A stretch of 64,000 bases of DNA from positions 1 to 64,000 of the IMG/VR virus record IMGVR_UViG_3300044712_002465. The stretch is one strand, 5' to 3'. Below the pieces are notes generated by a model that did no database searches, was not told the DNA's origin, and was given only the letters and a program-made list of their open reading frames with translations. The position numbers and the translations under genes are program-made. Below, piece by piece: positions 1 through 64,000 of the stretch; the stretch's first letter is position 1, and each line of letters begins with the position of its first letter. This DNA comes from a virus.

Positions 1-32
1 TGGACGGGGCGCGCGGAGTCGAACACCAATCT

Positions 33-1406
33 CTACGCACCCTTGGCGATCCTAAGCGACCGGCGCGAACCGCCCCCTCCGTTTTCACACGGCTGGGGTC
101 GCAGGTTCGAAACCTGCAGCGCCCACTCCTCAGATGACCCCGAAGCCCCCGTAACCACGGGGGCTTTTTCATTTCCGGCGCCCTGCTCCACCGGCGCGGC
201 CGGCCCGCCGCCCGGGGTTTGCCCGCCGCCTGCCCGACGCCAGGCGGCGTCCACGGCGGCCCGGGCGTCCTCGGCGACCATGTGCCCGTACAGGTCCACC
301 GTCGTCCGGATGTTCGCGTGCCGGAGGATCTTCTGGACGTGCTGCATCGGCACGCCGAGTTCGAGGAGGATCGTCGCGGTGGAGTGGCGCAGGTCGTGGA
401 ACCGCATGGGCCGCGGCACGGCCTTTGGCCATAGCCGCATGCTGCAGGTCGGGCAGCGGCGCTCCGCCGCGTCCGGGTGCTCCCAGCTCGCCGGCGCGCG
501 CCCCGCGCCCTTGCAGCGCCGGCAGACGTGCTCGTAGCCGAGGACCAGGCCCGCCCGACCGAGCGCGGTGCGGAGGGCCTTCTGGGGATCGGCCTCCTTC
601 GTCCGCATCTTGCCGCCGCGGCCGGGGAAGACGAGCGAGCCGCCGCGGGCGAGGGCCGCCTCGAGGTATGGGACCAGCGGCGGCGGGATCGGGATCGTCG
701 TCTCCTCGTCCGTCTTCGTCGTCTCCTGGTCGAACGAGCGGCGGACGTGCATCACGCGCCGGGTGAGGTCGACGTCCCACGGACGGAGCCCGAAGACCTC
801 GCCCTTGCGAAGCGCCATGTAGACGCCGGCGGCGATCTCGCCACGCCAGTCCTTCGCCGCGTGCGAGAGGACGCGATCGATCTCGCCCGCGGACAGCGTG
901 TGGTAGACCTTCCGGCCCACCTTGCGGCGCTCCACGCGCTCGACCGGGTTCTCGCCCACCCAAAGCGGCGGCTCCTCGTCCTTCGCGCGCTCGATCACGG
1001 TGAGCAGGATCGATCGGACCTTGTTCACGAGCGCGGGCGCGCCGCCGGCAGCTTCGATCTCGCGCAGCCGGTCGGCGATGGCCGACCGCGTCACCTTCGC
1101 GAGCGGCAGATCCCCGAGGGCGGTCGCCTTCACGTGCTTCCCGAGGCGGTACCGCTCGTCGTCGCGCGAGCGCGGCTTGCATCGGCTCTCGACCCACCAC
1201 GAGCACAGCTCCCAGAACGTCGCCGAGGACTGGATGGGAAGCGGGTCGAGGCCGAGCTCCTGGCGCTCGACCTTGCGCTCGAGCTCGCCGGCGAGGCGCC
1301 GCGCCTCTGTCTTCGATTTGGCGGTGGTCCTTCGCTCCTGCCACTTCCCGCCGGCGTCGCGCCAGCGCACGTACCAGGTGGAGCCGCGCAGCCGGACGTG
1401 GGCCAT
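33..1406 (-). CDS. int: Tyrosine recombinase integrase with zinc-ribbon insertion
   Basis: This 457-residue site-specific recombinase probably catalyses integration at the tRNA core that its own 3' end overlaps. The N-terminal 50 residues look like an arm-binding domain, followed by a SAM-like core-binding domain. Catalytic residues visible are Arg200 (ALRKGE), His337 and Arg340 (HDLRH), His363 (LRHANIRTT) and Tyr373 (LYGH). Between the first Arg box and HDLRH sits a four-Cys insertion (Cys295, 298, 318, 321) that could bind zinc, which is unusual. ATG at 1406 has an AAGGGGTAGGA ribosome site. It is the last gene of the leftward operon. The C-terminus after about residue 400 is Pro/Gly-rich and encoded over the att region. 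Confidence 0.95.
   Translation of the reverse strand: MAHVRLRGSTWYVRWRDAGGKWQERRTTAKSKTEARRLAGELERKVERQELGLDPLPIQSSATFWELCSWWVESRCKPRSRDDERYRLGKHVKATALGDLPLAKVTRSAIADRLREIEAAGGAPALVNKVRSILLTVIERAKDEEPPLWVGENPVERVERRKVGRKVYHTLSAGEIDRVLSHAAKDWRGEIAAGVYMALRKGEVFGLRPWDVDLTRRVMHVRRSFDQETTKTDEETTIPIPPPLVPYLEAALARGGSLVFPGRGGKMRTKEADPQKALRTALGRAGLVLGYEHVCRRCKGAGRAPASWEHPDAAERRCPTCSMRLWPKAVPRPMRFHDLRHSTATILLELGVPMQHVQKILRHANIRTTVDLYGHMVAEDARAAVDAAWRRAGGGQTPGGGPAAPVEQGAGNEKAPVVTGASGSSEEWALQVSNLRPQPCENGGGGSRRSLRIAKGA
97..125 (+). other. tRNA 3'-half, phage attachment core
   Basis: A perfect tRNA T-arm is visible: stem GCAGG (101-105), loop TTCGAAA (106-112), stem CCTGC (113-117), then an acceptor 3' strand AGCGCCC plus discriminator A (118-125). 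The integrase gene reads through it on the other strand, giving the SNLRP-type tail common in integrases whose gene overlaps a tRNA attachment site. I cannot find the D-arm, anticodon arm or matching 5' acceptor (GGGCGCT) in bases 1-96. This is therefore a partial tRNA: attP, or the far copy of the core in an integrated element. The tRNA identity cannot be read. Confidence 0.75.
143..169 (+). terminator. Rho-independent terminator-like hairpin after the tRNA core
   Basis: AAGCCCCCGT (143-152) pairs with ACGGGGGCTT (157-166) around a 4-base loop and is followed by a T run to 169. It points away from the tRNA fragment, as the terminator of a tRNA gene would, but also lies inside the integrase coding region, which reads across it in antisense. 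Such carried-along tRNA 3' ends plus terminators are usual in attP regions. Confidence 0.6.
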
Positions 1407-1409
1407 GTC

Positions 1410-1799
1410 CTACCCCTTGAAGCCCGGCGGCCGCTCGCCGGCGATCCAGCGCCGGAGATCGTTCACCTGTCGCCTCGCCGAGTCGGTGACGTTCTCCTCC
1501 GACCGGAGCGGGCACTCGATGTCCTCGAGCCAGGCCCTGACGAGGTTCGGGTCGTTCCAGATCGCTTCCATCCGCGCCGGCGAGAAGAGGGAGGGGTCGT
1601 CGTCCTTGATCGCCGCGAGCTTCATCGCGTTGTGCAGCGCCACGTGCAGAGACCGGCCGACCACATCCCGGATCGCCTCGTCCTCGACGAGTCGATGAGC
1701 GGCTATCGCGCGGGCGAGTTCCTCGACGACGCTGGAGAGCTTCTCCGCGTACCAGGGCCCCATGTCCAGCCCTTCGGACTTCGGCATGGCCGCACCCAT
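1410..1799 (-). CDS. Hypothetical helical protein next to int
   Basis: A 129-residue, mostly helical, charged protein of unknown family. It lies 3 bases upstream of int and just downstream of the excisionase-like gene, so it is probably co-transcribed with the integration genes. Trp-Tyr near residue 20 and an IWNDPNLVRAWLED stretch near residue 80 are the most distinctive parts. ATG 1799 is chosen to follow the upstream stop closely; ATG 1787 is an alternative. A role as a recombination accessory factor is only a guess from position. Confidence 0.6.
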   Translation of the reverse strand: MGAAMPKSEGLDMGPWYAEKLSSVVEELARAIAAHRLVEDEAIRDVVGRSLHVALHNAMKLAAIKDDDPSLFSPARMEAIWNDPNLVRAWLEDIECPLRSEENVTDSARRQVNDLRRWIAGERPPGFKG

Positions 1800-1819
1800 C
1801 CCGCGTCCAGAGTCCGGGG

Positions 1820-2062
1820 TCAAGACGGCCTGGAAGTCAGCGGGATCACGACAGCTCCCGGACGCTGCACCTCGCGGAGCGCCCGGATCGCGGCGGGGTC
1901 GAAGCGGAGGACCCCCAGGATCCGGATCGAGGGGAGCCGGCCTGCCGAGCTCTCGCGGTACACCCAGGAGCGGGAGAGCTTCAGGTACCGCGCGACGTCG
2001 GCCGCGGTCCACAGCTCGGCTTCCTGGTCGACGGTGGGCGGGGTGTTGTTCGGAGCGGCCAT
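1820..2062 (-). CDS. MerR/HTH_17-like DNA-binding protein, candidate excisionase
   Basis: An 80-residue protein with a winged-helix DNA-binding core at about residues 17-55: LWTAADVARYLKLSRSWVYR, then GRLPSIRI and LRFDPAAIRAL. This is the usual layout of AlpA/excisionase-type HTH_17 proteins, where the first helix pair reads DNA and the wing carries the arginines. Its place two genes upstream of int fits a recombination directionality factor that helps excision. It could also be a transcription regulator; nothing in the sequence separates the two. Confidence 0.75.
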   Translation of the reverse strand: MAAPNNTPPTVDQEAELWTAADVARYLKLSRSWVYRESSAGRLPSIRILGVLRFDPAAIRALREVQRPGAVVIPLTSRPS

Positions 2063-2071
2063 GGTGGTCCT

Positions 2072-3946
2072 CTACGCGGTGATGGACATCAGCTCTTCGC
2101 GCGCTCGGCCGTCCTCGCGGACCCAGATCCCCTCGGACGAGAGGAACCAGGTCCCGAGCGAGCCGGCAAGGAGCGCCTTCAGGATCGAGACGGCGATCGC
2201 CGTGGCGGCCTGCACCGGGACGGCGTTCCCGATGCGCTCGCCCCAGGAAGCCGAGGACCGCCCGGCGAGGCGCAGCGGCGCGCCGCGCACGGTGGCGGGC
2301 AGACCCTGGAGCGCGGCGCGGTCGAGGAGCGTCATCGGCCGGTGCCAGGTCCCGTCGGCCGCGACGATGACCGGGACGTGCTGGGGCGCGCGCCGCGGGT
2401 CGGCGATCGCGCACGCGCTGTTGTCGATCCGGCCGCCCGTCACGGTCGCGGCGGCCTCGTCCCACCGGAGGACGCCGTACGCGGTCGCCCGGGGGGTGCA
2501 GGTCGGGCGCGGATCGGCGACCGATCCGGGGCCGGTCCGGACGTTCGACGCGCCGCGCACCGTCGGGGAGGGATCCCCCCACGCGACGACGCCCAGCGCG
2601 CCGCGGTAGGGCTCGTGGTCGAGCGCGACCCGGGGGTCCGCGACGCTCGCCGGCGTGTTGGAGCGGGCGGGCGCCATCGACCCGGTGACCGCCGGCGCCG
2701 GCGACGCCCACGGGACGACGCCGAACGTCCCGCCCCGGCTGGTGTCACCTCGTCCGATCCGAGGGTCGGCGACGCACGGCGCGCCGGATCCGGGGCGCGT
2801 TGCGGCGATCACCGTCTTCGCCGGCTCCTCCCATCCCTGCACCGCGTACTTGTTCCGGTGGGCGTTCGGGTTGCAGTTCAGCCGCGGATCCGCCACCGCG
2901 AAGCCACCGTTCGTCCCGCTGCCGGCGACCGTGCGCGCCGGCTCGTCCCAGGGGCGGACGTCGTACTTCGCGAAGACCTCGCGGCGCGGCTGGCCCGGCT
3001 CGAGCGGCGTGGACAGGCGGGGGTCCGCGACCGCGGCGGTCCCGGTCGAGGTGCTCACGGAGGCCGTGCCGTTCACGGCGCGCGTCGGCTCGTCCCAGGC
3101 CCCGACCGCCATGTGGCCCGGCCGCCCTTTGAACGCCTCCGCGTTCGCCCCGGTCTGCGCGAGAAGCGCCTCGGGAATCGAGGAGGGGAGGTCGCGCCAG
3201 TCGCCGCCCGCGGGGATGAGGGCGAGCCGGACCCAGTTCAGCCACGAGATCTTCGGGAGGCGGTGGAGCTCGCCGGCGGAGGCGTCCTCGGGAAGCGGGA
3301 GCTGGCCCAGGACCTCGCCGCAGCCCTTCACGCGCTGGAGCGGCGGGCGGTAGATGAAGGCCGGGACGTCCGCCGGCCGGCGGGCGACGAGGAGGAACCG
3401 GCGGCGGTGCTGGCCGAGCCCCCCGATCTCGCCGCAGTCGTGGGTCCCCTCGTGGAAGACGTACCCGTAGCGCGCGAGGAGGTCGCGGGCCTGGCGCAGG
3501 ATCTCCGCGCCGCGGCTCATGATCCCGGGGACGTTCTCGATGATGATCGCCGGCGGCGGCTCGTCCCAGGTCTCGCAGATGAGGAAGAGGCCCTGGAGCA
3601 CGAGCCGGTTCAGCGCCTGGTAGTGCTCGCGCTCGGCGCTCTTCGTCGGCAGGAGGCGGCTGTACCCCTTGCACGGCGGCGAGCTGAAGACGCAGTCCGG
3701 ACGGCGCTCGCCGGCGAACGCGCGCAGCTCCGCCGGCGTGAGGGTCGAGAGGTCCGCGCAGAGCGACGGCCCGTCGGAGAGCAGCTCGAAGTCGGCGCAG
3801 GCCTCGGCGTCGAGGTCGATCCCGCCGAGGTTCACGAAGCGGGCGCGGTCGCGGCCGAGCTGGGCCATCGCCTCGAGGAAGCCGCGCGCGCCCGCTCCGA
3901 GGCCGCAGAAGGGAAAGAGGACGGTGAAGTCGCGGGTGGCGGTCAA
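2072..3946 (-). CDS. C5 cytosine DNA methyltransferase with six tandem TRD-like repeats
   Basis: A 624-residue DNA (cytosine-5) methyltransferase. Motif I FPFCGLGAGARGF (11-23), catalytic Cys92 in SSPPC (motif IV), ENVPG (137-141, motif VI), GQHRRR (178-183, motif VIII) and GNAVP (573-577, motif X) are all present, so it should be active. The target-recognition region is expanded: six repeats of about 40 residues, each with a W-(D/E)-P-x-x-T-V-type motif (Trp284, 333, 372, 413, 456, 495) followed by VADPR or a near variant (306-310, 351-355, 392-396, 435-439, 476-480, 514-518). Multispecific phage methyltransferases carry several TRDs between motifs VIII and IX, so multiple target sites are plausible. 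No partner nuclease is nearby, which suits antirestriction. Confidence 0.92.
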   Translation of the reverse strand: MTATRDFTVLFPFCGLGAGARGFLEAMAQLGRDRARFVNLGGIDLDAEACADFELLSDGPSLCADLSTLTPAELRAFAGERRPDCVFSSPPCKGYSRLLPTKSAEREHYQALNRLVLQGLFLICETWDEPPPAIIIENVPGIMSRGAEILRQARDLLARYGYVFHEGTHDCGEIGGLGQHRRRFLLVARRPADVPAFIYRPPLQRVKGCGEVLGQLPLPEDASAGELHRLPKISWLNWVRLALIPAGGDWRDLPSSIPEALLAQTGANAEAFKGRPGHMAVGAWDEPTRAVNGTASVSTSTGTAAVADPRLSTPLEPGQPRREVFAKYDVRPWDEPARTVAGSGTNGGFAVADPRLNCNPNAHRNKYAVQGWEEPAKTVIAATRPGSGAPCVADPRIGRGDTSRGGTFGVVPWASPAPAVTGSMAPARSNTPASVADPRVALDHEPYRGALGVVAWGDPSPTVRGASNVRTGPGSVADPRPTCTPRATAYGVLRWDEAAATVTGGRIDNSACAIADPRRAPQHVPVIVAADGTWHRPMTLLDRAALQGLPATVRGAPLRLAGRSSASWGERIGNAVPVQAATAIAVSILKALLAGSLGTWFLSSEGIWVREDGRAREELMSITA

Positions 3947-4173
3947 GCTGCGCTCCTCGGGCGATCGGCGGCGCGGAGCGCCCGCACGTCGCGGTAGTAC
4001 GCGCGCTGGAAGGCGCGGAAGCAGGGGTACCCCGCCTCGCCGCGGCGGGGCTGCCGGCCGGCGAAGCAGTAGCGGGCGCCCGACGTCGGCTCCTCGCAGA
4101 AGACGCAGCGCCCGGGCAGCGCGCAGGCCTTCGCCGCCTCGAGGCCGTCGGGGTGGGGGAACGCGGGCGCCAC
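3943..4173 (-). CDS. Small Cys-containing protein
   Basis: A 76-residue protein whose stop overlaps the start of the methyltransferase gene (ATGA-type overlap), so the two are probably translationally coupled. It has a CVFC pair near residue 23, a single Cys near 36 and another near 51, and could bind a metal ion. The C-terminal third is Arg-rich. No family is recognised. It may help or regulate the methyltransferase, judged only from its position. Confidence 0.6.
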   Translation of the reverse strand: MAPAFPHPDGLEAAKACALPGRCVFCEEPTSGARYCFAGRQPRRGEAGYPCFRAFQRAYYRDVRALRAADRPRSAA

Positions 4174-4177
4174 CGGC

Positions 4178-5533
4178 CTACCCCGCCGCCTCGACCCGGG
4201 CGCGCGCCTTCGCCTGCGCCGCCTTCAGCGCGGCGAGCTCCTCCTCGACGACGGCGACGCGGCGGTCGATCGCGGCGTCGAGTGCGTCCCGGCGCTGGAT
4301 GAGGTCGTCGAAGGGGATCTCGTCCAGGTCGTCGCCGGCGACGGGGCGCCGCGGCGGCGCGGGCGGCAGCTTCGTGACCTTCGCCGGCGCCGGCGAGCTC
4401 GGGGCGGTGGTCCTCTTCGCCGCCGCGACGCGCGCCTCGCACGCCCTGCGGTCGCCGCAGCAGCCGGTCGAGTTGTCGGACCGCAGGGTCTTCCTGCACT
4501 TCGAGCACAGCTTCGGGGGCATCGTGGTCTCCTTCGCTTGTGAGGGTCTGGGCGGCCGCTCGCCGGCCGCGTAGCGCGCGGGGTTGCAGTAGCCGCTCCA
4601 CCCCGACGTGTTGTTCTTCCGGAGGCTCCGACCGCATCCGCAGCGGCAGGTCGCCTCCGTCATCACCGCGGTGTGCGCCGCCGTCTGGCGCGGCGCTGCG
4701 AGGCGAGCGGCCGATGCATCCGTGCCACCCGTCAGGCCCTGGTGCCCGCCGACGATTCCGACCACCGCGCGCGGCGCCGGGGCGGCGGGAGGGTCGGGGA
4801 GGGGGGTGCCACCGCGGAGCAGCCGCAGCGCGTCCTTCGTCCGCTCCTCGAGCGTCGAGCCCTTCGCCAGGGGCGCCACCAGGACGACGTCGGCGCGCTT
4901 GAACCCGAGTGCGCGGAGCGCAGCCTCGAGGTCGGCGGGGGACGCCGGCGTGGAAGGGGTGCCGCCCTGCTGCGCCGGGGCGGCCGCGGCTGCCGGGGAG
5001 CCAGGTCCGGCCCGGCTCGGCTCGCTGGGGGAAGGCGTCGGCGAGATGTCCCGCGCGGGTTGTTCCTCTTCCTCGACCACAACTTGAGGCGTCGGCGCGG
5101 GGGCGCGCGCGGCGGGCGGCGGCCCGAAGGTGATGGGCTTCCGCGGCGGCGTCGCGCTCGCCGGCGGCCCGCCGATCGGCACGTCAGGCACCTCGCCCGA
5201 CCACAGGCGCGTCGAGACCTCGGTCCGCTTCGTCTCGGGGAGCACCTTCCCCGGCGAGCAGCTCGGGCACGGCCCCGTCGCCTCGGGCCCGATGTAGGCG
5301 CGCCCGCACGCGTCGCACACCGAGGTCGGGACCTTGAGGGCTCGAAGGTCCGCGGCGACGGCGTCGCCCGTCACGCACCCGCCCACCGCGCAGTGCTCGT
5401 AGACGAACGGGCCCGCGCGCATCTTGCCCTTGGCGTCCTCGACGACGCGCCGCTCGAGCTGTCGCCGGCGGCAGGCCCGCGCCGAGAGGCGGCCGAAGCG
5501 ATCGCAGGCGACGAGGTCGTCGACGGGGGACAT
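4178..5533 (-). CDS. Multi-zinc-finger protein with RuvA-C-like middle and nested start
   Basis: A 451-residue protein of unknown function. It has a CDAC...CPSC ribbon at about 73-92, a Pro/Ala-rich linker, a short ADLEAALRALGF helix unit resembling a RuvA C-terminal domain, and two related Cys motifs: CRCGCGRSLRKNN and CSKCRKTLRSDN, each followed by an S/T-G turn and more Cys. The last 45 residues form a coiled coil. An internal ATG at 4522 (MPPKLCSKC) is preceded by AAGGAGACCACG, a good ribosome site, so a separate 114-residue product (4178-4522) carrying the last finger and coiled coil is likely. The whole frame could also be two genes fused by chance in high-GC DNA. Confidence 0.6.
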   Translation of the reverse strand: MSPVDDLVACDRFGRLSARACRRRQLERRVVEDAKGKMRAGPFVYEHCAVGGCVTGDAVAADLRALKVPTSVCDACGRAYIGPEATGPCPSCSPGKVLPETKRTEVSTRLWSGEVPDVPIGGPPASATPPRKPITFGPPPAARAPAPTPQVVVEEEEQPARDISPTPSPSEPSRAGPGSPAAAAAPAQQGGTPSTPASPADLEAALRALGFKRADVVLVAPLAKGSTLEERTKDALRLLRGGTPLPDPPAAPAPRAVVGIVGGHQGLTGGTDASAARLAAPRQTAAHTAVMTEATCRCGCGRSLRKNNTSGWSGYCNPARYAAGERPPRPSQAKETTMPPKLCSKCRKTLRSDNSTGCCGDRRACEARVAAAKRTTAPSSPAPAKVTKLPPAPPRRPVAGDDLDEIPFDDLIQRRDALDAAIDRRVAVVEEELAALKAAQAKARARVEAAG

Positions 5534-5536
5534 GGC

Positions 5537-5740
5537 TCAGGCGCGCCTCTTCCTCGCGCTCTCGCTTCGCTCGATCTCGCGCAGCGCCGTCCGCAGGATC
5601 TCGTCGGCGCAGGCGGAGAAGCTGCGCGGGTACCGGCCGGAAGCGGCGAGGGCCAGGATCCGGTCCATCACCCACCGCGTCGTCGGAACGGAGATCACCA
5701 CCTCGTCGTCGGCGGGCAGCGGCCTGCTCTTGGGCCTCAT
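5537..5740 (-). CDS. Small ribbon-helix-helix-like protein
   Basis: A 67-residue basic protein. VVISVPTTRWVMDRILALAASGRYPRS followed by a helix ending in a Arg/Lys tail resembles a short ribbon-helix-helix DNA-binding fold: one strand, two helices. ATG 5740 overlaps the end of the upstream gene and is preferred over upstream starts that would run into it. A transcription regulator role is an inference. Confidence 0.55.
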   Translation of the reverse strand: MRPKSRPLPADDEVVISVPTTRWVMDRILALAASGRYPRSFSACADEILRTALREIERSESARKRRA

Positions 5741-6039
5741 CGCGTACCCCCTCCCGGGGCAGCGGGGGGCGCGGAGGGCCCTTCGCAGTCGGGGCAGGGC
5801 TCGCCCGATGGCGCCGCGATCCCGGGTTCGATCTGGTCGTAGGTCGTCACCCAGCCGGTGTCGCCGCACGTCTTGCACCGCGGACCTCCGTCGGAGGTCG
5901 CGGGGGCCGACCCGGTCCCCTTGGGCTCGGACAGCGCCGCCCGAGTGCGATCCGCCCGGAGGTGGGCGAGGTGGTTCACCAGGGCGGCGCGCTCGTGCGG
6001 CGTGACCTCGTGCGATCCGCAGAATTCGTCGAACGTCAT
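5737..6039 (-). CDS. DnaJ-type zinc-ribbon small protein
   Basis: A 100-residue protein. The N-terminal 35 residues are helical (MTFDEFCGSHEVTPHERAAL); the second half carries CKTCGDTGW and CPDC, the spacing of DnaJ-like or ribbon-type zinc sites. It starts in the 4-base overlap with the upstream gene. No exact function can be named; a protein or nucleic-acid adaptor is likely for this class. Confidence 0.65.
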   Translation of the reverse strand: MTFDEFCGSHEVTPHERAALVNHLAHLRADRTRAALSEPKGTGSAPATSDGGPRCKTCGDTGWVTTYDQIEPGIAAPSGEPCPDCEGPSAPPAAPGGGTR

Positions 6040-6599
6040 GGGGCGACTCCAGTAGGCGCCACCGCGACCGGGCCGCTGGCCCGGACCGAGCGCTTCAGGC
6101 TCGCGGGCGTCGGCGCGCCGGCCCGGCGGATCGCCGGCGCGGTGCCGAGGGAGGGGATGCGGTTGCAGGTGAACCGGAGCTCGCCGGGGGAGAACGAGAC
6201 CGTCCGCACCCCGAGCACGTCGCAGGCCTTCATCGCCGCGGCCGCGGCGGGCAGGGCGTAGGCGCCGGGGTCGAGCCGCGCGGCGCGGGCGGCGAGCGAG
6301 TCGACGGCGGCGCGGAGCCGGCGCGCGTCGTCCAGCGCGGGGCGCTCCGGGGCCGGCGAGCAGGCGGCCACGGCGAGGAACCCGATGAAAACGGCGGCGA
6401 TCAGGGCGGACCCGCACCGGCCGCACGCGATCTGCTTCGGCCAGCGCGGCCGAGGCGTTTGCACCCGGGTGACGGCGCTGCGCTTCCGCCACTCGACGTG
6501 TCCGCAGGCGAGGTCGAAGTAGACGCGGCCTTCGTAGGCGCGCACCTCCCGCACGCCGCGGAGCGGTCCGCGGGGCTTCTGCCCAGGCGCGCGGCTCAC
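6036..6599 (-). CDS. Unknown protein with zinc-like motif and internal lipobox-like segment
   Basis: A 187-residue frame starting at a GTG (6599) that overlaps the upstream stop in GTGA. The first 60 residues contain CGHVEW and CGRCG, a possible zinc site. A hydrophobic stretch ending in FLAVAAC then resembles a lipoprotein signal, and a helical Ala-rich domain follows. A cytoplasmic zinc site in front of an internal lipobox is odd. Either the frame is two genes joined in phase, with the second starting at an unusual codon, or the hydrophobic segment is a single membrane anchor (N-in). Confidence 0.5.
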   Translation of the reverse strand: MSRAPGQKPRGPLRGVREVRAYEGRVYFDLACGHVEWRKRSAVTRVQTPRPRWPKQIACGRCGSALIAAVFIGFLAVAACSPAPERPALDDARRLRAAVDSLAARAARLDPGAYALPAAAAAMKACDVLGVRTVSFSPGELRFTCNRIPSLGTAPAIRRAGAPTPASLKRSVRASGPVAVAPTGVAP

Positions 6600-6928
6600 G
6601 GTCGAACCTCCTGGACGTCGCAGGCCGCGCCCCACTGGACGATGCGCTCCCCGGGCTCGACGTGGGCCTGCTCCCCGTTCGCCGTCGTCCGGTCCTGCCG
6701 CGACCCGTCGGCGCGCTCGACCGTGTAGTAGAGCGTCGGCACCGTCCGGAACCGCGGCGGGGCCGGCAGCAGGCACGTCATCGGAGACTCGCGAGGGGAC
6801 CGGCCTCCCGCGTCGTCGCAGGCGGAACGCCAGGAACGCTCCCACCGGGCGCGCTCGGCGATCTGGCCCGCGATGATGGCCGCGACTCCGACCGCGACGA
6901 ACGCGGCCAGGATGAGCGTGCGGATCAT
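6596..6928 (-). CDS. Small single-pass membrane protein
   Basis: A 110-residue protein. Residues 1-24 (MIRTLILAAFVAVGVAAIIA) form a membrane segment or uncleaved signal. The rest is soluble with two Cys and a predicted beta-rich YYTVERADGSRQDR part. It overlaps both neighbours by four bases, so it is a true operon member. Function unknown; small early-region membrane proteins of phages often affect the host envelope, but nothing here shows that. Confidence 0.55.
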   Translation of the reverse strand: MIRTLILAAFVAVGVAAIIAGQIAERARWERSWRSACDDAGGRSPRESPMTCLLPAPPRFRTVPTLYYTVERADGSRQDRTTANGEQAHVEPGERIVQWGAACDVQEVRP

Positions 6929-7125
6929 CGGAGCCTCCGGGCGAGGTCGCAGAGGTCCTCCATCAGGTCCAGCGTCTCGTCCGCCTGGCGCTGGCGCTGG
7001 TGGTCCCGCACGACGCGCGCCGTCGAGGAGCCATCGCCGTAGTTCCCCAGTGTGACGGCGTCCCACGCGAGGGCGATCGGGACCTTCAACGCGGTGGTCG
7101 CGCAGCGTCTCAGGAAGCGCTTCAT
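6925..7125 (-). CDS. Small hypothetical protein
   Basis: A 66-residue protein with a basic amphipathic N-terminus (MKRFLRRCATTALKVPIALA) and a helical C-terminus ending LMEDLCDLARRLR. ATG 7125 sits in the 4-base overlap with the upstream ASCH gene. No family recognised; membrane association of the N-terminus is possible. Confidence 0.5.
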   Translation of the reverse strand: MKRFLRRCATTALKVPIALAWDAVTLGNYGDGSSTARVVRDHQRQRQADETLDLMEDLCDLARRLR

Positions 7126-7607
7126 CGCCCCTCCGTTGCGGCCAGCGCCGCGGCGACGTCCTCGGAGACGCGCCAGTAGCCGAGGGCGCCCCGGCACGGG
7201 ATCGGCTCGACGAGCTCGTGGCGCTCGACGAAGACCAGGCCCCACCGCCCGAACGTCCACTTCGACCGGAGCACCTGGTCGACCTGCGCCTGGGCGAGCT
7301 CGCCGACCACCTGGACGGCGCGGAGCGTGTCGCAGGTGTCGTCCGTGGGCTCGACCTCGACGGCGCCGGCGAGGATCGCGGTGCCCACGATGGCGCCGCG
7401 CGGCGCGGCCGCGGTGAGCCCGGCGACCTCGGCGGAGACGAGCTCGCGCGCGAAGCCCACCGCGTCGTCGGCCCACCCGCGGCTCGCGTGGAGGGCGATC
7501 CGCTGCCCGAGGGCCTTCGCCCACGGGCGCTGGTCGCGGTTCTCGACGTCCTTGAACCCCTTCAGGAGCAGCCACACCCACGGCTGCAGGAAGCTGAGGG
7601 CGAGCAT
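7122..7607 (-). CDS. ASCH-domain protein
   Basis: A 161-residue protein beginning LSFLQPWVWLLLKGFKDVENR, the typical start of ASCH (PUA-like) domains, where the Q-P-W and E-N-R residues line an RNA or nucleoside binding groove. IALHASRGW in the first third and GAIVGTAIL in the middle are also family-typical. ASCH proteins are linked to RNA binding or to cleavage of modified nucleosides (N4-acetylcytidine amidohydrolase in one branch). In a phage early operon this may act on modified nucleotides or host RNA. Start overlaps the HerA-like gene's stop. Confidence 0.8.
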   Translation of the reverse strand: MLALSFLQPWVWLLLKGFKDVENRDQRPWAKALGQRIALHASRGWADDAVGFARELVSAEVAGLTAAAPRGAIVGTAILAGAVEVEPTDDTCDTLRAVQVVGELAQAQVDQVLRSKWTFGRWGLVFVERHELVEPIPCRGALGYWRVSEDVAAALAATEGR

Positions 7608-9367
7608 CACGCGCCTCCCGTGAAGAACTCGGCGCTTGCCCGCAGCTCGCCGCGCCCCTCCACCAGCTCGAGCGCGCGGAGCCGGCCGAGGTACGTCGAG
7701 AACGTGCCGGAGACGTGGCTGATCTGGGCGGCCTGGCCGAGCTGCTCGTTCGTGAGGGCGTTCGGGTAGGCCTCGACGAGGGTCCGCAGCATGCGCGCGG
7801 CGCCGCCGCCGAGCTCGTGGATCCAGTACTCGGCGAGCGCCATGCCCTCGGGCAGGGGGTCGTACGCCCCGAGGGCCGCCAGGCCGGCGTCGGTGATCTT
7901 CAGGTGGCCGCGGCCGTCGACCCAGCCCTGCGACCGGGCGCGGCCGAGGTAGGTGGAGAACGTCCCGGAGCGGGAGGAGACGCCAGCGCGGACCCCGAGC
8001 TGCGCGTTCGTGAGGCCCTGGGGGCGCTGGGCGAGGGCGATGAGCATGCGGCGCAGGCCGGAGTTGCCCACCGCGGCGTCGCCGGCGCCCTCGGCCAGCC
8101 GCTCGGGGGCGGCGCGGGCGGGGATCGGCGCCGGGATCGGGCGGCGCGTCGGCGGGGCCACCGCCGCGGCCGAGCGCGGGAAGGGGACGAACGGCGCCGC
8201 CGGGCGCGGCGCGGGGGGCGGCTCGCCGGGGCGGGCGGCGCGCTCGATCTCGTGCCGGAGCTCCGCCGCGCTCATGGTCAGCCGGGAGGCGATGCCCTCG
8301 GCGCGCTCGACCAGCTTCACGAGGCGGTCGACCTGCGCGTCCTTCAGGACCGGGACCTCGACCCGCTTCTCCTTCGCCGGCGCCGGAGCGGCGGCCGCCG
8401 GCTTCTTGGCGAGCTCGCGCTCCAGCTCGACGATGCGCCTCCGGAGCGCCTTCGGGTCGTCCTTCTCGGCCGAGGCGACGACCTCGGCCAGGTCGCTGCG
8501 CAGCGCGGCGACGTCCATCGGGGTGAGCTTCCCGGCCGCGGCCGCCGCCCGCCCGACCTGGGGGGTCGCCGAGGCGTCGAACGTGGTCTTCCGGCCGAGG
8601 TGGATCCGGCTGAACGTCCGGAGCCAGGACGGGCTCCACAGGTACGCCTCGCCCACCGCCAGCCCGGGCAGCTCGCCGACCAGCTTCCGGTCCGCGTTCG
8701 CCTCCTTCACCCACCCCTCGAGCGCCTTCCGCTCGTGCTCCCCGTTCACCTGGAGGACGACGAGGCACTCGGTCTGGGAGAGGACCTCCTTGTTCACGGA
8801 CTGCGGGCGCTGCGTGATCATCGTGCAGCCGATCCCGTAGTTCCGGCCCAGGCGGACGATGTCCTCGAACGCGCCGAGCATCTGGCGCTCGTCAGCCTCC
8901 GGAACCTGCGGGACGAGCTTCTGCGCCTCCTCGAGGAAGAGGTGCATCGGCGAGCGCTGAGCCTTCTTGCGGTGGAAGAGCTCCTCGGCGAAGGCCGCGG
9001 CGAACCGCTTCCGCTCGCCCTTCCGGAAGCCCGAGACGTCGAGGACGACGGAGGCCCGCTTCTCGACGACGAGCTGGGCGATCCGCGGCCCGGCCTCCGG
9101 CGTGAGCGGCAGGTCGCCATGCTCCCCGCCGAAGACGTAGATGTCCTTCCCGCCGGCGGGGCGGCCGTCAGCACCGAGGCGGAGCGAGAACCAGTTCCCG
9201 ACGGGGTCGATGGCGACGACCTGGGCGCCGGCGTCGAGCATCTGCTCGGCGAGGAGCTGGGCGCCGTAGGTCTTCCCGCCGCCCTTGCGCGCGATGAACG
9301 CCAGGGTCTGGGTGACCGCGTCGAGCGGCAGGGCGAGGTCCTTGGCGATGCGGAGCTGCTTCGGCAC
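7607..9367 (-). CDS. HerA/DUF87-type ATPase with two C-terminal winged-helix repeats
   Basis: A DNA-translocase-like ATPase of about 586 residues. Walker A is ARKGGGKTYG near residues 26-35, Walker B MHLFLEEAQ near 143-148, followed by ITQRPQ, the order seen in HerA/FtsK-clade proteins. A Pro/Ala-rich hinge leads to two tandem wHTH repeats, each with TN(A/E)QLG and then SGTFSTYLGR. The GTG at 9367 has GAGGAGG five bases before it and is preferred over ATG 9409. No NurA-type nuclease partner is next door. Likely jobs are DNA pumping or remodelling in recombination, replication or defence. Confidence 0.8.
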   Translation of the reverse strand: MPKQLRIAKDLALPLDAVTQTLAFIARKGGGKTYGAQLLAEQMLDAGAQVVAIDPVGNWFSLRLGADGRPAGGKDIYVFGGEHGDLPLTPEAGPRIAQLVVEKRASVVLDVSGFRKGERKRFAAAFAEELFHRKKAQRSPMHLFLEEAQKLVPQVPEADERQMLGAFEDIVRLGRNYGIGCTMITQRPQSVNKEVLSQTECLVVLQVNGEHERKALEGWVKEANADRKLVGELPGLAVGEAYLWSPSWLRTFSRIHLGRKTTFDASATPQVGRAAAAAGKLTPMDVAALRSDLAEVVASAEKDDPKALRRRIVELERELAKKPAAAAPAPAKEKRVEVPVLKDAQVDRLVKLVERAEGIASRLTMSAAELRHEIERAARPGEPPPAPRPAAPFVPFPRSAAAVAPPTRRPIPAPIPARAAPERLAEGAGDAAVGNSGLRRMLIALAQRPQGLTNAQLGVRAGVSSRSGTFSTYLGRARSQGWVDGRGHLKITDAGLAALGAYDPLPEGMALAEYWIHELGGGAARMLRTLVEAYPNALTNEQLGQAAQISHVSGTFSTYLGRLRALELVEGRGELRASAEFFTGGA

Positions 9368-9398
9368 GTTCACCTCCTCGAGGTGGATGACGGCGGCT

Positions 9399-9665
9399 TC
9401 AGGGGGCACGGGGCGGCTCCTCGCGGACGACGATGAGGACCGGGACGCCGGGGTTGCTGCGGCAGGCCTTGCACTGGGAGATCGAGCGGAGCTTCCGGCC
9501 GACCCGCCGGAGCCCGAAGGCCTTCAGCGGCTTCGTGAGGCCGCACTTCGTGCAGATCTGGGTGATGAAGACCTCCTCGCCGTCCTCCGTGAAGAGGCGG
9601 CAGGGGATCGGCTGCGCGGCGGCGCGCCGGGGCGCGGTCGTGCTGGACGCGGCGAGCTGCGTCAT
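9399..9665 (-). CDS. Small zinc-finger protein
   Basis: An 88-residue protein with a single four-Cys site: CTKCGLTKP and, 24 residues later, CKAC, a ribbon resembling those in HNH-associated or ribosomal-type fingers. The surrounding residues are basic (GLRRVGRKLRS), which fits nucleic-acid binding. It sits directly upstream of the HerA-like gene and may work with it. No HNH histidines are seen. Confidence 0.6.
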   Translation of the reverse strand: MTQLAASSTTAPRRAAAQPIPCRLFTEDGEEVFITQICTKCGLTKPLKAFGLRRVGRKLRSISQCKACRSNPGVPVLIVVREEPPRAP

Positions 9666-10540
9666 GGCGCGCGCCTCCCGGGCCCGGCTCTCCGGAGGTC
9701 CGCCTCCGCTGCCTTCCTCGCTGCCCGCTCGTCCTCGAGCACACGGACGACGCCGCACACGCGCGCCTCGGAGGAGGCGAGCTTTGCGCGGAGGGCCCCG
9801 ACCTCGGCGTCGACGCGGCTCAGCTCCGCCTCGTTGGCGAGCCTGCACTCTCGTTCGGTCCGGACCTGGGCCTCGGCGGTGGCGAGCGCACCGCGGGCCT
9901 CCTCCAGCATCCGCTCCAGGGAACGAACGAGGGCGACGGTGCGCGCACCTTCGACGCGCGCGTCGTTCGCCTCGTCGCGCGCGCGGCGGCGGCCCTGGCT
10001 CGCGTCCTCGAAGGCCCTCGCCATCGTCTCCTCGCGGGTGATCGCCGCCTGCGCCTCATTCCGAGCGGCGGCGAGGGCGGCGAAGACGAGCCGCGTCGCC
10101 CACGCAGGCGGGCGGATCCCCTCGTTGGCGAGCGCCTCCCAGTGCGCGAGCTGCTCGGGCGTGGGCGACGCGCCCGGGGCCCCGACCGTGTCCTTCTCGA
10201 CGGCCCCCCTCGCAGCCTCTCGGGCGTTCTCGACGATCCGCCCGATCTCCTCCAGTGGCCTCCGGTGAGGAGGCACCAGAGGCACGGTCCCGACGTCGGT
10301 GGGCATCGGGCCGGTCATCAGCGCGACGGCGACCGGGGCCAGCCGCGCGTCCTCGCGCGCCGGGTCCTGGGCCAGCGGCGCGACGTCCGGATGGGAGGCG
10401 ACCAGGTCGACGAGCGCGGGCACGGCGTCGAGCAGCCGGCGCACGTCGCGCCCGGGCAGCCCGCCCTGCTCCAGCCACGCGAGGCCGAGCCGCTTCAGAT
10501 CGGCGAGTTCTCCGGGCTTCGTGGGGTCGAGCGTCGCCAT
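9662..10540 (-). CDS. Coiled-coil hypothetical protein
   Basis: A 292-residue protein. The first 150 residues are globular and helical with no motif I can name; residues about 165-280 form a long coiled coil rich in Ala, Glu and Arg (RSLERMLEEARGALATAEAQ and similar). ATG 10540 overlaps the upstream stop by one base. The overall look is a structural or scaffolding partner for DNA-processing proteins, but the function is unknown. Confidence 0.6.
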   Translation of the reverse strand: MATLDPTKPGELADLKRLGLAWLEQGGLPGRDVRRLLDAVPALVDLVASHPDVAPLAQDPAREDARLAPVAVALMTGPMPTDVGTVPLVPPHRRPLEEIGRIVENAREAARGAVEKDTVGAPGASPTPEQLAHWEALANEGIRPPAWATRLVFAALAAARNEAQAAITREETMARAFEDASQGRRRARDEANDARVEGARTVALVRSLERMLEEARGALATAEAQVRTERECRLANEAELSRVDAEVGALRAKLASSEARVCGVVRVLEDERAARKAAEADLRRAGPGRRAP

Positions 10541-10878
10541 CACCGCACCTCCTGCGCCCATCGGATGAGCAGGTCCTCGTGGTGGAAGACCGGCACCTCG
10601 TACGACCGCGCCAGCTCGACCTCGCGGTCCGCGCCGGTCGAGGGGCCCGGCAGCCGGAGGAGCGCGTCGCAGCGTCGGAGCCAGGCAAAGTCCAGCTCCA
10701 TCCACTCCTCGTAGGCGCGGGGACGCACGAGGTGGAGGTGGTGCGAGAGGTGCGGGACGTAGGGCCACAGCCCGGCGTCGAGGAGGCGGTTCCCGGCCTG
10801 GACCGCGCGCGCGACGTTCAGCTCGACGAGCTCGGCGTCGGGGGCGGTGTAGGGGCCGGCGACGTAGACGTGCTTCAC
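10540..10878 (-). CDS. Nucleoside 2-deoxyribosyltransferase-like (DUF4406-type) protein
   Basis: A 112-residue protein starting with KHVYVAGPYTAPD, the nucleotide-binding opening of deoxyribosyltransferase-like folds. WMELDFAWLRRCDALLRL and STGADREVELA match the conserved acidic region that holds the catalytic Glu in this superfamily. Members move or remove bases from deoxynucleosides. In phages, DUF4406 proteins are thought to act in nucleotide metabolism or base modification. The GTG at 10878 is chosen because it lies in the overlap with the upstream gene. Confidence 0.75.
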   Translation of the reverse strand: MKHVYVAGPYTAPDAELVELNVARAVQAGNRLLDAGLWPYVPHLSHHLHLVRPRAYEEWMELDFAWLRRCDALLRLPGPSTGADREVELARSYEVPVFHHEDLLIRWAQEVR

Positions 10879-11282
10879 CGGGCGCCTCCCGCGAGCGCGC
10901 GCACTTGGTCGGCGAGCGCGGGGCGCGGCCGCGCGCGCACCGCCTGGACGAGCCGCTCGCAGGTCGCGAGGTCCATGCGCGAGATGTGCGCAGCCTCGCG
11001 CGAGAGCCCGAGCACCTCCGCCATCCACCGGTACGCCGCCCTCCGCTTCATCAGCCCGGACTTCCACAACTCGTCGAAGGCCTCGTGCGCCCGGATCCGG
11101 GCGGCCTTGGTCTCCGCGTTCGCCGGCGTCCCCAGGGGCTCGCCGGTCCCCTGGTGCGCTCCGTGCGTCCCCTGGCACGCGGGCCAGCGCGAGCAGCCGT
11201 AGAACTTCCGGTTCAGCTTCGCGGTGAAGCGGAGCACCATCGGCGCGCCGCAGTCGGCGCACATGGGGGCCGGTCTACCCAT
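10875..11282 (-). CDS. Topoisomerase-type zinc finger protein (DUF3268-like)
   Basis: A 135-residue protein. The N-terminus, CADCGAPMVLRF...FYGCSRWPAC, is a C4 zinc finger like those at the C-terminus of topoisomerase I. The second half, with FDELWKSGLMKRRAAYRWMA and LGLSREAAHI, resembles phage zinc-finger proteins of the DUF3268 class. It probably binds single-stranded DNA or helps a replication or recombination enzyme; the partner is unknown. Confidence 0.75.
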   Translation of the reverse strand: MGRPAPMCADCGAPMVLRFTAKLNRKFYGCSRWPACQGTHGAHQGTGEPLGTPANAETKAARIRAHEAFDELWKSGLMKRRAAYRWMAEVLGLSREAAHISRMDLATCERLVQAVRARPRPALADQVRALAGGAR

Positions 11283-12168
11283 GGCGGGCCTCCGCGGCGG
11301 CGTCCGGGATGAGCATCCGCCGCGGCAACTCGCGGACGCGAAGGCGCTCGGGCCACTCGGCGGGGTCCGACCCCTTCCGGTCGGTGAGCCCCATCCGCCA
11401 CGCCCAGACCTCGCCGTTGGGCGACCGGTCCGCCGCAGTGAGCCGCTCCGGGTGGGCCATCAGCTCGGCCGGAGCGGTCCGCTCCTCGCTCACCACGTAC
11501 GCCCCGAGCTGCTTCACGAACGGATTGCAGCGCGCGGCGCGGCACCGCTCGATGAGCCTCTCGATCCACTCCAGGGCGCACGGGCGAGCGCCCGGGCCGC
11601 TCTCTCCGCCGATCGCCGCCACGTCGATGCCGCTGAGGTCGACGTCGCCCAGGTCCTCGAGGAGCGGCTCGAACGACACCATGTGGCCGGCCGCGGGGAT
11701 GTCCCGGAGCACCTCGATGTCGCCGCGGCGGGCGCGCGTCCCGACGGAGACCCCGAGCGTCACGTGGTCGGGGTTCTTCGCGTACCACTCGGACGCCCGG
11801 GCCTTGAAGAAGGCGCGCATCCTCGCGGCTCGCTTCGTCAGGATGACGTAGCGGTGCTGGCGGGCCAGCATCATCACCATGAGGACGTCCCAGATGTACG
11901 CGTCGGGGAACGCGTCGTGGAAGAGGTCCGACATCGAGTTGACGAAGATGGTCCGCGGCTTGCGCCAGTGGAGCGGGAGGTCGAGGGCGTCGGGCACTAG
12001 GCGCGGATCGAAGCCCTGCTCGTAGGCGTGGCCGGGGATCCCGCGCCACCGCTCGGCGAAGGTGCGGGCGTAGCACCTCGCGCACTCAGGAGCGCACGGG
12101 GTGCATCCGCGCGTCGGGTTCCAGCTCGCCCCGCCGGAGAGCCACTCGATCGAGCTGGTCGCGCTCAC
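11275..12168 (-). CDS. DUF5131 / phage Gp37-Gp68 family protein
   Basis: A 297-residue protein. IEWLSGGASWNPTRGCTPCAPECARCYA near the start is the hallmark of DUF5131, whose C-x2-C-x3-C-x2-C-like cluster resembles that of radical-SAM enzymes. FVNSMSDLFHDAFPD, ILTKRA and VSVGTRA continue the family pattern. It also has GGESGPGARPCALEWI and PFVKQLGA. The biochemical activity of this phage-common family is not settled as far as I know. GTG 12168 overlaps the upstream stop. Confidence 0.85.
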   Translation of the reverse strand: MSATSSIEWLSGGASWNPTRGCTPCAPECARCYARTFAERWRGIPGHAYEQGFDPRLVPDALDLPLHWRKPRTIFVNSMSDLFHDAFPDAYIWDVLMVMMLARQHRYVILTKRAARMRAFFKARASEWYAKNPDHVTLGVSVGTRARRGDIEVLRDIPAAGHMVSFEPLLEDLGDVDLSGIDVAAIGGESGPGARPCALEWIERLIERCRAARCNPFVKQLGAYVVSEERTAPAELMAHPERLTAADRSPNGEVWAWRMGLTDRKGSDPAEWPERLRVRELPRRMLIPDAAAEARHG

Positions 12169-12380
12169 AGGAGCCCCCGATCCCGCGCCCACCAGGTCGC
12201 GACGATGACCGTGCCCTCGGCGCCCTTCTCCGCGTCCGCGTCGATGTCGCCGCCCTTCTCGATCGCGGACTTCGGAAGCCAGTACTCGACGCCGTCGATC
12301 TCGAGGAGCAGGGCCTTGTCGCCGTTGTGCTTCACCAGGTCGACCTCTAGCTCCGTGGTCTCTTCGTCGCTGAGGGCCAT
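12165..12380 (-). CDS. Small acidic hypothetical protein
   Basis: A 71-residue acidic protein: helical start (MALSDEETTELEVDL), then a small beta unit LLLEIDGVEYWLPKSAIEKG ending in WARDRGLL. Such compact phage proteins often contact host enzymes, but no family is recognised. It is tightly packed between the DUF5131 gene and the next upstream gene. Confidence 0.6.
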   Translation of the reverse strand: MALSDEETTELEVDLVKHNGDKALLLEIDGVEYWLPKSAIEKGGDIDADAEKGAEGTVIVATWWARDRGLL

Positions 12381-12389
12381 CGCGCGCTC

Positions 12390-12935
12390 CTAGAACTCGC
12401 CGTGGGGCGCGGGGGCGACGGGCGCGACCTCGCCGCTCGCCGCGGCGGGCTGGGGATCGGCGTCGGAGACGCCCTCGACCACCAGGTTGGCGGGGTCGTC
12501 GTCGCCCGGGAGGTCGGGCAGCTCCTGCTCGTCCCCCACGCCCTCGGTCTCCGGGAGCGGGTCGGCCGGCGACGTGGCGGCGGCCGCGGGGGCCGGATCG
12601 GGCGTGCCCGGGGGCGGAAGCGCCAGCGGGCCGCTGCGGTACCCGGAGAACGAGAGGAACTGCTCGATGCCGCGCCGGATCGCCGTCTCGGTCGTCGGCG
12701 TGCAGCAGAACACCGCGGCGCCGTTGTACCGCTGCACCAGCGCCGGGTGCTCGAGGTCGAGCCCGACCACCTTCTGCGTGGCGGCATCGCGCTTCAGGCC
12801 CGGGACCGTCACCTGGACCATGTCCTGCCCGAGCCACCTCACGTCCTCCACGAACCCGGGGATCTGCCGGTGCCCGAACAGCTCGAGGCAGGCCCACGTT
12901 CCCTTCGTCGCCTTCTCCGTCGCCGCGTTCTCCAT
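12390..12935 (-). CDS. Hypothetical protein with N-terminal beta domain and acidic tail
   Basis: A 181-residue protein. ATG 12935 (MENAATEKATKG) is chosen because AGGAGGACGGG precedes it; an upstream start would be far from any ribosome site. The first 100 residues (ELFGHRQIPGFVEDVRWLG, VTVPGL, CCTPTTETAIRRGIEQFL) look like a folded domain with tandem Cys. The last 80 are Pro/Ala/Asp-rich and disordered, ending PHGEF. Function unknown. Confidence 0.65.
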   Translation of the reverse strand: MENAATEKATKGTWACLELFGHRQIPGFVEDVRWLGQDMVQVTVPGLKRDAATQKVVGLDLEHPALVQRYNGAAVFCCTPTTETAIRRGIEQFLSFSGYRSGPLALPPPGTPDPAPAAAATSPADPLPETEGVGDEQELPDLPGDDDPANLVVEGVSDADPQPAAASGEVAPVAPAPHGEF

Positions 12936-13023
12936 CCCGTCCTCCTCCTGCTCGTGAACGGCCGCGCCCGGCCCGAACCCACCCAACCCGCACCACTCGG
13001 CGAGCCGGACGCGGCCAACCTCG

Positions 13024-13650
13024 TCAGCCCAGCAACCCGGGCACCCACCTCTTGAACTCGCGCGGGAAGCCCCACGCGCCCTGGCGCGCGACGCGATCCC
13101 CGAATCGAATGAGGAGCGCGGCGTGCAGCACCTGGAGCGCTCCGAATCCGTTGTCGGAGTGGATGTCGTGCCAGGCGACGTCCCAGCGCGCCCCGCGGGG
13201 CGGCTCCCAGGTCAGGGCGTCGTCGAGGTGCAGAGTGACGCGCGGGTCCGCGGCGAACTCCACGCCGACCGTCCGCATGATCCCCTCGTCGATCTCGATG
13301 ACGTCGACGTGCTCCACCCGCGGGGACGCGAGGAGCCCGCGCACGACGCAGCCCAGGCCGAGGCCGGTGACGAGCACGCGGCCGCGGGCGTTGAGCCAGA
13401 TCGGGAGGTGCCGCCGAAGCTCGACCGCACCGTCCTCCATCACCACGTCCCCGCCGACATGCACGTTCGCGTCGGAGAACCGGCGAAGCGCGGTGATCTC
13501 CGGCCAGACGTGAGTCCCGAACCAGGCTATCCGCGGGCCGCCCTCGGCAGGCGCCTGCTGCCGGAGGATCTGCCACCGCCCGAACCGCTGGGAGGGGAGC
13601 TTCGCCGGAACGCGCGCCGCCTCGAGGAGCGCTAGGGTTTCGGTCCTCAT
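13024..13650 (-). CDS. Class I SAM methyltransferase, spermidine-synthase-like
   Basis: A 208-residue protein. VLVTGLGLGCVVRGLL is a glycine-rich SAM-binding loop, followed one strand later by VDVIEIDEGIM, where the acidic residue would hold the SAM ribose. DVAWHDIHSDNGF takes the place of the motif-4 region. The fold resembles spermidine synthases and related methyltransferases more than DNA methyltransferases, since no NPPY or SPPC motif is present. It starts in an overlap with the YkgJ-like gene, so the two may act on one small-molecule or protein substrate. Confidence 0.75.
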   Translation of the reverse strand: MRTETLALLEAARVPAKLPSQRFGRWQILRQQAPAEGGPRIAWFGTHVWPEITALRRFSDANVHVGGDVVMEDGAVELRRHLPIWLNARGRVLVTGLGLGCVVRGLLASPRVEHVDVIEIDEGIMRTVGVEFAADPRVTLHLDDALTWEPPRGARWDVAWHDIHSDNGFGALQVLHAALLIRFGDRVARQGAWGFPREFKRWVPGLLG

Positions 13651-14366
13651 GGCTTGCGCCCTCCGAGGGCAGCGCCGAGCGCCGCCGGCGCGTCGAGGAC
13701 CATCGCCAGCGCCATCGTCATCGGCAGGGTGTTCCCGGAGTGCTTCTGGTCGATCGCGTGCTGGAGCGCGCGGAGCGAGCGCGGCGACAGCCGCCGGTAC
13801 GTCTCGGCGAGGACGGGGAAGTACTCCTGGGGGTCCCACGCGTCCCGCTTGCCCGCGGCCGCGGAGCCCTCGCAGGCGCGTCGGTCGGCCGACTGGGTGG
13901 CGATGCAGGCCCAGGGGCGGAAGTCGTAGATCCGGCAGCGCCGGTCGAAGGAGAGGAGCGGACAGGGGAAGGTGCCGAGCTCGGCCACGAGGCGGCCGGC
14001 CGCGACCCGGGCCGAGACGTCCTCGAGCTGCCGGAACACGACGCCGGCGACGTCGCGTGCGAGCTCGGGCGTCAGGTCGATCAGCTCGACGATCGCGGCC
14101 GCGTCCGACGGCGTGACGTGCGCCATGTCGTGCGTGCAGCAGCACGCGGACGTGCACCGCCCGCAGTCGACCGTGAGGGGGAGGGCGCGGCGCGCCTGCT
14201 CCGTGGCCCGCTCGAAGTCGTCGCGGACCTCGAGATAGGCCAGGGTGGGAGCGGACCGCGGGGGCAGGGGAGCACGGGGAGTGCCTGACCCTGCCCCCGG
14301 GTCCTTCCGCGCCGCCGCCGGGGGGTGCGACGATGCGGATCCTGCGAAAACTGCGCGGCTGCTCAT
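13647..14366 (-). CDS. YkgJ-family CxxxCC metal-cluster protein
   Basis: A 239-residue protein with CGRCTSACC near residue 69 and, further on, CPLLSFDRRCRIYDFRPWAC, the Cys pattern of the YkgJ/UPF0153 zinc- or iron-chelating family. The first 40 residues are Pro/Ala-rich. Members are thought to bind a metal cluster; some are enzymes on peptides or lipids, but roles are unclear. It overlaps the SAM methyltransferase gene by four bases, a pairing worth noting. Early phage genes of this kind are uncommon. Confidence 0.75.
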   Translation of the reverse strand: MSSRAVFAGSASSHPPAAARKDPGAGSGTPRAPLPPRSAPTLAYLEVRDDFERATEQARRALPLTVDCGRCTSACCCTHDMAHVTPSDAAAIVELIDLTPELARDVAGVVFRQLEDVSARVAAGRLVAELGTFPCPLLSFDRRCRIYDFRPWACIATQSADRRACEGSAAAGKRDAWDPQEYFPVLAETYRRLSPRSLRALQHAIDQKHSGNTLPMTMALAMVLDAPAALGAALGGRKP

Positions 14367-14701
14367 GGCTCCTCCAGGCGCGCGAGCTGCGCGCGGAGGT
14401 CGGCGGCGCGCCGGAGCTGCGCGTCCACCTGGTGGGTGCTCCAGCCGCCGTTGCGGGACTCGGCCGCCCATCGCTCGAGGAGCGCGGCCTCGTCCTGGAG
14501 CGTCTTGACGAGCTCGGTGACGACGCGGGCGACGTCGTTCCAGGACTTCTCCGCCTCGCGCTCGAGCTCCTTGGCCCGGACCTCCGAGATCGCGGCGTCC
14601 GCGGCGACCTTGCAGCTCGCGTGGCGCACGAGGGCGCGGCCGATCTTCTTCGGGAGCCGCGCCGTGCTGATCGCCACGGCGGGCGGGACCTGGTCAGGCA
14701 C
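14363..14701 (-). CDS. Helical coiled-coil hypothetical protein
   Basis: A 112-residue, nearly all-helical protein with Ala/Glu/Arg-rich heptads from about residue 30 to the end (REAEKSWNDVARVVTELVKT and QLRRAADLRAQLARLEEP). ATG 14701 is the only good start within the operon spacing. Function unknown; likely an oligomeric accessory protein. Confidence 0.55.
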   Translation of the reverse strand: MPDQVPPAVAISTARLPKKIGRALVRHASCKVAADAAISEVRAKELEREAEKSWNDVARVVTELVKTLQDEAALLERWAAESRNGGWSTHQVDAQLRRAADLRAQLARLEEP

Positions 14702-14981
14702 CGGACACCTCCACGGACGTGCGCATCGGCGGCAGCTCCTCCTTGAACCTGGCGGCGGCGTCCTCGGCGAACGCGTCGAGGTCGCGGAGCACCTCGTCGT
14801 CGCCGGCGTCGAGGATGACGGTCCGGAGCCCGAGGCTGATGGCGGTCGCCGCCGCGTAGACGGCCATCACGGCCGCCCGCGAGTCGCTGCCGGCGGTGGC
14901 GGTCGTGATGCCCTGGGAGCCCATGAGCCGGGCGAGCTCGTACACCTCTTCGGCGGGGCCCTCGCGGCGGGGGTCACCCAC
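14694..14981 (-). CDS. Small hypothetical protein
   Basis: A 95-residue helical protein from a GTG (14981) that overlaps the next upstream gene by eight bases. GITTATAGSDSRAAVMAVYAA is its most distinct part; the rest is acidic and ends SVEVSGA. No family recognised. Confidence 0.5.
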   Translation of the reverse strand: MGDPRREGPAEEVYELARLMGSQGITTATAGSDSRAAVMAVYAAATAISLGLRTVILDAGDDEVLRDLDAFAEDAAARFKEELPPMRTSVEVSGA

Positions 14982-15471
14982 GGCGGACCTCCCGCGCGAG
15001 GAAGCGCTTCGCCGCGGCGATGACCTTCGGCGGGTGGGCCGTGCAGATGAGGTGCGCCGGGTCCGCCCACGCGCAGCCCTCGCCGAAGCCGCCCACGCAG
15101 GCGTCGTCCTGGGTGCAGCCGCAGAGCATGCAGACGCCGCCCCCCTCGGCGAGGGCGAGCGCGAGGACCGTCGAGCAGACGCCGCACGAGCAGCCCGGAA
15201 CGTGGTCCTTGATCGGGATGGTTCCGTCCTCGCGCCAGGTCGAGACGAGGTCGATCGCGGCCTCGTAGAAGAGGGGCGCCTGCGCGGCGACGCGGGCGCG
15301 CTCGAACGCGGCGCTGCCCTCCAGCCCCGACGCCGCGCCGAAGTCGGCGAGCATCGTGCGTCCCTGGCTTTCGCCGGCGAGGACGATCCCAAGCCGGCCT
15401 GGCCTGAAGATCCACCGTTCGCCGTCGCCGAGGACCACCGCCAGGTTCTTCTTCCGCGCGGGCCTACCCAT
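14974..15471 (-). CDS. Cys-rich hypothetical protein
   Basis: A 165-residue protein. The first 70 residues form a probable beta domain (LAVVLGDGERWIFRPGRLGI). The second half is very rich in Cys: CSCGVC, CMLCGCTQDDAC and GCAWADPAHLIC, spaced like two zinc sites or a small metal cluster. The CMLCGCTQDDAC unit resembles short metal-binding loops seen in many phage proteins of unknown role. It may bind zinc or iron-sulfur; function unknown. Confidence 0.65.
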   Translation of the reverse strand: MGRPARKKNLAVVLGDGERWIFRPGRLGIVLAGESQGRTMLADFGAASGLEGSAAFERARVAAQAPLFYEAAIDLVSTWREDGTIPIKDHVPGCSCGVCSTVLALALAEGGGVCMLCGCTQDDACVGGFGEGCAWADPAHLICTAHPPKVIAAAKRFLAREVRRG

Positions 15472-15682
15472 GATCCACCTCCTGGAGCGCCTTCTCGACC
15501 TTCTGGTACGCGGAGCGCGCGGCGACGTAGTGCCGGTCCGGCATCACGCCGCTGAGCGAGAAGAGGATCGCGGCGAGCTCGGCGCGCTCGAGCTTCACGC
15601 GGACGGGGCCCGCCGGCGCCGCGGCAGTGGCGGGCGAGGGGCTTGCGGCAGCGGGCTGCCGGGCGCCGGCGGGGACCGTCAC
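15464..15682 (-). CDS. Small hypothetical protein
   Basis: A 72-residue protein. A Pro/Ala-rich N-terminal half is followed by VKLERAELAAILFSLSGVMP and a helical end. The overlap with both neighbours supports translation. Function unknown. Confidence 0.5.
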   Translation of the reverse strand: MTVPAGARQPAAASPSPATAAAPAGPVRVKLERAELAAILFSLSGVMPDRHYVAARSAYQKVEKALQEVDHG

Positions 15683-16167
15683 GACCGCACCTGGAGTCCG
15701 AGCGCGCCGCCGATGGCCTCGCGGAGCTTAGAGTTGATGAGCGTGTCGACCTGCTCCCTGATCGCCTCCTTCGCGCGCTTCAGCTCGGCCCCGACCTCGT
15801 TCCCGAGCGCCTTCGACACCGCCTCCTCGACCATCTTCTGGACGGGCGTCTTCCGGTCGTAGCTGTCGTGCCTGTCGAGCTGGCTCGAGATCGCCTTGCT
15901 CACGCGCTGCCGCAGCGTCAGCTTCTCGCCGTTCGGGTTGCCGTAGCCGTCGGTCGGCTGCCAGCCCTCCGCCATCACAGCGGAGACCTCGGCCGCGATC
16001 CGCTCCCGCGTGAGGTCGAGGACGGCGGCGTCGATGGCCTCCTTGATCGCGCCGCGGACCGCGTCGTTGATCCGCTCCTGCGCGTCCTCCCGGACGGCAG
16101 CGGCGACCTGGTCGACGAGCTGCTGGACGCCGTAGCCCGTCAGCTTGATCTCGACGGTGGCGCTCAC
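15679..16167 (-). CDS. Helical hypothetical protein
   Basis: A 162-residue protein starting at GTG 16167 in the overlap with the upstream gene. It is mostly amphipathic helix (QQLVDQVAAAVREDAQERIN, KMVEEAVSKALGNEV), with one loop, GWQPTDGYGNPNGEKL, that could contact a ligand. It resembles structural phage proteins of the early region but matches no family I know. Confidence 0.55.
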   Translation of the reverse strand: MSATVEIKLTGYGVQQLVDQVAAAVREDAQERINDAVRGAIKEAIDAAVLDLTRERIAAEVSAVMAEGWQPTDGYGNPNGEKLTLRQRVSKAISSQLDRHDSYDRKTPVQKMVEEAVSKALGNEVGAELKRAKEAIREQVDTLINSKLREAIGGALGLQVRS

Positions 16168-16769
16168 GACCGCTTCTCCCCGCGGTTCGGGGCGGGCAGC
16201 GCCTTCGGGCCGCGCGGCGTGACGTCGATCTCCTGGGCCCGCGCCTTCACCTTGCCCGTGAGGGCGCCGTCGCCGGCGTTCTCGAGGATCACGTTGGCCC
16301 CGCCGATCTCGAGCCAGTCGCGGAGGGCGACGTCCTTGCCCTCGGCCTCGAACTTCGCCTTCCCGAGCCGGCGGGAGATCCCGTTCGTCGCGGTGAAGAA
16401 GACGGAGAACCCCGAGCCGCTGCCCGGCTCGACGCAGTAGGTCCCGAGCGGCGTGACCGCCACCAGGTTGTCGCCCTTCTTCTTCCACTCGAGGGGCGGC
16501 GGCGCGGGCTTCTTCCCGTCGGCCTTGCCGTCCGCCTTCGCCTCGGGCTTCTTCCCGTCCTTCGGCGTGGTGAGCGGAAGCTGGGGCTGGGCGTGCTGAC
16601 GGCCCTCGATGAGGTCGAGCAGCTCGTCCCGCCTCCCCTCCTTCTTCTCGATCAGGCCCTTCAGCCGCTTGGCCTCGGCCTTCTTCTCGTCCTTCAGCTT
16701 CGCGATGTCCCGCTCGACCTTGACGAGGTCGTTCGAGTACTCCTGCGCCAGCTCGGGGTTGGGCTTCAT
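16164..16769 (-). CDS. Hypothetical protein with coiled coil and beta domain
   Basis: A 201-residue protein. Residues 1-55 are a charged coiled coil (VERDIAKLKDEKKAEAKRLK). A Lys/Pro-rich linker with repeated KADGKK-like units follows. The last 110 residues form a beta domain (NLVAVTPLGTYCVEPG, FSVFFTATNGI, VILENAGDGALTG). No function can be assigned; the layout is that of an adaptor protein. Confidence 0.55.
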   Translation of the reverse strand: MKPNPELAQEYSNDLVKVERDIAKLKDEKKAEAKRLKGLIEKKEGRRDELLDLIEGRQHAQPQLPLTTPKDGKKPEAKADGKADGKKPAPPPLEWKKKGDNLVAVTPLGTYCVEPGSGSGFSVFFTATNGISRRLGKAKFEAEGKDVALRDWLEIGGANVILENAGDGALTGKVKARAQEIDVTPRGPKALPAPNRGEKRS

Positions 16770-17152
16770 GGGGTCTCCGTGGTGTTGGGGGTGGTGGTGC
16801 GGCGCTCGCGCTCGGCGAGCATCGCGTCGGCGATCTCGTAGGCGTTGACCGCGACGATCTCCTTGGGCGGGTACCCGGCCTTGAGCGCGTCGGCGTCGCA
16901 CCAGTGGGGCGCGCTGGCGAGGATCCCCTGCATCGCCATCGCGGCGAGGCGGTCCCGCTGGCGCAGCGGGTGCTCGCCGCACCAGTCGTCGGGGCTCACG
17001 GGAGGCCACCACGCGACCGGGCCACCGGCGAGGCTCTGCTCGGCCGAGATGTAGCGCTTCGGTTCGCGCCGGCACTGAAAGTCGCGCGACCCTCCGTCCT
17101 CGTTCGTGGAGTAGTCGAAGAACGGGCACGTCTTGCAGGTCGCGTCAGGCAC
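16766..17152 (-). CDS. Cys-containing phage protein
   Basis: A 128-residue protein starting ATCKTCPFFD with further Cys at QCRREP, WCGEHPL and HWCDAD. The CxxCPFF opening recurs in small phage zinc proteins. ATG 17152 overlaps the upstream gene. The C-terminal 40 residues are helical and charged. It probably binds zinc; function unknown. Confidence 0.6.
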   Translation of the reverse strand: MPDATCKTCPFFDYSTNEDGGSRDFQCRREPKRYISAEQSLAGGPVAWWPPVSPDDWCGEHPLRQRDRLAAMAMQGILASAPHWCDADALKAGYPPKEIVAVNAYEIADAMLAERERRTTTPNTTETP

Positions 17153-17519
17153 GGGAGGCCTCCTCGGCCGCGACGGGCGGCGTCAGCTCGTCGACCGCGG
17201 CCCGGAGCCGCGCGAGCAGCTCGTCGGCGTGGTGGATCGCGAGCCGGATCGCGTCGTTCCTCGTGCGGCTGACGGGATCCACGATGACCTCGTGCGTGGT
17301 GTGGCCCGCGCACTTGGTGCACCCCTCGCAGTTCGCGAGGTCGCGGCTCCCGTGGATCACGTGGTGGACGAGCGACTTCTCGACCCGGAACACCGTGTCG
17401 CCCTCGTCGGTCCAGCCGAGGTGAGCCACGATCCGGGCGCGGAAGTCCTCCCCGCTCCCGTCGGGAAGCGCGAGCGTGCGGCTCTCGCTCCAGACCCGCA
17501 GCAGATCGCCCTTAGGCAC
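17145..17519 (-). CDS. Small Cys/His protein
   Basis: A 124-residue protein with a CEGCTKCAGHTTHEV cluster around residue 64, flanked by His (VHHVIHGSRD upstream, AIHHADEL downstream), so a metal site is likely. The C-terminal part is helical. Operon overlap with both neighbours supports translation. Function unknown. Confidence 0.55.
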   Translation of the reverse strand: MPKGDLLRVWSESRTLALPDGSGEDFRARIVAHLGWTDEGDTVFRVEKSLVHHVIHGSRDLANCEGCTKCAGHTTHEVIVDPVSRTRNDAIRLAIHHADELLARLRAAVDELTPPVAAEEASRA

Positions 17520-17751
17520 GGCCCACCTCCCGGACGCCGGCGATCTCTGCCGCGGCGATGTTCATCCCGTCCCGGAAGTGCTGCAGGTAGGCGGGGACGA
17601 CCTCGAGGCGGGCGCCTGCCGTCACGCCGGCGAACCCCATGGCGGCGGACATCACGTCGTCGACATCGTGGCCGGCGTCGATGAGCTTCTGCAGCGCGCG
17701 AACGACCGCGGTGACGACCGCGTCCTCGCGCCCGTCGGCGACGACCTTCAC
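17512..17751 (-). CDS. Small hypothetical protein
   Basis: A 79-residue protein from GTG 17751, chosen for the 4-base overlap with the upstream gene. A helical pair (VVTAVVRALQKLIDAGHDVDD) is followed by VPAYLQHFRDGMNIAAAEIA. No family recognised. Confidence 0.5.
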   Translation of the reverse strand: MKVVADGREDAVVTAVVRALQKLIDAGHDVDDVMSAAMGFAGVTAGARLEVVPAYLQHFRDGMNIAAAEIAGVREVGRA

Positions 17752-18071
17752 GGCCTCACCTCCGCCAGCGCGGCGCTGTCCCGCGCGAGGATCGCTCGCG
17801 CGACGGCGCGAAGCAGACGCTCGTCGAGCGTGCAGAGGAGATCGTCGATCTTCGCCTTGCCGCGTCCGTTCCACAGGTCGAACGCGACCTGGAGGATGAG
17901 GTGCTCGCCCGAGGAGAGCGGCGAACCCTTGTCGATGTACTGGCACGCGAGGCGGGTGGGGCCCTCGGGCGTCCAGAGGCCGCGGTCGAGGCGTGGGTCC
18001 CGGCTCGCGAGGTGCGCGGCCTCGAGCAGATCCAGGATCGCGGCGCACCGAGCGCGCTCGCTACGCCACAT
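17748..18071 (-). CDS. Small hypothetical helical protein
   Basis: A 107-residue protein. The N-terminus, RCAAILDLLEAAHLASRD, and the middle, LSSGEHLILQVAFDLWNGRG, are amphipathic helices. LSSGEHLIL with a following DLWNG recurs in phage proteins of unknown function. It overlaps its upstream neighbour by 11 bases. No enzymatic motif is seen. Confidence 0.5.
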   Translation of the reverse strand: MWRSERARCAAILDLLEAAHLASRDPRLDRGLWTPEGPTRLACQYIDKGSPLSSGEHLILQVAFDLWNGRGKAKIDDLLCTLDERLLRAVARAILARDSAALAEVRP

Positions 18072-18579
18072 GGGACACCTCCGCCGGCATGTCCATCCGG
18101 AACCCGCCGCCGAGCACCGCGTTGAGGACGGAGAGGCACGCCTCGATCTCGTGGGACGCGAGCTCGCGGCGGCGCGCCTCGTCGGTCAGCCCGACGCGGA
18201 AGACCATAGACCCGTGCCGCGGTCCGTAGCCGTAGGCGTGGTCCTCGCGCTGGTCGTACCAGCGGTCGTAGTCCTTCGTGCCGAAGTACTCCTTCTGGAG
18301 GCGGCCGCCGCCCGCCGCGATCTCGCTCATGGCATCGCGCACGGCATCGCCACGCTGGCCCGAGTTGCAGGCGCCCTCCTGCCAGATCAGCTTCCTCGCG
18401 AGATCGAAGACGTCGGGCGGGACGCCCCGGCGCGCCGCCTCGAGCGCGATCTCGGCCTTCTTCTGCTCCCCCTCGATCCGGGCGAGCTCGGCGCGGTTGC
18501 GGAGGACCTCCTGGGATTTCTCGGTGGCGAGCTGGTCGATGTGCTGCACGAGCAGCGCCATGGTGGTCGGGAGAGCCAT
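18061..18579 (-). CDS. Hypothetical protein downstream of the SMC-like gene
   Basis: A 172-residue protein. Residues 1-50 form a coiled coil (EKSQEVLRNRAELARIEGEQ); the remainder is globular with GYGPRHGSMVFRVGL and RRRELASHEIEACLSVLN. It starts 2 bases past the end of the SMC-like ATPase gene and may be its partner subunit, but no nuclease motif is visible. Confidence 0.55.
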   Translation of the reverse strand: MALPTTMALLVQHIDQLATEKSQEVLRNRAELARIEGEQKKAEIALEAARRGVPPDVFDLARKLIWQEGACNSGQRGDAVRDAMSEIAAGGGRLQKEYFGTKDYDRWYDQREDHAYGYGPRHGSMVFRVGLTDEARRRELASHEIEACLSVLNAVLGGGFRMDMPAEVSHVA

Positions 18580-18581
18580 GG

Positions 18582-19901
18582 CTAGGCCGCCTCCGCGGGC
18601 GCCGGGTCGGCCACCACGCCGTCGCTGATGACGATCCCCGTGCCGCCGCCGTCGGAGACGATCTCCAGCAGCACCTGGAAGTCGTGCTTCGCCGCGACCT
18701 CCTCGACGAGCTTCATGGACTTGGCGTCGAGCAGCGAGGCGTCCCGGATCGTCATCACCCGCAGCTTCGGGTTCGCCGCCATCCCGATCGCGAGGGAGAC
18801 GCGGAGCTGCTCCGACGCGCTGGCCTGCTCGATCGGGAGCCCGTTGAGGAGCACGCCGGCGTCGTTGAACGACAGGCCGTCCACCGGGAACGCCGCCTCG
18901 GCGAGGGCCTTCGCCTTCTGCTCGTCGATCCCGTCGATCTCGTCCGAGAGCTTCTTCGCGGCCGCCTCCGCCTGCGCGAGCTCGGCGGCGAGGGCCTTGC
19001 GCTGCTTCCTCGCCCGGACCTTCTCGTTCACGCCCTCGACATCCCGCATCTTCGCGGCGAGCGCGGTCAGGTCGGGGTCGACCAACCCCTCGACCTTCGC
19101 CGCGAGCGCCTTGCCCGCGGCGCGGGCCTCCTCGAGCGCCTCGTCCGCGGCTCGGCTCGCCTCCTCGGCGCGCTCGAGGGCTGCCCGGGCCCGCGAGACC
19201 TCGGCGGCGGCCTGCTCGGCCTCGCGCTTCCGAGCGGCGAAGACGTCCTTCGCGCGCTGGAGCGCGGCCCGCTCCATGTCGTTCGCGGCCTTCTGCTTCT
19301 GGAGCGCCTGCGACTCTTCGAGGAGCGCGGCCGTGCTCACCGGCTCGTCCGGCGCCTCGACCTCGGGGACGGCGCGGAGCCGCGCCTCGATCTGCGTCAC
19401 CTGGGCGTTCGCGCCGCGGCGCGCCTCGTAGGCCTTCAGCCGCTTCGCGTCGAGGGTCGAGAAGTCGAGCCCCACGAGCCTGCGGAGCTGCTCCGCCTGC
19501 TCCTTCGGCTTCAGCCGCGTGAAGGCGAGCGGGTCGAAGGTGAGCTTCCCGATGAGGGCGTCCAGGATCTGCTGGGGCTTGCTCAGCGGGGTCCCGTCGA
19601 GCGCGCGCACTTCGAGCTCGGTGCGGGTCTCGGTGCCCGACCGCCACCACCGGCGCTCCGCGACGAGCCCCTGCAGGCCCTCCGTGAGCGTCACCTGGAC
19701 GCGGCCCTTCTTCTCGCCGCGGCGGAGCGGCTCGGCGGGGCAGAGATCCTTCCCCCCGAGCGCCATCGCGATCGCGTTGAGGACCGAGGTCTTCCCGGCG
19801 TTGTTCGGCCCCTCGATCCGGACGACCTGCTTCCCGTCCAGCGCCAGGTGGACGAGCCGCACCCGCATCACGTTCTCGACTTCCAGTCCCGAGATCCTCA
19901 T
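18582..19901 (-). CDS. SMC/SbcC/RecF-like AAA ATPase
   Basis: A 439-residue ATPase. Walker A GPNNAGKT (31-38) follows a short ISGLEVENV strand typical of RecF/SbcC-type proteins. A long coiled coil (about 160-320) separates it from an ABC-like signature ASEQLRVSLAIGMA and a D-loop region RVMTIRDASLL. Phage versions are shorter than cellular SbcC and often sit beside recombinases, as here next to RecT and YqaJ. It likely tethers or clears DNA ends during recombination. The usual SbcD-type nuclease partner is absent; the adjacent YqaJ exonuclease may fill that role. Confidence 0.85.
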   Translation of the reverse strand: MRISGLEVENVMRVRLVHLALDGKQVVRIEGPNNAGKTSVLNAIAMALGGKDLCPAEPLRRGEKKGRVQVTLTEGLQGLVAERRWWRSGTETRTELEVRALDGTPLSKPQQILDALIGKLTFDPLAFTRLKPKEQAEQLRRLVGLDFSTLDAKRLKAYEARRGANAQVTQIEARLRAVPEVEAPDEPVSTAALLEESQALQKQKAANDMERAALQRAKDVFAARKREAEQAAAEVSRARAALERAEEASRAADEALEEARAAGKALAAKVEGLVDPDLTALAAKMRDVEGVNEKVRARKQRKALAAELAQAEAAAKKLSDEIDGIDEQKAKALAEAAFPVDGLSFNDAGVLLNGLPIEQASASEQLRVSLAIGMAANPKLRVMTIRDASLLDAKSMKLVEEVAAKHDFQVLLEIVSDGGGTGIVISDGVVADPAPAEAA

Positions 19902-19937
19902 GGCGTTCCCCGTGCTCTCCGCGTGGTGGTGCTGCCG

Positions 19938-21002
19938 CTACTCGAAGTCGCCCTTCGCCTGCCGCTTCGCCCCCCCGCCGCCCGCCGAGGCCGCCGGTGC
20001 CGCGGGCGGCTTCGCCTCGCGCTCCTTGCGCGCCTTCTCCTCCTCGGCGGTCTCCCACTGGACGTCCTCGCCCTCGCCGCCCTGGGGGGCCGCGCCGGCG
20101 TCGGGCTGCTCGCCGGCGGGCGGATCCCCCACGCCGAGCGCGCCCGCGACCTCGGACGCGGTGTCGCCGCCCTCGTCCTCGGGGACCACGCCGAGGTCGA
20201 GCTCGATCGGAGCGGTCGAGACGACCGTCTTCCCGGTCTCGTCGATGACGGCCTCGCGAGCGGCCTGCTCCTGCAGCTGGCGAGCGGCCTCCGTCTTGCC
20301 GGCGGGCAGAAGGTTCCAGAGCTTGCGCAGGCAGGACTTCACCGCCATCGCGTCGAAGTCGCCCTTCCAGGGGCCGGTGAGCTTCCCCTGCCGGTCGGTC
20401 GGCGCTCGCTTGTCGCGAAACGCCTCGGCGTCCTTCTTCGACATCGCGGCGATCTGGACCTCGCCGCCCTCGAGGCGGGCCGCCGCGAAGTAGCCGACCA
20501 CCTCGCCGCGGTCGGAGAAGATCCCGCCGTCCGCGCCGGGCTCGAACTCGAACTTCGTGATCGACGTGCCCTCGGCGTCGTACCGCAGCGTGAAGCGGTC
20601 CTTCGCGCGGACCTCCGTGGCGATGACCGACGGGACGAGACCCGTCTCCCGCGCCTTCTGGATCTGCGCGCGGTAGTCGATGATGTAGGTGCACTCGTAC
20701 CCGCTGATCTTCTTGTTCCAGCGCGGCACCAGCCACATCCGGCGCTGCGGCAGCGCGCTGTCGGGCTCGAGGTCGAGCTCGGCGCACCGCATGAGGGCGA
20801 CGAGCAGCGACGGCGGGGTGCACTTCGCGAGCAGCGGCTGCCGCGCGAGGGCGCCGTGCGCGAGCTTCACGAGCCGGTCGGGGTTGAAGTGCTTCCCGGC
20901 GACGAGGGCGAAGGCCTCGCGGCGCGACTCGATGAGCTTCGCGAGGTGCGCCGTCGCCTGCTTCTCGTCGGTCCTCTGGATCGCGGTGTTCTGGTTCGTC
21001 AT
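19938..21002 (-). CDS. recT: RecT-family single-strand annealing protein
   Basis: A 354-residue annealing protein. FNPDRLVKLAHGALARQP, the RCAELDLEPDSALPQRRMWLVPR region and ECTYIIDYRAQIQKARETG are classic RecT landmarks, and FDAMAVKSCLRKLWNLLP is the conserved C-terminal core. The last 90 residues are an acidic, Pro/Ala-rich tail that may bind SSB or regulate filament formation. It pairs with the YqaJ-type exonuclease just upstream, making a RecE/RecT-type pathway for phage recombination. ATG 21002 is well placed. Confidence 0.95.
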   Translation of the reverse strand: MTNQNTAIQRTDEKQATAHLAKLIESRREAFALVAGKHFNPDRLVKLAHGALARQPLLAKCTPPSLLVALMRCAELDLEPDSALPQRRMWLVPRWNKKISGYECTYIIDYRAQIQKARETGLVPSVIATEVRAKDRFTLRYDAEGTSITKFEFEPGADGGIFSDRGEVVGYFAAARLEGGEVQIAAMSKKDAEAFRDKRAPTDRQGKLTGPWKGDFDAMAVKSCLRKLWNLLPAGKTEAARQLQEQAAREAVIDETGKTVVSTAPIELDLGVVPEDEGGDTASEVAGALGVGDPPAGEQPDAGAAPQGGEGEDVQWETAEEEKARKEREAKPPAAPAASAGGGGAKRQAKGDFE

Positions 21003-21005
21003 GGC

Positions 21006-22106
21006 CTACCGCCTCTCCTTCGGGAGCAGCTTCCGCGCTCCCTTCCTGGTGGTGATGGTGCGGGTGAACTCGACGATGTCCTTCGCCTGGACCTGGAAGC
21101 CGTGGCGCTGCGCGTAGAGCGCGAGCAGCCCCTCCCAGTCGGTGACCGCGGCGACGGAGTCCCGGTCCTTCTTCCACGTCACGGTGATGGCGCCGGAGAC
21201 GATCCCGGTGGCCTCACCGATCGCGGTCTGGACGTGGAGCTTCCACTTCTCCTCCTCGGCCAGCCACGCCTCGCGGCTCTTCTTCGACTCGAGCCACTTC
21301 GTGATCGCCTCGGCCTGCTCCTCGTTGGCGAGGACGAGCGTCTCGTTCTTCGGCTCGGGGAAGCGGAGCTTCAGCCAGGCGCGCGCGCGGTCGGAGGGCT
21401 CGATCGGCGGCAGCTCGTTGCCGACGATGTACCGCTCCCAGACCATCTCGGCCCGCTCCCGCAGCGTGGCGATGACCTTCGGGTTCGGTTCGACCGGGTA
21501 CCACCGCAGCTTCGAGAGGCCGAACTGAGCCACGAGGTCCCATGCGTCGTAGCGGTGGACGCCGAGGTAGTGCTGGACCTGGACGTAGTAGGCCTTCGGA
21601 ACTCGGATCGGCTGCCCGGGCTCGGACCACTGGTCCCGGCCCCACTCGACCGTCTTCACCTCGGCGCCCTTCTTCCGACCGACCACCAGGCCGTCGGGAT
21701 GGGCGCCCAGGAACGGCTTGGCCGCGTCGCGGATGAAGGGGCCCTTCACGACCTCCTGCCCGGTGCGGCGCGCGTACTCCTGCAGGATCGGATCCTCGAA
21801 GAGGTTCCCGAACCGCATGCGCTCGGTCGCCTTGAACACCGGGATGAGCCCGCGCTTCTCGGCGACCACGTCCCAGAGGTTCCGGTAAGTGGAGAAGCCG
21901 CAGATCGCGGCGGCGTCGGTTCCGCCGATGGACGTGCGGCGCTCCTCGGCGAAGGCCTGCTCCTCGGGCGAGAGCTGCGCCTCGGCCTCGACCGGCTGCC
22001 CGCGCAAGCCTTCGGGCAGGGCGAGCAGCTCGAGCAGGTCGTCGTCGGAGAGTGCCTCGTTCGCGATGGCGGGCGCGCTGGTAGAGGTGATGGCGGTGGG
22101 TTCCAT
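21006..22106 (-). CDS. YqaJ-type viral exonuclease
   Basis: A 366-residue PD-(D/E)XK exonuclease of the lambda-exo/YqaJ family. RRTSIGGTDAAAICGFSTYRN is the family opening; RMRFGNLFEDPI and GAHPDGLVVGRKKGAEVKT supply the catalytic E, D and ExK residues; YYVQVQHYLGVH is the conserved Gln-helix. It resects double-strand ends and hands 3' single strands to RecT, encoded 3 bases downstream. ATG 22106 has CCAGGTGAACGCC before it; a GTG at 22115 is the alternative start. Confidence 0.92.
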   Translation of the reverse strand: MEPTAITSTSAPAIANEALSDDDLLELLALPEGLRGQPVEAEAQLSPEEQAFAEERRTSIGGTDAAAICGFSTYRNLWDVVAEKRGLIPVFKATERMRFGNLFEDPILQEYARRTGQEVVKGPFIRDAAKPFLGAHPDGLVVGRKKGAEVKTVEWGRDQWSEPGQPIRVPKAYYVQVQHYLGVHRYDAWDLVAQFGLSKLRWYPVEPNPKVIATLRERAEMVWERYIVGNELPPIEPSDRARAWLKLRFPEPKNETLVLANEEQAEAITKWLESKKSREAWLAEEEKWKLHVQTAIGEATGIVSGAITVTWKKDRDSVAAVTDWEGLLALYAQRHGFQVQAKDIVEFTRTITTRKGARKLLPKERR

Positions 22107-22111
22107 GGCGT

Positions 22112-22456
22112 TCACCTGGTGGCGAGGGAGAGACTGACGGCGGCGCCGGGCGGAAGGGATCGCGCCACCGCCCCACGAGCCGCCGGCTCATCCGGACGGT
22201 CGAGGCGAGAGGAAGCGACGTCGCGCGAGGCGCACGCGTCGCCGATGAGGGCGCCCGGGAGGAGCGGCTCGGCGCCGCACTCGGGGCAGAGGAGGGGGCT
22301 TCCCACCCCCGTGGCCGGTGCGCCGCCCGCCGGCTCGGACGTCGTCCCCGCCCGCGGGGAGGTGGCGCGGGCGAGGCGCGGCGTTGCACAGCACCTGATG
22401 CAGGGACCGTCGGCGAGGCGCTCGGCGCCCGCGCAGAGGGGGCACGGGTTAGACAT
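22112..22456 (-). CDS. Small zinc-ribbon protein
   Basis: A 114-residue protein with two CxxC pairs at the start (CPLCAGAE, CIRCC) and a second CPECGAEPLL site in the middle, so it may bind two zinc ions. The rest is low-complexity Ala/Pro/Arg. It overlaps its upstream neighbour. It may be a small nucleic-acid-binding regulator; unproven. Confidence 0.55.
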   Translation of the reverse strand: MSNPCPLCAGAERLADGPCIRCCATPRLARATSPRAGTTSEPAGGAPATGVGSPLLCPECGAEPLLPGALIGDACASRDVASSRLDRPDEPAARGAVARSLPPGAAVSLSLATR

Positions 22457-22781
22457 CGAGGCTCGCCTCCTCCCGCGTGTCGGGCCGTCCGTCCTCTCCG
22501 TCGTCGCTGGCGAGGTCGGAGGCGCGCTCGATCGCGTCGTCGATGAGCCGCTCGTCGTCCGCGGCCACCTCGACGAGCTCGGGGCGGTCGACGCCGCCCG
22601 GGCGGTCCTCGACGACCTCGAGCACCTCGACCGTGGCGTCCTCGTCGCCCGGGACCCAGCGCGACTCCGGGGTGAGCTGGGCGGGGCGCGGCGTGCCGAG
22701 CATCACGGTGCACTCGACCTTGAAGGCCTCTTCCGTCTCCGGGTGCTCCCAGCCCATCCGGACGGTGAAGGTGGCGGACAT
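22449..22781 (-). CDS. Small acidic hypothetical protein
   Basis: A 110-residue protein. The first third looks like a beta hairpin domain (FTVRMGWEHPETEEAFKVEC); the last two thirds are strongly acidic (VEVLEVVEDRP, ERLIDDAIERASDLASDDGE). Acidic early phage proteins can mimic DNA or block host DNA-binding proteins; here that is only a possibility. Confidence 0.55.
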   Translation of the reverse strand: MSATFTVRMGWEHPETEEAFKVECTVMLGTPRPAQLTPESRWVPGDEDATVEVLEVVEDRPGGVDRPELVEVAADDERLIDDAIERASDLASDDGEDGRPDTREEASLDV

Positions 22782-22784
22782 GGG

Positions 22785-23036
22785 CTACGTCCCCTCCGCG
22801 AACACCGCGGCGAGCTGCGCGTCGATGTCGGCGACGACGTCGCCCTCGCGCTCGACGCGGCAGACCTCGAACCGCGGCAGGTAGTGGTGCTCCCGGCCCT
22901 CGACCGTCACGTCCACGCCCCTCGGGAAGGGGAAGACGCGGACGGCGGTGATGCGCCCGAGGATGCCGGCGAGCCCGGTCTCGAGGATGACGTCGCCGGG
23001 AGCGAGCTCGGACGCCTGGACGGTCGTCTCACGCAT
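22785..23036 (-). CDS. Small hypothetical beta protein
   Basis: An 83-residue protein that looks like a small beta barrel: VILETGLAGILGRITAVRVF, VDVTVEGREHHYLP. It overlaps the first gene of the operon by eight bases. No family recognised; the fold resembles small OB/SH3-type domains. Confidence 0.5.
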   Translation of the reverse strand: MRETTVQASELAPGDVILETGLAGILGRITAVRVFPFPRGVDVTVEGREHHYLPRFEVCRVEREGDVVADIDAQLAAVFAEGT

Positions 23037-23469
23037 GGCAGGCCTCCCCGCGGGCGGCCGCGAGCGCCTTCTGCGCGCGCGCGATGCGGTCCACCGCCTC
23101 CTCGGTCCCGAAGGTCCCCGGGGCGGTCGCCACCTCGACCAGGTCGGCCAGCGCCGTGTACAGGCGCGGCGAGGAGGTCATCAGGTGCGCGGTGGCGAGC
23201 GCCTCGTCGCGGCCCGCCTCGATCTCCCGCGCCTCCTGCTCCTCGGCGTATCCGGGCTCGCCGCGGCGGGCGTTCGCCTTCGCCTTCGTCTCGAGGTACT
23301 CGAGCCGGCCCTGGGCGACGCGGTTGACGACCGCGATCGACCTGCCGCCGGCGATGATCTCGAACCCGACCTGCCCGTACGGTGCCGGCTCGCTGTACGG
23401 CGCCGGCGCCCACTTCGTCTCGACCTGCGTCCCCGTGCTCGCCATCGCGACCCCCGTCGCGGCGTCCAT
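23029..23469 (-). CDS. First gene of the leftward early operon, hypothetical
   Basis: A protein of 146 residues from ATG 23469. An in-frame ATG at 23496 lies upstream of the predicted transcription start (about 23478) and is rejected; ATG 23445 is a further alternative. The protein has a beta-type middle (YGQVGFEIIAGGRSIAVVN) and helical ends. Being first behind the operator-controlled promoter, it may be a Cro-like or anti-termination factor, but it carries no recognisable HTH. Confidence 0.6.
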   Translation of the reverse strand: MDAATGVAMASTGTQVETKWAPAPYSEPAPYGQVGFEIIAGGRSIAVVNRVAQGRLEYLETKAKANARRGEPGYAEEQEAREIEAGRDEALATAHLMTSSPRLYTALADLVEVATAPGTFGTEEAVDRIARAQKALAAARGEACHA

Positions 23470-23478
23470 CGCCGATGC

Positions 23479-23519
23479 GTGGTGTCTATTCCACATTCAA
23501 TCGGTGGCGTCAACACCAC
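23479..23519 (-). promoter_or_regulatory. Leftward early promoter with two operators
   Basis: On the minus strand, TTGACG (23513-23508) and AATAGA (23490-23485) are spaced by 17 bases. A 16-base palindrome GTGGTGTTGACGCCAC (23504-23519) covers the -35 and a partial one, GTGGAATAGACACCAC (23479-23494), covers the -10. This 41-base unit is almost identical to the one at 24336-24376 that faces the other way. The predicted start near 23478 leaves about 9 bases before ATG 23469. The layout is that of a repressor-controlled early promoter. Confidence 0.75.
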
Positions 23520-23564
23520 GCACAAGGGGTCGCGATAACCCCACGGCTTCATTGGGAGACGAGA

Positions 23565-23762
23565 TCAGCGACGGCGGTCGTGCCGGCGACGGTCCGACCG
23601 GAGCTGCCGGAGCTCGGGCGCCAGGTCGTCGATCGTGTCGAGCAGGTACTCGGCCCCGTAGTGCGGGTGGTGACCGCGGGCAGCGAGCAGAGCGAGGCGC
23701 GCGGCGTGCTCGAGGCGCTCAGCGCAATGGGCAACCCGCTCCCTCAGCTTCGTTGTCTTCAT
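23565..23762 (-). CDS. Small hypothetical protein in the switch region
   Basis: A 65-residue basic, helical protein (RERVAHCAERLEHAARLALL), ending in an Arg/His-rich tail. ATG 23762 is preceded by GGGGGA at good spacing and by an unusually AT-rich stretch (23765-23815) that may hold its promoter. It lies between the two mirrored operator units, where phages often keep a regulator or superinfection gene. Function unknown. Confidence 0.5.
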   Translation of the reverse strand: MKTTKLRERVAHCAERLEHAARLALLAARGHHPHYGAEYLLDTIDDLAPELRQLRSDRRRHDRRR

Positions 23763-23971
23763 CGGTATGTTTCCCCCGATGATCACTATTAGCAAACACC
23801 TTGCCGACAGTGAGCAACGCACTTCACGCGCGGTATGGGCTGCATTGAGGCGCGGTCCTAGCCGACGTGTGGCTGATCCGACACGGTCGTGGCGTGGACG
23901 CTACAGCCGATCTGCGGCCCGTGGCCGTGTGTCGCGGCCACGATATCGGGCGTGCGCGGCCGGTCGGCCGA
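23763..23971. other. Intergenic region in the switch
   Basis: No coding frame can be supported here. Bases 23765-23815 are markedly AT-richer than the surroundings and contain TTGCTAATAGT on the minus strand, a weak promoter candidate for the gene ending at 23565. Further right are short GC palindromes (GTGGCCGTGTGTCGCGGCCAC near 23920-23941) of unknown role. Confidence 0.35.
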
Positions 23972-24283
23972 TCAGCGCTTGTGGGAGCTCGCGAGCTTCT
24001 TGAACGCCTGATAGCGCTCGGCCTCGTCCCAAGAGACCCACGGCCACGGCTCCGGCGCGCGCGCCTCGTGCGCCATCGCTCCGAAGTGCTCCACCACGAA
24101 CCGCTCGTTCCGGTACTCGGTCAGCCGGTGGGAAAACGACCCGTGGTCCAGCTCGCAGACCTGCTCGAACCGCTTCCGCATGTTCGGCGGCGTCGTGGGC
24201 GCCTGGAGGTACTCCTCGACGTTCCGGACGATGTCGCGATACCGGAACCGGAGCGGTCCAGATGGCAGCTTGCGGGGCTTCAT
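23972..24283 (-). CDS. Hypothetical protein in the switch region
   Basis: A 103-residue protein: basic start (KPRKLPSGPLRFRYRDIVRN), then helices and EPWPWVSWDEAERYQAFKKLA at the end. No family recognised. It is transcribed away from the XRE gene and lies between the two promoter units, so it may be expressed in the lysogen. Whether it is a host-fitness or immunity factor cannot be said. Confidence 0.55.
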   Translation of the reverse strand: MKPRKLPSGPLRFRYRDIVRNVEEYLQAPTTPPNMRKRFEQVCELDHGSFSHRLTEYRNERFVVEHFGAMAHEARAPEPWPWVSWDEAERYQAFKKLASSHKR

Positions 24284-24335
24284 GGGGTCCGCCCGCGAGC
24301 ATAGCGATTCCGAGCGGATAGGCCGCGGCGAATAC

Positions 24336-24376
24336 GTGGTGTTGACACCACCGAAGCGAGGTGGAATACACACCAC
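24336..24376 (+). promoter_or_regulatory. Rightward promoter with two operators, leaderless transcript
   Basis: TTGACA (24342-24347), a 17-base spacer and AATACA (24365-24370) form the promoter. A perfect 16-base palindrome GTGGTGTTGACACCAC (24336-24351) overlaps the -35, and GTGGAATACACACCAC (24361-24376) overlaps the -10; centres are 25 bases apart. The expected start (about 24377) is at or next to ATG 24379, so the mRNA would be leaderless, as lambda cI is from PRM. The same unit occurs inverted at 23479-23519. Confidence 0.75.
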
Positions 24377-24378
24377 TC

Positions 24379-24627
24379 ATGTCGCGAAAGCGCTCTGATC
24401 CCGCCAACGTCCTCGCAGACCCCGCCGACGTTCTCGCCCAGCGCACGCGTGAGCTTCGCGAGAAGAAGGGTCTCTCGCAGGAAGAGCTCGCCGCGAAAGC
24501 GGACCTCGACCGCGCTGATCTCTCTCGGATCGAGACCGCGAAGGCCCTCAACGTCGGAACCAAGAAGCTGAAGCGCCTCGCCACCGCCCTCGGCGTCGGC
24601 ATCTCGGATCTGCTGGCCGGCGCGTAG
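24379..24627 (+). CDS. XRE-family repressor-like protein
   Basis: An 82-residue protein made almost only of an HTH_3 domain: LAQRTRELREKKGLSQEELAAKADLDRADLSRIE, then KLKRLATALGVGISDLLAG. There is no protease-cleavable C-terminal domain, so control would be by level or partner, not RecA-driven cleavage. The mirrored operator units at its own promoter and at the leftward promoter are the likely binding sites, giving autoregulation and early-gene repression. It could be the CI-type or the Cro-type regulator; its leaderless promoter favours CI. Confidence 0.85.
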   Translation: MSRKRSDPANVLADPADVLAQRTRELREKKGLSQEELAAKADLDRADLSRIETAKALNVGTKKLKRLATALGVGISDLLAGA

Positions 24628-24649
24628 CGCGCCGAGGAGGGGAACGCCC

Positions 24650-24727
24650 ATGCTCTTCATGCGCTTGAGCTTGGCCGCAGCCTCACAGCGAACGACAGCG
24701 AACGCGGTTCGCGGAGGACTGCCGTGA
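24650..24727 (+). CDS. 25-residue coupled leader peptide
   Basis: A very short frame with an excellent ribosome site (GAGGAGGGG, ACGCCC spacer, ATG) that codes 25 residues starting MLFMRLSLAAASQ and ends in TGA overlapping the next gene's start (24724/24727). Such spacing suggests translational coupling or a leader peptide controlling the next gene. No homology can be judged at this length. Confidence 0.4.
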   Translation: MLFMRLSLAAASQRTTANAVRGGLP

Positions 24728-25197
24728 TGCCGCGCCCCGAGCAGGAGAGGTGGGATTTCGAGACGGTCCCCACGCACCAGTCCTACAGCCGGGAGTACTG
24801 GGTGAAGGCTGGGCGAGCACTGCACCGCCTCGTGCGCGAGGTGGCGCAGACCTCTCCGGGGAAGCAGGGGGCGGGCCTCGCCGAGGATGTGGCGGCGAAC
24901 GCGACCCAGTTCTCGGAGGCGCTGAAGCCCAACGGCGTGAAGCGCTTCGCGGTCGAGTGGCTGCCGCGGATGATCCACGCCGACCCGGACAACCGCATCT
25001 TGAAGTTCCTCTGCGCGCTGCGCGGCGAGGAGCCGAAGCCGAAGCCCCTGAAGAACCCGCGCGAGGTGCTCCGCCGCGTCGTCGAGCGCCTCGAGTCGAA
25101 GGGCGCGATGGGGCACGAGCTGCTGCGCGAGGAGTTCGGCGCCGATGCCGACGAGATCGTTCGGAGCGCGCAGGCAGCGACGGAGGACGACGCGTGA
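24724..25197 (+). CDS. Phage regulatory protein, possibly CII-like
   Basis: A 157-residue protein from GTG 24724 (ATG 24727 also possible), with CGGAGG before it. GRALHRLVREVAQTSPGKQG and LAEDVAANATQFSEALKPNG look like a helical DNA-binding core of the kind in CII/CP76-type phage regulators, and HADPDNRILKFLCAL fits their second helix pair. It follows the repressor gene directly. CII-like activity is a moderate guess; it could also be a replication accessory protein. Confidence 0.5.
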   Translation: MMPRPEQERWDFETVPTHQSYSREYWVKAGRALHRLVREVAQTSPGKQGAGLAEDVAANATQFSEALKPNGVKRFAVEWLPRMIHADPDNRILKFLCALRGEEPKPKPLKNPREVLRRVVERLESKGAMGHELLREEFGADADEIVRSAQAATEDDA

Positions 25198-25295
25198 AGC
25201 GCGCGCTGGAGCTCGTCGTTGCAGTGGCCTGCCTCCTGGTCGTGGTCGTGCTGTCGCCGGCTTCTGCGAGAGCAGCGAGGGAGGACGAGCCTTGA
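25194..25295 (+). CDS. 33-residue single-pass membrane peptide
   Basis: GTG 25194 overlaps the previous stop. The product is a hydrophobic segment of about 20 residues (LELVVAVACLLVVVVLSPAS) with a short charged tail AAREDEP. It could be a membrane microprotein or a signal-like peptide. It overlaps the next start (TTG 25292), so it sits within the operon. Function unknown. Confidence 0.4.
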   Translation: MKRALELVVAVACLLVVVVLSPASARAAREDEP

Positions 25296-25780
25296 CCCGC
25301 GAGCAGGACGCGAAGCTGTCGGCGTCGCCGAAGCGCGAGCACGCACGTCGCCGCGGCCACGATGGTGACGAGGCCGCCGCTCCGCAACAGGCGAGCGAGC
25401 GGCGCCGTGGGGGCGCGCCGCGTGGGTCTGCGACTTCGCGCCTGGCTTCTCCTCGGGAGGACGCCATGCGCCAGGCCGGGGAAAGCCCGGCCACCCTTCC
25501 GCGCGCCGGCGCCGGAGACGGTGCGCCCGCGCCCGCGCCCGCGACCGCCTCTTCCGCTCTCCCGAGCGACCGGCGTGGCGCGAATCCTCTCCCCACCGAG
25601 GGCGTCGCGTACCTGGTCGAGGTCGGGGTCACGGACGCGATCTCCGCGAAGTGGAAGCTAAAGGGCGGCGACACGAGCCGGGCGGCGGTGCTGCTCCGCC
25701 GCGCCCAGGCCGCGCTCTGCCGTGCCGAGGTGAGGGTGCTCGATCTCGCGCGCGAGGCTCGGGCGAGGGGAGGGCGGTGA
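25292..25780 (+). CDS. Hypothetical protein with disordered N-terminus
   Basis: A 162-residue frame from TTG 25292, chosen because GGGAGG lies at good spacing and the start overlaps the previous stop. The first 100 residues are Arg/Ala/Pro-rich and disordered. The last 60 are globular: GVAYLVEVGVTDAISAKWKL and RAAVLLRRAQAALCRAEVRV. ATG 25466 is a shorter alternative. Function unknown. Confidence 0.45.
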   Translation: MTREQDAKLSASPKREHARRRGHDGDEAAAPQQASERRRGGAPRGSATSRLASPREDAMRQAGESPATLPRAGAGDGAPAPAPATASSALPSDRRGANPLPTEGVAYLVEVGVTDAISAKWKLKGGDTSRAAVLLRRAQAALCRAEVRVLDLAREARARGGR

Positions 25781-25781
25781 C

Positions 25782-26843
25782 GTGCGCGACTACGGGATCA
25801 TCACGCCGCAGTTCTGGACGGGGACCACCGGCCGCCAGATCCGCGAGCTCGGCAGCGACGCGCGCGTGGTGGCCGCCTACCTCCTCACGAGCCCCCACGC
25901 GAACATGCTGGGGCTCTACCACCTCCCGCTGGCGTACCTCGTGACCGAGACGGGCGTCTCGAGCGAAGGGGCTTTGAAGGCCCTCGCCGGCCTGAGCGAT
26001 CTCGGGTTCGCCGAGTACGACGAGGGAGAGGAGACCGTTTGGGTGCCTGAGATGGCACGGTTCCAGATCGCGGACGAGCTCCAGCCCAAGGACCACCGGT
26101 GCAAGGGCGTCCTGAAGAAGCTCGCAACCTTCAGAAAGTCGCGTTTCTACGCGCCCTTCCTCGACAGATACCGGGTGGCCTTCCACCTCGACGGGGCGCC
26201 TCCTCCGGAGCCTCAGGCACAAGGGGCATCGAAGGGCCTTCCAAGGCCCTCACAAGCCCCTATGAAGCCAGGATCAGATCAGGATCAGGATCAGAGCAGG
26301 AGCATGGGGGCTTCGGCTCCTGCTGAAGGGGCTTCATCTCGACCGGCTCAGCGGGACCGCATCCCGGCCCCGACGCCCATCCGCTCCTCCCCCACCGACG
26401 TGCTCGCCGCCTTCCGCGAGGGCCTCGCAGACCGGCTCGCGATCACCTCCATGAACCCCCTTCCGCTCGCCCGGGCCGAGCGCGCGCGCGGGATGCGGAA
26501 GGACATCGAGCGGCTCGGCCTCGAGCACGCCGTCGAGCTCTGCGCCGAGAAGGTGACCGCGTCGGGCAAGGCGCCTCCGCGCTTCGCGGACTACTTCGTC
26601 GAGTTCCTCGCCGAGCAGGAGGCGCCGATCGATCGCGGGGCTGGAGAGAACCCGAAGCCGGGCGATCCGGACTTCAACGACCCGTCCGCCTGGCGCGACT
26701 ACGGCGAGTACCTGAACCGCACCGACGGGAAGACCTGGGAGGAGGCGACCGGCCTGAAACGCCCGCCGCCGTACGTCCCGCCGAAGACGCCCGAGGAGGA
26801 GGAGGCCGCGCGCCGCGCCGCCGCCGGAGGATCCAAGGCGTGA
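25782..26843 (+). CDS. Replication initiator-like protein with internal candidate origin
   Basis: A 353-residue protein. Residues 1-110 (RDYGIITPQFWTGTTGRQIR, MLGLYHLPLAYLVTETG, VSSEGALKALAGLSDLGFAEYD) form a winged-helix domain like those of phage replisome organisers. A low-complexity centre (about 145-195) with repeated DQDQDQ and GAS units is encoded by the hairpin-rich stretch at 26222-26345. A helical C-terminal domain and a Pro/Glu tail follow. Directly downstream is DnaB, the order of lambda O/P-type and related replication modules. It probably opens the origin and loads DnaB. Confidence 0.75.
   Translation: MRDYGIITPQFWTGTTGRQIRELGSDARVVAAYLLTSPHANMLGLYHLPLAYLVTETGVSSEGALKALAGLSDLGFAEYDEGEETVWVPEMARFQIADELQPKDHRCKGVLKKLATFRKSRFYAPFLDRYRVAFHLDGAPPPEPQAQGASKGLPRPSQAPMKPGSDQDQDQSRSMGASAPAEGASSRPAQRDRIPAPTPIRSSPTDVLAAFREGLADRLAITSMNPLPLARAERARGMRKDIERLGLEHAVELCAEKVTASGKAPPRFADYFVEFLAEQEAPIDRGAGENPKPGDPDFNDPSAWRDYGEYLNRTDGKTWEEATGLKRPPPYVPPKTPEEEEAARRAAAGGSKA
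26222..26345 (+). repeat. Hairpin-rich candidate replication origin inside the initiator gene
   Basis: This stretch packs several inverted repeats: AGGGCCTT/AAGGCCCT with a 2-base centre (26233-26250), nested inside AGGGGC (26222-26227) and GCCCCT (26256-26261); GAAGCC (26264-26269) and GGCTTC (26309-26314); AGCAGGAGC and GCTCCTGCT around a 12-base gap. It also has direct repeats of GGATCA/GATCAG (26270-26295) and of GGGGCTTC. Lambdoid origins lie inside the initiator gene with iterons in its hinge-coding part, which is exactly the situation here. Confidence 0.55.
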
Positions 26844-28300
26844 AGCTCAACGGCACCGACGTCACCGCGTTCCAGCTCGAGATGAGCCTCGTCGGCGCGA
26901 TCCTCGCGCGCGGCGACGCGATCTGGGATCTGCCGGCGGGCTTCACGTCCGGGATCCTCGACAACGCCGAGCTCCGCCAGGCGCTGGTCGGGATCGAGCG
27001 GCTCGCCCGCGCGAAGAAGCTCCCCAGCGGACCGGTCGACCGGAACCTCGTCATCGCCGAGGGCGGCCTCTCGGACGGCGCCCGCGCGCTGCTCCAGAGC
27101 GCCGAGTGGGCCGGCGAGGACGTCGCGCTCCACGGATCCGGCGTGAAGGACTACGCGACCGCGCTCCTCGACCGCCACCGCCGCGCGAAGACCCGCGTCG
27201 CGCTGGTCTCCGCCCTCGAGCAGCTCGACGCCGGCGCCGCCACCGACACCGTCGTCGGAGGTCTGACGACCCAGCTCATCGACGTCGAGCACCACGACAA
27301 GCCGGAGGTGATCTCGTACCGCGAAGCGGCGTGGGAGACGCTCGACACCGTCGGCGGCGTGAAGGAGGGCAGGGTCAAGCGGCTCCGAACCTGCTTCCCG
27401 GAGATCGACCGGATCCTGCGCATCCGCCCCGGCAACCTGATCATCGTCGGCGCACGCTCAAAGGTCGGCAAGACCACGTTCGCGCGCCAGGTCGCCGACG
27501 CCGTCGCGATGCAGCGGAAGCACGTTCTCTTCCACTCGCTCGAGATGTCCGTCGCCGAGGTCGTCGTCCTCGACGTCTCGCGTGAGCTCTCGATCGACTC
27601 GACCGAGTTCTTCGAGGACGGGCACAACTTCTCGGGCGAGCAGTGGAACGCGATCCAGGGCGCGCTGGACCGCCGCGTCCCCGATGGCACGAGCGGGTTC
27701 CTCCACGCGAACCACTACCACCACTCGCTCGGCGCGATCCTGCGCATCTCCGAGCGGATGCATCGAAAGCACGGGCTCGCCCTGGTCGTGGTGGACTACC
27801 TGCAGCTCGTGCAGCTCGAGCTCGGGCGCCACGCGACGCGCGAGCAGGTCGTCGCCACGATCTCGCGGGCGCTGAAGGCCTTCGCCCAGCGGACGGGCGT
27901 TCCCGTTCTGGCGCTCGCGCAGCTCAACCGCGATGCCGCGAAGCGAGGCGAGAAGCCGTGGCGCCCTCCGCGTCGCAAGAAGGCGAAGGGCCCGAAGCAG
28001 GACCCGATGGCCCTGCCGGGGGTCGAGCCTCCGCCCGCGCCGCCAGAGGAGCCCGAGACCCCGCCCGAGGACGAGCCCTCGCCGCCGCCTCAGCTCCACG
28101 ATCTGCGCGAGTCGGGCGCCCTCGAGCAGGACGCGAACGCGGTCTGCTTCATCCACCACCCGTACGACCTCGCGATCAACCCCGAGAAGCGCGAGCACGG
28201 CCCTTTCAGCTTCATCGTCGCGGCGCAGCGCCTCGGGCCGAAGGGTACCGTGAAGCTCTGGGCGGACCGGAAGTACTCCCGGTTCCAGGAGGTGGACTGA
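26840..28300 (+). CDS. dnaB: Replicative DNA helicase DnaB
   Basis: A 486-residue hexameric helicase. The N-terminal collar is residues 1-120; Walker A is GARSKVGKT (204-212), followed by FHSLEMS; Walker B is LVVVDYLQL (315-323); ALAQLNRDAA and LHDLRESGALEQDAN are the DNA-binding and arginine-finger regions. Between these last two (about 367-417) is a Lys/Pro/Glu-rich insertion of about 45 residues not found in ordinary DnaB. It is probably loaded at the origin by the preceding gene's product. GTG 26840 lies in the overlap with that gene. Confidence 0.93.
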   Translation: MKLNGTDVTAFQLEMSLVGAILARGDAIWDLPAGFTSGILDNAELRQALVGIERLARAKKLPSGPVDRNLVIAEGGLSDGARALLQSAEWAGEDVALHGSGVKDYATALLDRHRRAKTRVALVSALEQLDAGAATDTVVGGLTTQLIDVEHHDKPEVISYREAAWETLDTVGGVKEGRVKRLRTCFPEIDRILRIRPGNLIIVGARSKVGKTTFARQVADAVAMQRKHVLFHSLEMSVAEVVVLDVSRELSIDSTEFFEDGHNFSGEQWNAIQGALDRRVPDGTSGFLHANHYHHSLGAILRISERMHRKHGLALVVVDYLQLVQLELGRHATREQVVATISRALKAFAQRTGVPVLALAQLNRDAAKRGEKPWRPPRRKKAKGPKQDPMALPGVEPPPAPPEEPETPPEDEPSPPPQLHDLRESGALEQDANAVCFIHHPYDLAINPEKREHGPFSFIVAAQRLGPKGTVKLWADRKYSRFQEVD

Positions 28301-28301
28301 G

Positions 28302-28496
28302 ATGGCGCTCCCCATCGGCGAGGTCCTGGCGCTGCTCTTCCTGGCGGGGCTGGCGGCCGCGGCGCTCGTGGTCGCGTTCCGCGCGACGCGCTCCGCCGGC
28401 GCGCCTCGGGACCTCCGGATCGAGCCCGCGGATGGGCGCGAGCTGACGAACGTGGACGCGCGCAGGCTGCGGCGCGCGCTCGGGAGGCTCGGGTGA
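28302..28496 (+). CDS. Small membrane protein
   Basis: A 64-residue protein with one N-terminal membrane segment (IGEVLALLFLAGLAAAALVV) and a basic cytoplasmic tail (RELTNVDARRLRRALGRLG). ATG 28302 has AGGAGGTGGACTG before it. It lies between dnaB and a ribbon-helix-helix gene. Function unknown. Confidence 0.55.
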   Translation: MALPIGEVLALLFLAGLAAAALVVAFRATRSAGAPRDLRIEPADGRELTNVDARRLRRALGRLG

Positions 28497-28717
28497 ACGC
28501 CGCGTGGCAGGGGAAGTACTTCGCGCACCGGGCGGCCCGTGGCCTGCCTCCTGGGAACCTGGTGCCGGTCCTCGTTCGGCTTCCGCCGGAGGTCATGGCG
28601 GAGCTGCGCGATCTCGTTCATCGCACGCGCGTCCGCCAATCCGACTACCTGCGCGAGGCCGTCGCCGACCTCGTGCGGAAGTACCGCCCCACCACTCCGC
28701 CCCCGGAGGCCACGTGA
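28493..28717 (+). CDS. Ribbon-helix-helix regulator-like protein
   Basis: A 74-residue protein. LVPVLVRLPPEVMAELRDLV then RQSDYLREAVADLVRKY is a typical strand-helix-helix (RHH) unit with an alternating strand for DNA contacts. GTG 28493 overlaps the preceding stop. It probably controls transcription locally or acts as an antitoxin-type protein, though no toxin is next to it. Confidence 0.7.
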   Translation: MNAAWQGKYFAHRAARGLPPGNLVPVLVRLPPEVMAELRDLVHRTRVRQSDYLREAVADLVRKYRPTTPPPEAT

Positions 28718-29247
28718 TCGTCATCGGCATCGACCCCTCGCTGCGCAACACCGGCATCGCCGTCGTCGACGTCGCCGGCGACAGCGAGCGGATCATCGCG
28801 ACCTCCGTGCTCCAGACCAAGGCAAGGAAGGGAGTCCTCGTCGGCACCGACGACGCTCGGTGCGTCTGCGAGATCGCGGACGGGCTGAACGCGGCGATCG
28901 CCGCCCACGACCCCGTCGCGATCGTCGTCGAGGCGCCCGTCGGCGCGAAGGCGGCCCGCGCCGCGCGAGCCCTAGGCCTCGCCATCGCGACCGTCATCAC
29001 CGCCACGCGGCTGCGCGGGCTGCCGCTCATCCAGGTCCAGCCCATCGACGTGAAGCTCGCCACCGTCGGCCGGAAGAAGGCCGACAAGGACGACGTCATC
29101 CTCGCGATCGAGCAGCGCTACCCCGACGTTCCGTGGCCCGACGACCAGGACGTCTGGGAGCACGTGGCCGACGCCATCGGCGCCGTGATCGCGGGGCTCC
29201 AGACCGAGACGATCCGGGCCGCCCGGAAGATGGCGAGCGCCGCATGA
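28714..29247 (+). CDS. RuvC-like Holliday junction resolvase
   Basis: A 177-residue RNase H-fold nuclease. VIGIDPSLRNTGIAVVD carries the first catalytic Asp, IVVEAPVGAKAARAARALG the Glu, LIQVQPIDVKLATVGRKKADK the Lys/Gln-rich junction-binding strand, and VWEHVADAIGAVIAG the last Asp pair. It matches phage RuvC homologues in length. GTG 28714 has GGAGG close upstream. It likely resolves branched DNA left by RecT-driven recombination before packaging. Confidence 0.88.
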   Translation: MIVIGIDPSLRNTGIAVVDVAGDSERIIATSVLQTKARKGVLVGTDDARCVCEIADGLNAAIAAHDPVAIVVEAPVGAKAARAARALGLAIATVITATRLRGLPLIQVQPIDVKLATVGRKKADKDDVILAIEQRYPDVPWPDDQDVWEHVADAIGAVIAGLQTETIRAARKMASAA

Positions 29248-29678
29248 ACACCCCCGTCGCGGTGCTCACCATCCTGCCCCAGCGTCCCGACGACGCCGGC
29301 GGCCACGCCGCGGTCGTTTCCCGCGAACTCGTCGAGCCCCTTCGCCAGGAGCTGCTCCGCCAGCTCGAGTTCGGACCTGCGGTGCTGCGCATCGAGCTGC
29401 ACCTCGTCCGCTCCGCCCCAGGGGGATCGGGCGGGGCTGGACGCGGCGGCCCGATCCGTGGTCGGTCGGAAGCATGGCCGAGCAGGATGCGCTCGCCCCC
29501 GTCCAGCCGCCCAGCGCCGTCGCCGCGCCGCTCGGGCTCGACGAGGACGGGGCGCGCCGGCTCCGGGACGCCTTCTTCTCCGGCCGCGGCGAGAACACCC
29601 GGCGCGCGTACGAGGCGGGGATCGCCGACTTCGCGGCGTTCCTCTCGCACCGGGCGGGCCGCCCGATCGATCCCGTGA
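29244..29678 (+). CDS. Hypothetical protein overlapping the second recombinase gene
   Basis: The frame starts at ATG 29244 in an ATGA overlap with the resolvase gene. Its first 60 residues (NTPVAVLTILPQRPDDAGGH, LRQELLRQLEFGPAVLRIEL) look like real protein. The rest overlaps the recombinase gene by 205 bases and reads as Arg/Ser/Pro shadow. Either the real gene is short and its end is hidden by frameshift or mutation, or a long overlap is used. I support only the N-terminal part. Confidence 0.3.
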   Translation: MNTPVAVLTILPQRPDDAGGHAAVVSRELVEPLRQELLRQLEFGPAVLRIELHLVRSAPGGSGGAGRGGPIRGRSEAWPSRMRSPPSSRPAPSPRRSGSTRTGRAGSGTPSSPAAARTPGARTRRGSPTSRRSSRTGRAARSIP

Positions 29679-30469
29679 TGGCGCTGCGCGAACTCCTGGC
29701 CGCCGGCCCGGGCCCGGCGAACCTCCTCGGCCTCGAGTGGCGGACCGACCTCCTCGCCCGCCACCTCGCCCCCAGCACGGTCGCGCTCCGGCTCGCCGCG
29801 ATCCGCGCGGCCGTGAAGCTCGCGCGCACGCTCGGCATGGTCGCGTGGTCCCTCGAGATCCCCGGGGTGAAGGTCCACCGGTACCGCGACACCGCTGGGC
29901 CGGGGGTCGAGGGCGTGCGCGCCATCGCGGATGCAGCCCGCGCACGGGACGGCGCCGTTGGGGCGCGGGACCGCGCGCTCCTGGCGCTGCTCTTCCTGCG
30001 CGGGCTCCGCCGCGGCGAGACGGTGTCGCTCGACCTCGAGCACGTCGACCTGGAGCGCGGGCGCGTCAGCGTCCTCGGCAAGGGCCAGCTCGAGCGCGAG
30101 TGGTTCGACCTGGCGCCCGAGGCGGTCGAGGCGCTGCGGTCCTGGATCGCGATGCGCCCGGAGGTCCCGACGCGGGCGCTGCTCATCGGCTGGAGCGCCG
30201 TGACGCGCGCGCCGGGCGGGCGGCTCACCGGCCGCGGGGTCGCGAAGATCGTCGCGCGATACGGCCTCGAGGCGGCGGTCGGGCGCGTCCGGCCGCACGG
30301 TCTGCGGCACGCCGCGGCGACCGCGTTACTCGACCTCGGGCTCACCTGGCAGGAGGTCGCCGGGTTCACCCGCCACAAGGACCCCTCGACGCTCCGGCAC
30401 TACGACGACAACCGCGCGCGGCGAGGGACGAAAGCGGGGAGGAAGCTCGCGAAGCTCGTCCGGCTCTGA
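29474..30469 (+). CDS. Second tyrosine recombinase, XerC/D-like
   Basis: A 331-residue recombinase distinct from the integrase at the left end. RAYEAGIADFAAFL is the SAM-like core-binding domain; GLRRGETVSLDLE supplies Arg I, VLGKGQLERE the Lys, HGLRHAAATALLDLG the His/Arg box, and TRHKDPSTLRHYDDN the final His and Tyr. There is no arm-binding N-terminus and no attachment site beside it. Resolution of replicated dimers, or telomere or plasmid-like maintenance, is possible. A remnant from another element is an alternative. Confidence 0.88.
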   Translation: MAEQDALAPVQPPSAVAAPLGLDEDGARRLRDAFFSGRGENTRRAYEAGIADFAAFLSHRAGRPIDPVMALRELLAAGPGPANLLGLEWRTDLLARHLAPSTVALRLAAIRAAVKLARTLGMVAWSLEIPGVKVHRYRDTAGPGVEGVRAIADAARARDGAVGARDRALLALLFLRGLRRGETVSLDLEHVDLERGRVSVLGKGQLEREWFDLAPEAVEALRSWIAMRPEVPTRALLIGWSAVTRAPGGRLTGRGVAKIVARYGLEAAVGRVRPHGLRHAAATALLDLGLTWQEVAGFTRHKDPSTLRHYDDNRARRGTKAGRKLAKLVRL

Positions 30470-30506
30470 GCCCCGCCGGCGCACGGTTCCGCAAGTCCGC
30501 ATTACC

Positions 30507-30537
30507 GGCCCCGCTCGGAGGGGCCACGGAAGGCCCC
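30507..30537 (+). promoter_or_regulatory. Mutually exclusive hairpins before a start codon
   Basis: Three 6-base GC blocks follow one another: GGCCCC (30507-30512), GGGGCC (30520-30525) and GGCCCC (30532-30537), and ATG 30538 comes next. The middle block can pair with either outer one. Pairing with the right block puts the GGAAGG ribosome-site-like sequence in the hairpin; pairing with the left frees it. This is the form of a simple translational switch; no ligand or factor is evident. Confidence 0.45.
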
Positions 30538-31314
30538 ATGAACCCCACCGACTTCCCCCAGGCGAACCACACGTGGGCGAAGCCCGCCGACCTGACGGAC
30601 GAGCAGTGCCGCGGGCTGCGGGCGTTCCGCGGACTCGACCCGGACGGCTTCCCGGTCTCGATCTCGAGGTGGGAGCCGACCCCCGAGGAGCGGGCGCGCC
30701 TCGCCGCGGGCGGGCCGGTGTGGCTCTGGATCTTCGGGCTGGGCCATCCGGTCGTGAGCCTCAGCGGCGAGGCGCCCTGGCCCGAGGAGGCGCGCACCGC
30801 CGCGCCGGCCGCCGCCGAGCTGCGGCGCGAGGAGCCTGCCCGCGCGGCCGCGCCGCCGCCCTCCGCGCCCTTCGAGGTCTTCGAGGCCGCGATCGCCGAG
30901 GCCAAGCGCACGGGCGGGCCCGTCGAGGTGGACCTGCTCGACGGTGCGACCGGGGATCGGTTCGTGCTGGTCGTCGAGCCCTGGCGCCCGCCGGACGCGA
31001 CGGCGCCGCTGAAGCCGTGGGCGGGGCCCGGGCCCGACCCGATCCTCGACCTGGGCGACGAGGGCGACGCGCCCGGGCCCGAGATCGAGATCGGCCCGCT
31101 GCCGCCGCACCTGAAGGGCTGCACGCCGGCCGGCTGCGCGCCGGGCTGCGCCTGGCGCGGCGAGGACTCCGCCGTGGTCATCGCGCGCGCCCGCGCGCCG
31201 CTCCCGCCCGGGCCCGCCGGCGGGGGCCTCTCCGCCGACCGCATCCGGGCCGACGGGGGAGCGCCCGAGGCGCGTGCCGCGGTGCGCCCCGAAGGCAACG
31301 GTCGGTTCGCGTGA
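30538..31314 (+). CDS. Hypothetical protein with Pro-rich linker and Cys motif
   Basis: A 258-residue protein. The first 75 residues form a folded domain (KPADLTDEQCRGLRAFRGLD, WLWIFGLGHPVVSL). An Ala/Pro linker, a beta domain (GPVEVDLLDGATGDRFVLV) and CTPAGCAPGCAW near 198-209 follow. It is the first gene after the recombinase and may be regulated by the hairpin pair before its start. No family recognised. Confidence 0.6.
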   Translation: MNPTDFPQANHTWAKPADLTDEQCRGLRAFRGLDPDGFPVSISRWEPTPEERARLAAGGPVWLWIFGLGHPVVSLSGEAPWPEEARTAAPAAAELRREEPARAAAPPPSAPFEVFEAAIAEAKRTGGPVEVDLLDGATGDRFVLVVEPWRPPDATAPLKPWAGPGPDPILDLGDEGDAPGPEIEIGPLPPHLKGCTPAGCAPGCAWRGEDSAVVIARARAPLPPGPAGGGLSADRIRADGGAPEARAAVRPEGNGRFA

Positions 31315-31655
31315 TGCTCGCGCCCGTCGTCGCGCGCGAGCTGGGCCGGATCCACCATCGCTGTGGGGTGGTGGTCATCGTCGTGACCGATTCCGCCACC
31401 GGAAGCGCCTGGAGCGCGCCGCTGGTGCCTCTCGTCGACCAGTTCCTCGAGGAGGTGCGCGCGGCTCCCCTCCGGCGTTTCGCGCCGCCGCCCCCCACCG
31501 TCTGGCGCGCGGAGCCTCCGCGGGTGCGCTGGGGGCGGGGCCGGCCCCGTCGGCGCCTCCTCGCGCGCGGCGGGCGCCCGGCGCGTCACTCCTCGTGGTA
31601 CGGCGGGCGACTCCGGCGGCGGAGCGGATACGCCCCATCCGGCACCTACGTTTAA
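31314..31655 (+). CDS. Hypothetical basic protein
   Basis: A 113-residue protein; ATG 31314 overlaps the previous gene's final codons. The first half has a beta look (CGVVVIVVTDSATGSAW); the second half is extremely Arg/Pro-rich. Such tails can bind nucleic acid, but low complexity in high-GC DNA makes this frame uncertain. It ends just before the toxin promoter. Confidence 0.45.
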   Translation: MLAPVVARELGRIHHRCGVVVIVVTDSATGSAWSAPLVPLVDQFLEEVRAAPLRRFAPPPPTVWRAEPPRVRWGRGRPRRRLLARGGRPARHSSWYGGRLRRRSGYAPSGTYV

Positions 31656-31658
31656 CGG

Positions 31659-31688
31659 TTGACGAGGCCCGACCGTAAACGGTAGGAT
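31659..31688 (+). promoter_or_regulatory. higBA promoter and likely operator
   Basis: TTGACG (31659-31664), an 18-base spacer and TAGGAT (31683-31688) fit a sigma70-type promoter; the expected start falls at or next to ATG 31696, so the mRNA may be leaderless. Overlapping it is an imperfect inverted repeat, TTTAACGGT (from 31651) against ACCGTAAA (31672-31679), a likely site for the HigA antitoxin. Confidence 0.6.
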
Positions 31689-31695
31689 GATTTTC

Positions 31696-32070
31696 ATGAC
31701 GATGACGCCCATGCCGACGACGGTGCTGTGGATGGAGACCTTCCGCGAGTGGTACGCGGCGCTCACCCCCGAGCAGGCGGAAGCGGTCGACTTCTCCACC
31801 GGGCTACTCGCGCAGTACGGCCCGCACCTGGAGATGCCGCACGCGAAGAAGGTCACCGACGCGAAGGAGGCCATCATCGAGCTGCGCCCCTCCACGCGGG
31901 CGTTCGCGATCAGGGTGTTCTACGCGTTCAACCCGCGGCGCGAGGCGGTGCTCATCATCGGCAGCGCCAAGAAGGGCGTCGCGGACGAGGGTCCCTGGAC
32001 CGCGAAGATGGCGAAGCAGGCGGGGAAGCTCTGGGACGCCTACCTCCGGGCGAACGGGTGGCGGAGGTAG
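31696..32070 (+). CDS. higB: HigB/RelE-like toxin (phage Gp49-type)
   Basis: A 124-residue protein of the HigB/Gp49 class. SAKKVTDAKEAIIELR-like text (here MPHAKKVTDAKEAIIELRPS) and FAIRVFYAFNPRREAVLIIG are the conserved strands, and KMAKQAGKLWDAYL is the C-terminal helix. Such toxins cut mRNA on the ribosome. Several in-frame ATGs (31696, 31702, 31708) are possible; 31696 fits the promoter. The antitoxin gene follows at 32138, toxin first, the usual order for higBA. Confidence 0.85.
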   Translation: MTMTPMPTTVLWMETFREWYAALTPEQAEAVDFSTGLLAQYGPHLEMPHAKKVTDAKEAIIELRPSTRAFAIRVFYAFNPRREAVLIIGSAKKGVADEGPWTAKMAKQAGKLWDAYLRANGWRR

Positions 32071-32075
32071 GGCTC

Positions 32076-32107
32076 GGCCCGGGGCGCTGGACCAGCGCCC
32101 CCGGGCC
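32076..32107 (+). terminator. Strong hairpin between toxin and antitoxin genes
   Basis: GGCCCGGGGCGCTGG (32076-32090) pairs with CCAGCGCCCC plus CGGGCC (32092-32107) with one bulged base and a one-base turn. There is no T run, so it may attenuate, pause or stabilise rather than terminate. It would separate the expression of toxin from antitoxin. Confidence 0.5.
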
Positions 32108-32137
32108 GGTTACCGTATGACGTAGGAGGCCAGGATC

Positions 32138-32632
32138 ATGGAGACGGGACGGTTCGAGGACATCCGCCGCAGCTCGCCGGAGCAGGTGAAGGAGCACGCC
32201 CGCTGGGCGCCCTACGCGGTGAACGGGGCGACGCTCGCCGAGCTGCGCCAGCTCGTGGGCAAGACGCAGGAGGAGATGGGTCAGGCGATGGGCGTCAGCG
32301 GCGTGGAGGTCGGTCGCTTCGAGAAGCGGAACGACGTCCAGCTCTCGACGCTCAACCGCTACATCGCGGCGCTCGGGGGCGAGCTCGACGTCTTCGCCCG
32401 GTTCGGCGAGAAGCTCGTGCCCCTGAAGGTCGGGCCCACCGCGGACGTCATCGTCAGCAAGAGCGCGAACCTGTACACGCTGGAGCAGAGTGGAGCCTTC
32501 AACGAGGCGAAGGTCGGCGGCCGGGGCGGCGCCGTGCACGCGCGCAGCTCGAGCGAGTCGGGGCGCGTCACGGCGAAGAAGGCCGGAGGGGCGGCCCAGC
32601 CGAAGCGGCGCGCGGCGAAGCGGGCGAGGTGA
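32138..32632 (+). CDS. higA: HigA-like XRE antitoxin
   Basis: A 164-residue protein. GATLAELRQLVGKTQEEMGQ, AMGVSGVEVGRFEKRNDVQL and LSTLNRYIAALGGELDVF form the HTH core of HigA-type antitoxins that repress their own operon. The C-terminal 60 residues are basic and Ala/Ser-rich and may wrap the toxin. TAGGAGG precedes ATG 32138. It follows higB with a 67-base gap that contains a large hairpin. Likely job: neutralise HigB and keep the prophage. Confidence 0.85.
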   Translation: METGRFEDIRRSSPEQVKEHARWAPYAVNGATLAELRQLVGKTQEEMGQAMGVSGVEVGRFEKRNDVQLSTLNRYIAALGGELDVFARFGEKLVPLKVGPTADVIVSKSANLYTLEQSGAFNEAKVGGRGGAVHARSSSESGRVTAKKAGGAAQPKRRAAKRAR

Positions 32633-32634
32633 CC

Positions 32635-33009
32635 ATGGCCGCCGAGGGCACGCCGATCGCCCCGAAGACCATCGCCATCTGGAAGGCGATGGTGGACCAG
32701 GTCGTGCAGCTCGGTGACCTGGCGGATCGGGCGGCCGACGTCCTGCCGCCTGACGAGGCTCAGCGGACGCGCGAGCTTCTCTCCGACGTGCTCGTGACCC
32801 TCGCCACGCAGGCGGTGCCCCAGCTCCTCGCCGAGCGGGAGGAAATGCTCGAGATGCTGCGGGAGGTCGAGTGGAGTAAGCCGGTCGGGGTCGACGGATG
32901 CATCGACGCATGCCCGGCATGCCTGGGCCAGAAGCCGTGGCGCAACGAGCGCGGCGACACCGGCGGAGGCCACGCCCCCGACTGCCGCCTCGCCGCGTTC
33001 CTCCGGTGA
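32635..33009 (+). CDS. Small phage protein with Cys pairs
   Basis: A 124-residue protein from ATG 32635 (GAGGTG before it). Helical at the start (KTIAIWKAMVDQVVQLGDLA), then a Cys-rich C-terminus, GCIDACPACLGQKPW and HAPDCRLA, that could bind zinc. GHAPDCRL-type ends recur in phage proteins of unknown function. It follows the toxin-antitoxin pair by 2 bases. Confidence 0.55.
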   Translation: MAAEGTPIAPKTIAIWKAMVDQVVQLGDLADRAADVLPPDEAQRTRELLSDVLVTLATQAVPQLLAEREEMLEMLREVEWSKPVGVDGCIDACPACLGQKPWRNERGDTGGGHAPDCRLAAFLR

Positions 33010-33254
33010 GCCCCGCGCCCGTCGGCGCCGTCGTCCGGCTCTACTACGACCCCGCCGCGGGAGGTTCGGCCGTCGTCGCCGGCGACGACCTGGTAACCAC
33101 CACTGGCCGCACCTACCACGTTCTCTCCGCCCGCCTGCAGCGCCGCGGTCGCGCCGGCCGCGTTCGCCTGGTCTGCGTCGTTCAGCGCGCGCCGCTCGGG
33201 CCCGGGCGCATGCACCCGCTCCGCTGGTACCGGCGGGACCGCCGCCACCCGTGA
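33006..33254 (+). CDS. Small hypothetical beta protein
   Basis: An 82-residue protein from GTG 33006 in the overlap with the previous stop: VVRLYYDPAAGG, SAVVAGDDLVTTTGRTYHVL. It has a compact beta look and a basic tail (HPLRWYRRDRRHP). It overlaps the DUF4031 gene. Function unknown. Confidence 0.5.
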   Translation: MSPAPVGAVVRLYYDPAAGGSAVVAGDDLVTTTGRTYHVLSARLQRRGRAGRVRLVCVVQRAPLGPGRMHPLRWYRRDRRHP

Positions 33255-33571
33255 GCGCCTACGTCGACGGCCTTTTCCGCCTCGAGGCGCGCGACCCCGC
33301 AGCGCGCCGGGTCGGCGCTCGCAACGGCCACCGCTGGGCGCACCTGTACGCGGACACCGAGGGCGAGCTGCACGCGTTCGCCGCGCGGATCGGGATGCGG
33401 CGCGCGTGGGCGCAGGTCTCGCGCCGCGGGACGCCGCACTACGACCTGACGCCCGGGCGCCGCGCCCGCGCGGTCGCCGCCGGCGCCGTCGAGCTGGACC
33501 GCCGCGCGGCGGCGGCTCTGCGGACGCGGCTGCGCGGCTGCGCGCCGGTTCCTGCGGACCTGGACAGGTAG
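33251..33571 (+). CDS. DUF4031-type protein
   Basis: A 106-residue protein from GTG 33251. AYVDGLF near the start, RWAHLYADTEGELHAFAARI and the THYDL-like TPHYDLTPGRRARAV stretch match DUF4031, a short domain found in phages and actinobacteria whose function is not established. It sits in the accessory block just before the packaging genes. Confidence 0.7.
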   Translation: MSAYVDGLFRLEARDPAARRVGARNGHRWAHLYADTEGELHAFAARIGMRRAWAQVSRRGTPHYDLTPGRRARAVAAGAVELDRRAAAALRTRLRGCAPVPADLDR

Positions 33572-33625
33572 TGCAGACGCAACTAAGCTCGCCGCCATCA
33601 CCCATCGTGAGAGTCGGAGGTGGCC

Positions 33626-33940
33626 GTGCGGCCCGCGGACGAACCGCTGCTGAAGTGGCTCGCTGACCTGCAGGATGCGGCCGAGGAGCGCGCGAAGGCG
33701 TGGGGGCATGACGTTCCTCCCACAGGGACTCCAGCTCCCGGCGAGGACGCCGTGCGCGCCGTCATCCGCGACGCGTTCCTCCGCATCGGCCGCAACTCCG
33801 AGCTGATCCGGGCCACGATGCACACGAACCCCCTGGTGGCTCCGCGCCCGCGCGACGGTGCCTCCTGCACCTGCCAGAGCGGCAGGCAGAACCCGGGCCC
33901 GAACCACGCGAAGGACTGCCCGCTGCACAGGGATGGATGA
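33626..33940 (+). CDS. Small Cys-containing phage protein
   Basis: A 104-residue protein from GTG 33626, chosen because GGAGG lies five bases before it. Helical N-terminal 55 residues (LLKWLADLQDAAEERAKAWG) and a C-terminal CTCQSGRQN...HAKDCPLH cluster, likely a zinc site of the same style as the gene at 32635. Function unknown. Confidence 0.55.
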   Translation: MRPADEPLLKWLADLQDAAEERAKAWGHDVPPTGTPAPGEDAVRAVIRDAFLRIGRNSELIRATMHTNPLVAPRPRDGASCTCQSGRQNPGPNHAKDCPLHRDG

Positions 33941-34035
33941 ACCCAACCTGGCGGGATCACACGAACTGGGGGAGAATGTAGCCCACGCCGCGCGCTGAAC
34001 GGGGTGAGCGCCGCTGGCCTGATGGGAAGCCGCTG

Positions 34036-34161
34036 ATGCAGTCGCCCGCGCGCGCCCGCCGCCGCCGACCCCGCCCGCCCCGTCGCCCCCGCTGGCACCT
34101 TCCCCGCGCTGCCGCCCAGGCCGCTCCGCCTCCACCGCCGCCGAGCTCCGTCACCACGTGA
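34036..34161 (+). CDS. 41-residue basic peptide, doubtful
   Basis: ATG 34036 opens a 41-residue frame that starts MQSPARARRRRPRPP and ends SSVTT, overlapping the next GTG start by four bases. The composition (Arg/Pro) is what high-GC noise gives, and no clear ribosome site is seen, so I hold it only weakly. The remaining bases of the gap 33941-34157 show no supported feature. Confidence 0.25.
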   Translation: MQSPARARRRRPRPPRRPRWHLPRAAAQAAPPPPPPSSVTT

Positions 34162-34667
34162 CCGGCGACCCGCGCGCGTTCCGGCCCCACTGGCAGCTCA
34201 CCACGGCGCCGGCGTCGCTCGGCACGGCGTTCACCTGCGTGCGCATGCGCTGCACCGGGGTCCGGGCCTGGCAGTGCATCCAGCGCCAGCGCCTCGCCGA
34301 GGCGCAGACGACGCGGGACACCGAGCGCGGCCAGGCGCCCGACAACCCCGAGTGCCTCGCGTGCCCCCAGGGTCAGGACATCCGCGACCGGCTCGACCCG
34401 GAACACCACGAGTTCGAGGGCGGCGTGGGGCCTCACGGTCTCCGCCCTCGCCCGCGCACGCTGCGAGACGACGCCCCGCCGGCTCCTGCACCTGCCGAAG
34501 GACTCCCGCAGCCGACCGCCCCCGCGCTGGACACGCCCGCGCCGGCCGTGCCAACGGCGCCGAGAGAGCCCCGGAGGCGCAGGAAACCCGCGACACCCCT
34601 GGCACCCGAGGCTCAGCGGCGCAAGAGGCGTCGCCGGAAGGCGCGAGTTTCTGGACGCGGTCGCTGA
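34158..34667 (+). CDS. Cys-motif protein before terminase
   Basis: A 169-residue protein from GTG 34158. FTCVRMRCTGVRAWQCIQRQ and PECLACPQGQDIRDRL hold five Cys that could form a zinc site; such short pre-terminase proteins are common in Mu-like phages. The C-terminal half is Pro/Ala-rich and ends in a very basic stretch (RKPATPLAPEAQRRKRRRRK) suited to DNA binding. Its stop abuts the GTG of the small terminase gene. Confidence 0.6.
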   Translation: MTGDPRAFRPHWQLTTAPASLGTAFTCVRMRCTGVRAWQCIQRQRLAEAQTTRDTERGQAPDNPECLACPQGQDIRDRLDPEHHEFEGGVGPHGLRPRPRTLRDDAPPAPAPAEGLPQPTAPALDTPAPAVPTAPREPRRRRKPATPLAPEAQRRKRRRRKARVSGRGR

Positions 34668-35231
34668 GTGGAACGACCTCCGATGGACCCGACGAAGGAG
34701 ACGGCGAGCGCAGAGGAGGCGGCTGCCGGCGCAGCGCCGGAGCCCGTGGGCGCTCCGCCGGCGACGAAGCGCGGGAGAGGCGGGCGGCCTCCGAAGTTCG
34801 ACCCGGCCATCGGCAGGAGGCTCGTCGCGTCGCTGAGGAAGGGGAACTACATCGAGGCCGCCGCCGCGTCCATCGGGGTCTCGAAGCAGACCGTCTACGA
34901 GTGGCTCCGCGCCGGCGCGCGCGCGAAGAGCGGCGCGCTGCACGACTTCGCGGCCGCGGCGGAGAAGGCCCAGGGCGAGGCGGAGGTCGCGGACCTCGGC
35001 CGGATGGGGAGGCTCGCGGGGAAGGGGAACTTCAAGGCCATCGCGTGGCGCCTCGAGCACCGCAACCCGCGCCGCTACGGGCGCCAGGTCCAGCTCATCG
35101 TCACGAAGGCGATCGACGACTACCTCGCGTTCCTGAAGGCGAACCTCCCCGCGGACGTCTTCGATCACGTGATCGCGGTGACGATGACCTGGGACCCGGA
35201 CGCCACGGCGGCCGCGCCGAGGGAGCCGTAG
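34668..35231 (+). CDS. Terminase small subunit
   Basis: A 187-residue DNA-recognition subunit. An Ala/Pro/Glu-rich start is followed by RGGRPPKFDPAIGRRLVASL and GNYIEAAAASIGVSKQTVYEWLR, the helix-turn-helix of small terminases, then a helical oligomerisation part and RLEHRNPRRYGRQ, a common C-terminal motif. GTG 34668 directly follows the previous stop; ATG 34683 is the alternative. It should recognise the phage pac or cos site and hand DNA to TerL. Confidence 0.85.
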   Translation: MERPPMDPTKETASAEEAAAGAAPEPVGAPPATKRGRGGRPPKFDPAIGRRLVASLRKGNYIEAAAASIGVSKQTVYEWLRAGARAKSGALHDFAAAAEKAQGEAEVADLGRMGRLAGKGNFKAIAWRLEHRNPRRYGRQVQLIVTKAIDDYLAFLKANLPADVFDHVIAVTMTWDPDATAAAPREP

Positions 35232-35234
35232 CCC

Positions 35235-37001
35235 ATGCCGGTCTCGTCGGTCCTCTTCCGCGATGCGGCGCGGCGTCATCACGTCGCCCGCCCTCCGGCG
35301 CTCGCCGCGGTCCCGGTGCCCGACGAGCTCGCGGCCGACCACCTCCGAGACTTCGCCCGGGCGGCGTGGCCGTACCTCGAGCCGACGACCCCGCTCCGCT
35401 GGGGCTGGGCGCTCGACGCGATCTGCGAGCACCTCGAGGCGGTCAGCCGCGGCTGGATCCGCGACCTCATCATCAACGTCCCGCCGGGCATGGCGAAGAG
35501 CCTCACGGCGACGGTCTTCTGGCCCGCGTGGGAATGGATCGACCACCCGGAGCGCCGGTGGGTGTTCGCCGCGCACTCGATGGGCCTGGCGCTGCGCGAC
35601 GCGGTGAAGTGCCGGACCCTCATCGAGTCGACCTGGTACCAGAGCCACTTCACGCGCGGTGCCTGGCTCCTCTCCGACGACCAGAACGCGAAGAGCTACT
35701 ACGCGAACACGAAGACGGGCTTCCGGATGTGCACGTCTCCTGACGCTCGCACCACCGGTCACCGCGGTGACCGGATCGTCATCGACGACCCGATCGACGC
35801 GAGGATCGCCGTCTACTCGAAGGCGGAGCGCGACGCGGTTCTGGCGTGGTGGGACAACACGATGTCGAACCGGCTCAACGACCAGGAGACCGGCGCGCGC
35901 GTGATCATCATGCAGCGGCTCCACGAGGACGACCTCTCGGGGCACCTCATCCGGAAGGGCGGCTGGACGCACCTGCGCCTGCCGATGGAGTTCGAGCCGG
36001 CCACCAGGTGCGTGACGTACGTCCGGAAGCCCGATCCGCCCTCGCCGGCGCCGGCGAAGAGCACCTCGGAGGTCGTCCTCGAGGGCGTCGCTCAGGTCCT
36101 CGCCGGCGAGGAGCCCGCCGCTGCGCCCCCTGCACCTGCCCTGGGGCCGCCCGAGACGTTCTGGCAGGACCCGCGCACCGCGCCCGGCGAGCTGCTCTTC
36201 CCCGAGCGCTTCCCGCGCCACCGCGTCGAGGAGGAGAAGAAGGGCGGCTCCGCGCGCTACGCCGGCCAGTACCAGCAGCGGCCCATGCCCGCCGAGGGCG
36301 GTCTCTTCAAGCGGAGCTGGTGGCGGTACTGGCGGTTCGCCCACGAGGACCCGATCCCCGCCCTCGAGGACCGCACGGTCGTGCTCCCGGATCACTTCGA
36401 CGACGTGACCGGCTCGTGGGACTGCGCGTTCAAGAAGACGTCGGACAGCGACAAGGTCGCCGGCGGGACGTGGGGTCGTCTCGGAGCGAGCAAGTTCCTC
36501 CTCGAGCTGTTCTGGGAGCGCGCCAGCTTCACGGACACCGTGCGCGAGGTGCGCGCCCAGGCGGACCGCCGGCCCGAGTACCTCGAGATCCTCATCGAGG
36601 ACAAGGCGAACGGGCCGGCCGTGATCAACGTGCTTTACCAGGAGGTCTCCCGCCTCATCGCCGTCGATCCCGAGGGCGGCAAGGAGGCGCGCGCCGCGGC
36701 GACCTCGCCCGAGGTCGAGGCGGGGAACGTCTACCTGCCGCTCCACGCGCCGTGGCGGGACGCCTACGTCGAGGAGCACGCGGCGTTCCCGCGCGGCTCG
36801 AAGGACGACGCGGTCGACCAGCAGAGCCAGTTCCTGATCCGCGTGAAGACCCGCGCCAAGCCCGCCGGGCACGACGAGATGCCGGATCAGGACTACCCCC
36901 AGTCGCGCGTCGCCGCCTTCACCGCGTCGACGGCCCACGACGAAGAAGACGATGACCTGGACGACGAGCTCGGCGACTCCGCCGGCGGCCGGAGGATCTA
37001 G
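35235..37001 (+). CDS. Terminase large subunit
   Basis: A 588-residue packaging motor. Walker A-type loop INVPPGMAKSL (80-90), a DExx-like IVIDDPID (about 177-184) and the motif III region MSNRLND form the ATPase. The C-terminal RNase H-like nuclease has SWDCAFKKTSDSD, IEDKANGPAV and SKDDAVDQQSQF with the expected acidic residues. GGAG precedes ATG 35235. It belongs to the TIGR01630-type terminases found with Mu-like heads. It drives DNA into the prohead through the portal encoded next. Confidence 0.93.
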   Translation: MPVSSVLFRDAARRHHVARPPALAAVPVPDELAADHLRDFARAAWPYLEPTTPLRWGWALDAICEHLEAVSRGWIRDLIINVPPGMAKSLTATVFWPAWEWIDHPERRWVFAAHSMGLALRDAVKCRTLIESTWYQSHFTRGAWLLSDDQNAKSYYANTKTGFRMCTSPDARTTGHRGDRIVIDDPIDARIAVYSKAERDAVLAWWDNTMSNRLNDQETGARVIIMQRLHEDDLSGHLIRKGGWTHLRLPMEFEPATRCVTYVRKPDPPSPAPAKSTSEVVLEGVAQVLAGEEPAAAPPAPALGPPETFWQDPRTAPGELLFPERFPRHRVEEEKKGGSARYAGQYQQRPMPAEGGLFKRSWWRYWRFAHEDPIPALEDRTVVLPDHFDDVTGSWDCAFKKTSDSDKVAGGTWGRLGASKFLLELFWERASFTDTVREVRAQADRRPEYLEILIEDKANGPAVINVLYQEVSRLIAVDPEGGKEARAAATSPEVEAGNVYLPLHAPWRDAYVEEHAAFPRGSKDDAVDQQSQFLIRVKTRAKPAGHDEMPDQDYPQSRVAAFTASTAHDEEDDDLDDELGDSAGGRRI

Positions 37002-38693
37002 ATGGCACCCACGCGCAAGAATAAGACCACCACCTCCGCTCCCGCCGTGAAGACGAAGCCCAAGGGCGAGGGCCTTCCCCAGGTGCTGGTCTCGGAGATC
37101 CCGCCCGTCTCGGTCTCCGACCACCTGAACCTCGGAGCGGTGAAGACCGCCCTGAGCCAGCTCGAGGACGGGAAGTTTCAGGCGGCCGCCGACCTCGTCG
37201 AGGCGATGTGGCGGGACGACCGGATCCCCGGCGTCGTCGAGACGCGCGTCGAGGCCCTGCACGGCCTGGAGCTCCGCTTCGATCCCCCGGAGGGCGAGGA
37301 GAAGAACGCGCAGGCGATCGAGATCGGCGAGCTCGCCGAGAGGTCGTGGCCGACCTGGCTGCCGGAGGAGGTCGCGTCGGATCTCCGCCGCTGGGGCCTG
37401 ATGCTCAACCTCGGCATCGGGCGCGTCCGGTGGGACACGAGCGGGGAGACCTGGGAGCCCCGCGTCGAGGTCTTCCACCCGCGGAACGCGAGGTGGTCGT
37501 CGCTCGAAGGCGGGTACCGGATCGCCACCCAGGAGGGCGAGTGGCTGATCCAGCGCGACGAGCGCGGCATCGTCGCGAAGGCGCCGGACGGGACGGAGGA
37601 GCGGAACGGGTGGATGGTCTACACGCCGTTCGGGTGGAAGCGCGGCTGGATGCGCGCGCTCGTGCGCTCGCTCTCGATCCTGTGGCTCTTCCGCCAGTGG
37701 GCGCTGCGCGACTGGTCCTCCCACTCGGAGGCGCACGGGACCCCGTCGAAGAAGGCCTTCGTACCGAACGGAACGAAGGTCCCCGACAAGCGGAAGTTCC
37801 TCCGGGACGTGGCGCTCCTCGTGCGGCGCTCCGCGATCCTCCTCGAGCGCGGCACCGAGAACGGGCAGGAGAAGAAGCCCGGGTTCGACGTGGAGCTCCT
37901 CGAGGCCGCGGCCGACTCCCACCAGGTGTTCGAGAAGCTGAAGGCCGCGTGCGACACGGACATCGCGATCCGCGTGAAGGGGCAGAACCTCACGACGGAG
38001 GTGAAGGGCGGCGCGTACGCGGCCACCCAGTCCCACCGCGAGATCGACGGTGAGAAACTGCGCTTCGACGCCGCCACGCTGGGGACGTGCGCGCACGATC
38101 AACTCGTCGCGCCCTGGACCGAGTTCAACTTCGCCGCGCGCGAGCTCGCGCCGTGGCCGAAGTGGGACACCGAGCCGACCGAGGACCTCAAGGTCGCGGC
38201 CGAGGCCCTCGACAAACTCGGCGACGCCACCCAGAAGCTCTGGAATTCGGGGTACCCCCTGGACCTCGGGAAGATGGCCGAGCGCTTCGACGTCCCGGTG
38301 CAGGAAGGCGCCGAGATGCCCACCGAGCCTCCCGCGCCCAAGGTCGTCGCGGTGCCCGCGCCTGGCTCTCCGCCGCCTCGGGGCGGGGGCGCCGCCGCGC
38401 GCGCCCTCGCCGGCATGGTCGCGGTCGCCGGCCTCCCCATCGGCGCCATCGAGGGCCAGACCTACGCCGACGACCTGGTCGAGGAGCACGGCGCGGCCGG
38501 CGTCGCCGCCCTCAAGCCCGACGTCGATCAGCTCCTCGGCATCGTGAAGGCCTCCGCGAGCTGGGAGGACCTCCGCGCCCGCCTCGTCGAGGCCTACGGC
38601 GACATGAAGCCCGAGAAGCTGCAGGGGGTCGTGCGCGACGCCCTCATCCTCGCCGAGCTGAACGGCCGGCTCTCCGCGTCCGAGGACGAGTAG
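37002..38693 (+). CDS. Portal protein, DUF935 / Mu gp29-like
   Basis: A 563-residue portal. ALSQLEDGKFQAAADLVEAM and WRDDRIPGVVETRVEALHGL are the conserved opening of the DUF935 family, and a C-terminal helical region (LVEAYGDMKPEKLQGVVRDA, LNGRLSASE) matches its end. It forms the dodecameric ring for DNA passage. ATG 37002 directly follows the terminase stop. A Pro-rich hinge at about residues 440-470 precedes the C-terminal domain. Confidence 0.88.
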   Translation: MAPTRKNKTTTSAPAVKTKPKGEGLPQVLVSEIPPVSVSDHLNLGAVKTALSQLEDGKFQAAADLVEAMWRDDRIPGVVETRVEALHGLELRFDPPEGEEKNAQAIEIGELAERSWPTWLPEEVASDLRRWGLMLNLGIGRVRWDTSGETWEPRVEVFHPRNARWSSLEGGYRIATQEGEWLIQRDERGIVAKAPDGTEERNGWMVYTPFGWKRGWMRALVRSLSILWLFRQWALRDWSSHSEAHGTPSKKAFVPNGTKVPDKRKFLRDVALLVRRSAILLERGTENGQEKKPGFDVELLEAAADSHQVFEKLKAACDTDIAIRVKGQNLTTEVKGGAYAATQSHREIDGEKLRFDAATLGTCAHDQLVAPWTEFNFAARELAPWPKWDTEPTEDLKVAAEALDKLGDATQKLWNSGYPLDLGKMAERFDVPVQEGAEMPTEPPAPKVVAVPAPGSPPPRGGGAAARALAGMVAVAGLPIGAIEGQTYADDLVEEHGAAGVAALKPDVDQLLGIVKASASWEDLRARLVEAYGDMKPEKLQGVVRDALILAELNGRLSASEDE

Positions 38694-38696
38694 CCG

Positions 38697-40154
38697 ATGC
38701 CGGCCCCCGCGCGCCCCGCCGCGGCTCCGGGCTCCTTCCGCGAGGCGGTGGAGTGGTTCCGCTCCCGCGTCCCGATGACGGACCCCGACTTCAAGGCGCT
38801 CGAGGGCGCGTCCCACCAGCGCGCCTTCACGATCGCCAACGTCGGCCAGCTCCAGGTCGTCACCGACGTGTGGAAGGCCCTCGACGACGCCATCGCGAAG
38901 GGCACCTCATTCGACGCCTTCAAGAAGGCCGTCTCCGACAAGCTCACGGCGGAGTGGGGCGGCGCGAACCCCGCGCGCGTCGAGCTGATCTTCCGGAACG
39001 GCGTGCAGAGCGCCTACAACCGAGGGCGCTGGCAGCAGATGATGAACCCCGAGGTCACTCGGACGCGGCCGTTCATCAAGAGCACCCCGATCCTCGACCT
39101 CCGCACCTCGAAGCTCTGCCGCCGGATCGGGGTCGTCGTCCTCCCCGCCAGCGATCCGTACTGGGAGACGCACTGGCCTCCGCTCCACCACGCCTGCAGG
39201 CGCACCTGCGTCTCGCTCACGCGGGAGCAGGCCTTCGCCCAGGGCATCACGTCCGGCGATCCGGTCGCGACGCCCTCGCAGGAAGGCTTCGGCCAGGCGC
39301 CGAGCCGCGGCGAGTGGCAGCCGGACCTGACGAAGTACCCCGCGCCGCTCGCCCTCGAGGCGACGCGGAAGGCCAACGCGGCGAACCAGGCCTTCTCGCC
39401 CCAGGTCACTCCCGCGCCGGCGCCGATCACGCCCGCCACGACGTACACGTGGTCGCCGGCGCCGACGGTGAACCGCGCGCTGGAGCAGCTCCGCGCCTTC
39501 GGTCCCGTGCCCCTCGAGGGCGAGGCCTACAAGAAGGCGGCCCGGCACGGACGCGCAGCGTTCGTCCTGTCGCGGACCACGGTGGAGGGTCGGGCGATCC
39601 GGATGGCGGACCGCGTCGCCTACCTGAACCAGGTGGGCGAGACGATGGCGGACCTCGCGAACCGCTTCCCCGCGGTCGCCCGAGCGATCCGCGAGGACGT
39701 CGTCTTCCTGCCCGGGCCCTCGAAGTCGAACGGCTCGGCGAGCTACGCGATGAACGCGAGGACGGGGCAGCGCACCACCGCGTATCACCTCTCGTTCGGT
39801 CCTCTCGCGGAGGAGGGCTACGCGAAGCGGATGGCGGATCACGAGGCGCGAACGGGCGCGCGCTGGACCGTCGGCGGGGGCACGGTCCGGTCGACCACGC
39901 GCCACGAGCTCGCCCACCTGGTCGAGTTCACGAAGGACGTGGACCTCCCGCGGCTGATGGACGCGATTCGGCAGGCCGCGGGCGTGCTGGGCGAGCGGGC
40001 GTGGATCCGCACGAACATCTCCGAGTACGCGACGGCGAAGGAGTCCGAGACCTGGGCGGAGCTCGTGTCGATGGTCACGGATCCGGCATACCGGGCGGGC
40101 TCGTTGCCCGCCCCGATCGAGCGGTTCATACTCGACACGCTGGGGACCCCATGA
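38697..40154 (+). CDS. MuF-type minor head protein fused to an HExxH domain
   Basis: A 485-residue protein. Residues about 15-165 are the Mu gpF/SPP1 gp7 head-morphogenesis domain, with FRNGVQSAYNRGRW and WPPLHHACRRTC typical of it. After a Pro/Ala hinge, a second domain carries TTRHELAHLVEF with His403, Glu404, His407 (HExxH) and a downstream ESETWAEL that could give the third zinc ligand, as in gluzincins. MuF proteins with C-terminal toxin or enzyme domains are known in temperate phages. The added domain could be injected into the host or act in prohead maturation. Confidence 0.88.
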   Translation: MPAPARPAAAPGSFREAVEWFRSRVPMTDPDFKALEGASHQRAFTIANVGQLQVVTDVWKALDDAIAKGTSFDAFKKAVSDKLTAEWGGANPARVELIFRNGVQSAYNRGRWQQMMNPEVTRTRPFIKSTPILDLRTSKLCRRIGVVVLPASDPYWETHWPPLHHACRRTCVSLTREQAFAQGITSGDPVATPSQEGFGQAPSRGEWQPDLTKYPAPLALEATRKANAANQAFSPQVTPAPAPITPATTYTWSPAPTVNRALEQLRAFGPVPLEGEAYKKAARHGRAAFVLSRTTVEGRAIRMADRVAYLNQVGETMADLANRFPAVARAIREDVVFLPGPSKSNGSASYAMNARTGQRTTAYHLSFGPLAEEGYAKRMADHEARTGARWTVGGGTVRSTTRHELAHLVEFTKDVDLPRLMDAIRQAAGVLGERAWIRTNISEYATAKESETWAELVSMVTDPAYRAGSLPAPIERFILDTLGTP

Positions 40155-40378
40155 GCGCGCCGCTCCTCGCCGACCTGTGCTCCCGCTGCCGCCACCTGAG
40201 CGGCGTGGTGCCTCTCTCCCGCCCGAGCGACGCCGGCGAGATCGTGTCGGGCGAGGCGGAGGTCGCCGGCGCGTGCGCGGCCTTCCCGAACGGGATCCCG
40301 GACGCGATCGCCGAGGGCGACGTCGAGCACCGCGAGCCGTACCCGGGCGACCGGGGCATCCGGTTCGAGCCCGCGTAG
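40151..40378 (+). CDS. Small Cys-motif protein
   Basis: A 75-residue protein starting in the ATGA overlap with the MuF gene. CSRCRH near residue 10 and a further Cys at GACAAF could form a small metal site; the rest is acidic (EGDVEHREPYPGDRGIRFEPA). Short proteins with this DLCSRCRH opening are common in phage head modules, where their role is unknown. Confidence 0.6.
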   Translation: MSAPLLADLCSRCRHLSGVVPLSRPSDAGEIVSGEAEVAGACAAFPNGIPDAIAEGDVEHREPYPGDRGIRFEPA

Positions 40379-40407
40379 CCCGCCCCCGATTGCGCTCCTC
40401 GCCGCGC

Positions 40408-40422
40408 CCGTGCCAACGGCGG
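40408..40422 (+). promoter_or_regulatory. CCGTGCCAACGGYGG element, copy 1
   Basis: CCGTGCCAACGGCGG ends 3 bases before the GTG start at 40426. The core CCGT-GCCA-ACGG can form a 4-bp hairpin with a 4-base loop. No Shine-Dalgarno sequence is seen between it and the start. The same element precedes the genes at 40925 and 56384. Confidence 0.55.
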
Positions 40423-40425
40423 CGG

Positions 40426-40770
40426 GTGGACGACTCCTACGACGCGCCGGATCCAGACGGCATCGAGATCGGCGACGACCACCAGGTGAAGTACTTCTGC
40501 TGGGCGCCGGACCGCGAGCTGAACCCGCAGTGGGCGAACACGCCCGACGTCGAGCGCGCGGGCTGCATGATCTGGCACAAGCGCCCCGACAATGGGAAGC
40601 AGTGCGCTGGCGCCATCCACTTCGACGTGCCGGGCGCCGAGCACCTCGCTCCCGCGGACCACCGCTGGCAGGTGCAGTCGTTCGACCCCCTGACCATCAG
40701 CCCGAGCGTCCTGTGCATGCGCTGCGGCGACCACGGGTTCATCCGCGGCGGGCGGTGGATCCGGGCCTGA
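40426..40770 (+). CDS. Hypothetical Cys-rich protein in the head module
   Basis: A 114-residue protein from GTG 40426. VKYFCWAPDRELNPQWA, AGCMIWHKRPDNGKQCAG and VLCMRCGDHGFIRGG contain the distinctive parts; the last is a short zinc-type motif and the WHKRPDNGKQCAG part reads like a substrate loop. Its start lies right after a CCGTGCCAACGGYGG element and has no usual ribosome site. Function unknown. Confidence 0.6.
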   Translation: MDDSYDAPDPDGIEIGDDHQVKYFCWAPDRELNPQWANTPDVERAGCMIWHKRPDNGKQCAGAIHFDVPGAEHLAPADHRWQVQSFDPLTISPSVLCMRCGDHGFIRGGRWIRA

Positions 40771-40781
40771 CCGAAGAAGAA

Positions 40782-40803
40782 GGGCCGCCCTCGAGGACGG
40801 CCC
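40782..40803 (+). terminator. Terminator-like hairpin before the capsid genes
   Basis: GGGCCG (40782-40787) pairs with CGGCCC (40798-40803); inside, CCTCGAGG is itself self-complementary, giving a long stem with one mismatch. No T run follows. It sits in a 154-base gap between the head-module protein and the protease/scaffold operon; the rest of the gap holds a TTGACG (40889) without a convincing -10 and the second CCGTGCCAACGGYGG element. Confidence 0.5.
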
Positions 40804-40906
40804 CTGCTGAGCCACCGGCCCACCCGGCTCCCAGCGCGAGGCCCGACGGTAGCACGGTGCGCGGCGGGGCCGCACGAACGCCGCCGGCTTGACGACCGTC
40901 CGGGGG

Positions 40907-40921
40907 CCGTGCCAACGGCGG
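40907..40921 (+). promoter_or_regulatory. CCGTGCCAACGGYGG element, copy 2
   Basis: CCGTGCCAACGGCGG is followed by three bases and then ATG 40925 of the prohead protease. It is identical to copy 1 in all 15 positions and at the same distance from the start. The protease gene has no Shine-Dalgarno sequence, although neighbouring genes such as the one at 43643 do. Confidence 0.6.
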
Positions 40922-40924
40922 TCG

Positions 40925-42166
40925 ATGAAGAGGTTCGGGGCCGCATCCCTGTTCGCGAAGCTGACCGCCTCCGCCACCGGCAAGGTCGGCGAGCTGCACA
41001 TCTACGACGTCATCGGCAAGGACTTCTGGGGCGAGGGCATCTCCGCCTCCGACGTCATCCAGGCGCTCAAGGAGTGCGAGGGCGCCACCGAGCTGGTCGT
41101 CCGCATCAACAGCCCGGGCGGGAGCGTCTGGGAGGGGCTCGCCATCCATGGCCTCCTGAAGGCCTTCCCCGCGCCGAAGACCGTGCACGTGGACGGCCTC
41201 GCTGCGTCGATGGCGTCGCTGCTGGCGATGGTCGGCGACCGGATCGTCACCGGCAAGAGCGCGCTGTGGATGATCCACGAGCCCCGCACGCCCCGCATCG
41301 AGCGCGGCACCATCGAGGACCACGTCAAGACGGCCGACTGGCTCGGGAAGCTGCGCGACGGCGTGTGCGACATGTACTGCGGCCGCACGAAGCGCGCCCG
41401 CGCCGAGATGCTGGAGTGGATGGCCGCCGAGACGTGGATGAGCGCGGCCGAGGCGAAGGAACGCGGCTTCACCGACGAGATCTCCGAGCAGGCGGCGACC
41501 GGCGCGGCCGCCGCCTTCACCCCCGCCGCCGTCCAGGTCCTCTCCGTCTTCGCGAAGACGCCCGAGCTCGTGCGCGCGGCCGCCGTCGCGAGCACCGCCC
41601 ACCCGCCGCCGCCGGCGGCACCGAAGGAGCCCGTCATGCTCAAGTTCCTCATCGCCGCCCTCGGCCTCGCCGAGACCGCCTCGGAGGCCGACGTCCAGGC
41701 CGCCATCACGAAGCGCCTCGAGTCCGGGCGCGTCGCCGGCGAGCAGCTCGTCGCCCTGGTCGCCGTCACCGGCAAGACCACCGCCGAGGACGCGAAGGGC
41801 GTCATCGCCGGGTGGAAGGCGGGCGCCGAGCAGGTCCCCGCGCTCCAGGCCAAGGTCGGCGAGCTCGAGAAGAAGGCCGCCGGCGAGAAGCTCGAGCAGC
41901 TCATCGCGAAGGGCAAGGCGGACGGCAAGCTCTCCCCCGGCATGGAGGCCTGGGCCAAGGGGCAGACGGCCGAGGCGCTCGCCGCGTTCCTCGAGGTCGC
42001 GCCGAAGCTCGCCCCGACCCGCGAGGTCAAGGAGACGAAGCCGCCCGCCGGCGGCGCCGTCGAGGGCAGCGCGGCCGAGATCGCGCGGCAGTGCGGCGTC
42101 AGCCCGGAGGCGCTCTCCACCTTCCGCGAGAACCCGAACCCCACCGACACCGCGGCGACCAAGTAG
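40925..42166 (+). CDS. ClpP-type prohead protease with C-terminal scaffold (Mu gpI-like)
   Basis: A 413-residue protein. Residues 15-190 are a ClpP/S14-type protease: VRINSPGGSVWEGLAIHGLL, then HVDGLAASMASLLAM with the nucleophile Ser, and LWMIHEPRTP with the catalytic His. Residues about 238-413 are a helical scaffold-like part (ALQAKVGELEKKAAGEKLEQ). This matches Mu gpI, whose C-terminus doubles as scaffold through an internal start, seen here at 41636. It cleaves the scaffold and perhaps the capsid during head maturation. Confidence 0.9.
   Translation: MKRFGAASLFAKLTASATGKVGELHIYDVIGKDFWGEGISASDVIQALKECEGATELVVRINSPGGSVWEGLAIHGLLKAFPAPKTVHVDGLAASMASLLAMVGDRIVTGKSALWMIHEPRTPRIERGTIEDHVKTADWLGKLRDGVCDMYCGRTKRARAEMLEWMAAETWMSAAEAKERGFTDEISEQAATGAAAAFTPAAVQVLSVFAKTPELVRAAAVASTAHPPPPAAPKEPVMLKFLIAALGLAETASEADVQAAITKRLESGRVAGEQLVALVAVTGKTTAEDAKGVIAGWKAGAEQVPALQAKVGELEKKAAGEKLEQLIAKGKADGKLSPGMEAWAKGQTAEALAAFLEVAPKLAPTREVKETKPPAGGAVEGSAAEIARQCGVSPEALSTFRENPNPTDTAATK
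41636..42166 (+). CDS. Nested scaffold protein (Mu gpZ-like)
   Basis: An in-frame internal start within the protease gene: ATG 41636 is preceded by GAAGGAG (41623-41629) six bases away, a much better ribosome site than the full-length gene has. The 176-residue product starts MLKFLIAALGLAETAS and consists of the helical scaffold region alone. Mu gpZ and lambda Nu3 are made from nested genes in the same way, so a separate scaffold is expected. Confidence 0.75.
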   Translation: MLKFLIAALGLAETASEADVQAAITKRLESGRVAGEQLVALVAVTGKTTAEDAKGVIAGWKAGAEQVPALQAKVGELEKKAAGEKLEQLIAKGKADGKLSPGMEAWAKGQTAEALAAFLEVAPKLAPTREVKETKPPAGGAVEGSAAEIARQCGVSPEALSTFRENPNPTDTAATK

Positions 42167-42187
42167 CGCCGCGAAAGGACCGCGACC

Positions 42188-42610
42188 ATGGCCGCTCTGA
42201 CCGCCGCGAAGCCGAACCCCTCCCGCGTCTCCAGCGGGCCCCTCTCGACCGACATCCACGCGCCGATGGCGACCGGGGTGACGATCTACGCGGGCGCCCT
42301 CGTCTCCGTCGCGGCGACCGGGTACGCCCGCCCCGCCCGCACCAGCACCACCGACCTCGTGCTCGGCGTCGCCCAGGAGACCAAGGCGAACGCCGGCGCG
42401 GACGGCGCCGCGAGCATCGCCGTCAAGCGCGGCGTCTACAAGTTCGCCAACAGCGCCGCGGGCGACGCGATCTCCGCCGCCCACGTCGGCCGCGACGTCT
42501 TCATCGTCGACGACCAGACCGTCGCCGCCACGAACGGCACCAACACCCGGGTCCGCGCGGGCAAGTGCGTGGGCGTCGACTCCGACGGCGTCTGGGTGGA
42601 GACCTACTAG
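42188..42610 (+). CDS. Head decoration-like protein
   Basis: A 140-residue beta-rich protein: ATGVTIYAGALVSVAATGYA, TTDLVLGVAQETKANAGADG, AASIAVKRGVYKFAN. The pattern and the position between protease/scaffold and major capsid fit a DUF2190-type capsid-decorating or stabilising protein. GAAAGGA precedes ATG 42188. Not proven; the family match is by pattern only. Confidence 0.7.
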   Translation: MAALTAAKPNPSRVSSGPLSTDIHAPMATGVTIYAGALVSVAATGYARPARTSTTDLVLGVAQETKANAGADGAASIAVKRGVYKFANSAAGDAISAAHVGRDVFIVDDQTVAATNGTNTRVRAGKCVGVDSDGVWVETY

Positions 42611-42637
42611 CGCCGCCGGCGCTCTGGGAGAACCGAC

Positions 42638-43561
42638 ATGATCCTCGACCCGACCAACCTGTCCGCCCTCCGCGACAGCATCAACACCCGCTTCCAGGCG
42701 GGCTTCCGCCGGCCGACGCCGATCTGGCCGACGCTCGCCATGCTCGTCCCCTCGAAGACCTCGATCGAGTCCTACGCGTGGACCGAGGACGTGCCCCGGT
42801 TCCGCGAGTGGGTCGGCGAGCGCGCCGCGCACGACCTGCAGGGCCGCGGGGCGCAGATCGTGAACAAGAAGTTCGAGGGGACGCTGAAGATCCCCCGCGA
42901 GAAGATCGAGGACGACCAGTACGGCCTCTACGGCAACCACGCCGAGCTCCTCGGCGTGCAGGCCCGCAAGCTCCCCGACGACCTCATCGTCGACCTGGTC
43001 AAGGGCGGGAAGACCGCGACCTGCTTCGACGGCCAGTACTTCTTCGACACGGACCACCCGGTCCACATCGAGAGCCCGGGCCTCGGCACCTGGTCGAACC
43101 TCCACGCGGCGAAGCCGATCGCCACGGGCACCCTCGCCACCGACCGCGCCAACTTCGAGTCGGTCCGCACCGCGATGAAGGGCATCAAGCTCGGCCGGTC
43201 CGCGCGCGTCGCCGGCGTGACGCCGACCGTCCTCGTCTGCGGCACCGACCTCGAGGGGCCGGCGAAGCGCCTCGTGGTCGCCGAGAAGGACCCGTCGGGC
43301 GCCACCAACGTCAACGCCGGCTCCTGCCGCGTGCTCGTCATCCCCGAGCTCGACGAGACCGGCGTCTGGTACCTGCTCGACGACACCCTCCCGGTGAAGC
43401 CGTTCGTCTGGCAGGAGCGCACCTCGGTCGAGTGGACCGCGAAGTTCGACCCGAACGACGACAACGTCTTCAAGCTCGACGAGTTCCTCTTCGGCGGGCG
43501 CATGCGCGGCAACGCGGGGTACGGCCTCCCGTTCCTGATCGCCCGCGCCGAGCCGACGTAG
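42638..43561 (+). CDS. Major capsid protein, Mu gpT-like
   Basis: A 307-residue protein. LRDSINTRFQAGFRRPTPIW, YAWTEDVPRFREWVGERAAH and GTLKIPREKIEDDQYGLYGN are landmarks of the Mu gpT major head subunit family; GQYFFDTDHPV follows in the E-loop/P-domain region. Length is typical. It follows decoration and scaffold genes, as in Mu. It should build the T-number shell and may need the protease for maturation. Confidence 0.93.
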   Translation: MILDPTNLSALRDSINTRFQAGFRRPTPIWPTLAMLVPSKTSIESYAWTEDVPRFREWVGERAAHDLQGRGAQIVNKKFEGTLKIPREKIEDDQYGLYGNHAELLGVQARKLPDDLIVDLVKGGKTATCFDGQYFFDTDHPVHIESPGLGTWSNLHAAKPIATGTLATDRANFESVRTAMKGIKLGRSARVAGVTPTVLVCGTDLEGPAKRLVVAEKDPSGATNVNAGSCRVLVIPELDETGVWYLLDDTLPVKPFVWQERTSVEWTAKFDPNDDNVFKLDEFLFGGRMRGNAGYGLPFLIARAEPT

Positions 43562-43642
43562 TCGGCCCGCGTGACCACCTCGCCGGGCGGCCGCTCCCCC
43601 AGGACCGCCCGGCTCCTCCCCGACCTCCTCCTGGAGACGACG

Positions 43643-43882
43643 ATGGCCGAGAAGACGACGAAGGTGCTCGTGAAGGTCCCGATGACCCACCCGTTCTCGC
43701 ACTACCGGCGGGCGGGCCTGGCCCTGTCGAAGGGCGACAACGTCGTCGAGGTCACGGACGAGCAGCTCAAGGCGCTGAAGGGCGACCGGCAGCTCCTCGT
43801 CGGCGCGCCGCCGGCGGAGGCGCCGAAGCCGCCGACCCAGGGCGGCCAGGGCGGGCAGGGCGGCCAGGGGGCCGCGCGCTAG
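43643..43882 (+). CDS. Mu gp35/HI1506-like head-tail protein
   Basis: A 79-residue protein from ATG 43643, chosen for GGAG nine bases upstream; longer in-frame starts lack a ribosome site. FSHYRRAGLALSKGDNVVEV and EVTDEQLKALKGDRQLLVG resemble short Mu gp35-like proteins. A GGQ-repeat tail (GGQGGQGGQGAAR) ends it. It lies between major capsid and gp36-like genes. Confidence 0.75.
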   Translation: MAEKTTKVLVKVPMTHPFSHYRRAGLALSKGDNVVEVTDEQLKALKGDRQLLVGAPPAEAPKPPTQGGQGGQGGQGAAR

Positions 43883-43894
43883 CTCGAGGCGGCC

Positions 43895-44329
43895 GTGGCC
43901 TATGCGACGCCGAACGACCTGAGCGCCTTCGGGAGGGCCGGACAGGCCCTCTCCGGTCTCGATCCGTCCGGCGTCGAGGCGCAGCTCGAGGCGGCGTCGA
44001 AGCTCGCGGACGGCTACATCGCGAACCGCGTCACCCTCCCACTCTCCGCGCCGTACCCCATCGAGCTCGTGCAGGCGGTCTGCAAGATCGCCGCGTACGA
44101 GCTCCTGGGGAACCGCGGTCTCGACCCCGACACCGAGCAGGACCTCTCGAAGAGCCGCTCCGAGTCCATCGCCTGGCTCCGCGACGTCCAGAGCCGCTCC
44201 GCGAACCCGGCGTGGGCGGACGGCGCCTCGGGCGCGTCGGGCTACGACGACGGCGGCGTGGTGGTCCCGGTCCTCGACGAGGAGACCGGCCTCTCGACGG
44301 TCGAGGCCCCCACGCTGAGGGGGATCTAG
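43895..44329 (+). CDS. DUF1320 / Mu gp36-like head completion protein
   Basis: A 144-residue protein from GTG 43895. YATPNDLSAFGR, LEAASKLADGYIANRVTLPL and LVQAVCKIAAYELLGNRGLD match the DUF1320 family, the Mu gp36 head-completion or connector protein. The order gp35, gp36, gpG, gp37 that follows is Mu-like. It probably closes the portal channel after packaging. Confidence 0.88.
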   Translation: MAYATPNDLSAFGRAGQALSGLDPSGVEAQLEAASKLADGYIANRVTLPLSAPYPIELVQAVCKIAAYELLGNRGLDPDTEQDLSKSRSESIAWLRDVQSRSANPAWADGASGASGYDDGGVVVPVLDEETGLSTVEAPTLRGI

Positions 44330-44332
44330 CCC

Positions 44333-44881
44333 ATGGCCGTGAGGGGCGACTTCGGCGGGCTCCAGGACCTGCAGCGTCGGGTCGCGGCGTTCGGGGACGG
44401 GACGCTGATGCGCCGCGTCTCGAAGGTCTGCGCCGAGGAGGCGCGCACCCAGGTCTCGGTGAGCTTCGAGCGCGGCGTCGACCCGTCCGACAGCCCGTGG
44501 GCGCCGCTCACCTCGAGGACGGGCCATCCGCTCCGCGACACCGGGCGGTTCATGTCCTCGTTCACGACGCTCTCGGAGCGGGACTTCTTCGGCGTCTCGA
44601 CCGACTTCGTGGGCGCCAAGGTCCACCAGTACGGGGCCGTCATCAAGCCGAAGACGGCCGGGGCCCTCTTCTTCGAGGTCGAGGGCGGCATGGTGTTCAT
44701 GGGCAAGCGCGGGCGACGCCTGAAGCGTCCGCGCGCGTTCAAGTCCTGGGTGATCACGAAGCAGGTGACGATCCCGCGCCGCCAGTACGTCCCCGAGGGC
44801 AGCGTGCCGACGCGATGGGGGAACGCCATCAACGCGGCCGCGACCGCCGAGATGGTCGAGTTCATGGGGGGGGACTTCTGA
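44333..44881 (+). CDS. Virion morphogenesis protein, Mu gpG / tail completion
   Basis: A 182-residue protein. RVSKVCAEEARTQVSVSFER, GVDPSDSPWAPLTSRTGHPL, LRDTGRFMSSFT and VHQYGAVIKPK are the hallmarks of the gpG/gpS tail-completion family. It joins head and tail. ATG 44333 follows the previous stop by 3 bases, and its stop overlaps the next start. Confidence 0.9.
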   Translation: MAVRGDFGGLQDLQRRVAAFGDGTLMRRVSKVCAEEARTQVSVSFERGVDPSDSPWAPLTSRTGHPLRDTGRFMSSFTTLSERDFFGVSTDFVGAKVHQYGAVIKPKTAGALFFEVEGGMVFMGKRGRRLKRPRAFKSWVITKQVTIPRRQYVPEGSVPTRWGNAINAAATAEMVEFMGGDF

Positions 44882-45363
44882 TGGCCCTCATGGACGTCCT
44901 CGAGAAGATGCAGGAGCACCTGGCCCAGCTCTCGCCCGGCACGGTGGTGAAGTTCGGGCACGCGGCGATCCCGGAGAACGACCCGCCGCCGCGCGTCGTC
45001 CTGGCGCCCGTCGACAGCGCGTTCAAGCCCCCCTCCCAGCGGTACGTGACCGGGCCCGGCAAGCCCCGCGCCCTCTACACGGAGGCGCAGGACGTCGTCG
45101 CGCACTGCTGGGGCGCCGACGACCGCAAGGCGGAGGCCATCCGGAACGCGGTCATCGTCGCGGGCCGCCGGACGATGCCCCCCAGCGACTTCCTGCTCAC
45201 CGCCGGCGGCAGCGAGCGGAAGCCCGACAAGCTCACGCACGCCGGCGTCGTGCGCCTCCTCCGGTTCACCGTCAACCTGCCCGTGCTCGAGCCCGCCAGC
45301 CCGAGCGCCGCCGTGACCGGCATCGACGCCGGCGACGTCGCCCCCACCAGCAGCGCCCCCTGA
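44881..45363 (+). CDS. Mu gp37-like tail terminator protein
   Basis: A 160-residue protein starting at ATG 44881 within the previous stop. VVKFGHAAIPENDPP, VHCWGADDRKAEAIRNAVIV-like text (AHCWGADDRKAEAIRNAVIV) and THAGVVRLLRFTVNLPV match tail terminator or gp37-type proteins, whose role is to cap the tail tube. Synteny with Mu (after gpG, before the sheath) supports it. Confidence 0.75.
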   Translation: MALMDVLEKMQEHLAQLSPGTVVKFGHAAIPENDPPPRVVLAPVDSAFKPPSQRYVTGPGKPRALYTEAQDVVAHCWGADDRKAEAIRNAVIVAGRRTMPPSDFLLTAGGSERKPDKLTHAGVVRLLRFTVNLPVLEPASPSAAVTGIDAGDVAPTSSAP

Positions 45364-45365
45364 GG

Positions 45366-45566
45366 ATGCCCATGGACGATCGCAAGCCCTTCGAGACCTG
45401 GGTCGAGGCCAAGAAGCCCCCCGCGTGGCTGGCCGCGGCCGCGCGCGCGATGCGGGGCTGGCCCATCGGCCGCGAGGTGACGGAGCAGGAGTTCGACGAC
45501 GCCCTCGAGGCCGCCGGCCAGGTCGCCATCGGTTACGAGCTCACCCCCTCCACGAAGAGGAGCTGA
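45366..45566 (+). CDS. Small hypothetical protein before the sheath gene
   Basis: A 66-residue protein. ETWVEAKKPPAWLAAAARAM and REVTEQEFDDALEAAGQV give two helices; short proteins of this type (Mu gp38-like position) often precede the sheath gene. Function unknown. Confidence 0.65.
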   Translation: MPMDDRKPFETWVEAKKPPAWLAAAARAMRGWPIGREVTEQEFDDALEAAGQVAIGYELTPSTKRS

Positions 45567-45569
45567 TCC

Positions 45570-46997
45570 ATGCCTCCGATCCCCGACGCAACCGTCACCG
45601 TCCTCGACGGCGCCAACGGCCTCGCCGCCGACCGCGGCGACCGCATCCAGGTGAAGATCGGCACGAGCTCGGCGGGGACGGCGAACGTCCTCGAGTCCAT
45701 CTCCGCCGTCGGTGACCTCGTCTCGAAGTTCGGCCAGGGCCCGCTCGTCGAGTCGGCCGCCATGGTCCTGTCCGAGGCGGGCGGCCCGATCTACTGCATG
45801 AAGGTCGCCGGCAGCGTCGCCGGGACGGCGGCCGCGCCCGTCGCCACGAAGACCGGCACCGCGACCCTCGCCGTGGGCGGCGCGCCGTACGACGCCTACG
45901 AGGTGGTCGTGAAGATCGTGCGGGGCGGGGCGACCCTCATCGCCGGGACCGCCACGTTCAAGTACTCGCTCGACGGCGGCCGGACCTACTCCGGCGAGCT
46001 CGCCGTCCCGACCTCGGGCATCTACGCGATCCCGAACAGCAACCTGACCCTGACCTGGACCTACACCTCCGGGACCGCCTTCGTCGCTGACGACCAGTGG
46101 ACCTCCGCGTGCACCGCGCCGGGCTACTCGACGAGCGACCTCGCGACGACGATCACCGCGCTCCTCGCCGACCCCCGGACGTGGTTCCTCGCGCACGTCG
46201 TCGGGATCCCGACCGACCTCGCCGGCGCCCGCGCGCTCTTCGCCGCCCTCGCCACCCACATGGCGACCGCGGCCGCGTCGTACCGGTTCGCCCGGGCGCT
46301 GATGGAGGCGCCGTTCGACACGGACGCGAACCTGCTCGCCAACACCACGGGCTTCGGCGACCTCGCCGACCTCCGGGTGGCGGTGGGCGCCGGGCCGGCG
46401 AACATCATCAGCCCCGTCTCGGGCCGGTCGTACAAGCGCAACGCGGCGTGGCGCGCCGCGGCCCGCGCGCAGAAGCTGGCGCCGTCGCAGGACCTCGGCG
46501 AGGTCGCCGCCGGCCCGGTGCCGGGCATCGTCTCGCTCGGGCGCGACGAGCAGGCCACCCCGGGGCTCGACGCGGGCCGGTTCATCACGCTGCGCACGAT
46601 CATCAACCGGTCGGGCTACTACCTCACGCGTGGCCGCCTCTTCGCCCCCGCGGGCTCGGACTACACGCTCCTGCAGGACGGCCGCGTGATGGACATCGCG
46701 TGCTCCGTCGCGCGGGACCGGGCGCTCGCGTTCCTGAACAGCCGCTTCGCCACGAACCCCGACGGCACCATCGAGGACACCGCGGCGAAGGGCGTCGAGG
46801 CGGTCATCGACGACGACCTGCGCAACCAGATCGTCCGCAAGGGCGACGCCGTCGACTGCTCGGTCGCGGTGGACCGCACCATCAACATGGTCACCACCGG
46901 CACCCTGAAGGTGAGGGTCCGCATCCAGCGGTTCGCCTACGCGAGCGCGATCGAGCTCGAGCTCGGCTTCAAGTCGACCGCCCTCGCGGCGGCCTAA
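45570..46997 (+). CDS. Tail sheath protein (DUF2586 / Mu gpL-like)
   Basis: A 475-residue sheath subunit, showing that the virion has a contractile tail. PDATVTVLDGANGLAADRGD at the start, VGIPTDLAGARALFAALATH in the middle and SGRSYKRNAAWRAAARAQKL with the C-terminal GTLKVRVRIQRFAYASAIEL fit the DUF2586 sheath family. A central beta insertion (about 85-185) resembles the extra surface domain of other sheaths. AGGAG precedes ATG 45570. Its partner tube gene follows. Confidence 0.92.
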   Translation: MPPIPDATVTVLDGANGLAADRGDRIQVKIGTSSAGTANVLESISAVGDLVSKFGQGPLVESAAMVLSEAGGPIYCMKVAGSVAGTAAAPVATKTGTATLAVGGAPYDAYEVVVKIVRGGATLIAGTATFKYSLDGGRTYSGELAVPTSGIYAIPNSNLTLTWTYTSGTAFVADDQWTSACTAPGYSTSDLATTITALLADPRTWFLAHVVGIPTDLAGARALFAALATHMATAAASYRFARALMEAPFDTDANLLANTTGFGDLADLRVAVGAGPANIISPVSGRSYKRNAAWRAAARAQKLAPSQDLGEVAAGPVPGIVSLGRDEQATPGLDAGRFITLRTIINRSGYYLTRGRLFAPAGSDYTLLQDGRVMDIACSVARDRALAFLNSRFATNPDGTIEDTAAKGVEAVIDDDLRNQIVRKGDAVDCSVAVDRTINMVTTGTLKVRVRIQRFAYASAIELELGFKSTALAAA

Positions 46998-47012
46998 GGG
47001 AGGCACGCCACC

Positions 47013-47549
47013 ATGAACCCGACCGGTCTCGCGGAACCCCTGATCAACGGCGTCCAGTACGACTACTCCTCCCTGGAGGTGAAGGTCCGCGGGAAGCCCA
47101 TCCTCGGACGCGCCTTCACCGCGGTCTCGTACAAGGAGTCGCTCAAGCCCGGGAAGGTCCGGGCCGGACACCCCCAGGCGCTGGGGCGCACGCGCGGCGA
47201 GTACGACGCCGAGGGGTCCCTCGAGGTGCCCAAGACGCACCTCCACACGTTCCTGAAGGAGCTCTGCGGCGAGGCCGCGGTGCAGGGCATGGCCGCGGGC
47301 GCGATCGCCGGCTCCGTCTCCGCCGGGAACGTCACGATCGGCTACCTCGAGTCGTCCTTCCTGCTGACCGTCTCCTACGGCGACATCGGCCAGGCCTCGC
47401 AGGAGGACACGCTCGTCGGCTGCAAGATCACGGACATCGACGAGAACCACAAGGCCGGCCCCGATGGACTCATGGTGAGCCTCTCGCTCGACATCGCCTA
47501 CATCCTCCGCAACAAGCTGCCGCCGATGGGCAGCGCGATGATCCGCTGA
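47013..47549 (+). CDS. Tail tube protein
   Basis: A 178-residue protein. INGVQYDYSSLEVKVRGKPI, ALGRTRGEYDAEGSLEVPKT and EDTLVGCKITDIDENHKAG form the beta structure of a tail tube subunit; position directly after the sheath matches Mu gpM. It polymerises on the baseplate around the tape measure. GGAGG lies upstream of ATG 47013. Confidence 0.85.
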   Translation: MNPTGLAEPLINGVQYDYSSLEVKVRGKPILGRAFTAVSYKESLKPGKVRAGHPQALGRTRGEYDAEGSLEVPKTHLHTFLKELCGEAAVQGMAAGAIAGSVSAGNVTIGYLESSFLLTVSYGDIGQASQEDTLVGCKITDIDENHKAGPDGLMVSLSLDIAYILRNKLPPMGSAMIR

Positions 47550-47574
47550 ACCACCCGCTGAGAAAGGCCCCCCC

Positions 47575-47892
47575 ATGCTGACGAAGGAGCAGGTCGCAGA
47601 GCTGAAGGCGGCGAACCCCGGAGTGGAGCTCGCCCGCGTGGTCGTCCAGGGCGTCGAGGTGGTCCTGAAGGCGCCCTCGCGCGCGCAGTACAAGCGCTTC
47701 ATCAAGATCGGGCGGCAGGAGGGCATGCGCATGGAGGCGGCCGAGGACCTCTGCCGCGACTGCGTCGTCTTCCCCGGGCCCGAGGAGCTGCCGAAGCTCT
47801 TCGAGCAGAAGGTCGCCCTGTCGATGACGCTCGCCGGCGAGCTGTCCGAGATGGCCGGCGCCGCGGAGGAGGTCGAGCGCACTTTCTTGTAG
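47575..47892 (+). CDS. Tail assembly chaperone (short product)
   Basis: A 105-residue protein: LTKEQVAELKAANPGVELAR, VVLKAPSRAQYKRFIKIGRQ and PELPKLFEQK-like PEELPKLFEQKVALSMTLAG. It sits between the tube and tape measure genes, where contractile and siphophage tails encode a chaperone pair (lambda G/GT, Mu gp41). It coats the tape measure during tube growth. The frame ends at TAG 47890, directly after a T-rich stretch from which a -1 shift gives a longer product. Confidence 0.8.
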   Translation: MLTKEQVAELKAANPGVELARVVVQGVEVVLKAPSRAQYKRFIKIGRQEGMRMEAAEDLCRDCVVFPGPEELPKLFEQKVALSMTLAGELSEMAGAAEEVERTFL

Positions 47893-48041
47893 GCGCCCGC
47901 GACGCGGCGCTCGCCGATCCCCTCGAGGCGACCGACGCGTTGCTGGCGCTCTTCAGGGGCGGTGAGGAGGAAGAGGCGCGGGTCGGGGCGGCCATCCTCG
48001 CCGCCGGCATCGAGGCTCTCCGGAGGACGACGGGATCATGA
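47889..48041 (+). CDS. -1 frameshift extension of the tail chaperone
   Basis: The -1 frame is open through the end of the chaperone gene and continues for about 50 residues (GARDAALADPLEATDALLAL, FRGGEEEEARVGAAILAAGI) to TGA 48039-48041, overlapping the tape measure start at 48038. The likely slip site is TTTCTTG at 47883-47889, just before the zero-frame stop; it is only weakly slippery, since the second tRNA would mispair once. Such fused chaperones are a conserved feature of long-tailed phages. Confidence 0.7.
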   Translation, partial: VGARDAALADPLEATDALLALFRGGEEEEARVGAAILAAGIEALRRTTGS

Positions 48042-49687
48042 GCGGCAAGCGCCTCCAGTGGATCTTCGACCTGGTCGACCGGATGTCTCCGCAGTCGCGG
48101 AAGATGTCCAGAGCGCTCAGCCAGGTGGAGACGCGCCTCGAGCGGATCGACAAGGCGATCAAGCGGGCGGAGACCTCCGGAACCTTCAAGGGGGTCGCGA
48201 CCGGCGCCGACAAGGCGCGGTCCGCGGTCGAGCGCCTGGCGAAGGCGACGGAGCGCGCCCAGGCTGCCGCGTCCGCCGGCGGCGCCGGATCTCACCGGCG
48301 CCGAGGCATGTTCGGAGGGTGGCCCGGCAACATCCTCGGAACCTACTTCGGCGCCCAGATGGCGTGGAGCATGGCGAAGGGGCTCGGCTCCGTCGTCCTC
48401 GGCCCGCCTGCGAAGTTCATGCAGCAGGCCCTCGAAGCCGGCAGCTACACGGAGACGAACCGGATCGCGTTCCGGACGATCCTCGGCAGCGACACGAAGG
48501 CCGACGCCACGATGAAGGAGGCCGTCGCGTTCGCGGCGAAGACGCCGTTCACCACGAAGCAGACGATCGGCTGGTACAAGGACCTCCTCACCGGCGGCTT
48601 CAAGGCGAACGAGATCAGCCCCGTGCTGCAGGGCGTCGGCGACCTCGCGGCGCTGCGCGACTTCAACCCCGAGGTCCTCGAGCGCGTCCTCCTCGCCTTC
48701 CGCCAGATCAAGGCGAAGGGCGTGCTCCAGGGCGAGGAGCTCAGCCAGCAGCTCGCCGAGGCGGGCGTTCCCGTCGGCAAGGTCTACGAGAAGCTCTCGA
48801 AGCTGTACAAGATGCCCGTCCCCGAGGTGCTCAAGGCGATCACCGCGCGGCGCGTCTCCGCCGACACCGGCGTCTGGGCGGTCCTCGAGACGCTGAAGGA
48901 GCTCTCGGGCGGCAAGCTCGGCAACCTCATGGACCAGTTCTCGAGGACGCTCCCGGGGCTCTGGTCGACCCTCAAGTCGAGGCCGTTCGAGCTGCTCATG
49001 GGCATCGAGAAGTCGCCCGCGTTCGCGAAGTGGAAGGTCGCGCTTCAGAACGCGGTCGACGTCCTCGATCCCGAGTCCGCGTCGGGCCAGCGGATCATCA
49101 CGCGCGCGATGCAGATGTTCGACCGGATCACGGGCGGACTCGTCGACCGCTTCCAGAACAAGGACGCGGTCGAGGCGTGGGTGAACCGCCTGATCGACGG
49201 CTTCGAGCGGATGATCCCCGCCGCGGGGCGCCTCGCCGACACGACCGGCCGGATCGCCGCGAACCTCGACAAGGTCGGGACGGCCATGGACCTGTGGAGC
49301 TCCCCGGTCGACTTCATCGGGGGGAAGTGGCTCGTCGACCTCCGCCGCGCCAAGTCGGGCGGGGTGGAGACCGGCGAACGAGGCATGCGGTTCGCGCGGT
49401 ACCGCCAGCTCCTCGAGGCCGGCGGCTTCCTGGGCGGTGCGGAGGAGGCCGAGCTGGAGCAGCTCCGGCGCGAGTTCGGCGGCGGTGCGAGCTCGACGGC
49501 CAGGCCCACCCACAAGCGCGGCGCGGCCGTGGCAGGACCCGACAAGCTCTCCGCCACGATCCACGTGAACGTGCCGGGCGCCACCGCGGCGGACGCGGCG
49601 GCCGTGAAGGCGGCGGCGCGCGCGGGCGCGATGGAGGCGCTCGCCATGTTCGGCGACCAGCTCGCCCTCGAGGTCGGCGTCGGATGA
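48038..49687 (+). CDS. Tail tape measure protein
   Basis: A 549-residue protein that sets tail length. An N-terminal coiled coil (SQVETRLERIDKAIKRAETS), a hydrophobic GGWPGNILGTYFGAQMAW segment and a TMP core with AGSYTETNRIAFRTILG and VAFAAKTPFTTKQTIGWYKD are typical of Mu gp42-like tape measures. The protein is rather short, so the tail should be short too. ATG 48038 overlaps the chaperone extension stop. Confidence 0.88.
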   Translation: MSGKRLQWIFDLVDRMSPQSRKMSRALSQVETRLERIDKAIKRAETSGTFKGVATGADKARSAVERLAKATERAQAAASAGGAGSHRRRGMFGGWPGNILGTYFGAQMAWSMAKGLGSVVLGPPAKFMQQALEAGSYTETNRIAFRTILGSDTKADATMKEAVAFAAKTPFTTKQTIGWYKDLLTGGFKANEISPVLQGVGDLAALRDFNPEVLERVLLAFRQIKAKGVLQGEELSQQLAEAGVPVGKVYEKLSKLYKMPVPEVLKAITARRVSADTGVWAVLETLKELSGGKLGNLMDQFSRTLPGLWSTLKSRPFELLMGIEKSPAFAKWKVALQNAVDVLDPESASGQRIITRAMQMFDRITGGLVDRFQNKDAVEAWVNRLIDGFERMIPAAGRLADTTGRIAANLDKVGTAMDLWSSPVDFIGGKWLVDLRRAKSGGVETGERGMRFARYRQLLEAGGFLGGAEEAELEQLRREFGGGASSTARPTHKRGAAVAGPDKLSATIHVNVPGATAADAAAVKAAARAGAMEALAMFGDQLALEVGVG

Positions 49688-50331
49688 GCAACGCGCTCGC
49701 CAGGGCCATGGCCCGGTACACGTTCTGGGACCTCGCGCCGGACGGGGCGTTCGAGGACGCCGACTCGGGCCCGGGCTGGGCGCGGCCCGGCCCCTGGGAG
49801 TCGGTCCGCCTCGCCGACGTCGACCTCCCTGGGAAGTGCACGGTCCGATCGGGGAAGGGGAGGAAGCTCGAGGTCCACCAGGCGCAGGGCGCGAACGTCG
49901 AGCAGCTCAACGACCTCGGCGCCGAGACCGACGAGGTCCTCATCGTCTGCCAGATGTGGATGCCGGCGCACCTCGAGCGCTACGCCGACCTGGTGAAGGC
50001 CATCGAGGTGAAGGGCGGGCCCCGGGGCAAGCCGCGCGCCCTGAAGATCGACCACCCCGGCCTCGCGCTCCTGGGCATCGACTCGATCTACGTCACGCAC
50101 ATCACCGTCCCCGAGCCGGTGGGGAAGGGCGTGATGGAGTTCTCGGTCCGCGGGAGCGAGTTCAAGCCGGCGACCGGCCAGCCCGCGCTCCTGCCGAGCG
50201 GACCCGGGATCGCCACCGTGCCCACGGCGATCAAGGTCGGGTCGGCAGCGACGTCCACCCTGGCGACTCCCGATCACGCGGCCGGCTCCACGCTCGCCAA
50301 CCGTCCACGCGTCACCGAGGTGAAGCCGTGA
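49684..50331 (+). CDS. Tail protein between tape measure and baseplate hub
   Basis: A 215-residue protein whose ATG 49684 overlaps the tape measure stop. YTFWDLAPDGAFEDADSGPG, VRLADVDLPGKCTV and VTHITVPEPVGKGVMEFSVR are its best landmarks, followed by a flexible Ala/Thr C-terminus. In Mu this place holds gp43; here no family is clear. A role linking tape measure or hub to the tube (LysM-like adaptor) is likely by position only. Confidence 0.6.
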   Translation: MSNALARAMARYTFWDLAPDGAFEDADSGPGWARPGPWESVRLADVDLPGKCTVRSGKGRKLEVHQAQGANVEQLNDLGAETDEVLIVCQMWMPAHLERYADLVKAIEVKGGPRGKPRALKIDHPGLALLGIDSIYVTHITVPEPVGKGVMEFSVRGSEFKPATGQPALLPSGPGIATVPTAIKVGSAATSTLATPDHAAGSTLANRPRVTEVKP

Positions 50332-51488
50332 GCCTCGTCCTCGCGAACGGCGAGCCGGTCGAGTCCGGGACGATCCGCCTCCCGCGCGTGGGCGCCTGGC
50401 ACGCGGACCTGGTGGTGCTGCGGGAGACCGCCGAGGCCATCGAGGGCCGAGTCGAGATCCGCATCGGCGAGGCGCTCTCGTTCGTGGGCACCGCGCGGCG
50501 GTCGGGCCCGGATCGCGGCGTCGTCCACGTGCGTGTCGTCGGCGGCGCCGGCGGGCTCGCGACGGAGCTCGGGCCGAAGGCCTACCAGGGCGTTCCGCTG
50601 CAGCTCCCTCTCCAGGACCTGGCGGGGGAGACGGGGGAGATGCTGTCGCCGGCGAGCTCGCCGGACCTCCTCGGCATCGTGCTGCCGTACTGGGCGCGCC
50701 CCGCCGGGCCGGCCGGCCGCGCCCTCGTGGCGCTCCTCGCCGCGGCTTCGGACGGCGCATGGCGCGTGCTGGCGGACGGGACGCTCTGGGTAGGGCGTGA
50801 GACCTGGCCGCCCGCCGTCCTCGACGGCCTCGAGTACTCGACGCTCTCCCAGGCGCCCCAGTTCGGCACGGCGGAGATCGCCGCCCTCGACCCGCGCGTC
50901 TTCCCGGGCGAGACCCTCTCCGGCCGGCGCGTGTCCGTGGTGGAGCACCGCTTCTCGCCGGCGGGCATCCGGACGACCCTGCAGCTCGAGGACGCCTCGC
51001 TGGGGATCCTCGACCGCGTGAAGGAGGCGATCGGCGCCTACGTCCGCACCCTGTTCGCCCGGATCGACTTCTTCGCGGGCTACTGGTGCCGCGTGGTGGC
51101 CCAGAACGCGGACGGCAGCCTGGAGCTTCTCCCGGACGACGCCCGGATCCCGGGGCACTCGAACGTGCCGATCCGCTACCCGATCCCGGGGATGAAGCTC
51201 AGCGTCGCGCCGGGCGCGCGCGCCCTCCTCGAGTTCGCCGCCGGCGACCCCTCGAAGCCCTTCGTCTCGGCGTTCGAGTCGGGGACCGCGACGAAGCTCG
51301 AGGTGACGGCCACCGAGGTCGACGTCACCGCCCCCACGGTGAACGTGACCGCCACCACCGTCACGGTGAACGGCGGCCTCTTCCCCGTGGCGAAGGAGGG
51401 GAGCCCGCTCACGGGCACCGCCGGCCCCTTCGCGCTCAGCGGGACCGTCGCCGTGGGCGGCGGCTCCGCGGGAGTGAGGGTGCCCTGA
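50328..51488 (+). CDS. Baseplate hub/spike protein
   Basis: A 386-residue protein from GTG 50328. The N-terminal 230 residues are beta-rich (VEIRIGEALSFVGTARRSG, GVVHVRVVGGAGGL) like phage T4 gp27 or Mu gp44 hubs. Near the end, VTATEVDVTAPTVNVTATTV is a short beta-helix repeat, the style of a spike tip or gp45-type needle. GYWCRVVAQNADGSLEL begins the OB-like part that joins them. It is likely a fused hub and spike, a layout seen in some phages. Confidence 0.75.
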   Translation: MSLVLANGEPVESGTIRLPRVGAWHADLVVLRETAEAIEGRVEIRIGEALSFVGTARRSGPDRGVVHVRVVGGAGGLATELGPKAYQGVPLQLPLQDLAGETGEMLSPASSPDLLGIVLPYWARPAGPAGRALVALLAAASDGAWRVLADGTLWVGRETWPPAVLDGLEYSTLSQAPQFGTAEIAALDPRVFPGETLSGRRVSVVEHRFSPAGIRTTLQLEDASLGILDRVKEAIGAYVRTLFARIDFFAGYWCRVVAQNADGSLELLPDDARIPGHSNVPIRYPIPGMKLSVAPGARALLEFAAGDPSKPFVSAFESGTATKLEVTATEVDVTAPTVNVTATTVTVNGGLFPVAKEGSPLTGTAGPFALSGTVAVGGGSAGVRVP

Positions 51489-52000
51489 TGCCCCGCCCCG
51501 ACGCCGGCGCCACCGACTGCTCCTCGGGCCTCGCGAAGCTGGTCTATGACCAGTGGCTCGGGGACACGACCCGCAACGGGCTGCAGGGGAACGCGGTCCC
51601 GGCCGACTGGCACGACATGGTGAAGTCCATCGCGTACGCCTACGCGAAGGGCGTCGCGGACGCGCTCCAGCACCAGGCGCGCGCGACGATCAACATAACG
51701 GCGGGCGGGCCGGGCAGCGCGGCGGTCAGCTCCGGGTCTAACATCTCGGGCGCCTCGATCCAGGCCAACGCTACGCTGGGGGTGCGCGTCGCGCGGCTCA
51801 CCTTCGCCACCGCGATGCCGGACACGGACTACGTCCCGGTGGTGACCCGCCAGTACCCGATCGGCAGCGTGGTGAGGCAGCTCTTCATCGTCACCAAGAC
51901 CACCACCTATTTCGAGGTCGCGTCGATGGGGACCGACGCCGGCGCGTGGACGAACGTCGACGAGGTCACGCAGCAGTTCGGCGTGATCGTGGACAGGTGA
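51488..52000 (+). CDS. Baseplate-region structural protein
   Basis: A 170-residue protein starting within the hub gene's stop. A helical N-terminus (LAKLVYDQWLGDTTRNG) leads to a beta-rich C-terminal half (VRVARLTFATAMPDTDYVPV, VVRQLFIVTKTTTYFEVASM) resembling small receptor- or fibre-type beta sandwiches. Position between hub and gp25-like protein suggests a baseplate or tip component. No exact family. Confidence 0.6.
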   Translation: MPRPDAGATDCSSGLAKLVYDQWLGDTTRNGLQGNAVPADWHDMVKSIAYAYAKGVADALQHQARATINITAGGPGSAAVSSGSNISGASIQANATLGVRVARLTFATAMPDTDYVPVVTRQYPIGSVVRQLFIVTKTTTYFEVASMGTDAGAWTNVDEVTQQFGVIVDR

Positions 52001-52004
52001 GCTC

Positions 52005-52391
52005 ATGGCGGACTTCGGCACCGACCTCTCAGCGATCGCAGGCCTCGACCCCGGGTTCACGCTCGTGTCGGGCCGCCGCGCTCTCGCCGAGGCGTCTCTT
52101 CGCCGCCTCACGACCCAGCGCGGGACGCTCTTCTACGCGCCGAACTACGGGACCGACGTCCGGGAGCTGCTCCTCGCTCGGCTCGACAGCGCGAAGCTCG
52201 CGGCATGGCGCTCGCGCATCGAGGCCGAGCTGCTCCAGGACGACCGGATCCTCGAGGTCGAGGCGGAGCTCACGCTGGATGCCGCAGCCGAGCGGCTGAC
52301 GCTCGCCGTGCACGCGACCGACGGCGACGGACCGTTCAAGTTCACGCTGGCCGTCGACCGGGTCACGGCCGCGCTGCTGGGGGTGGGGTGA
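52005..52391 (+). CDS. Baseplate wedge protein, gp25/W-like (Mu gp46)
   Basis: A 128-residue protein. FTLVSGRRALAEASLRRLTT, QRGTLFYAPNYGTDVRELLL and ILEVEAELTLDAAAERLTL are typical of the GPW/gp25 family of wedge proteins. It should start sheath assembly and pair with the baseplate J-like protein encoded next. Confidence 0.85.
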   Translation: MADFGTDLSAIAGLDPGFTLVSGRRALAEASLRRLTTQRGTLFYAPNYGTDVRELLLARLDSAKLAAWRSRIEAELLQDDRILEVEAELTLDAAAERLTLAVHATDGDGPFKFTLAVDRVTAALLGVG

Positions 52392-52395
52392 GCGC

Positions 52396-53517
52396 ATGGC
52401 GACCTTCGAGGAGCTGACGACCCCGACGACCGACGCGGAGGAGCTGAACGCCGCCCTGACCGAGCTCACCGCGCGCGGGTTCCCCGTCACGTCGTGGCGC
52501 GAGGGCGACGTCGCGCGGACCATCGTCCAGAACGACGCGCGGGCGCTCTCCGAGTACAGCACGCTGCGCCAGGCCATCGCCGCGGGAACCCTGCTCCGCG
52601 CCGCCCTCTCGCTCGGCCTTACCGAGTGGATCACCCTCCGCGCGAAGGAGGGATTCAACCTCGACCGGAACCTCGCCGTCGCCACGAAGGGCACGGTGAG
52701 GCTCACCGCGGCGGCCGAGGCCGGCCCCTACACGATCACCCCGGGCCAGCTCCGGTTCGCCTCCAGCAGCGGCCTCCGGTTCCAGAGCTCGAACACGGCG
52801 AACGTGACCCTGGCGAAAGGCGGGACGCTCGACCTCGAGGTCCAGGCGGAGAGCCCGGGCGCGGCCTACAACGTCGCGAACGGGACGATCACGACCATGC
52901 TGACGCCCCTCGCCGGCGTCACGTGCTCGAACCCGAACCCTGGGAGCGGCACCTGGATCACCACGTCCGGGGTGGACCAGGAGTCGAACGCCTCGCTCGT
53001 CGCGCGCTGCGAGGCGCGGTGGCCCGAGTCCGGGTTCGGCTCGCCGGGCGCGTCCTACGAGCTCTGGGCGCGCACCGCCGACGCGACCATCACCCGCACG
53101 AAGGTCTCCGCCTCGGGCACGGTCGCCGGGCGGATCGACGTCTACGTCGCCGGCGCGGCCGGCCCGGTGGGCGCCGGCGCGGTCGCGGCGGCCCAGGCCT
53201 ACATCACCCCGCGGGCGCCGCTCGGGATCGCTCCGGTGGTCTCGAACGTGACCGCCACGGTCCTCTCCATCACCGCGACGCTCTACGGGAAGGCCCAGTA
53301 CGAGACCGCCGCCCTCGCCGCCGCGACCGCCGCGATCCAGGCGCTCGTCGCCGGCACCGCCATCGCCGGGACCATCTACGGCGCCGCCAAGATCGAGGCG
53401 CTCATGCTGCCCGAGGGCGTCGAGAACGCCGTGATCTCGGTCGGCGGCGGCGACACCGTGCTCACCGCGGGGCACGTCGCGACCCTCACCCTCTCGCTCT
53501 CCTGGGTCAACACGTAG
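52396..53517 (+). CDS. Baseplate J-like protein (Mu gp47)
   Basis: A 373-residue baseplate J-family protein. LTARGFPVTSWREGDVARTI, LTEWITLRAKEGFNLDRNLA and ATKGTVRLTAAAEAGPYTI lead to the GTLDLEVQAESPGAAYNVAN and SNASLVARCEARWPESGFGS motifs that define the family. It forms the outer wedge with the gp25-like protein. Stop and next start are 2 bases apart. Confidence 0.92.
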   Translation: MATFEELTTPTTDAEELNAALTELTARGFPVTSWREGDVARTIVQNDARALSEYSTLRQAIAAGTLLRAALSLGLTEWITLRAKEGFNLDRNLAVATKGTVRLTAAAEAGPYTITPGQLRFASSSGLRFQSSNTANVTLAKGGTLDLEVQAESPGAAYNVANGTITTMLTPLAGVTCSNPNPGSGTWITTSGVDQESNASLVARCEARWPESGFGSPGASYELWARTADATITRTKVSASGTVAGRIDVYVAGAAGPVGAGAVAAAQAYITPRAPLGIAPVVSNVTATVLSITATLYGKAQYETAALAAATAAIQALVAGTAIAGTIYGAAKIEALMLPEGVENAVISVGGGDTVLTAGHVATLTLSLSWVNT

Positions 53518-53520
53518 GCC

Positions 53521-54831
53521 ATGCCGAACTTCGAGACCTACCAGACGGTGGACCTCGCGCCCGGTTGGCTCCAGGACCAGTGGGGCCGCGCGTTCCTCGG
53601 CGCTCTTGGCGCGCGGAAGGACGCGCACGTCGCGCTCCTCAAGGAGGCGGCGAAGTGCGGCATGCCGAGCCTCTGCCCCGTCGACGCCCTGGCGCTGCTC
53701 GGCGCGGAGCGGGGCATCGATCGGGGCCCGGCCGAGACCGAGGCGTCGTACCGAGGTCGCGTGCGGGCCGCGTGGGACACCTGGCGCTGGGCGGGAACGC
53801 CCTTCGGCCTCCTGGCCGCGTTCTACTGGGCGGGCTACCGCCCGACCTCGGGCAAGGTGGTCCTGCAGACGCAGGGCGACGCCGTCGCCGGCGGGAAGCA
53901 GTACGCGCTCCGCGACGACTTCGACCCCGTCCTCCACGATCCGAGCCTGCCGCCCGCCATCCGGACGAACCTTCTTCTGCGCTCGCAGGAGTTCAACGAC
54001 GCCGCGTGGGGAAAGGCGAACGTCTCGACCACCCCGGACTCGACAGCAGCGCCGGACGGTTCGACGACTGCCGAAACCCTGACGAAGACAGCGAACGCGT
54101 TTGCTTCCGCCTACCAGACCTCGATCGTGGTGGACCAGGGGCAGACCTACACGGTCTCGGCGTACGTGAAAGCCGGGACGCTGGGGAGCGCCTCGCTTCG
54201 GATCATCTCGGGAGCGAACGACGCGTCCCGAGTGGTCGACCTTGCCGGCGGAGCGATCATCCCGGGCGGGTCGAACAGCGGATTCGTCGCCGCGACCGCG
54301 ACCTCGGTCGGCAGCGGTTGGTGGCGCATCACCATGAGCGTGACGGCCGCCGCGGCGACAATGGCCGTCTACCTCTACCCCGGCGACCTTCGCGATGCCG
54401 TGGCCGGGTCGATCTACGGGTGGGGCGCGCAGCTCGAGACCGGCTCCAGCGCGACCGCGTACATCCCGACGGCGGGCACGACCGCGTGGGTGGACGACAT
54501 CTCGCCGCTCGTGATCACCGACCTCGGCGTCGTCCACCTGGGCGGCGCGCCCGCCGAGCTCTGGCAGGACTTCGCCGTGCTCTTCGTGAACCCGCTCCCG
54601 CCCGCGTGGATCCCGACCCCGCCCGCGGACGGGTCGATCGAGGTCGACGGGATCCGCTCGCTCATCACCCGGTGGAAGCCGGGGCACGAGCGGTGCGTGA
54701 AGCTCGCGGTCGCCGGTGGACGCCTCCTCGGGTACCCCGTCGACGACACGTTCAACACCTACGCCGGGCAGACGATCGCGCAGGTCGGCGGCTCCGGCAT
54801 CGCGGCGACGTGGACGCCGCCGGCAGGATAG
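53521..54831 (+). CDS. Tail protein I-like with inserted carbohydrate-binding domain
   Basis: A 436-residue protein. Residues 1-147 and 320-436 resemble a gp48/tail protein I (RWAGTPFGLLAAFYWAGYRP, DDISPLVITDLGVVHLGGAP, LITRWKPGHERC). Between them, about 148-320, lies a CBM4-9-like jelly roll: RTNLLLRSQEFNDAAWGKAN, TYTVSAYVKAG, WWRITMSVTA, YGWGAQLETGSSATAYIPT, a domain common in head and tail fibres. The insertion's DNA looks less GC-extreme than its surroundings, suggesting separate acquisition. It likely adds glycan binding to the baseplate. Confidence 0.8.
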   Translation: MPNFETYQTVDLAPGWLQDQWGRAFLGALGARKDAHVALLKEAAKCGMPSLCPVDALALLGAERGIDRGPAETEASYRGRVRAAWDTWRWAGTPFGLLAAFYWAGYRPTSGKVVLQTQGDAVAGGKQYALRDDFDPVLHDPSLPPAIRTNLLLRSQEFNDAAWGKANVSTTPDSTAAPDGSTTAETLTKTANAFASAYQTSIVVDQGQTYTVSAYVKAGTLGSASLRIISGANDASRVVDLAGGAIIPGGSNSGFVAATATSVGSGWWRITMSVTAAAATMAVYLYPGDLRDAVAGSIYGWGAQLETGSSATAYIPTAGTTAWVDDISPLVITDLGVVHLGGAPAELWQDFAVLFVNPLPPAWIPTPPADGSIEVDGIRSLITRWKPGHERCVKLAVAGGRLLGYPVDDTFNTYAGQTIAQVGGSGIAATWTPPAG

Positions 54832-54840
54832 GAGAGGACC

Positions 54841-55656
54841 ATGGGCACCCCGTACACCGGCAACGACGCGACGATCACGGCGCACTCGGCCGCCACGGCG
54901 ACGCTCCCCGACGACACCGACCTGATCCAGTCGGAGACGTTCAAGATCGCGTACCGGAAGCTCCTCGACTACCTCGACTTCCTCCAGGCGCACGCCGCGC
55001 TCCTGAACGAGCTCGCCGTGTTCACGGCCGGGATGCAGATCAGCGCGGGCGACCTCGAGCTGACGCATGCCGCGATCCAGGCGATCCTCAAGGCCGGTGG
55101 TGGAGCGCTGCAGATCGGTACGAAGGCCGGGAACGCCTCCGACGTCGAGGTGGTCGTCAACGGCGTGGTGCGCCTCGCTGCGCTCGCCGCCGGAAACCTG
55201 GACGCGAAGAGCCAGCGCATCATCAACGTGACCGACCCGACGGGCTCGCAGGACGCGGTCACGAAGACGTACGTGGACTCTCGGGCGGTGACGTCGATCG
55301 GGGGGGCGATCTCGTTCGGAACGGGCTGGAGCGACTCCACCCCAACGCCCTCGACGCTCGTTCGCGTGGGCAAGCTCGTGATGCTCGCCATGCCTGGCGT
55401 CGCGGCGGGTGGCGGATCGGTGTGGTCGTCCATCGCGACGCTCGCCGCGGGGTTCCGGCCCTACGCCCAAATCCAGGCCGCGTGCCAGATCCGAGACGTG
55501 AGCGCCTTCGCGGTCTACGAGGGCAACGCCACCATCGCTGTGGACGGTACCGTGTTGGTCCAGAACTACGTCAGCGGGAGTGGCGCGATCCAGGTCCCGT
55601 TCGCGATCGGAAACGGAGACATGGCCTGGATCTACGCGACGTTCCTCGCGGCCTAG
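54841..55656 (+). CDS. Tail fibre protein
   Basis: A 271-residue protein. The N-terminal 60 residues include a helical LDYLDFLQAHAALLNELAVF part, followed by LAAGNLDAKSQRIINVTDPT and GSQDAVTKTYVDSR, a sequence seen in many phage fibres just before the distal receptor domain. The C-terminal half is beta-rich (FRPYAQIQAACQIRDVSAFA, IQVPFAIGNGDMAWI). It presumably binds the host surface. GGAG lies upstream of ATG 54841. No fibre-assembly chaperone is visible beside it. Confidence 0.8.
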   Translation: MGTPYTGNDATITAHSAATATLPDDTDLIQSETFKIAYRKLLDYLDFLQAHAALLNELAVFTAGMQISAGDLELTHAAIQAILKAGGGALQIGTKAGNASDVEVVVNGVVRLAALAAGNLDAKSQRIINVTDPTGSQDAVTKTYVDSRAVTSIGGAISFGTGWSDSTPTPSTLVRVGKLVMLAMPGVAAGGGSVWSSIATLAAGFRPYAQIQAACQIRDVSAFAVYEGNATIAVDGTVLVQNYVSGSGAIQVPFAIGNGDMAWIYATFLAA

Positions 55657-55949
55657 TAGCAGGTCGCGGACGACCGGTGGACCGCCGCGGTCCAGGCTCC
55701 GGACGCGTCCGGGCGCGCGAGCTGAACGATCGCCCAGCACGCCGGCGCGCCGTCGACGAGCACGCGCTCCCAGGAGCACCAGGCGTCCGTCGAGGACGCG
55801 CTGCCCTGGCCCGTCGGACTCCTGCACGTGTAGGTCGTACCGGCCACGGACCACAGGTCCTCGAGGCGAGGCCAGTCGGGCGCCGACTCCGAAGACCCGC
55901 CACACGCCATCAGCGCCGCCGCCGCCATGCTCACGAGCACTCTCTTCAT
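55653..55949 (-). CDS. Moron lipoprotein
   Basis: A 98-residue minus-strand gene inside the plus-strand late region. A signal peptide ends in ALMAC, a lipobox-like site with Cys16, then a serine-rich linker and a small Cys-containing domain (TTYTCRSPT, DAWCSWERVL, SSATCY). Outer-membrane lipoproteins made from such isolated reverse genes are often lysogenic-conversion or superinfection-exclusion factors. The stop shares bases with the fibre gene's stop. Confidence 0.7.
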   Translation of the reverse strand: MKRVLVSMAAAALMACGGSSESAPDWPRLEDLWSVAGTTYTCRSPTGQGSASSTDAWCSWERVLVDGAPACWAIVQLARPDASGAWTAAVHRSSATCY

Positions 55950-56022
55950 GCCCTGGGACGGTAGCAGCACACGCGCGCGGGGTGAACCGTACGCACGGTC
56001 GCAACCCCGGGAGGCACCGGGC

Positions 56023-56313
56023 CTATCCCTTTCGGGCCCGGATGATCTCCCTCATCTCGGTGAGGATCTCGTACAGCCGAGCCTTCTTCTCGCGGGGCGC
56101 CGCGCGCCACCAGGCGAGCACCTCAGGAGCGAGCTCGTAGAACTCGCGCATCAGCTCCTCGACCCGTTGCGCCTCGGGGAGCAGCTGCTCCACGCGCAAG
56201 CCGGCGAACGCTGGCGGACCTTCGCCGCCGGCGCCGCGGGCGTCCGCACCGCAGAGGCGGCAGCGCAGGACACCGTCGGCCAGCTCGGCTGAGCACGCGG
56301 GGCAGCGGACCAC
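56023..56313 (-). CDS. Moron zinc-ribbon protein
   Basis: A 96-residue protein from GTG 56313 (GGTAGGG upstream). CPACSAELADG and CRLCGADA form a four-Cys ribbon, followed by a helical domain ending RLYEILTEMREIIRARKG. It is the first gene of the two-gene minus-strand cassette and lies divergently from the endolysin gene. Function unknown; a cytoplasmic regulator or a partner of the lipoprotein is possible. Confidence 0.65.
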   Translation of the reverse strand: MVRCPACSAELADGVLRCRLCGADARGAGGEGPPAFAGLRVEQLLPEAQRVEELMREFYELAPEVLAWWRAAPREKKARLYEILTEMREIIRARKG

Positions 56314-56366
56314 GGGGCGAACCCTACCACCGACGGGTGGTCGGCCGCTTGCCACGCTCGGGGATC

Positions 56367-56381
56367 CCGTGCCAACGGTGG
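56367..56381 (+). promoter_or_regulatory. CCGTGCCAACGGYGG element, copy 3
   Basis: CCGTGCCAACGGTGG differs from copies 1 and 2 by one base and lies two bases before GTG 56384 of the endolysin. It also overlaps a possible in-frame upstream GTG (56369). It lies in a short gap between the divergent zinc-ribbon gene and the lysis genes, where a promoter is expected. Confidence 0.55.
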
Positions 56382-56383
56382 CC

Positions 56384-56989
56384 GTGAGCCCCTTCCCCTG
56401 GTTCCCGATCGAGACGAACCCAGCGAAGAGAGGGGACTTCGCCGCTGGTCGGCGCCTGACCGCGGTCGACACGATCGTCCTGCACACGACCGAGGGCGGG
56501 ACCATCGCGGGGGCCAAGGAGTGGTGGGACCGCGAGGACGTGGTCGCCTCCGCCCACTTCATCATCGACGGGAAGCGGATCGTCCAGTGCGTCGCCGAGG
56601 GCGACACGGCGTACCACTGCGGCAACGGCAAGATGCACCGCCGTTCCGTCGGCGTCGAGGTCGTGGGGCACTGCGCCAACCCCGCGATGTGGACGGACGC
56701 GGTGGTGAAGCAGCTCGTCGAGCTCTGCGCCTACCTGGTCCGGAACCACCAGATCCCGATCCTCCACCAGGCGGGCCCGGGGATCTGCGGCCACTGCGAC
56801 GTGCCGGATCCCTACCGCCCGGGCCTGTACGGGGGAGCGAGCCACCACACGGATCCGGGGAAGCACTTCCCCTGGGACCGCTTCCTGCTCGAGCTGCGCG
56901 CCGCCGACGCGCGCCTCCGGGCGGCGGCCGCCCCGTCCCCGAAGCCCCCGCCCGCGGCCGGGACCCCGCCGCCGAAGGAGACCCCATGA
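56384..56989 (+). CDS. Endolysin, N-acetylmuramoyl-L-alanine amidase
   Basis: A 201-residue amidase_2-type enzyme that cuts the peptide from peptidoglycan. TAVDTIVLHTTEGGTIAGAK holds the first zinc His, SAHFIIDGKRIVQCVAEGDT the Tyr/Lys region, and HCDVPDPYRPG with SHHTDPGKHFPWDRF the other ligands. There is no signal peptide, so it needs a holin for release. A Pro-rich tail ends it. GTG 56384 follows the third CCGTGCCAACGGYGG element; GTG 56369, inside it, is the alternative. Confidence 0.9.
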   Translation: MSPFPWFPIETNPAKRGDFAAGRRLTAVDTIVLHTTEGGTIAGAKEWWDREDVVASAHFIIDGKRIVQCVAEGDTAYHCGNGKMHRRSVGVEVVGHCANPAMWTDAVVKQLVELCAYLVRNHQIPILHQAGPGICGHCDVPDPYRPGLYGGASHHTDPGKHFPWDRFLLELRAADARLRAAAAPSPKPPPAAGTPPPKETP

Positions 56990-57996
56990 AGCGCTGGATC
57001 ATCACCGCGACCCTCGCGGTCGCCATCGCGATCCCGCTCCTCGCGTTCGCCCAGGACGTGACGGGCGATCCGATGCTCGACTCGCTGATGAAGTACGTCC
57101 CGGCGAAGGCGCTGCCCTACGTCGCCGGGCTCTGGATCGTCCTCTTCTACCTCGTCGCCCCCATCGTCAAGGCGAAGGTCGGCGGGTCGAGCCTCGTCGG
57201 CCGGCTGGCGGTGAAGGCGGCCGAGTGGATCACCCAGGACAGCCACCGGCCCCCGCCGCTCAAGGTGGTCAAGGGCGGCGCGGAGTCTCCGCCCAAGGGC
57301 GCGGTGAGCACCGCCGTCGCGATCCTCGTGGCCGTGACCTGCACCCTCGTCCTCGTGTTCGTGACCCTGCTCCCGTCGAGGGCGTTCGGGCAGGACCGCG
57401 CCGAGATGGAGGCGCTCGAGCGGCGCGTCCTCTCGCTCGAGTCCTGCTACCAGCAGCCGGACGCGGCCGCCGTCGCGCGCTGCTTCGACCGCGGCATCAA
57501 CGGGCGCATCCTCGTCGCCCAGGCCGACACGAGCGCCGCGGCGCCCGCGCCCGAGGTCGCCCCGGCCGCGGCCCCGGCGGAGAGCGCGCCCCCGCCGGCC
57601 GCGCCGCCCGCGGAGACCCCCGCGCCGGCAGCTCCGGCCCCGCGTCTCGAGGTGCGGGTGACCTCCGATCTCTCCCTGCACCCCAACGTCTCCATCGCGG
57701 CGTTCGGCTACGACATCACCCACCGGCAGTGGATCGGCGGCGTGCAGATCACCGGCCTCTACGTCCTGACCTCCAAGCGCCTCCTCGACGCCGGCATCGG
57801 GTTCGGCGGGTCGCTCAAGCTCGGTACCGGGGCGACGGGCACCGACACGGGCCTGTCCGGAACGCTCAACGGGACGATCGTGTCGCCGCGCCTCGCCGCG
57901 GGGGGCGTGAACCTCCACGCGGCCGTCATCGGGGGCCGGCAGTTCGGGCCCGTCGCCGCGTGGCTCGCCTACGTGGCTCCCACCGTGGAGTTCTAG
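56986..57996 (+). CDS. Multi-domain lysis membrane protein, holin/spanin candidate
   Basis: A 336-residue protein; ATG 56986 overlaps the endolysin stop. Membrane segments lie at about 4-22, 44-63 and 103-128. A short coiled coil (MEALERRVLSLESCYQQ) and a long Pro/Ala linker then lead to a beta-rich C-terminal domain (LEVRVTSDLSLHPNVSIAAF) ending in Phe (APTVEF), as outer-membrane beta proteins often do. The chain could span from inner membrane to outer membrane, so it may join holin and spanin roles. Both roles are inferences from layout. Confidence 0.6.
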   Translation: MKRWIITATLAVAIAIPLLAFAQDVTGDPMLDSLMKYVPAKALPYVAGLWIVLFYLVAPIVKAKVGGSSLVGRLAVKAAEWITQDSHRPPPLKVVKGGAESPPKGAVSTAVAILVAVTCTLVLVFVTLLPSRAFGQDRAEMEALERRVLSLESCYQQPDAAAVARCFDRGINGRILVAQADTSAAAPAPEVAPAAAPAESAPPPAAPPAETPAPAAPAPRLEVRVTSDLSLHPNVSIAAFGYDITHRQWIGGVQITGLYVLTSKRLLDAGIGFGGSLKLGTGATGTDTGLSGTLNGTIVSPRLAAGGVNLHAAVIGGRQFGPVAAWLAYVAPTVEF

Positions 57997-57999
57997 ACG

Positions 58000-58335
58000 G
58001 TGGACGCCTCCACCCTCGCCACCGTCACCAGCGCGGCCCCTGACCCCGGGGCCGTCGTCGCCGTCGTTGGCGCCTTGCTGGTGGTCCTCGGAGGAGCCCT
58101 CGGGTTCCCGTGGTGGTGGAGGCCGGCGGTGCAGATCGCCGGGGCGGCTTGGCGGGGACGGCGCGCGCTCGCGCTGGTGAAGCCCGAGCCCGGCCCGGAT
58201 CCGGTCTCCGACGGCGGCACCGCGGATGATCGCCTGATCCGTCCCTCCGCCGCTCCGGCGCCGCACTACGAGGTCACGGACCCGCTCCGGCCGATCGAGC
58301 CGGGCGGCGGGCCCACCGGAGGGATGGGCGGATGA
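58000..58335 (+). CDS. Small membrane protein in the lysis cassette
   Basis: A 111-residue protein from GTG 58000. One membrane segment (VVAVVGALLVVLGGALGFPW) is followed by a basic tail and a Pro/Gly-rich C-terminus. It may be a second holin or an antiholin. Overlaps the next gene by four bases. Confidence 0.55.
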   Translation: MDASTLATVTSAAPDPGAVVAVVGALLVVLGGALGFPWWWRPAVQIAGAAWRGRRALALVKPEPGPDPVSDGGTADDRLIRPSAAPAPHYEVTDPLRPIEPGGGPTGGMGG

Positions 58336-58742
58336 CGCGCCTCCTCGCGGCCGTCCTCCTCCTCGCCGGGTGCGCGCCGCGCGTCGCCACGCGCGCCGAG
58401 CTCGACCGCTCGCCGGTCGGGCAGTTCGGGATCGTGCGGCCGCCGCCCATCGGGTGCTCCGAGACGTCGGGCCCGCCGTGGAACGCCGCGCGCTGGGTCT
58501 CGATCTGGGACGGTGACGGCGGCTGGGGCTACTGCTCCGTCGACCTCGTCAGCCCGCACCGCGTCCGGTGCCTCTTCGACCACTGCGAGCGCCTCGAGTC
58601 GGGGGCGTGGCGGTGCGGCGCGCCGGAGCGCGCGTTCCATTCCTTCAACGGCTGGGCGGCGGCGGGCCTGGGGCTTCACCTCGGGGCCGGTGCGGCGGAA
58701 GGTCCGCCGCCGCCCTCTTCCTCCGCGACGAGGCGCCCATGA
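58332..58742 (+). CDS. Lipoprotein in the lysis cassette
   Basis: A 136-residue lipoprotein: MTRLLAAVLLLAGC is a perfect signal II sequence (LAGC). The mature part has four further Cys (GCSETSG, YCSVDL, CLFDHCERL, RCGAPE) and aromatic residues, so it likely folds with disulfides in the periplasm. It could be an outer-membrane spanin, but it is longer and more globular than typical Rz1. Confidence 0.65.
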   Translation: MTRLLAAVLLLAGCAPRVATRAELDRSPVGQFGIVRPPPIGCSETSGPPWNAARWVSIWDGDGGWGYCSVDLVSPHRVRCLFDHCERLESGAWRCGAPERAFHSFNGWAAAGLGLHLGAGAAEGPPPPSSSATRRP

Positions 58743-59005
58743 AGTTCAACCCGCGCTCGTTCCTGGTCGGCGTTCTCGCCGCGATCATCCCCACGATCGG
58801 CGCGGCCTGGGCGTTCGCCACCCTCGCCGCCGACCACGTCCTCAAGCCCCACCTCGAGGGCGCGCGGGTGCGCATCGGCGTCATGTGCACGCTCGCCGAC
58901 GTCCAGAACCGGAAGCTGAAGGCGATCTGCGAAAAGACCCAGGCCGCCTGCGACGCCTCGATGGACGAGGCGCTCGTGGCCGCGTGCCACGAGGCCACGA
59001 AGTAG
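58739..59005 (+). CDS. Small membrane protein, possible inner-membrane spanin
   Basis: An 88-residue protein from ATG 58739 overlapping the previous stop. One N-terminal membrane segment (FLVGVLAAIIPTIGAAWAFA) and a periplasmic part with four Cys (MCTLAD, ICEKTQAACDAS, AACHE). The topology and size fit an i-spanin-like partner for the following lipoprotein, but no clear coiled coil is seen. Confidence 0.55.
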   Translation: MKFNPRSFLVGVLAAIIPTIGAAWAFATLAADHVLKPHLEGARVRIGVMCTLADVQNRKLKAICEKTQAACDASMDEALVAACHEATK

Positions 59006-59015
59006 GGAGGACGCG

Positions 59016-59312
59016 ATGGGCGCAGTCATCGAAGCGAGGCGACACCGGGCGATGGCGATGCGAACCGCCCTCGGTCTCGCCCTTCTCATCGCCGCGTGCG
59101 CCGCGCCACGCCCGGTCGCCCGCTCGACCAGGCCGCCGGAGTGGGAGCCCTGCGCCGCGCGGTGCCGCGTCATCTACGCCCAGGAGATGCCGGGAGCGCA
59201 CCTCAACGCCGCCGGGCAGTGCGTGTGCATGCCCGAGATCGTCCACCTCCGCGCGACGCTCCGCGCGGTCAGCACCGTCGCGACGCCTCCGGTCGCGACC
59301 CCCTCGAAGTGA
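59016..59312 (+). CDS. Small lipoprotein, o-spanin candidate
   Basis: A 98-residue protein. ATG 59016 has GGGAGGACGCG before it; an internal ATG (59052) gives a more classic signal peptide, AMRTALGLALLIAAC, with a lipobox Cys. The mature part has a Cys cluster (EPCAARCRV, GQCVCMPE). Being a small lipoprotein after a small membrane protein, it could be an outer-membrane spanin subunit. Confidence 0.6.
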   Translation: MGAVIEARRHRAMAMRTALGLALLIAACAAPRPVARSTRPPEWEPCAARCRVIYAQEMPGAHLNAAGQCVCMPEIVHLRATLRAVSTVATPPVATPSK

Positions 59313-59326
59313 AGGAGCCACACGCC

Positions 59327-60001
59327 ATGATCAAGACGTTCCGCGCCATCGCCCTCGTCGCCGCCTTCCTCGTCGCCACGCCCGCGCTCGCCGCGTCGGG
59401 CAAGTCGCAGACGCTCCGCAACTCCATCCCGAACCAGATCTTCCGCTCCGTCGCGTGGACGCCCCCGGCCACGCTCGAGCTCCACCTCGAGTCGACGTGC
59501 TCGGACGGCGCGGGCGGGCTCGGCGTGGAGGTCGATCCGGCCTACGCCTACACCCACCAGGTGCTCAACCCGGGCGCGACGAACTGGGGCATCAACGGGA
59601 CCAACGGGAACGCCACCGCGGGCGCCCTGTCGAACATCACCGCGATCACGTTCCCGACCGTCACCGGGACGAACTGGACCGTCCGCTGCGTGTCCATCCG
59701 GACCGGCACGACCCGCCACTACTGGGGCGACGTGAACGGCTCGCCGCAGACCGTGACCGTGGGCTCCACCGCCAGTTTCGCCACGAACGCGCTCACCATC
59801 ACCGAGGCCGCGGCGGGGATGCCGAGCTTCGACGAGATGCAGGCGGTGCTCGGGCGTCCGATCGAGACCCTCGCCGACCTCCTCGCCTTCTACGACGAGG
59901 CGGACAGGCTCGCCCGGCTCGAGGCCATGAGCGAGGACGAGGCGGTGTCCTCGGTGCTGGACCCGACCCCCGACGTCGACACCTGGTCCGCGCAGCAGTA
60001 G
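59327..60001 (+). CDS. Secreted structural-type protein
   Basis: A 224-residue protein with a Sec signal peptide (FRAIALVAAFLVATPALAAS). After it come RNSIPNQIFRSVAWTPPATL, NWGINGTNGNATAGALSNIT and TVRCVSIRTGTTRHYWGDVN, which look like a beta-sandwich, and an acidic helical tail (LADLLAFYDEADRLARLEA). GAAGGAG precedes ATG 59327. Phage virion proteins do not normally carry export signals, so this is probably a secreted or surface protein. No enzyme motif is visible. Confidence 0.65.
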   Translation: MIKTFRAIALVAAFLVATPALAASGKSQTLRNSIPNQIFRSVAWTPPATLELHLESTCSDGAGGLGVEVDPAYAYTHQVLNPGATNWGINGTNGNATAGALSNITAITFPTVTGTNWTVRCVSIRTGTTRHYWGDVNGSPQTVTVGSTASFATNALTITEAAAGMPSFDEMQAVLGRPIETLADLLAFYDEADRLARLEAMSEDEAVSSVLDPTPDVDTWSAQQ

Positions 60002-60013
60002 CCCGGAGCTCGC

Positions 60014-62296
60014 ATGCGCCGCCTCTTCCTCGTCGCCGCCCTGGCGATGGCCTGGGGCGGCGCTGCCTATGGGCAGTCCACGTATTTCGGGATGACCATC
60101 CCGACGACGCACCCGCGCCTTTGGTACAACGGCGCCTCCGACCCCCGGTACATCGAGGCGGCCGCGCGGGCGAGCAGCATCACGCTCAACGGCGACCCGT
60201 ACTACGCCGGCGAGTACCAGGACTACGCGCTCAAGGGGATGCTCCAGGGCAACGCCTCGTACTGCACCACCGCCGCGAACTGGGCGATGGCCGAAGCGCA
60301 GGCGCACGGACCCGGCGGCGGCGGCGCCGACATGGACTACGCCCGCTGGGACGGGCAGTTCGTGATCTTCATCTGGGACTGGTGCAACGGGCAGTTCACG
60401 GGCGCTGCGCGGACCACGTTCATCTCGAACATGAACTCGTGGTTGGACTTCCAGCAGACGAGCGGCTGCACACTCGACACGATGGTGCAGGGCAACTACT
60501 TCTGGGGTGCGCTCCGCAACCACCTGATGTGGGGCCTCGCAAGCTACGAGGAGAACACGACGAAGGCGCAGCAGTTCATCGCCGCGGCCATCACTCAGCG
60601 TTACCGCAACGACTTCCTCCCGTTCGACAAGAATCTGAACCAGGGCGGCCTCGCCATCGAGGGCTCGGAGTACGGGCCCTACCTCGCCGGCTACGCGACG
60701 CCCGCCTTCGACGCGGCGGCTGTCTTCGGGATCCCCGGGATCTGGGACGAGGCGAACTTCTGGAAGGAGCATGTGTACGGGACGATCTACATGACGCTCC
60801 CGACGACCTGGGCAAGCAACCCGGGCGGCTGGTACTTCTTCCCGCACTCCGACGTGGGCGGGGCCTTCGCCAACGGCTCGGGCATCAACCGGGACATGAG
60901 CGGGCCCATCGATCCGAACCGCGGCACGAACTACGGCATCTTCATGACGTACGCCGCGCGGCAGTGGAACGCGAGTCCGATCGGCCAGCACGCGGCGCAG
61001 TGGCTCAAGCAGACCGGCCAGCCACGCGAGGGGTGGATGTCGCTCTACGACCCCGGCACCCTCACCACGGCCTCGTTCTCGACGCTCCCGCTGGACTACT
61101 ACGCCGCTGGGCAGAAGTGGCTGTTCGCGAAGGACTCCTGGGCGTCCGGTGCGACGGCGGTGTTTCTCCAGGGCGGCGATCGGGCGATGCAGTTCTCCTG
61201 CGGCCACGGGCACGTCGATTGGGGCAACTGGCAGATGTGGCGGAACGGTCGGTGGCTCTCCCGCGAGACGACGGACTACAACGGATTCATCCCGTCGTTC
61301 GATCCGCCGCTGGACGGCACCACCTTCGAGGACACGGAGCACTCCGTCGCGCACAACGTCCTCTGGGTCCAGGGGCAGGCCGAGCTATACGGCGGGTACG
61401 ACTACTTCGACCCGCGCGGCACGGCCACGACGACGCGCCTGGAGTCGAAGCCCGCGTACACGTTCCAGGCGACCGATTTCATCTCGCTCAAGACGCAGAA
61501 CAACGGGTGGAGCACGCCCAACGCACACATGACCGGCTGGGTGCGGGAGTTCGTCTTCTTCCGCGGCCTCGGGACCCTCGTGATCATGGACCGCATCCAG
61601 AGCGACCACACGACGGACCGAAAGTCGGTCGTCATCCACACGGAGGGAAACCCGACGGTGCTCTCCGCGCGCCCCGGCCTCACGTACACCACTGGTACCG
61701 AGGCGATGGACGCCTGGGTCTGGGCGGTGCCCTCCACGTCGGTAACGATGCGAAAGGTCTTCGAGAAGGAGGAGCGCGAGTTCTACCCAGGACCTCCGCC
61801 ACCGGGAGCGCCCACGGGGCGCGGGCACAACCCCGGCCACGGGCAGTACCGCGTCGAGATCGACACCACGCCCGGCGTGACGCAGAGCTACATCGTGCAG
61901 GTCATCCAGGGGCGCGCCGCCGCCGGCTCCGCGCTCAGCCCGACCATCGTGGACAACGGCGCGAGCTTCACAGTCACCTTGGACGGGAGCAACGCCGTGA
62001 CGTTCGTGAAGGGCGCGGCGTCGAGCGGCGGAACCATCACCGCGACCGGCACCTCGTCGTCGCTCACGTCCGCGCGTCAGGCGTTCTCGGTCACCGCCGC
62101 CGGCCCCTCGTGGGACGCGGAGGTGCCCGGCACCGTGGCGACCTCCGCCACCATCTCGGCCGCCGCGACCGTGACGGCCACCCTCGGAGCGCGGACTCCG
62201 CTCTCGGCGTCGCTCACCGCCTCGGCGTCGTTCGACCCCACGATGCTCGTCTCGACCCGCGCGACCGGCGCCTGCGGTGTCCCGCTGGGTCACTAG
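60014..62296 (+). CDS. Secreted heparinase II/III-like polysaccharide lyase
   Basis: A 760-residue protein with a Sec signal peptide (LFLVAALAMAWGGAAYGQS). THPRLWY near residue 33 is the usual opening of heparinase II/III-type proteins; an alpha-toroid with AMAEAQAHG and GALRNHLMWGLASY follows, and a beta-sheet domain starts near residue 395 with CGHGHVDWGNWQMWRNGRWL, close to the family's HxHxDxG motif. The last 90 residues carry Ala/Thr/Ser beta repeats shared with the next gene. It probably cleaves a uronic-acid polysaccharide outside the cell: capsule, biofilm or environmental glycan. Exported depolymerases of this kind are unusual in phages. Confidence 0.75.
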   Translation: MRRLFLVAALAMAWGGAAYGQSTYFGMTIPTTHPRLWYNGASDPRYIEAAARASSITLNGDPYYAGEYQDYALKGMLQGNASYCTTAANWAMAEAQAHGPGGGGADMDYARWDGQFVIFIWDWCNGQFTGAARTTFISNMNSWLDFQQTSGCTLDTMVQGNYFWGALRNHLMWGLASYEENTTKAQQFIAAAITQRYRNDFLPFDKNLNQGGLAIEGSEYGPYLAGYATPAFDAAAVFGIPGIWDEANFWKEHVYGTIYMTLPTTWASNPGGWYFFPHSDVGGAFANGSGINRDMSGPIDPNRGTNYGIFMTYAARQWNASPIGQHAAQWLKQTGQPREGWMSLYDPGTLTTASFSTLPLDYYAAGQKWLFAKDSWASGATAVFLQGGDRAMQFSCGHGHVDWGNWQMWRNGRWLSRETTDYNGFIPSFDPPLDGTTFEDTEHSVAHNVLWVQGQAELYGGYDYFDPRGTATTTRLESKPAYTFQATDFISLKTQNNGWSTPNAHMTGWVREFVFFRGLGTLVIMDRIQSDHTTDRKSVVIHTEGNPTVLSARPGLTYTTGTEAMDAWVWAVPSTSVTMRKVFEKEEREFYPGPPPPGAPTGRGHNPGHGQYRVEIDTTPGVTQSYIVQVIQGRAAAGSALSPTIVDNGASFTVTLDGSNAVTFVKGAASSGGTITATGTSSSLTSARQAFSVTAAGPSWDAEVPGTVATSATISAAATVTATLGARTPLSASLTASASFDPTMLVSTRATGACGVPLGH

Positions 62297-62302
62297 GTCC
62301 CC

Positions 62303-64000
62303 ATGCGCCGAGCCCTCCTCGCCACCGTGCTGCTCGCCGGGCCCCTCGCGGCGCTCGCCGACTCGACCGTCACGCTCGACACGACGGCGCACGGTGCGGG
62401 CGGGAACACCTGGATCCGGTCCACGGTCGATCTCGCTTCGTCGAACGGCGTGCTGACCTCGCCCGTGTTCTCCACTGGCGGCGGCCGCCGCATGATCGTG
62501 TTGGCCGTGATGCTCGACGACAACGCGAGCACGAATCCGTCGCTGGACGCGGTCGCCTGGACGACGACCACGCCACCTGGCGCGACGGCGTTCACGCGGC
62601 TGCACCTGTACACGCCGCAGTCGACCAACGCGATCGACTTCTGGGGCGCCTGGACGGCGGAGGCGGTGTCGAGCGTCTCCGTGACGTTCACTCCGGGCGG
62701 GACCGTCACGGCGGCAGCGGAGCTGCTCGACGTCTACGCGCTCGTCGGCGCGAAGCACACGGCCACCATGAGCGACTCGGTGGGGGCGACGATGGGGGCG
62801 GTGGGGGCGCTCGCCACGAACATCACGCCGACCTCCGCCCAGTCCCTCATCCTCGGAGGGGTGCTCGAGCTCTACTCCGCAGTCGCGCTGACGGCGACGA
62901 GCGCGATCGGCACCTACGATGACACCTGGCCGTCCACGTACCATCGGTATGCCTACGGGCGAGTCACGACGCACGGGACGGGCGCCGTCTCCTTCGGGTC
63001 CACGACCGGAACCGTCGCTCAGACCATGGAGGCGGCGATCGAGATCCTGCCGGAGATCGTCTCCACCCAGGTCGCGAGCATCACGGCTCCGGCGTCGGTG
63101 TCCGCGGCGCTGTCCGTGAGCGTGCCCCTCTCGGCGAGCATCACGGGCCAGGCGACGATGACTCCGGAGATGGCGATCTCCTCCTCGTCCGTGGCGCTGC
63201 AGGCGAACATCACGGCGCCGGCGTCGGTCTCCGCCACCCTCTCGGTGTCGCATCCGCTCTCGGCCTCCGTGGCCGCGTCCGCGACCGTCGCCGCCGGCCT
63301 GTCGAACCCGGCGACCCCGCCCACGATCCGCGCGGGGTTCCCGGTCATCGCCAACCACGCGACGGCCGCTGCGCCCTACACGATCACCACCGCGGCCTTC
63401 AGCGCGAACGCCGGGGACGTCCTCGTAGCGTTCGCGCAGGCGTACACGCTGCCGGTCCTGCAGGGGTCCTCGCTGCGCTGGCTTCCGCGCGTGACCACCC
63501 GGAACAACGACTACGCGGGCGGGGTCGGGCACCGCTACCAGCAGACGACCATGTGGACCGCCGTTGTGCCCCCGGGCGGCGTGACGGGCGAGACGGTGAG
63601 CTTCAACGTCCCGACGACGCAGGAGTGGGGCTACGCGGTTACGGACACGCCGGCGCAGATCCAGGTGTTCGCCTTCGACAACGCCGGCGGCGTCGGGTAC
63701 GTGCGGTGGCGCGGCGCCGAGGGCAACCTCGGCGTCATCACCGCCGGGATGACGATGCGCGCGCGAGGGGGTGGGAGCCTCCTCCTCGCCGGCGGCTCGC
63801 TCTGGGGCGGCGCGTGGGGCGCGGGCGCCGGGTCCAGCCTCGCCGGCGCCGTCACCAACTCCATGGGCGTGCTCTCGCGCGTCTCGACCGGCGCCGGGAC
63901 CTTCGAGCTCAACACCGACAGCACGGCGCAGTTCTTCTGCTTCGCCGGGATCGAGATCCTCCCCGCGGGCGCGACGCCCCCGACGAAGAGGCTCCTCGCG
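62303..64000 (+). CDS. Large secreted repeat protein, runs off the window
   Basis: The frame is open from ATG 62303 to the window end (566 codons, no stop), so the C-terminus is missing. A Sec signal peptide (RRALLATVLLAGPLAALADS) leads to a beta-sandwich-like domain (NTWIRSTVDLASSNGVLTSP, MIVLAVMLDDNASTNPSLDA) and then a Ser/Ala repeat stretch with two copies of ITAPASVSAxLSVSxPLSAS and partial copies. A second copy of the sandwich-type domain starts near residue 345 (AGFPVIANHATAAAPYTI). It resembles adhesin or fibre-type proteins; its partner is probably the preceding lyase. Confidence 0.75.
   Translation, partial: MRRALLATVLLAGPLAALADSTVTLDTTAHGAGGNTWIRSTVDLASSNGVLTSPVFSTGGGRRMIVLAVMLDDNASTNPSLDAVAWTTTTPPGATAFTRLHLYTPQSTNAIDFWGAWTAEAVSSVSVTFTPGGTVTAAAELLDVYALVGAKHTATMSDSVGATMGAVGALATNITPTSAQSLILGGVLELYSAVALTATSAIGTYDDTWPSTYHRYAYGRVTTHGTGAVSFGSTTGTVAQTMEAAIEILPEIVSTQVASITAPASVSAALSVSVPLSASITGQATMTPEMAISSSSVALQANITAPASVSATLSVSHPLSASVAASATVAAGLSNPATPPTIRAGFPVIANHATAAAPYTITTAAFSANAGDVLVAFAQAYTLPVLQGSSLRWLPRVTTRNNDYAGGVGHRYQQTTMWTAVVPPGGVTGETVSFNVPTTQEWGYAVTDTPAQIQVFAFDNAGGVGYVRWRGAEGNLGVITAGMTMRARGGGSLLLAGGSLWGGAWGAGAGSSLAGAVTNSMGVLSRVSTGAGTFELNTDSTAQFFCFAGIEILPAGATPPTKRLLA

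Follow-up and report, generated by a model that had tools for sequence, protein, structure and literature searches.

Whether a single DNA methyltransferase can carry a whole array of target-recognition modules, and what such an array would do for its carrier, is the question raised by a gene near one end of a viral DNA record. The window, a stretch of 64,000 nucleotides from a 66.5 kb IMG/VR virus record, encodes a C5-cytosine methyltransferase in which six short units stand in tandem between the two parts of the catalytic core. At a probability of roughly 80%, sequence comparison favors reading these units as exchangeable target-recognition modules, arrayed in tandem in an orphan, phage-borne methyltransferase that is multispecific and acts against restriction.

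The gene is, by its sequence, an intact C5-cytosine DNA methyltransferase of the PF00145 type (Table 1). Motifs IV (PPCK, residues 90-93), VI (ENV, 137-139), VIII (QHRRR, 179-183), IX (RPMTLLDRAALQG, 536-548) and X (GNAVP, 573-577) are all found, as is motif I, judged by eye to be FPFCGLG near residue 12. The reading frame matches Pfam PF00145 (DNA_methylase, E 7e-13) and PHROGs 32684 (E 4e-49) and 116 (E 4e-39), all described as DNA (cytosine-5) methyltransferase; DNA_methylase is the sole Pfam match, and the Pfam search returned no family for the repeats. AlphaFold2 was given the full protein and a two-unit relative, with 66 and 28 family sequences. The catalytic domain is modeled mostly at pLDDT 90-98 and in Foldseek matches DNMT1/MET1, M.HaeIII and M.HhaI. 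The fold searches reached C5-methyltransferases through this domain, and the units gave no match information. With a unit pLDDT of about 34-56 in the window enzyme (about 28-56 over both models) and short strands in several units, the models are of no use for judging how far the units lie from DNA.

Table 1. Features of the methyltransferase gene and the adjoining genes; positions are those of the window.
Feature	Position	Strand	Basis or remark
C5-cytosine methyltransferase gene	2072..3946	-	ORF, 624 aa; TTG start at 3946, stop 2072-2074
Ribosome-binding site AGGAG	3953..3957	-	6 nt ahead of the TTG start; read from sequence
Catalytic domain, residues 1-263, motifs I-VIII (Cys92 of PPC, ENV, QHRRR)	3158..3946	-	Motif reading, AlphaFold2, Foldseek
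Putative recognition unit 1, type L (AFKGRPGHMAVGAWDEPTRAVNGTASVSTSTGTAAVADPR), residues 264-310	3017..3157	-	Unit HMM 30.5 bits; type in 13 proteins
Putative recognition unit 2, type N (KYDVRPWDEPARTVAGSGTNGGFAVADPR), residues 314-355	2882..3007	-	45.1 bits; type in 10 proteins
Putative recognition unit 3, type H (HRNKYAVQGWEEPAKTVIAATRPGSGAPCVADPR), residues 356-396	2759..2881	-	52.7 bits; type in 14 proteins
Putative recognition unit 4, type d (GTFGVVPWASPAPAVTGSMAPARSNTPASVADPR), residues 397-439	2630..2758	-	35.1 bits; type in 4 proteins
Putative recognition unit 5, type Z (YRGALGVVAWGDPSPTVRGASNVRTGPGSVADPR), residues 440-480	2507..2629	-	36.9 bits; type in 5 proteins
Putative recognition unit 6 (last), type Q (PRATAYGVLRWDEAAATVTGGRIDNSACAIADPR), residues 481-518	2393..2506	-	41.0 bits; M.HaeIII alignment
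C-terminal part, residues 519-624, motifs IX (RPMTLLDRAALQG) and X (GNAVP)	2075..2392	-	
Excisionase-like HTH gene adjoining the methyltransferase	1820..2062	-	PHROG 66/1840, PF12728
Tyrosine integrase	33..1406	-	PHROG 1 (E 1e-57), PF00589

The initial annotation had placed six units of about 40 residues between motifs VIII and IX, at Trp284, 333, 372, 413, 456 and 495, and they lie exactly there. The pattern that it had assigned to them is conserved as W(D/E)xPxxTV...VADPR but admits exceptions, with AV in place of TV in units 1 and 4 and A in place of P in unit 6; five units end in VADPR and one in IADPR. The six score 30.5-52.7 bits with a unit HMM built by iteration, against a maximum of 10.9 bits over 500 shuffles of the repeat region. 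The pooled dN/dS of the units shared with the nearest relatives is 0.18 (L001, a homolog 80% identical to the window enzyme), 0.11 (L002) and 0.16 (L027), lower than that of the catalytic domain in the same comparisons (0.29, 0.28 and 0.19). Because the unit values stay at 0.11-0.18, the units are kept up rather than decaying, and the ratios indicate purifying selection. Together, the shuffles and the dN/dS values rule out a chance repeat or decay, and the earlier view that the motifs are intact and the repeats no product of decay thus stands. Recent tandem duplication or homogenization is likewise rejected, since units within one protein are about as unlike as units from distant proteins (0.43 versus 0.40, matched pools).

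Every unit contains the TL motif of C5-methyltransferase recognition domains, which appears as P-A-x-T-V within the 32 core columns of the unit (GKYGVVPWDEPAGTVTGASSPGNGAFSVADPR) and for which a consensus has been described (PMC2413257). In such domains, DNA contacts flank TL, as NNN-x10-TL on the N-terminal side and TL-x3-CCC on the C-terminal side; the G contacts of HaeIII are arginines upstream of TL, and an arginine 8-9 residues upstream of TL goes with a G immediately 5' to the target cytosine (PMC2413257). When a profile of the last unit and the C-terminus is compared with all PDB sequences, M.HaeIII is the best match (E 1.9e-5, residues 225-325). The alignment spans the last unit and motifs IX-X and places aygVlkwdeasktvtg of the profile on residues 225-240 of M.HaeIII (RNRVRQWNEPAFTVQA). 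This homology is seen for the last unit only, and the other units are tied in by their likeness to it. The contact arginines of M.HaeIII, which we take to be Arg225 and Arg227 by our own numbering, fall on unit columns 2 and 4, the latter being Arg in 23% of distinct units.

Searching the unit HMM across relatives, as the initial annotation had suggested, recovers 942 units. The 171 relatives that hold them were taken as the 80 top scorers of each scan and are no random sample; each protein has 2-8 units, mostly 5-6. More than 570 matches to the repeat methyltransferase occur in IMG/VR, and it is present in 42 phage records and 183 plasmid records (H61-H75 plus a further 168). Phages of Pseudomonas, Sinorhizobium, Marinobacter and Achromobacter carry it; Pseudomonas (91), Roseomonas (17) and Burkholderia (15) are represented among the plasmids, of which 67 of 183 are conjugative and 26 of 183 mobilizable. 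The gene is also found in Myxococcota, Bacillota, Thermotogota and other genomes or metagenome-assembled genomes (MAGs). The nearest cellular relative found belongs to Anaeromyxobacter oryzisoli (75%, best segment), and the host of the window virus is an Anaeromyxobacter-like bacterium. One Corallococcus genome (G005) holds two different copies on separate contigs (C1:261563-263515 and C44:103580-105496). A literature search, with most older and subscription work, including the original SPbeta studies, outside its coverage, found no description of this repeat family.

For unit typing, 111 representatives with catalytic identity below 90% were used, which together hold 601 units. Thirty-five types of at least three members cover 525 of these, and over four thresholds the number of such types ranges from 32 to 49. 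The information gain on type is highest at T+8 (1.49 bits), T+6 (1.10) and T+12 (1.03), then at T-12, T+7 and T+9 (1.00), so the columns that carry type information concentrate at T+4 to T+12 and at T-12. T-5 and T-4, by contrast, have a total variability near that of T+7 or T+9, yet a gain of just 0.06 and 0.18 bits. As the types were clustered from the same residues, only this contrast between equally variable columns counts. The columns that separate the types coincide with the DNA-contact positions of HaeIII and HhaI. The TL motif, the alignment of the last unit with M.HaeIII and these type-specific contact positions all bear out the proposal that the units are of the target-recognition kind.

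The types recur in shuffled order. Unit types are common to proteins whose catalytic identity is as low as 33% (33-65%), in different orders, and 87 distinct architectures are found among 110 proteins. The window enzyme reads L-N-H-d-Z-Q and its close relatives L001, L002 and L027 read L-N-d-?-Z-Q, L-N-d-Z-Q and L-N-Z-Q, respectively, with type H in none of the three, and the more distant L003 reads N-A-Z-H-L-Q, largely the letters of the window enzyme reordered. On a quick catalytic-domain tree, the minimum number of changes is 12 for type H (14 proteins), 16 for G (22), 13 for F (23) and 6 for V (6). Single-unit swaps or gains are seen between enzymes with catalytic identity of 98-100%: one whole unit is gained between L117 and L160, whose catalytic protein sequences are 100% identical, and one is swapped in each of the pairs L100/L109 and L160/L167, at 99%. 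These cases and the shuffled orders support the supposition that the units recombine.

Duplicates of one type within a protein are rare, with 20 observed against 67±6 in permutations that ignore phage relatedness, and with 3 against 16±3 in a diverse subset without types A and B. Most naturally, this reads as selection that favors diversity of modules rather than copy number. The ends of the array behave differently from the middle. In proteobacterial phages, type A comes first in most and type B last, and the middle positions shuffle; the last unit is E in a Bacillota/Thermotogota-type clade and Q in the clade of the window enzyme. In two MAGs assigned to different phyla (Thermoanaerobacteraceae and Thermosipho, a difference that a binning error could explain), two-unit versions (L032:2998-4401 and L033:2998-4407) have identical unit regions and diverged N-terminal domains, which suggests a recent exchange of the recognition block.

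The surroundings of the gene are those of a temperate phage. The tyrosine integrase marks this end of the window as the integration end, and terminase, portal, tape-measure and DnaB helicase genes lie elsewhere in the window. Among the recurrent neighbors identified at about 111 representative loci, which include DUF5131, ASCH, DnaB, RdgC, sliding clamp and other methyltransferase genes, there is no partner restriction enzyme or endonuclease; the repeat methyltransferase is apparently an orphan. The DUF5131 (phage gp37-like) gene lies downstream in 17 of these roughly 111 loci (e.g., L110:6462-7466) and is a PADLOC candidate defense gene (PDC-M41B/M30B). The window itself has a small gene at 7122-7613 (minus strand; MLALSFLQPWVWLLLKGFKDVENRD...) that is ASCH-like by eye, its copy having no Pfam match, and ASCH-domain genes stand near the methyltransferase in eight other loci (e.g., L129:6309-6686). 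A HerA-like ATPase gene lies upstream of the methyltransferase (7607-9241, minus strand), and two other loci have similar ORFs close to their methyltransferase gene.

These observations can be joined in a model in which one catalytic core, composed of motifs I-VIII and IX-X, would serve six tandem recognition modules. Each module of about 40 residues would take a strand-loop-strand form: a strand with the N-terminal contacts, W(D/E)xPxxTV as the TL turn, a variable loop with the C-terminal contacts, and a return strand ending in VADPR. It would present two recognition loops around the TL turn to the single shared active site, and probably selects for methylation a short C-containing sequence of its own. 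With one target per module, the phage DNA could be guarded against several host restriction enzymes at once. Modules pass between phages and plasmids as cassettes, by exchange, gain and loss; the VADPR boundary is a plausible junction for this, and the set of protected sequences could therefore change quickly. An antirestriction benefit would fit the spread on phages and plasmids, as mobile DNA in need of protection from restriction; temperate Bacillus phages likewise array several recognition domains in one enzyme that protects against several restriction systems (PMC12707154). A broader proposal, that dozens of modules of about 35-40 residues form a shared pool of self-sufficient and freely exchangeable cassettes on phages and conjugative plasmids from several phyla, up to eight per enzyme and each with its own short target, has slightly better than even odds. 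If it is true, the C5-methyltransferase recognition code could be read module by module.

Some units, or the types locked to the ends (A at the front, B or E at the back), may have a structural role or none. A rival reading would leave specificity to the last unit before motif IX, with the upstream units forming a structural or general DNA-binding arm or a silent store of modules. The last unit is indeed the one that aligns with M.HaeIII, the first and last positions are locked to few types per clade (A first; B, E or Q last), and AlphaFold2 leaves the upstream units unplaced. However, the upstream units share the TL motif and the type-specific contact positions with the last one, are under purifying selection, retain their type identity across distant proteins and undergo the most exchange, and a passive arm needs neither type identity nor avoidance of duplicates. 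This alternative is therefore unlikely. Still less probable is a cooperative reading, similar to that of TAL effectors, in which each unit contributes a few bases to one long composite target. Short tandem repeats with hypervariable positions and a variable copy number would suit it, but the C5-methyltransferase TL motif in each unit belongs to a class of elements that recognize a short sequence surrounding the flipped base (PMC2413257), protection from one long and seldom-occurring target would be slight, unit order and number vary freely between relatives, and the known tandem recognition domains give one enzyme protection against several systems (PMC12707154).

The chemistry of the core has also been considered. 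The enzyme has an SPPC motif, and the family profile matches the structure of phage CmoX (8yf3), a DNA cytosine carboxymethyltransferase. That it makes 5-carboxymethylcytosine can nonetheless be rejected as highly improbable, since the carboxylate-binding Arg of CmoX is absent and motif X keeps its usual Asn (N574 of GNAVP), which is invariant in the family. Residue N374 of M.MpeI lies in motif X as well. The CmoX Arg (R350) mirrors the N374K change of M.MpeI (PMC12783734).

A multispecific array of exchangeable modules, the preferred reading, would bear on how a short C5-methyltransferase recognition region encodes its target, a question since the dissection of the Bacillus phage enzymes. The repeat family is a natural combinatorial library, with hundreds of members of one core type in many module combinations, and enzyme pairs that differ in a single module could be used to match every module type with its target and to test a code. 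It could further reveal how phages and plasmids match several restriction systems with one gene, and possibly lead to programmable methyltransferases for DNA mapping or labeling.

Among known systems, M.HaeIII (GGCC) has one recognition domain, a single target and a partner endonuclease, and its TL region and motifs IX-X are what align with the last unit of the repeat family. CmoX resembles the window enzyme as an SPPC-bearing homolog of C5-methyltransferases, and is not known to have tandem units. Type I HsdS works similarly, in that its specificity is altered by exchange of recognition cassettes, but it belongs to another protein family, has two large domains and serves adenine methylation by a separate subunit; the repeat family is no member of it.

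The closest parallel is with the Bacillus phage enzymes of the SPbeta group (M.SPRI, M.phi3TI, SPbeta MtbP and M.H2I), which follow the same plan of one polypeptide and one catalytic core. Both they and the window enzyme belong to temperate phages and place at least two tandem TL-bearing domains between motifs VIII and IX, six in the window enzyme. The modules of the latter had been described initially as far shorter, which does not hold, as the TL motifs are spaced 30-48 residues apart in M.SPRI and SPbeta MtbP (read from translations) and 39-49 in the window, a similar size. What sets the repeat family apart is its 2-8 regular units with a fixed VADPR boundary, its at least 35 recurring types, and its presence on phages and plasmids of several phyla; multispecificity is proven for the Bacillus phage enzymes and here is predicted from sequence. 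The unit HMM does not score the recognition domains of M.SPRI, MtbP and SPbetaL3 above shuffled background, and the likeness is therefore one of architecture, not of homology. The catalytic domains are also remote, with a marginal best BLASTP match of 36 residues (E 0.001). Membership of the SPbeta/SPR class by descent thus finds no support, and the repeat family is best read as working like that class while representing a different lineage with more modules.
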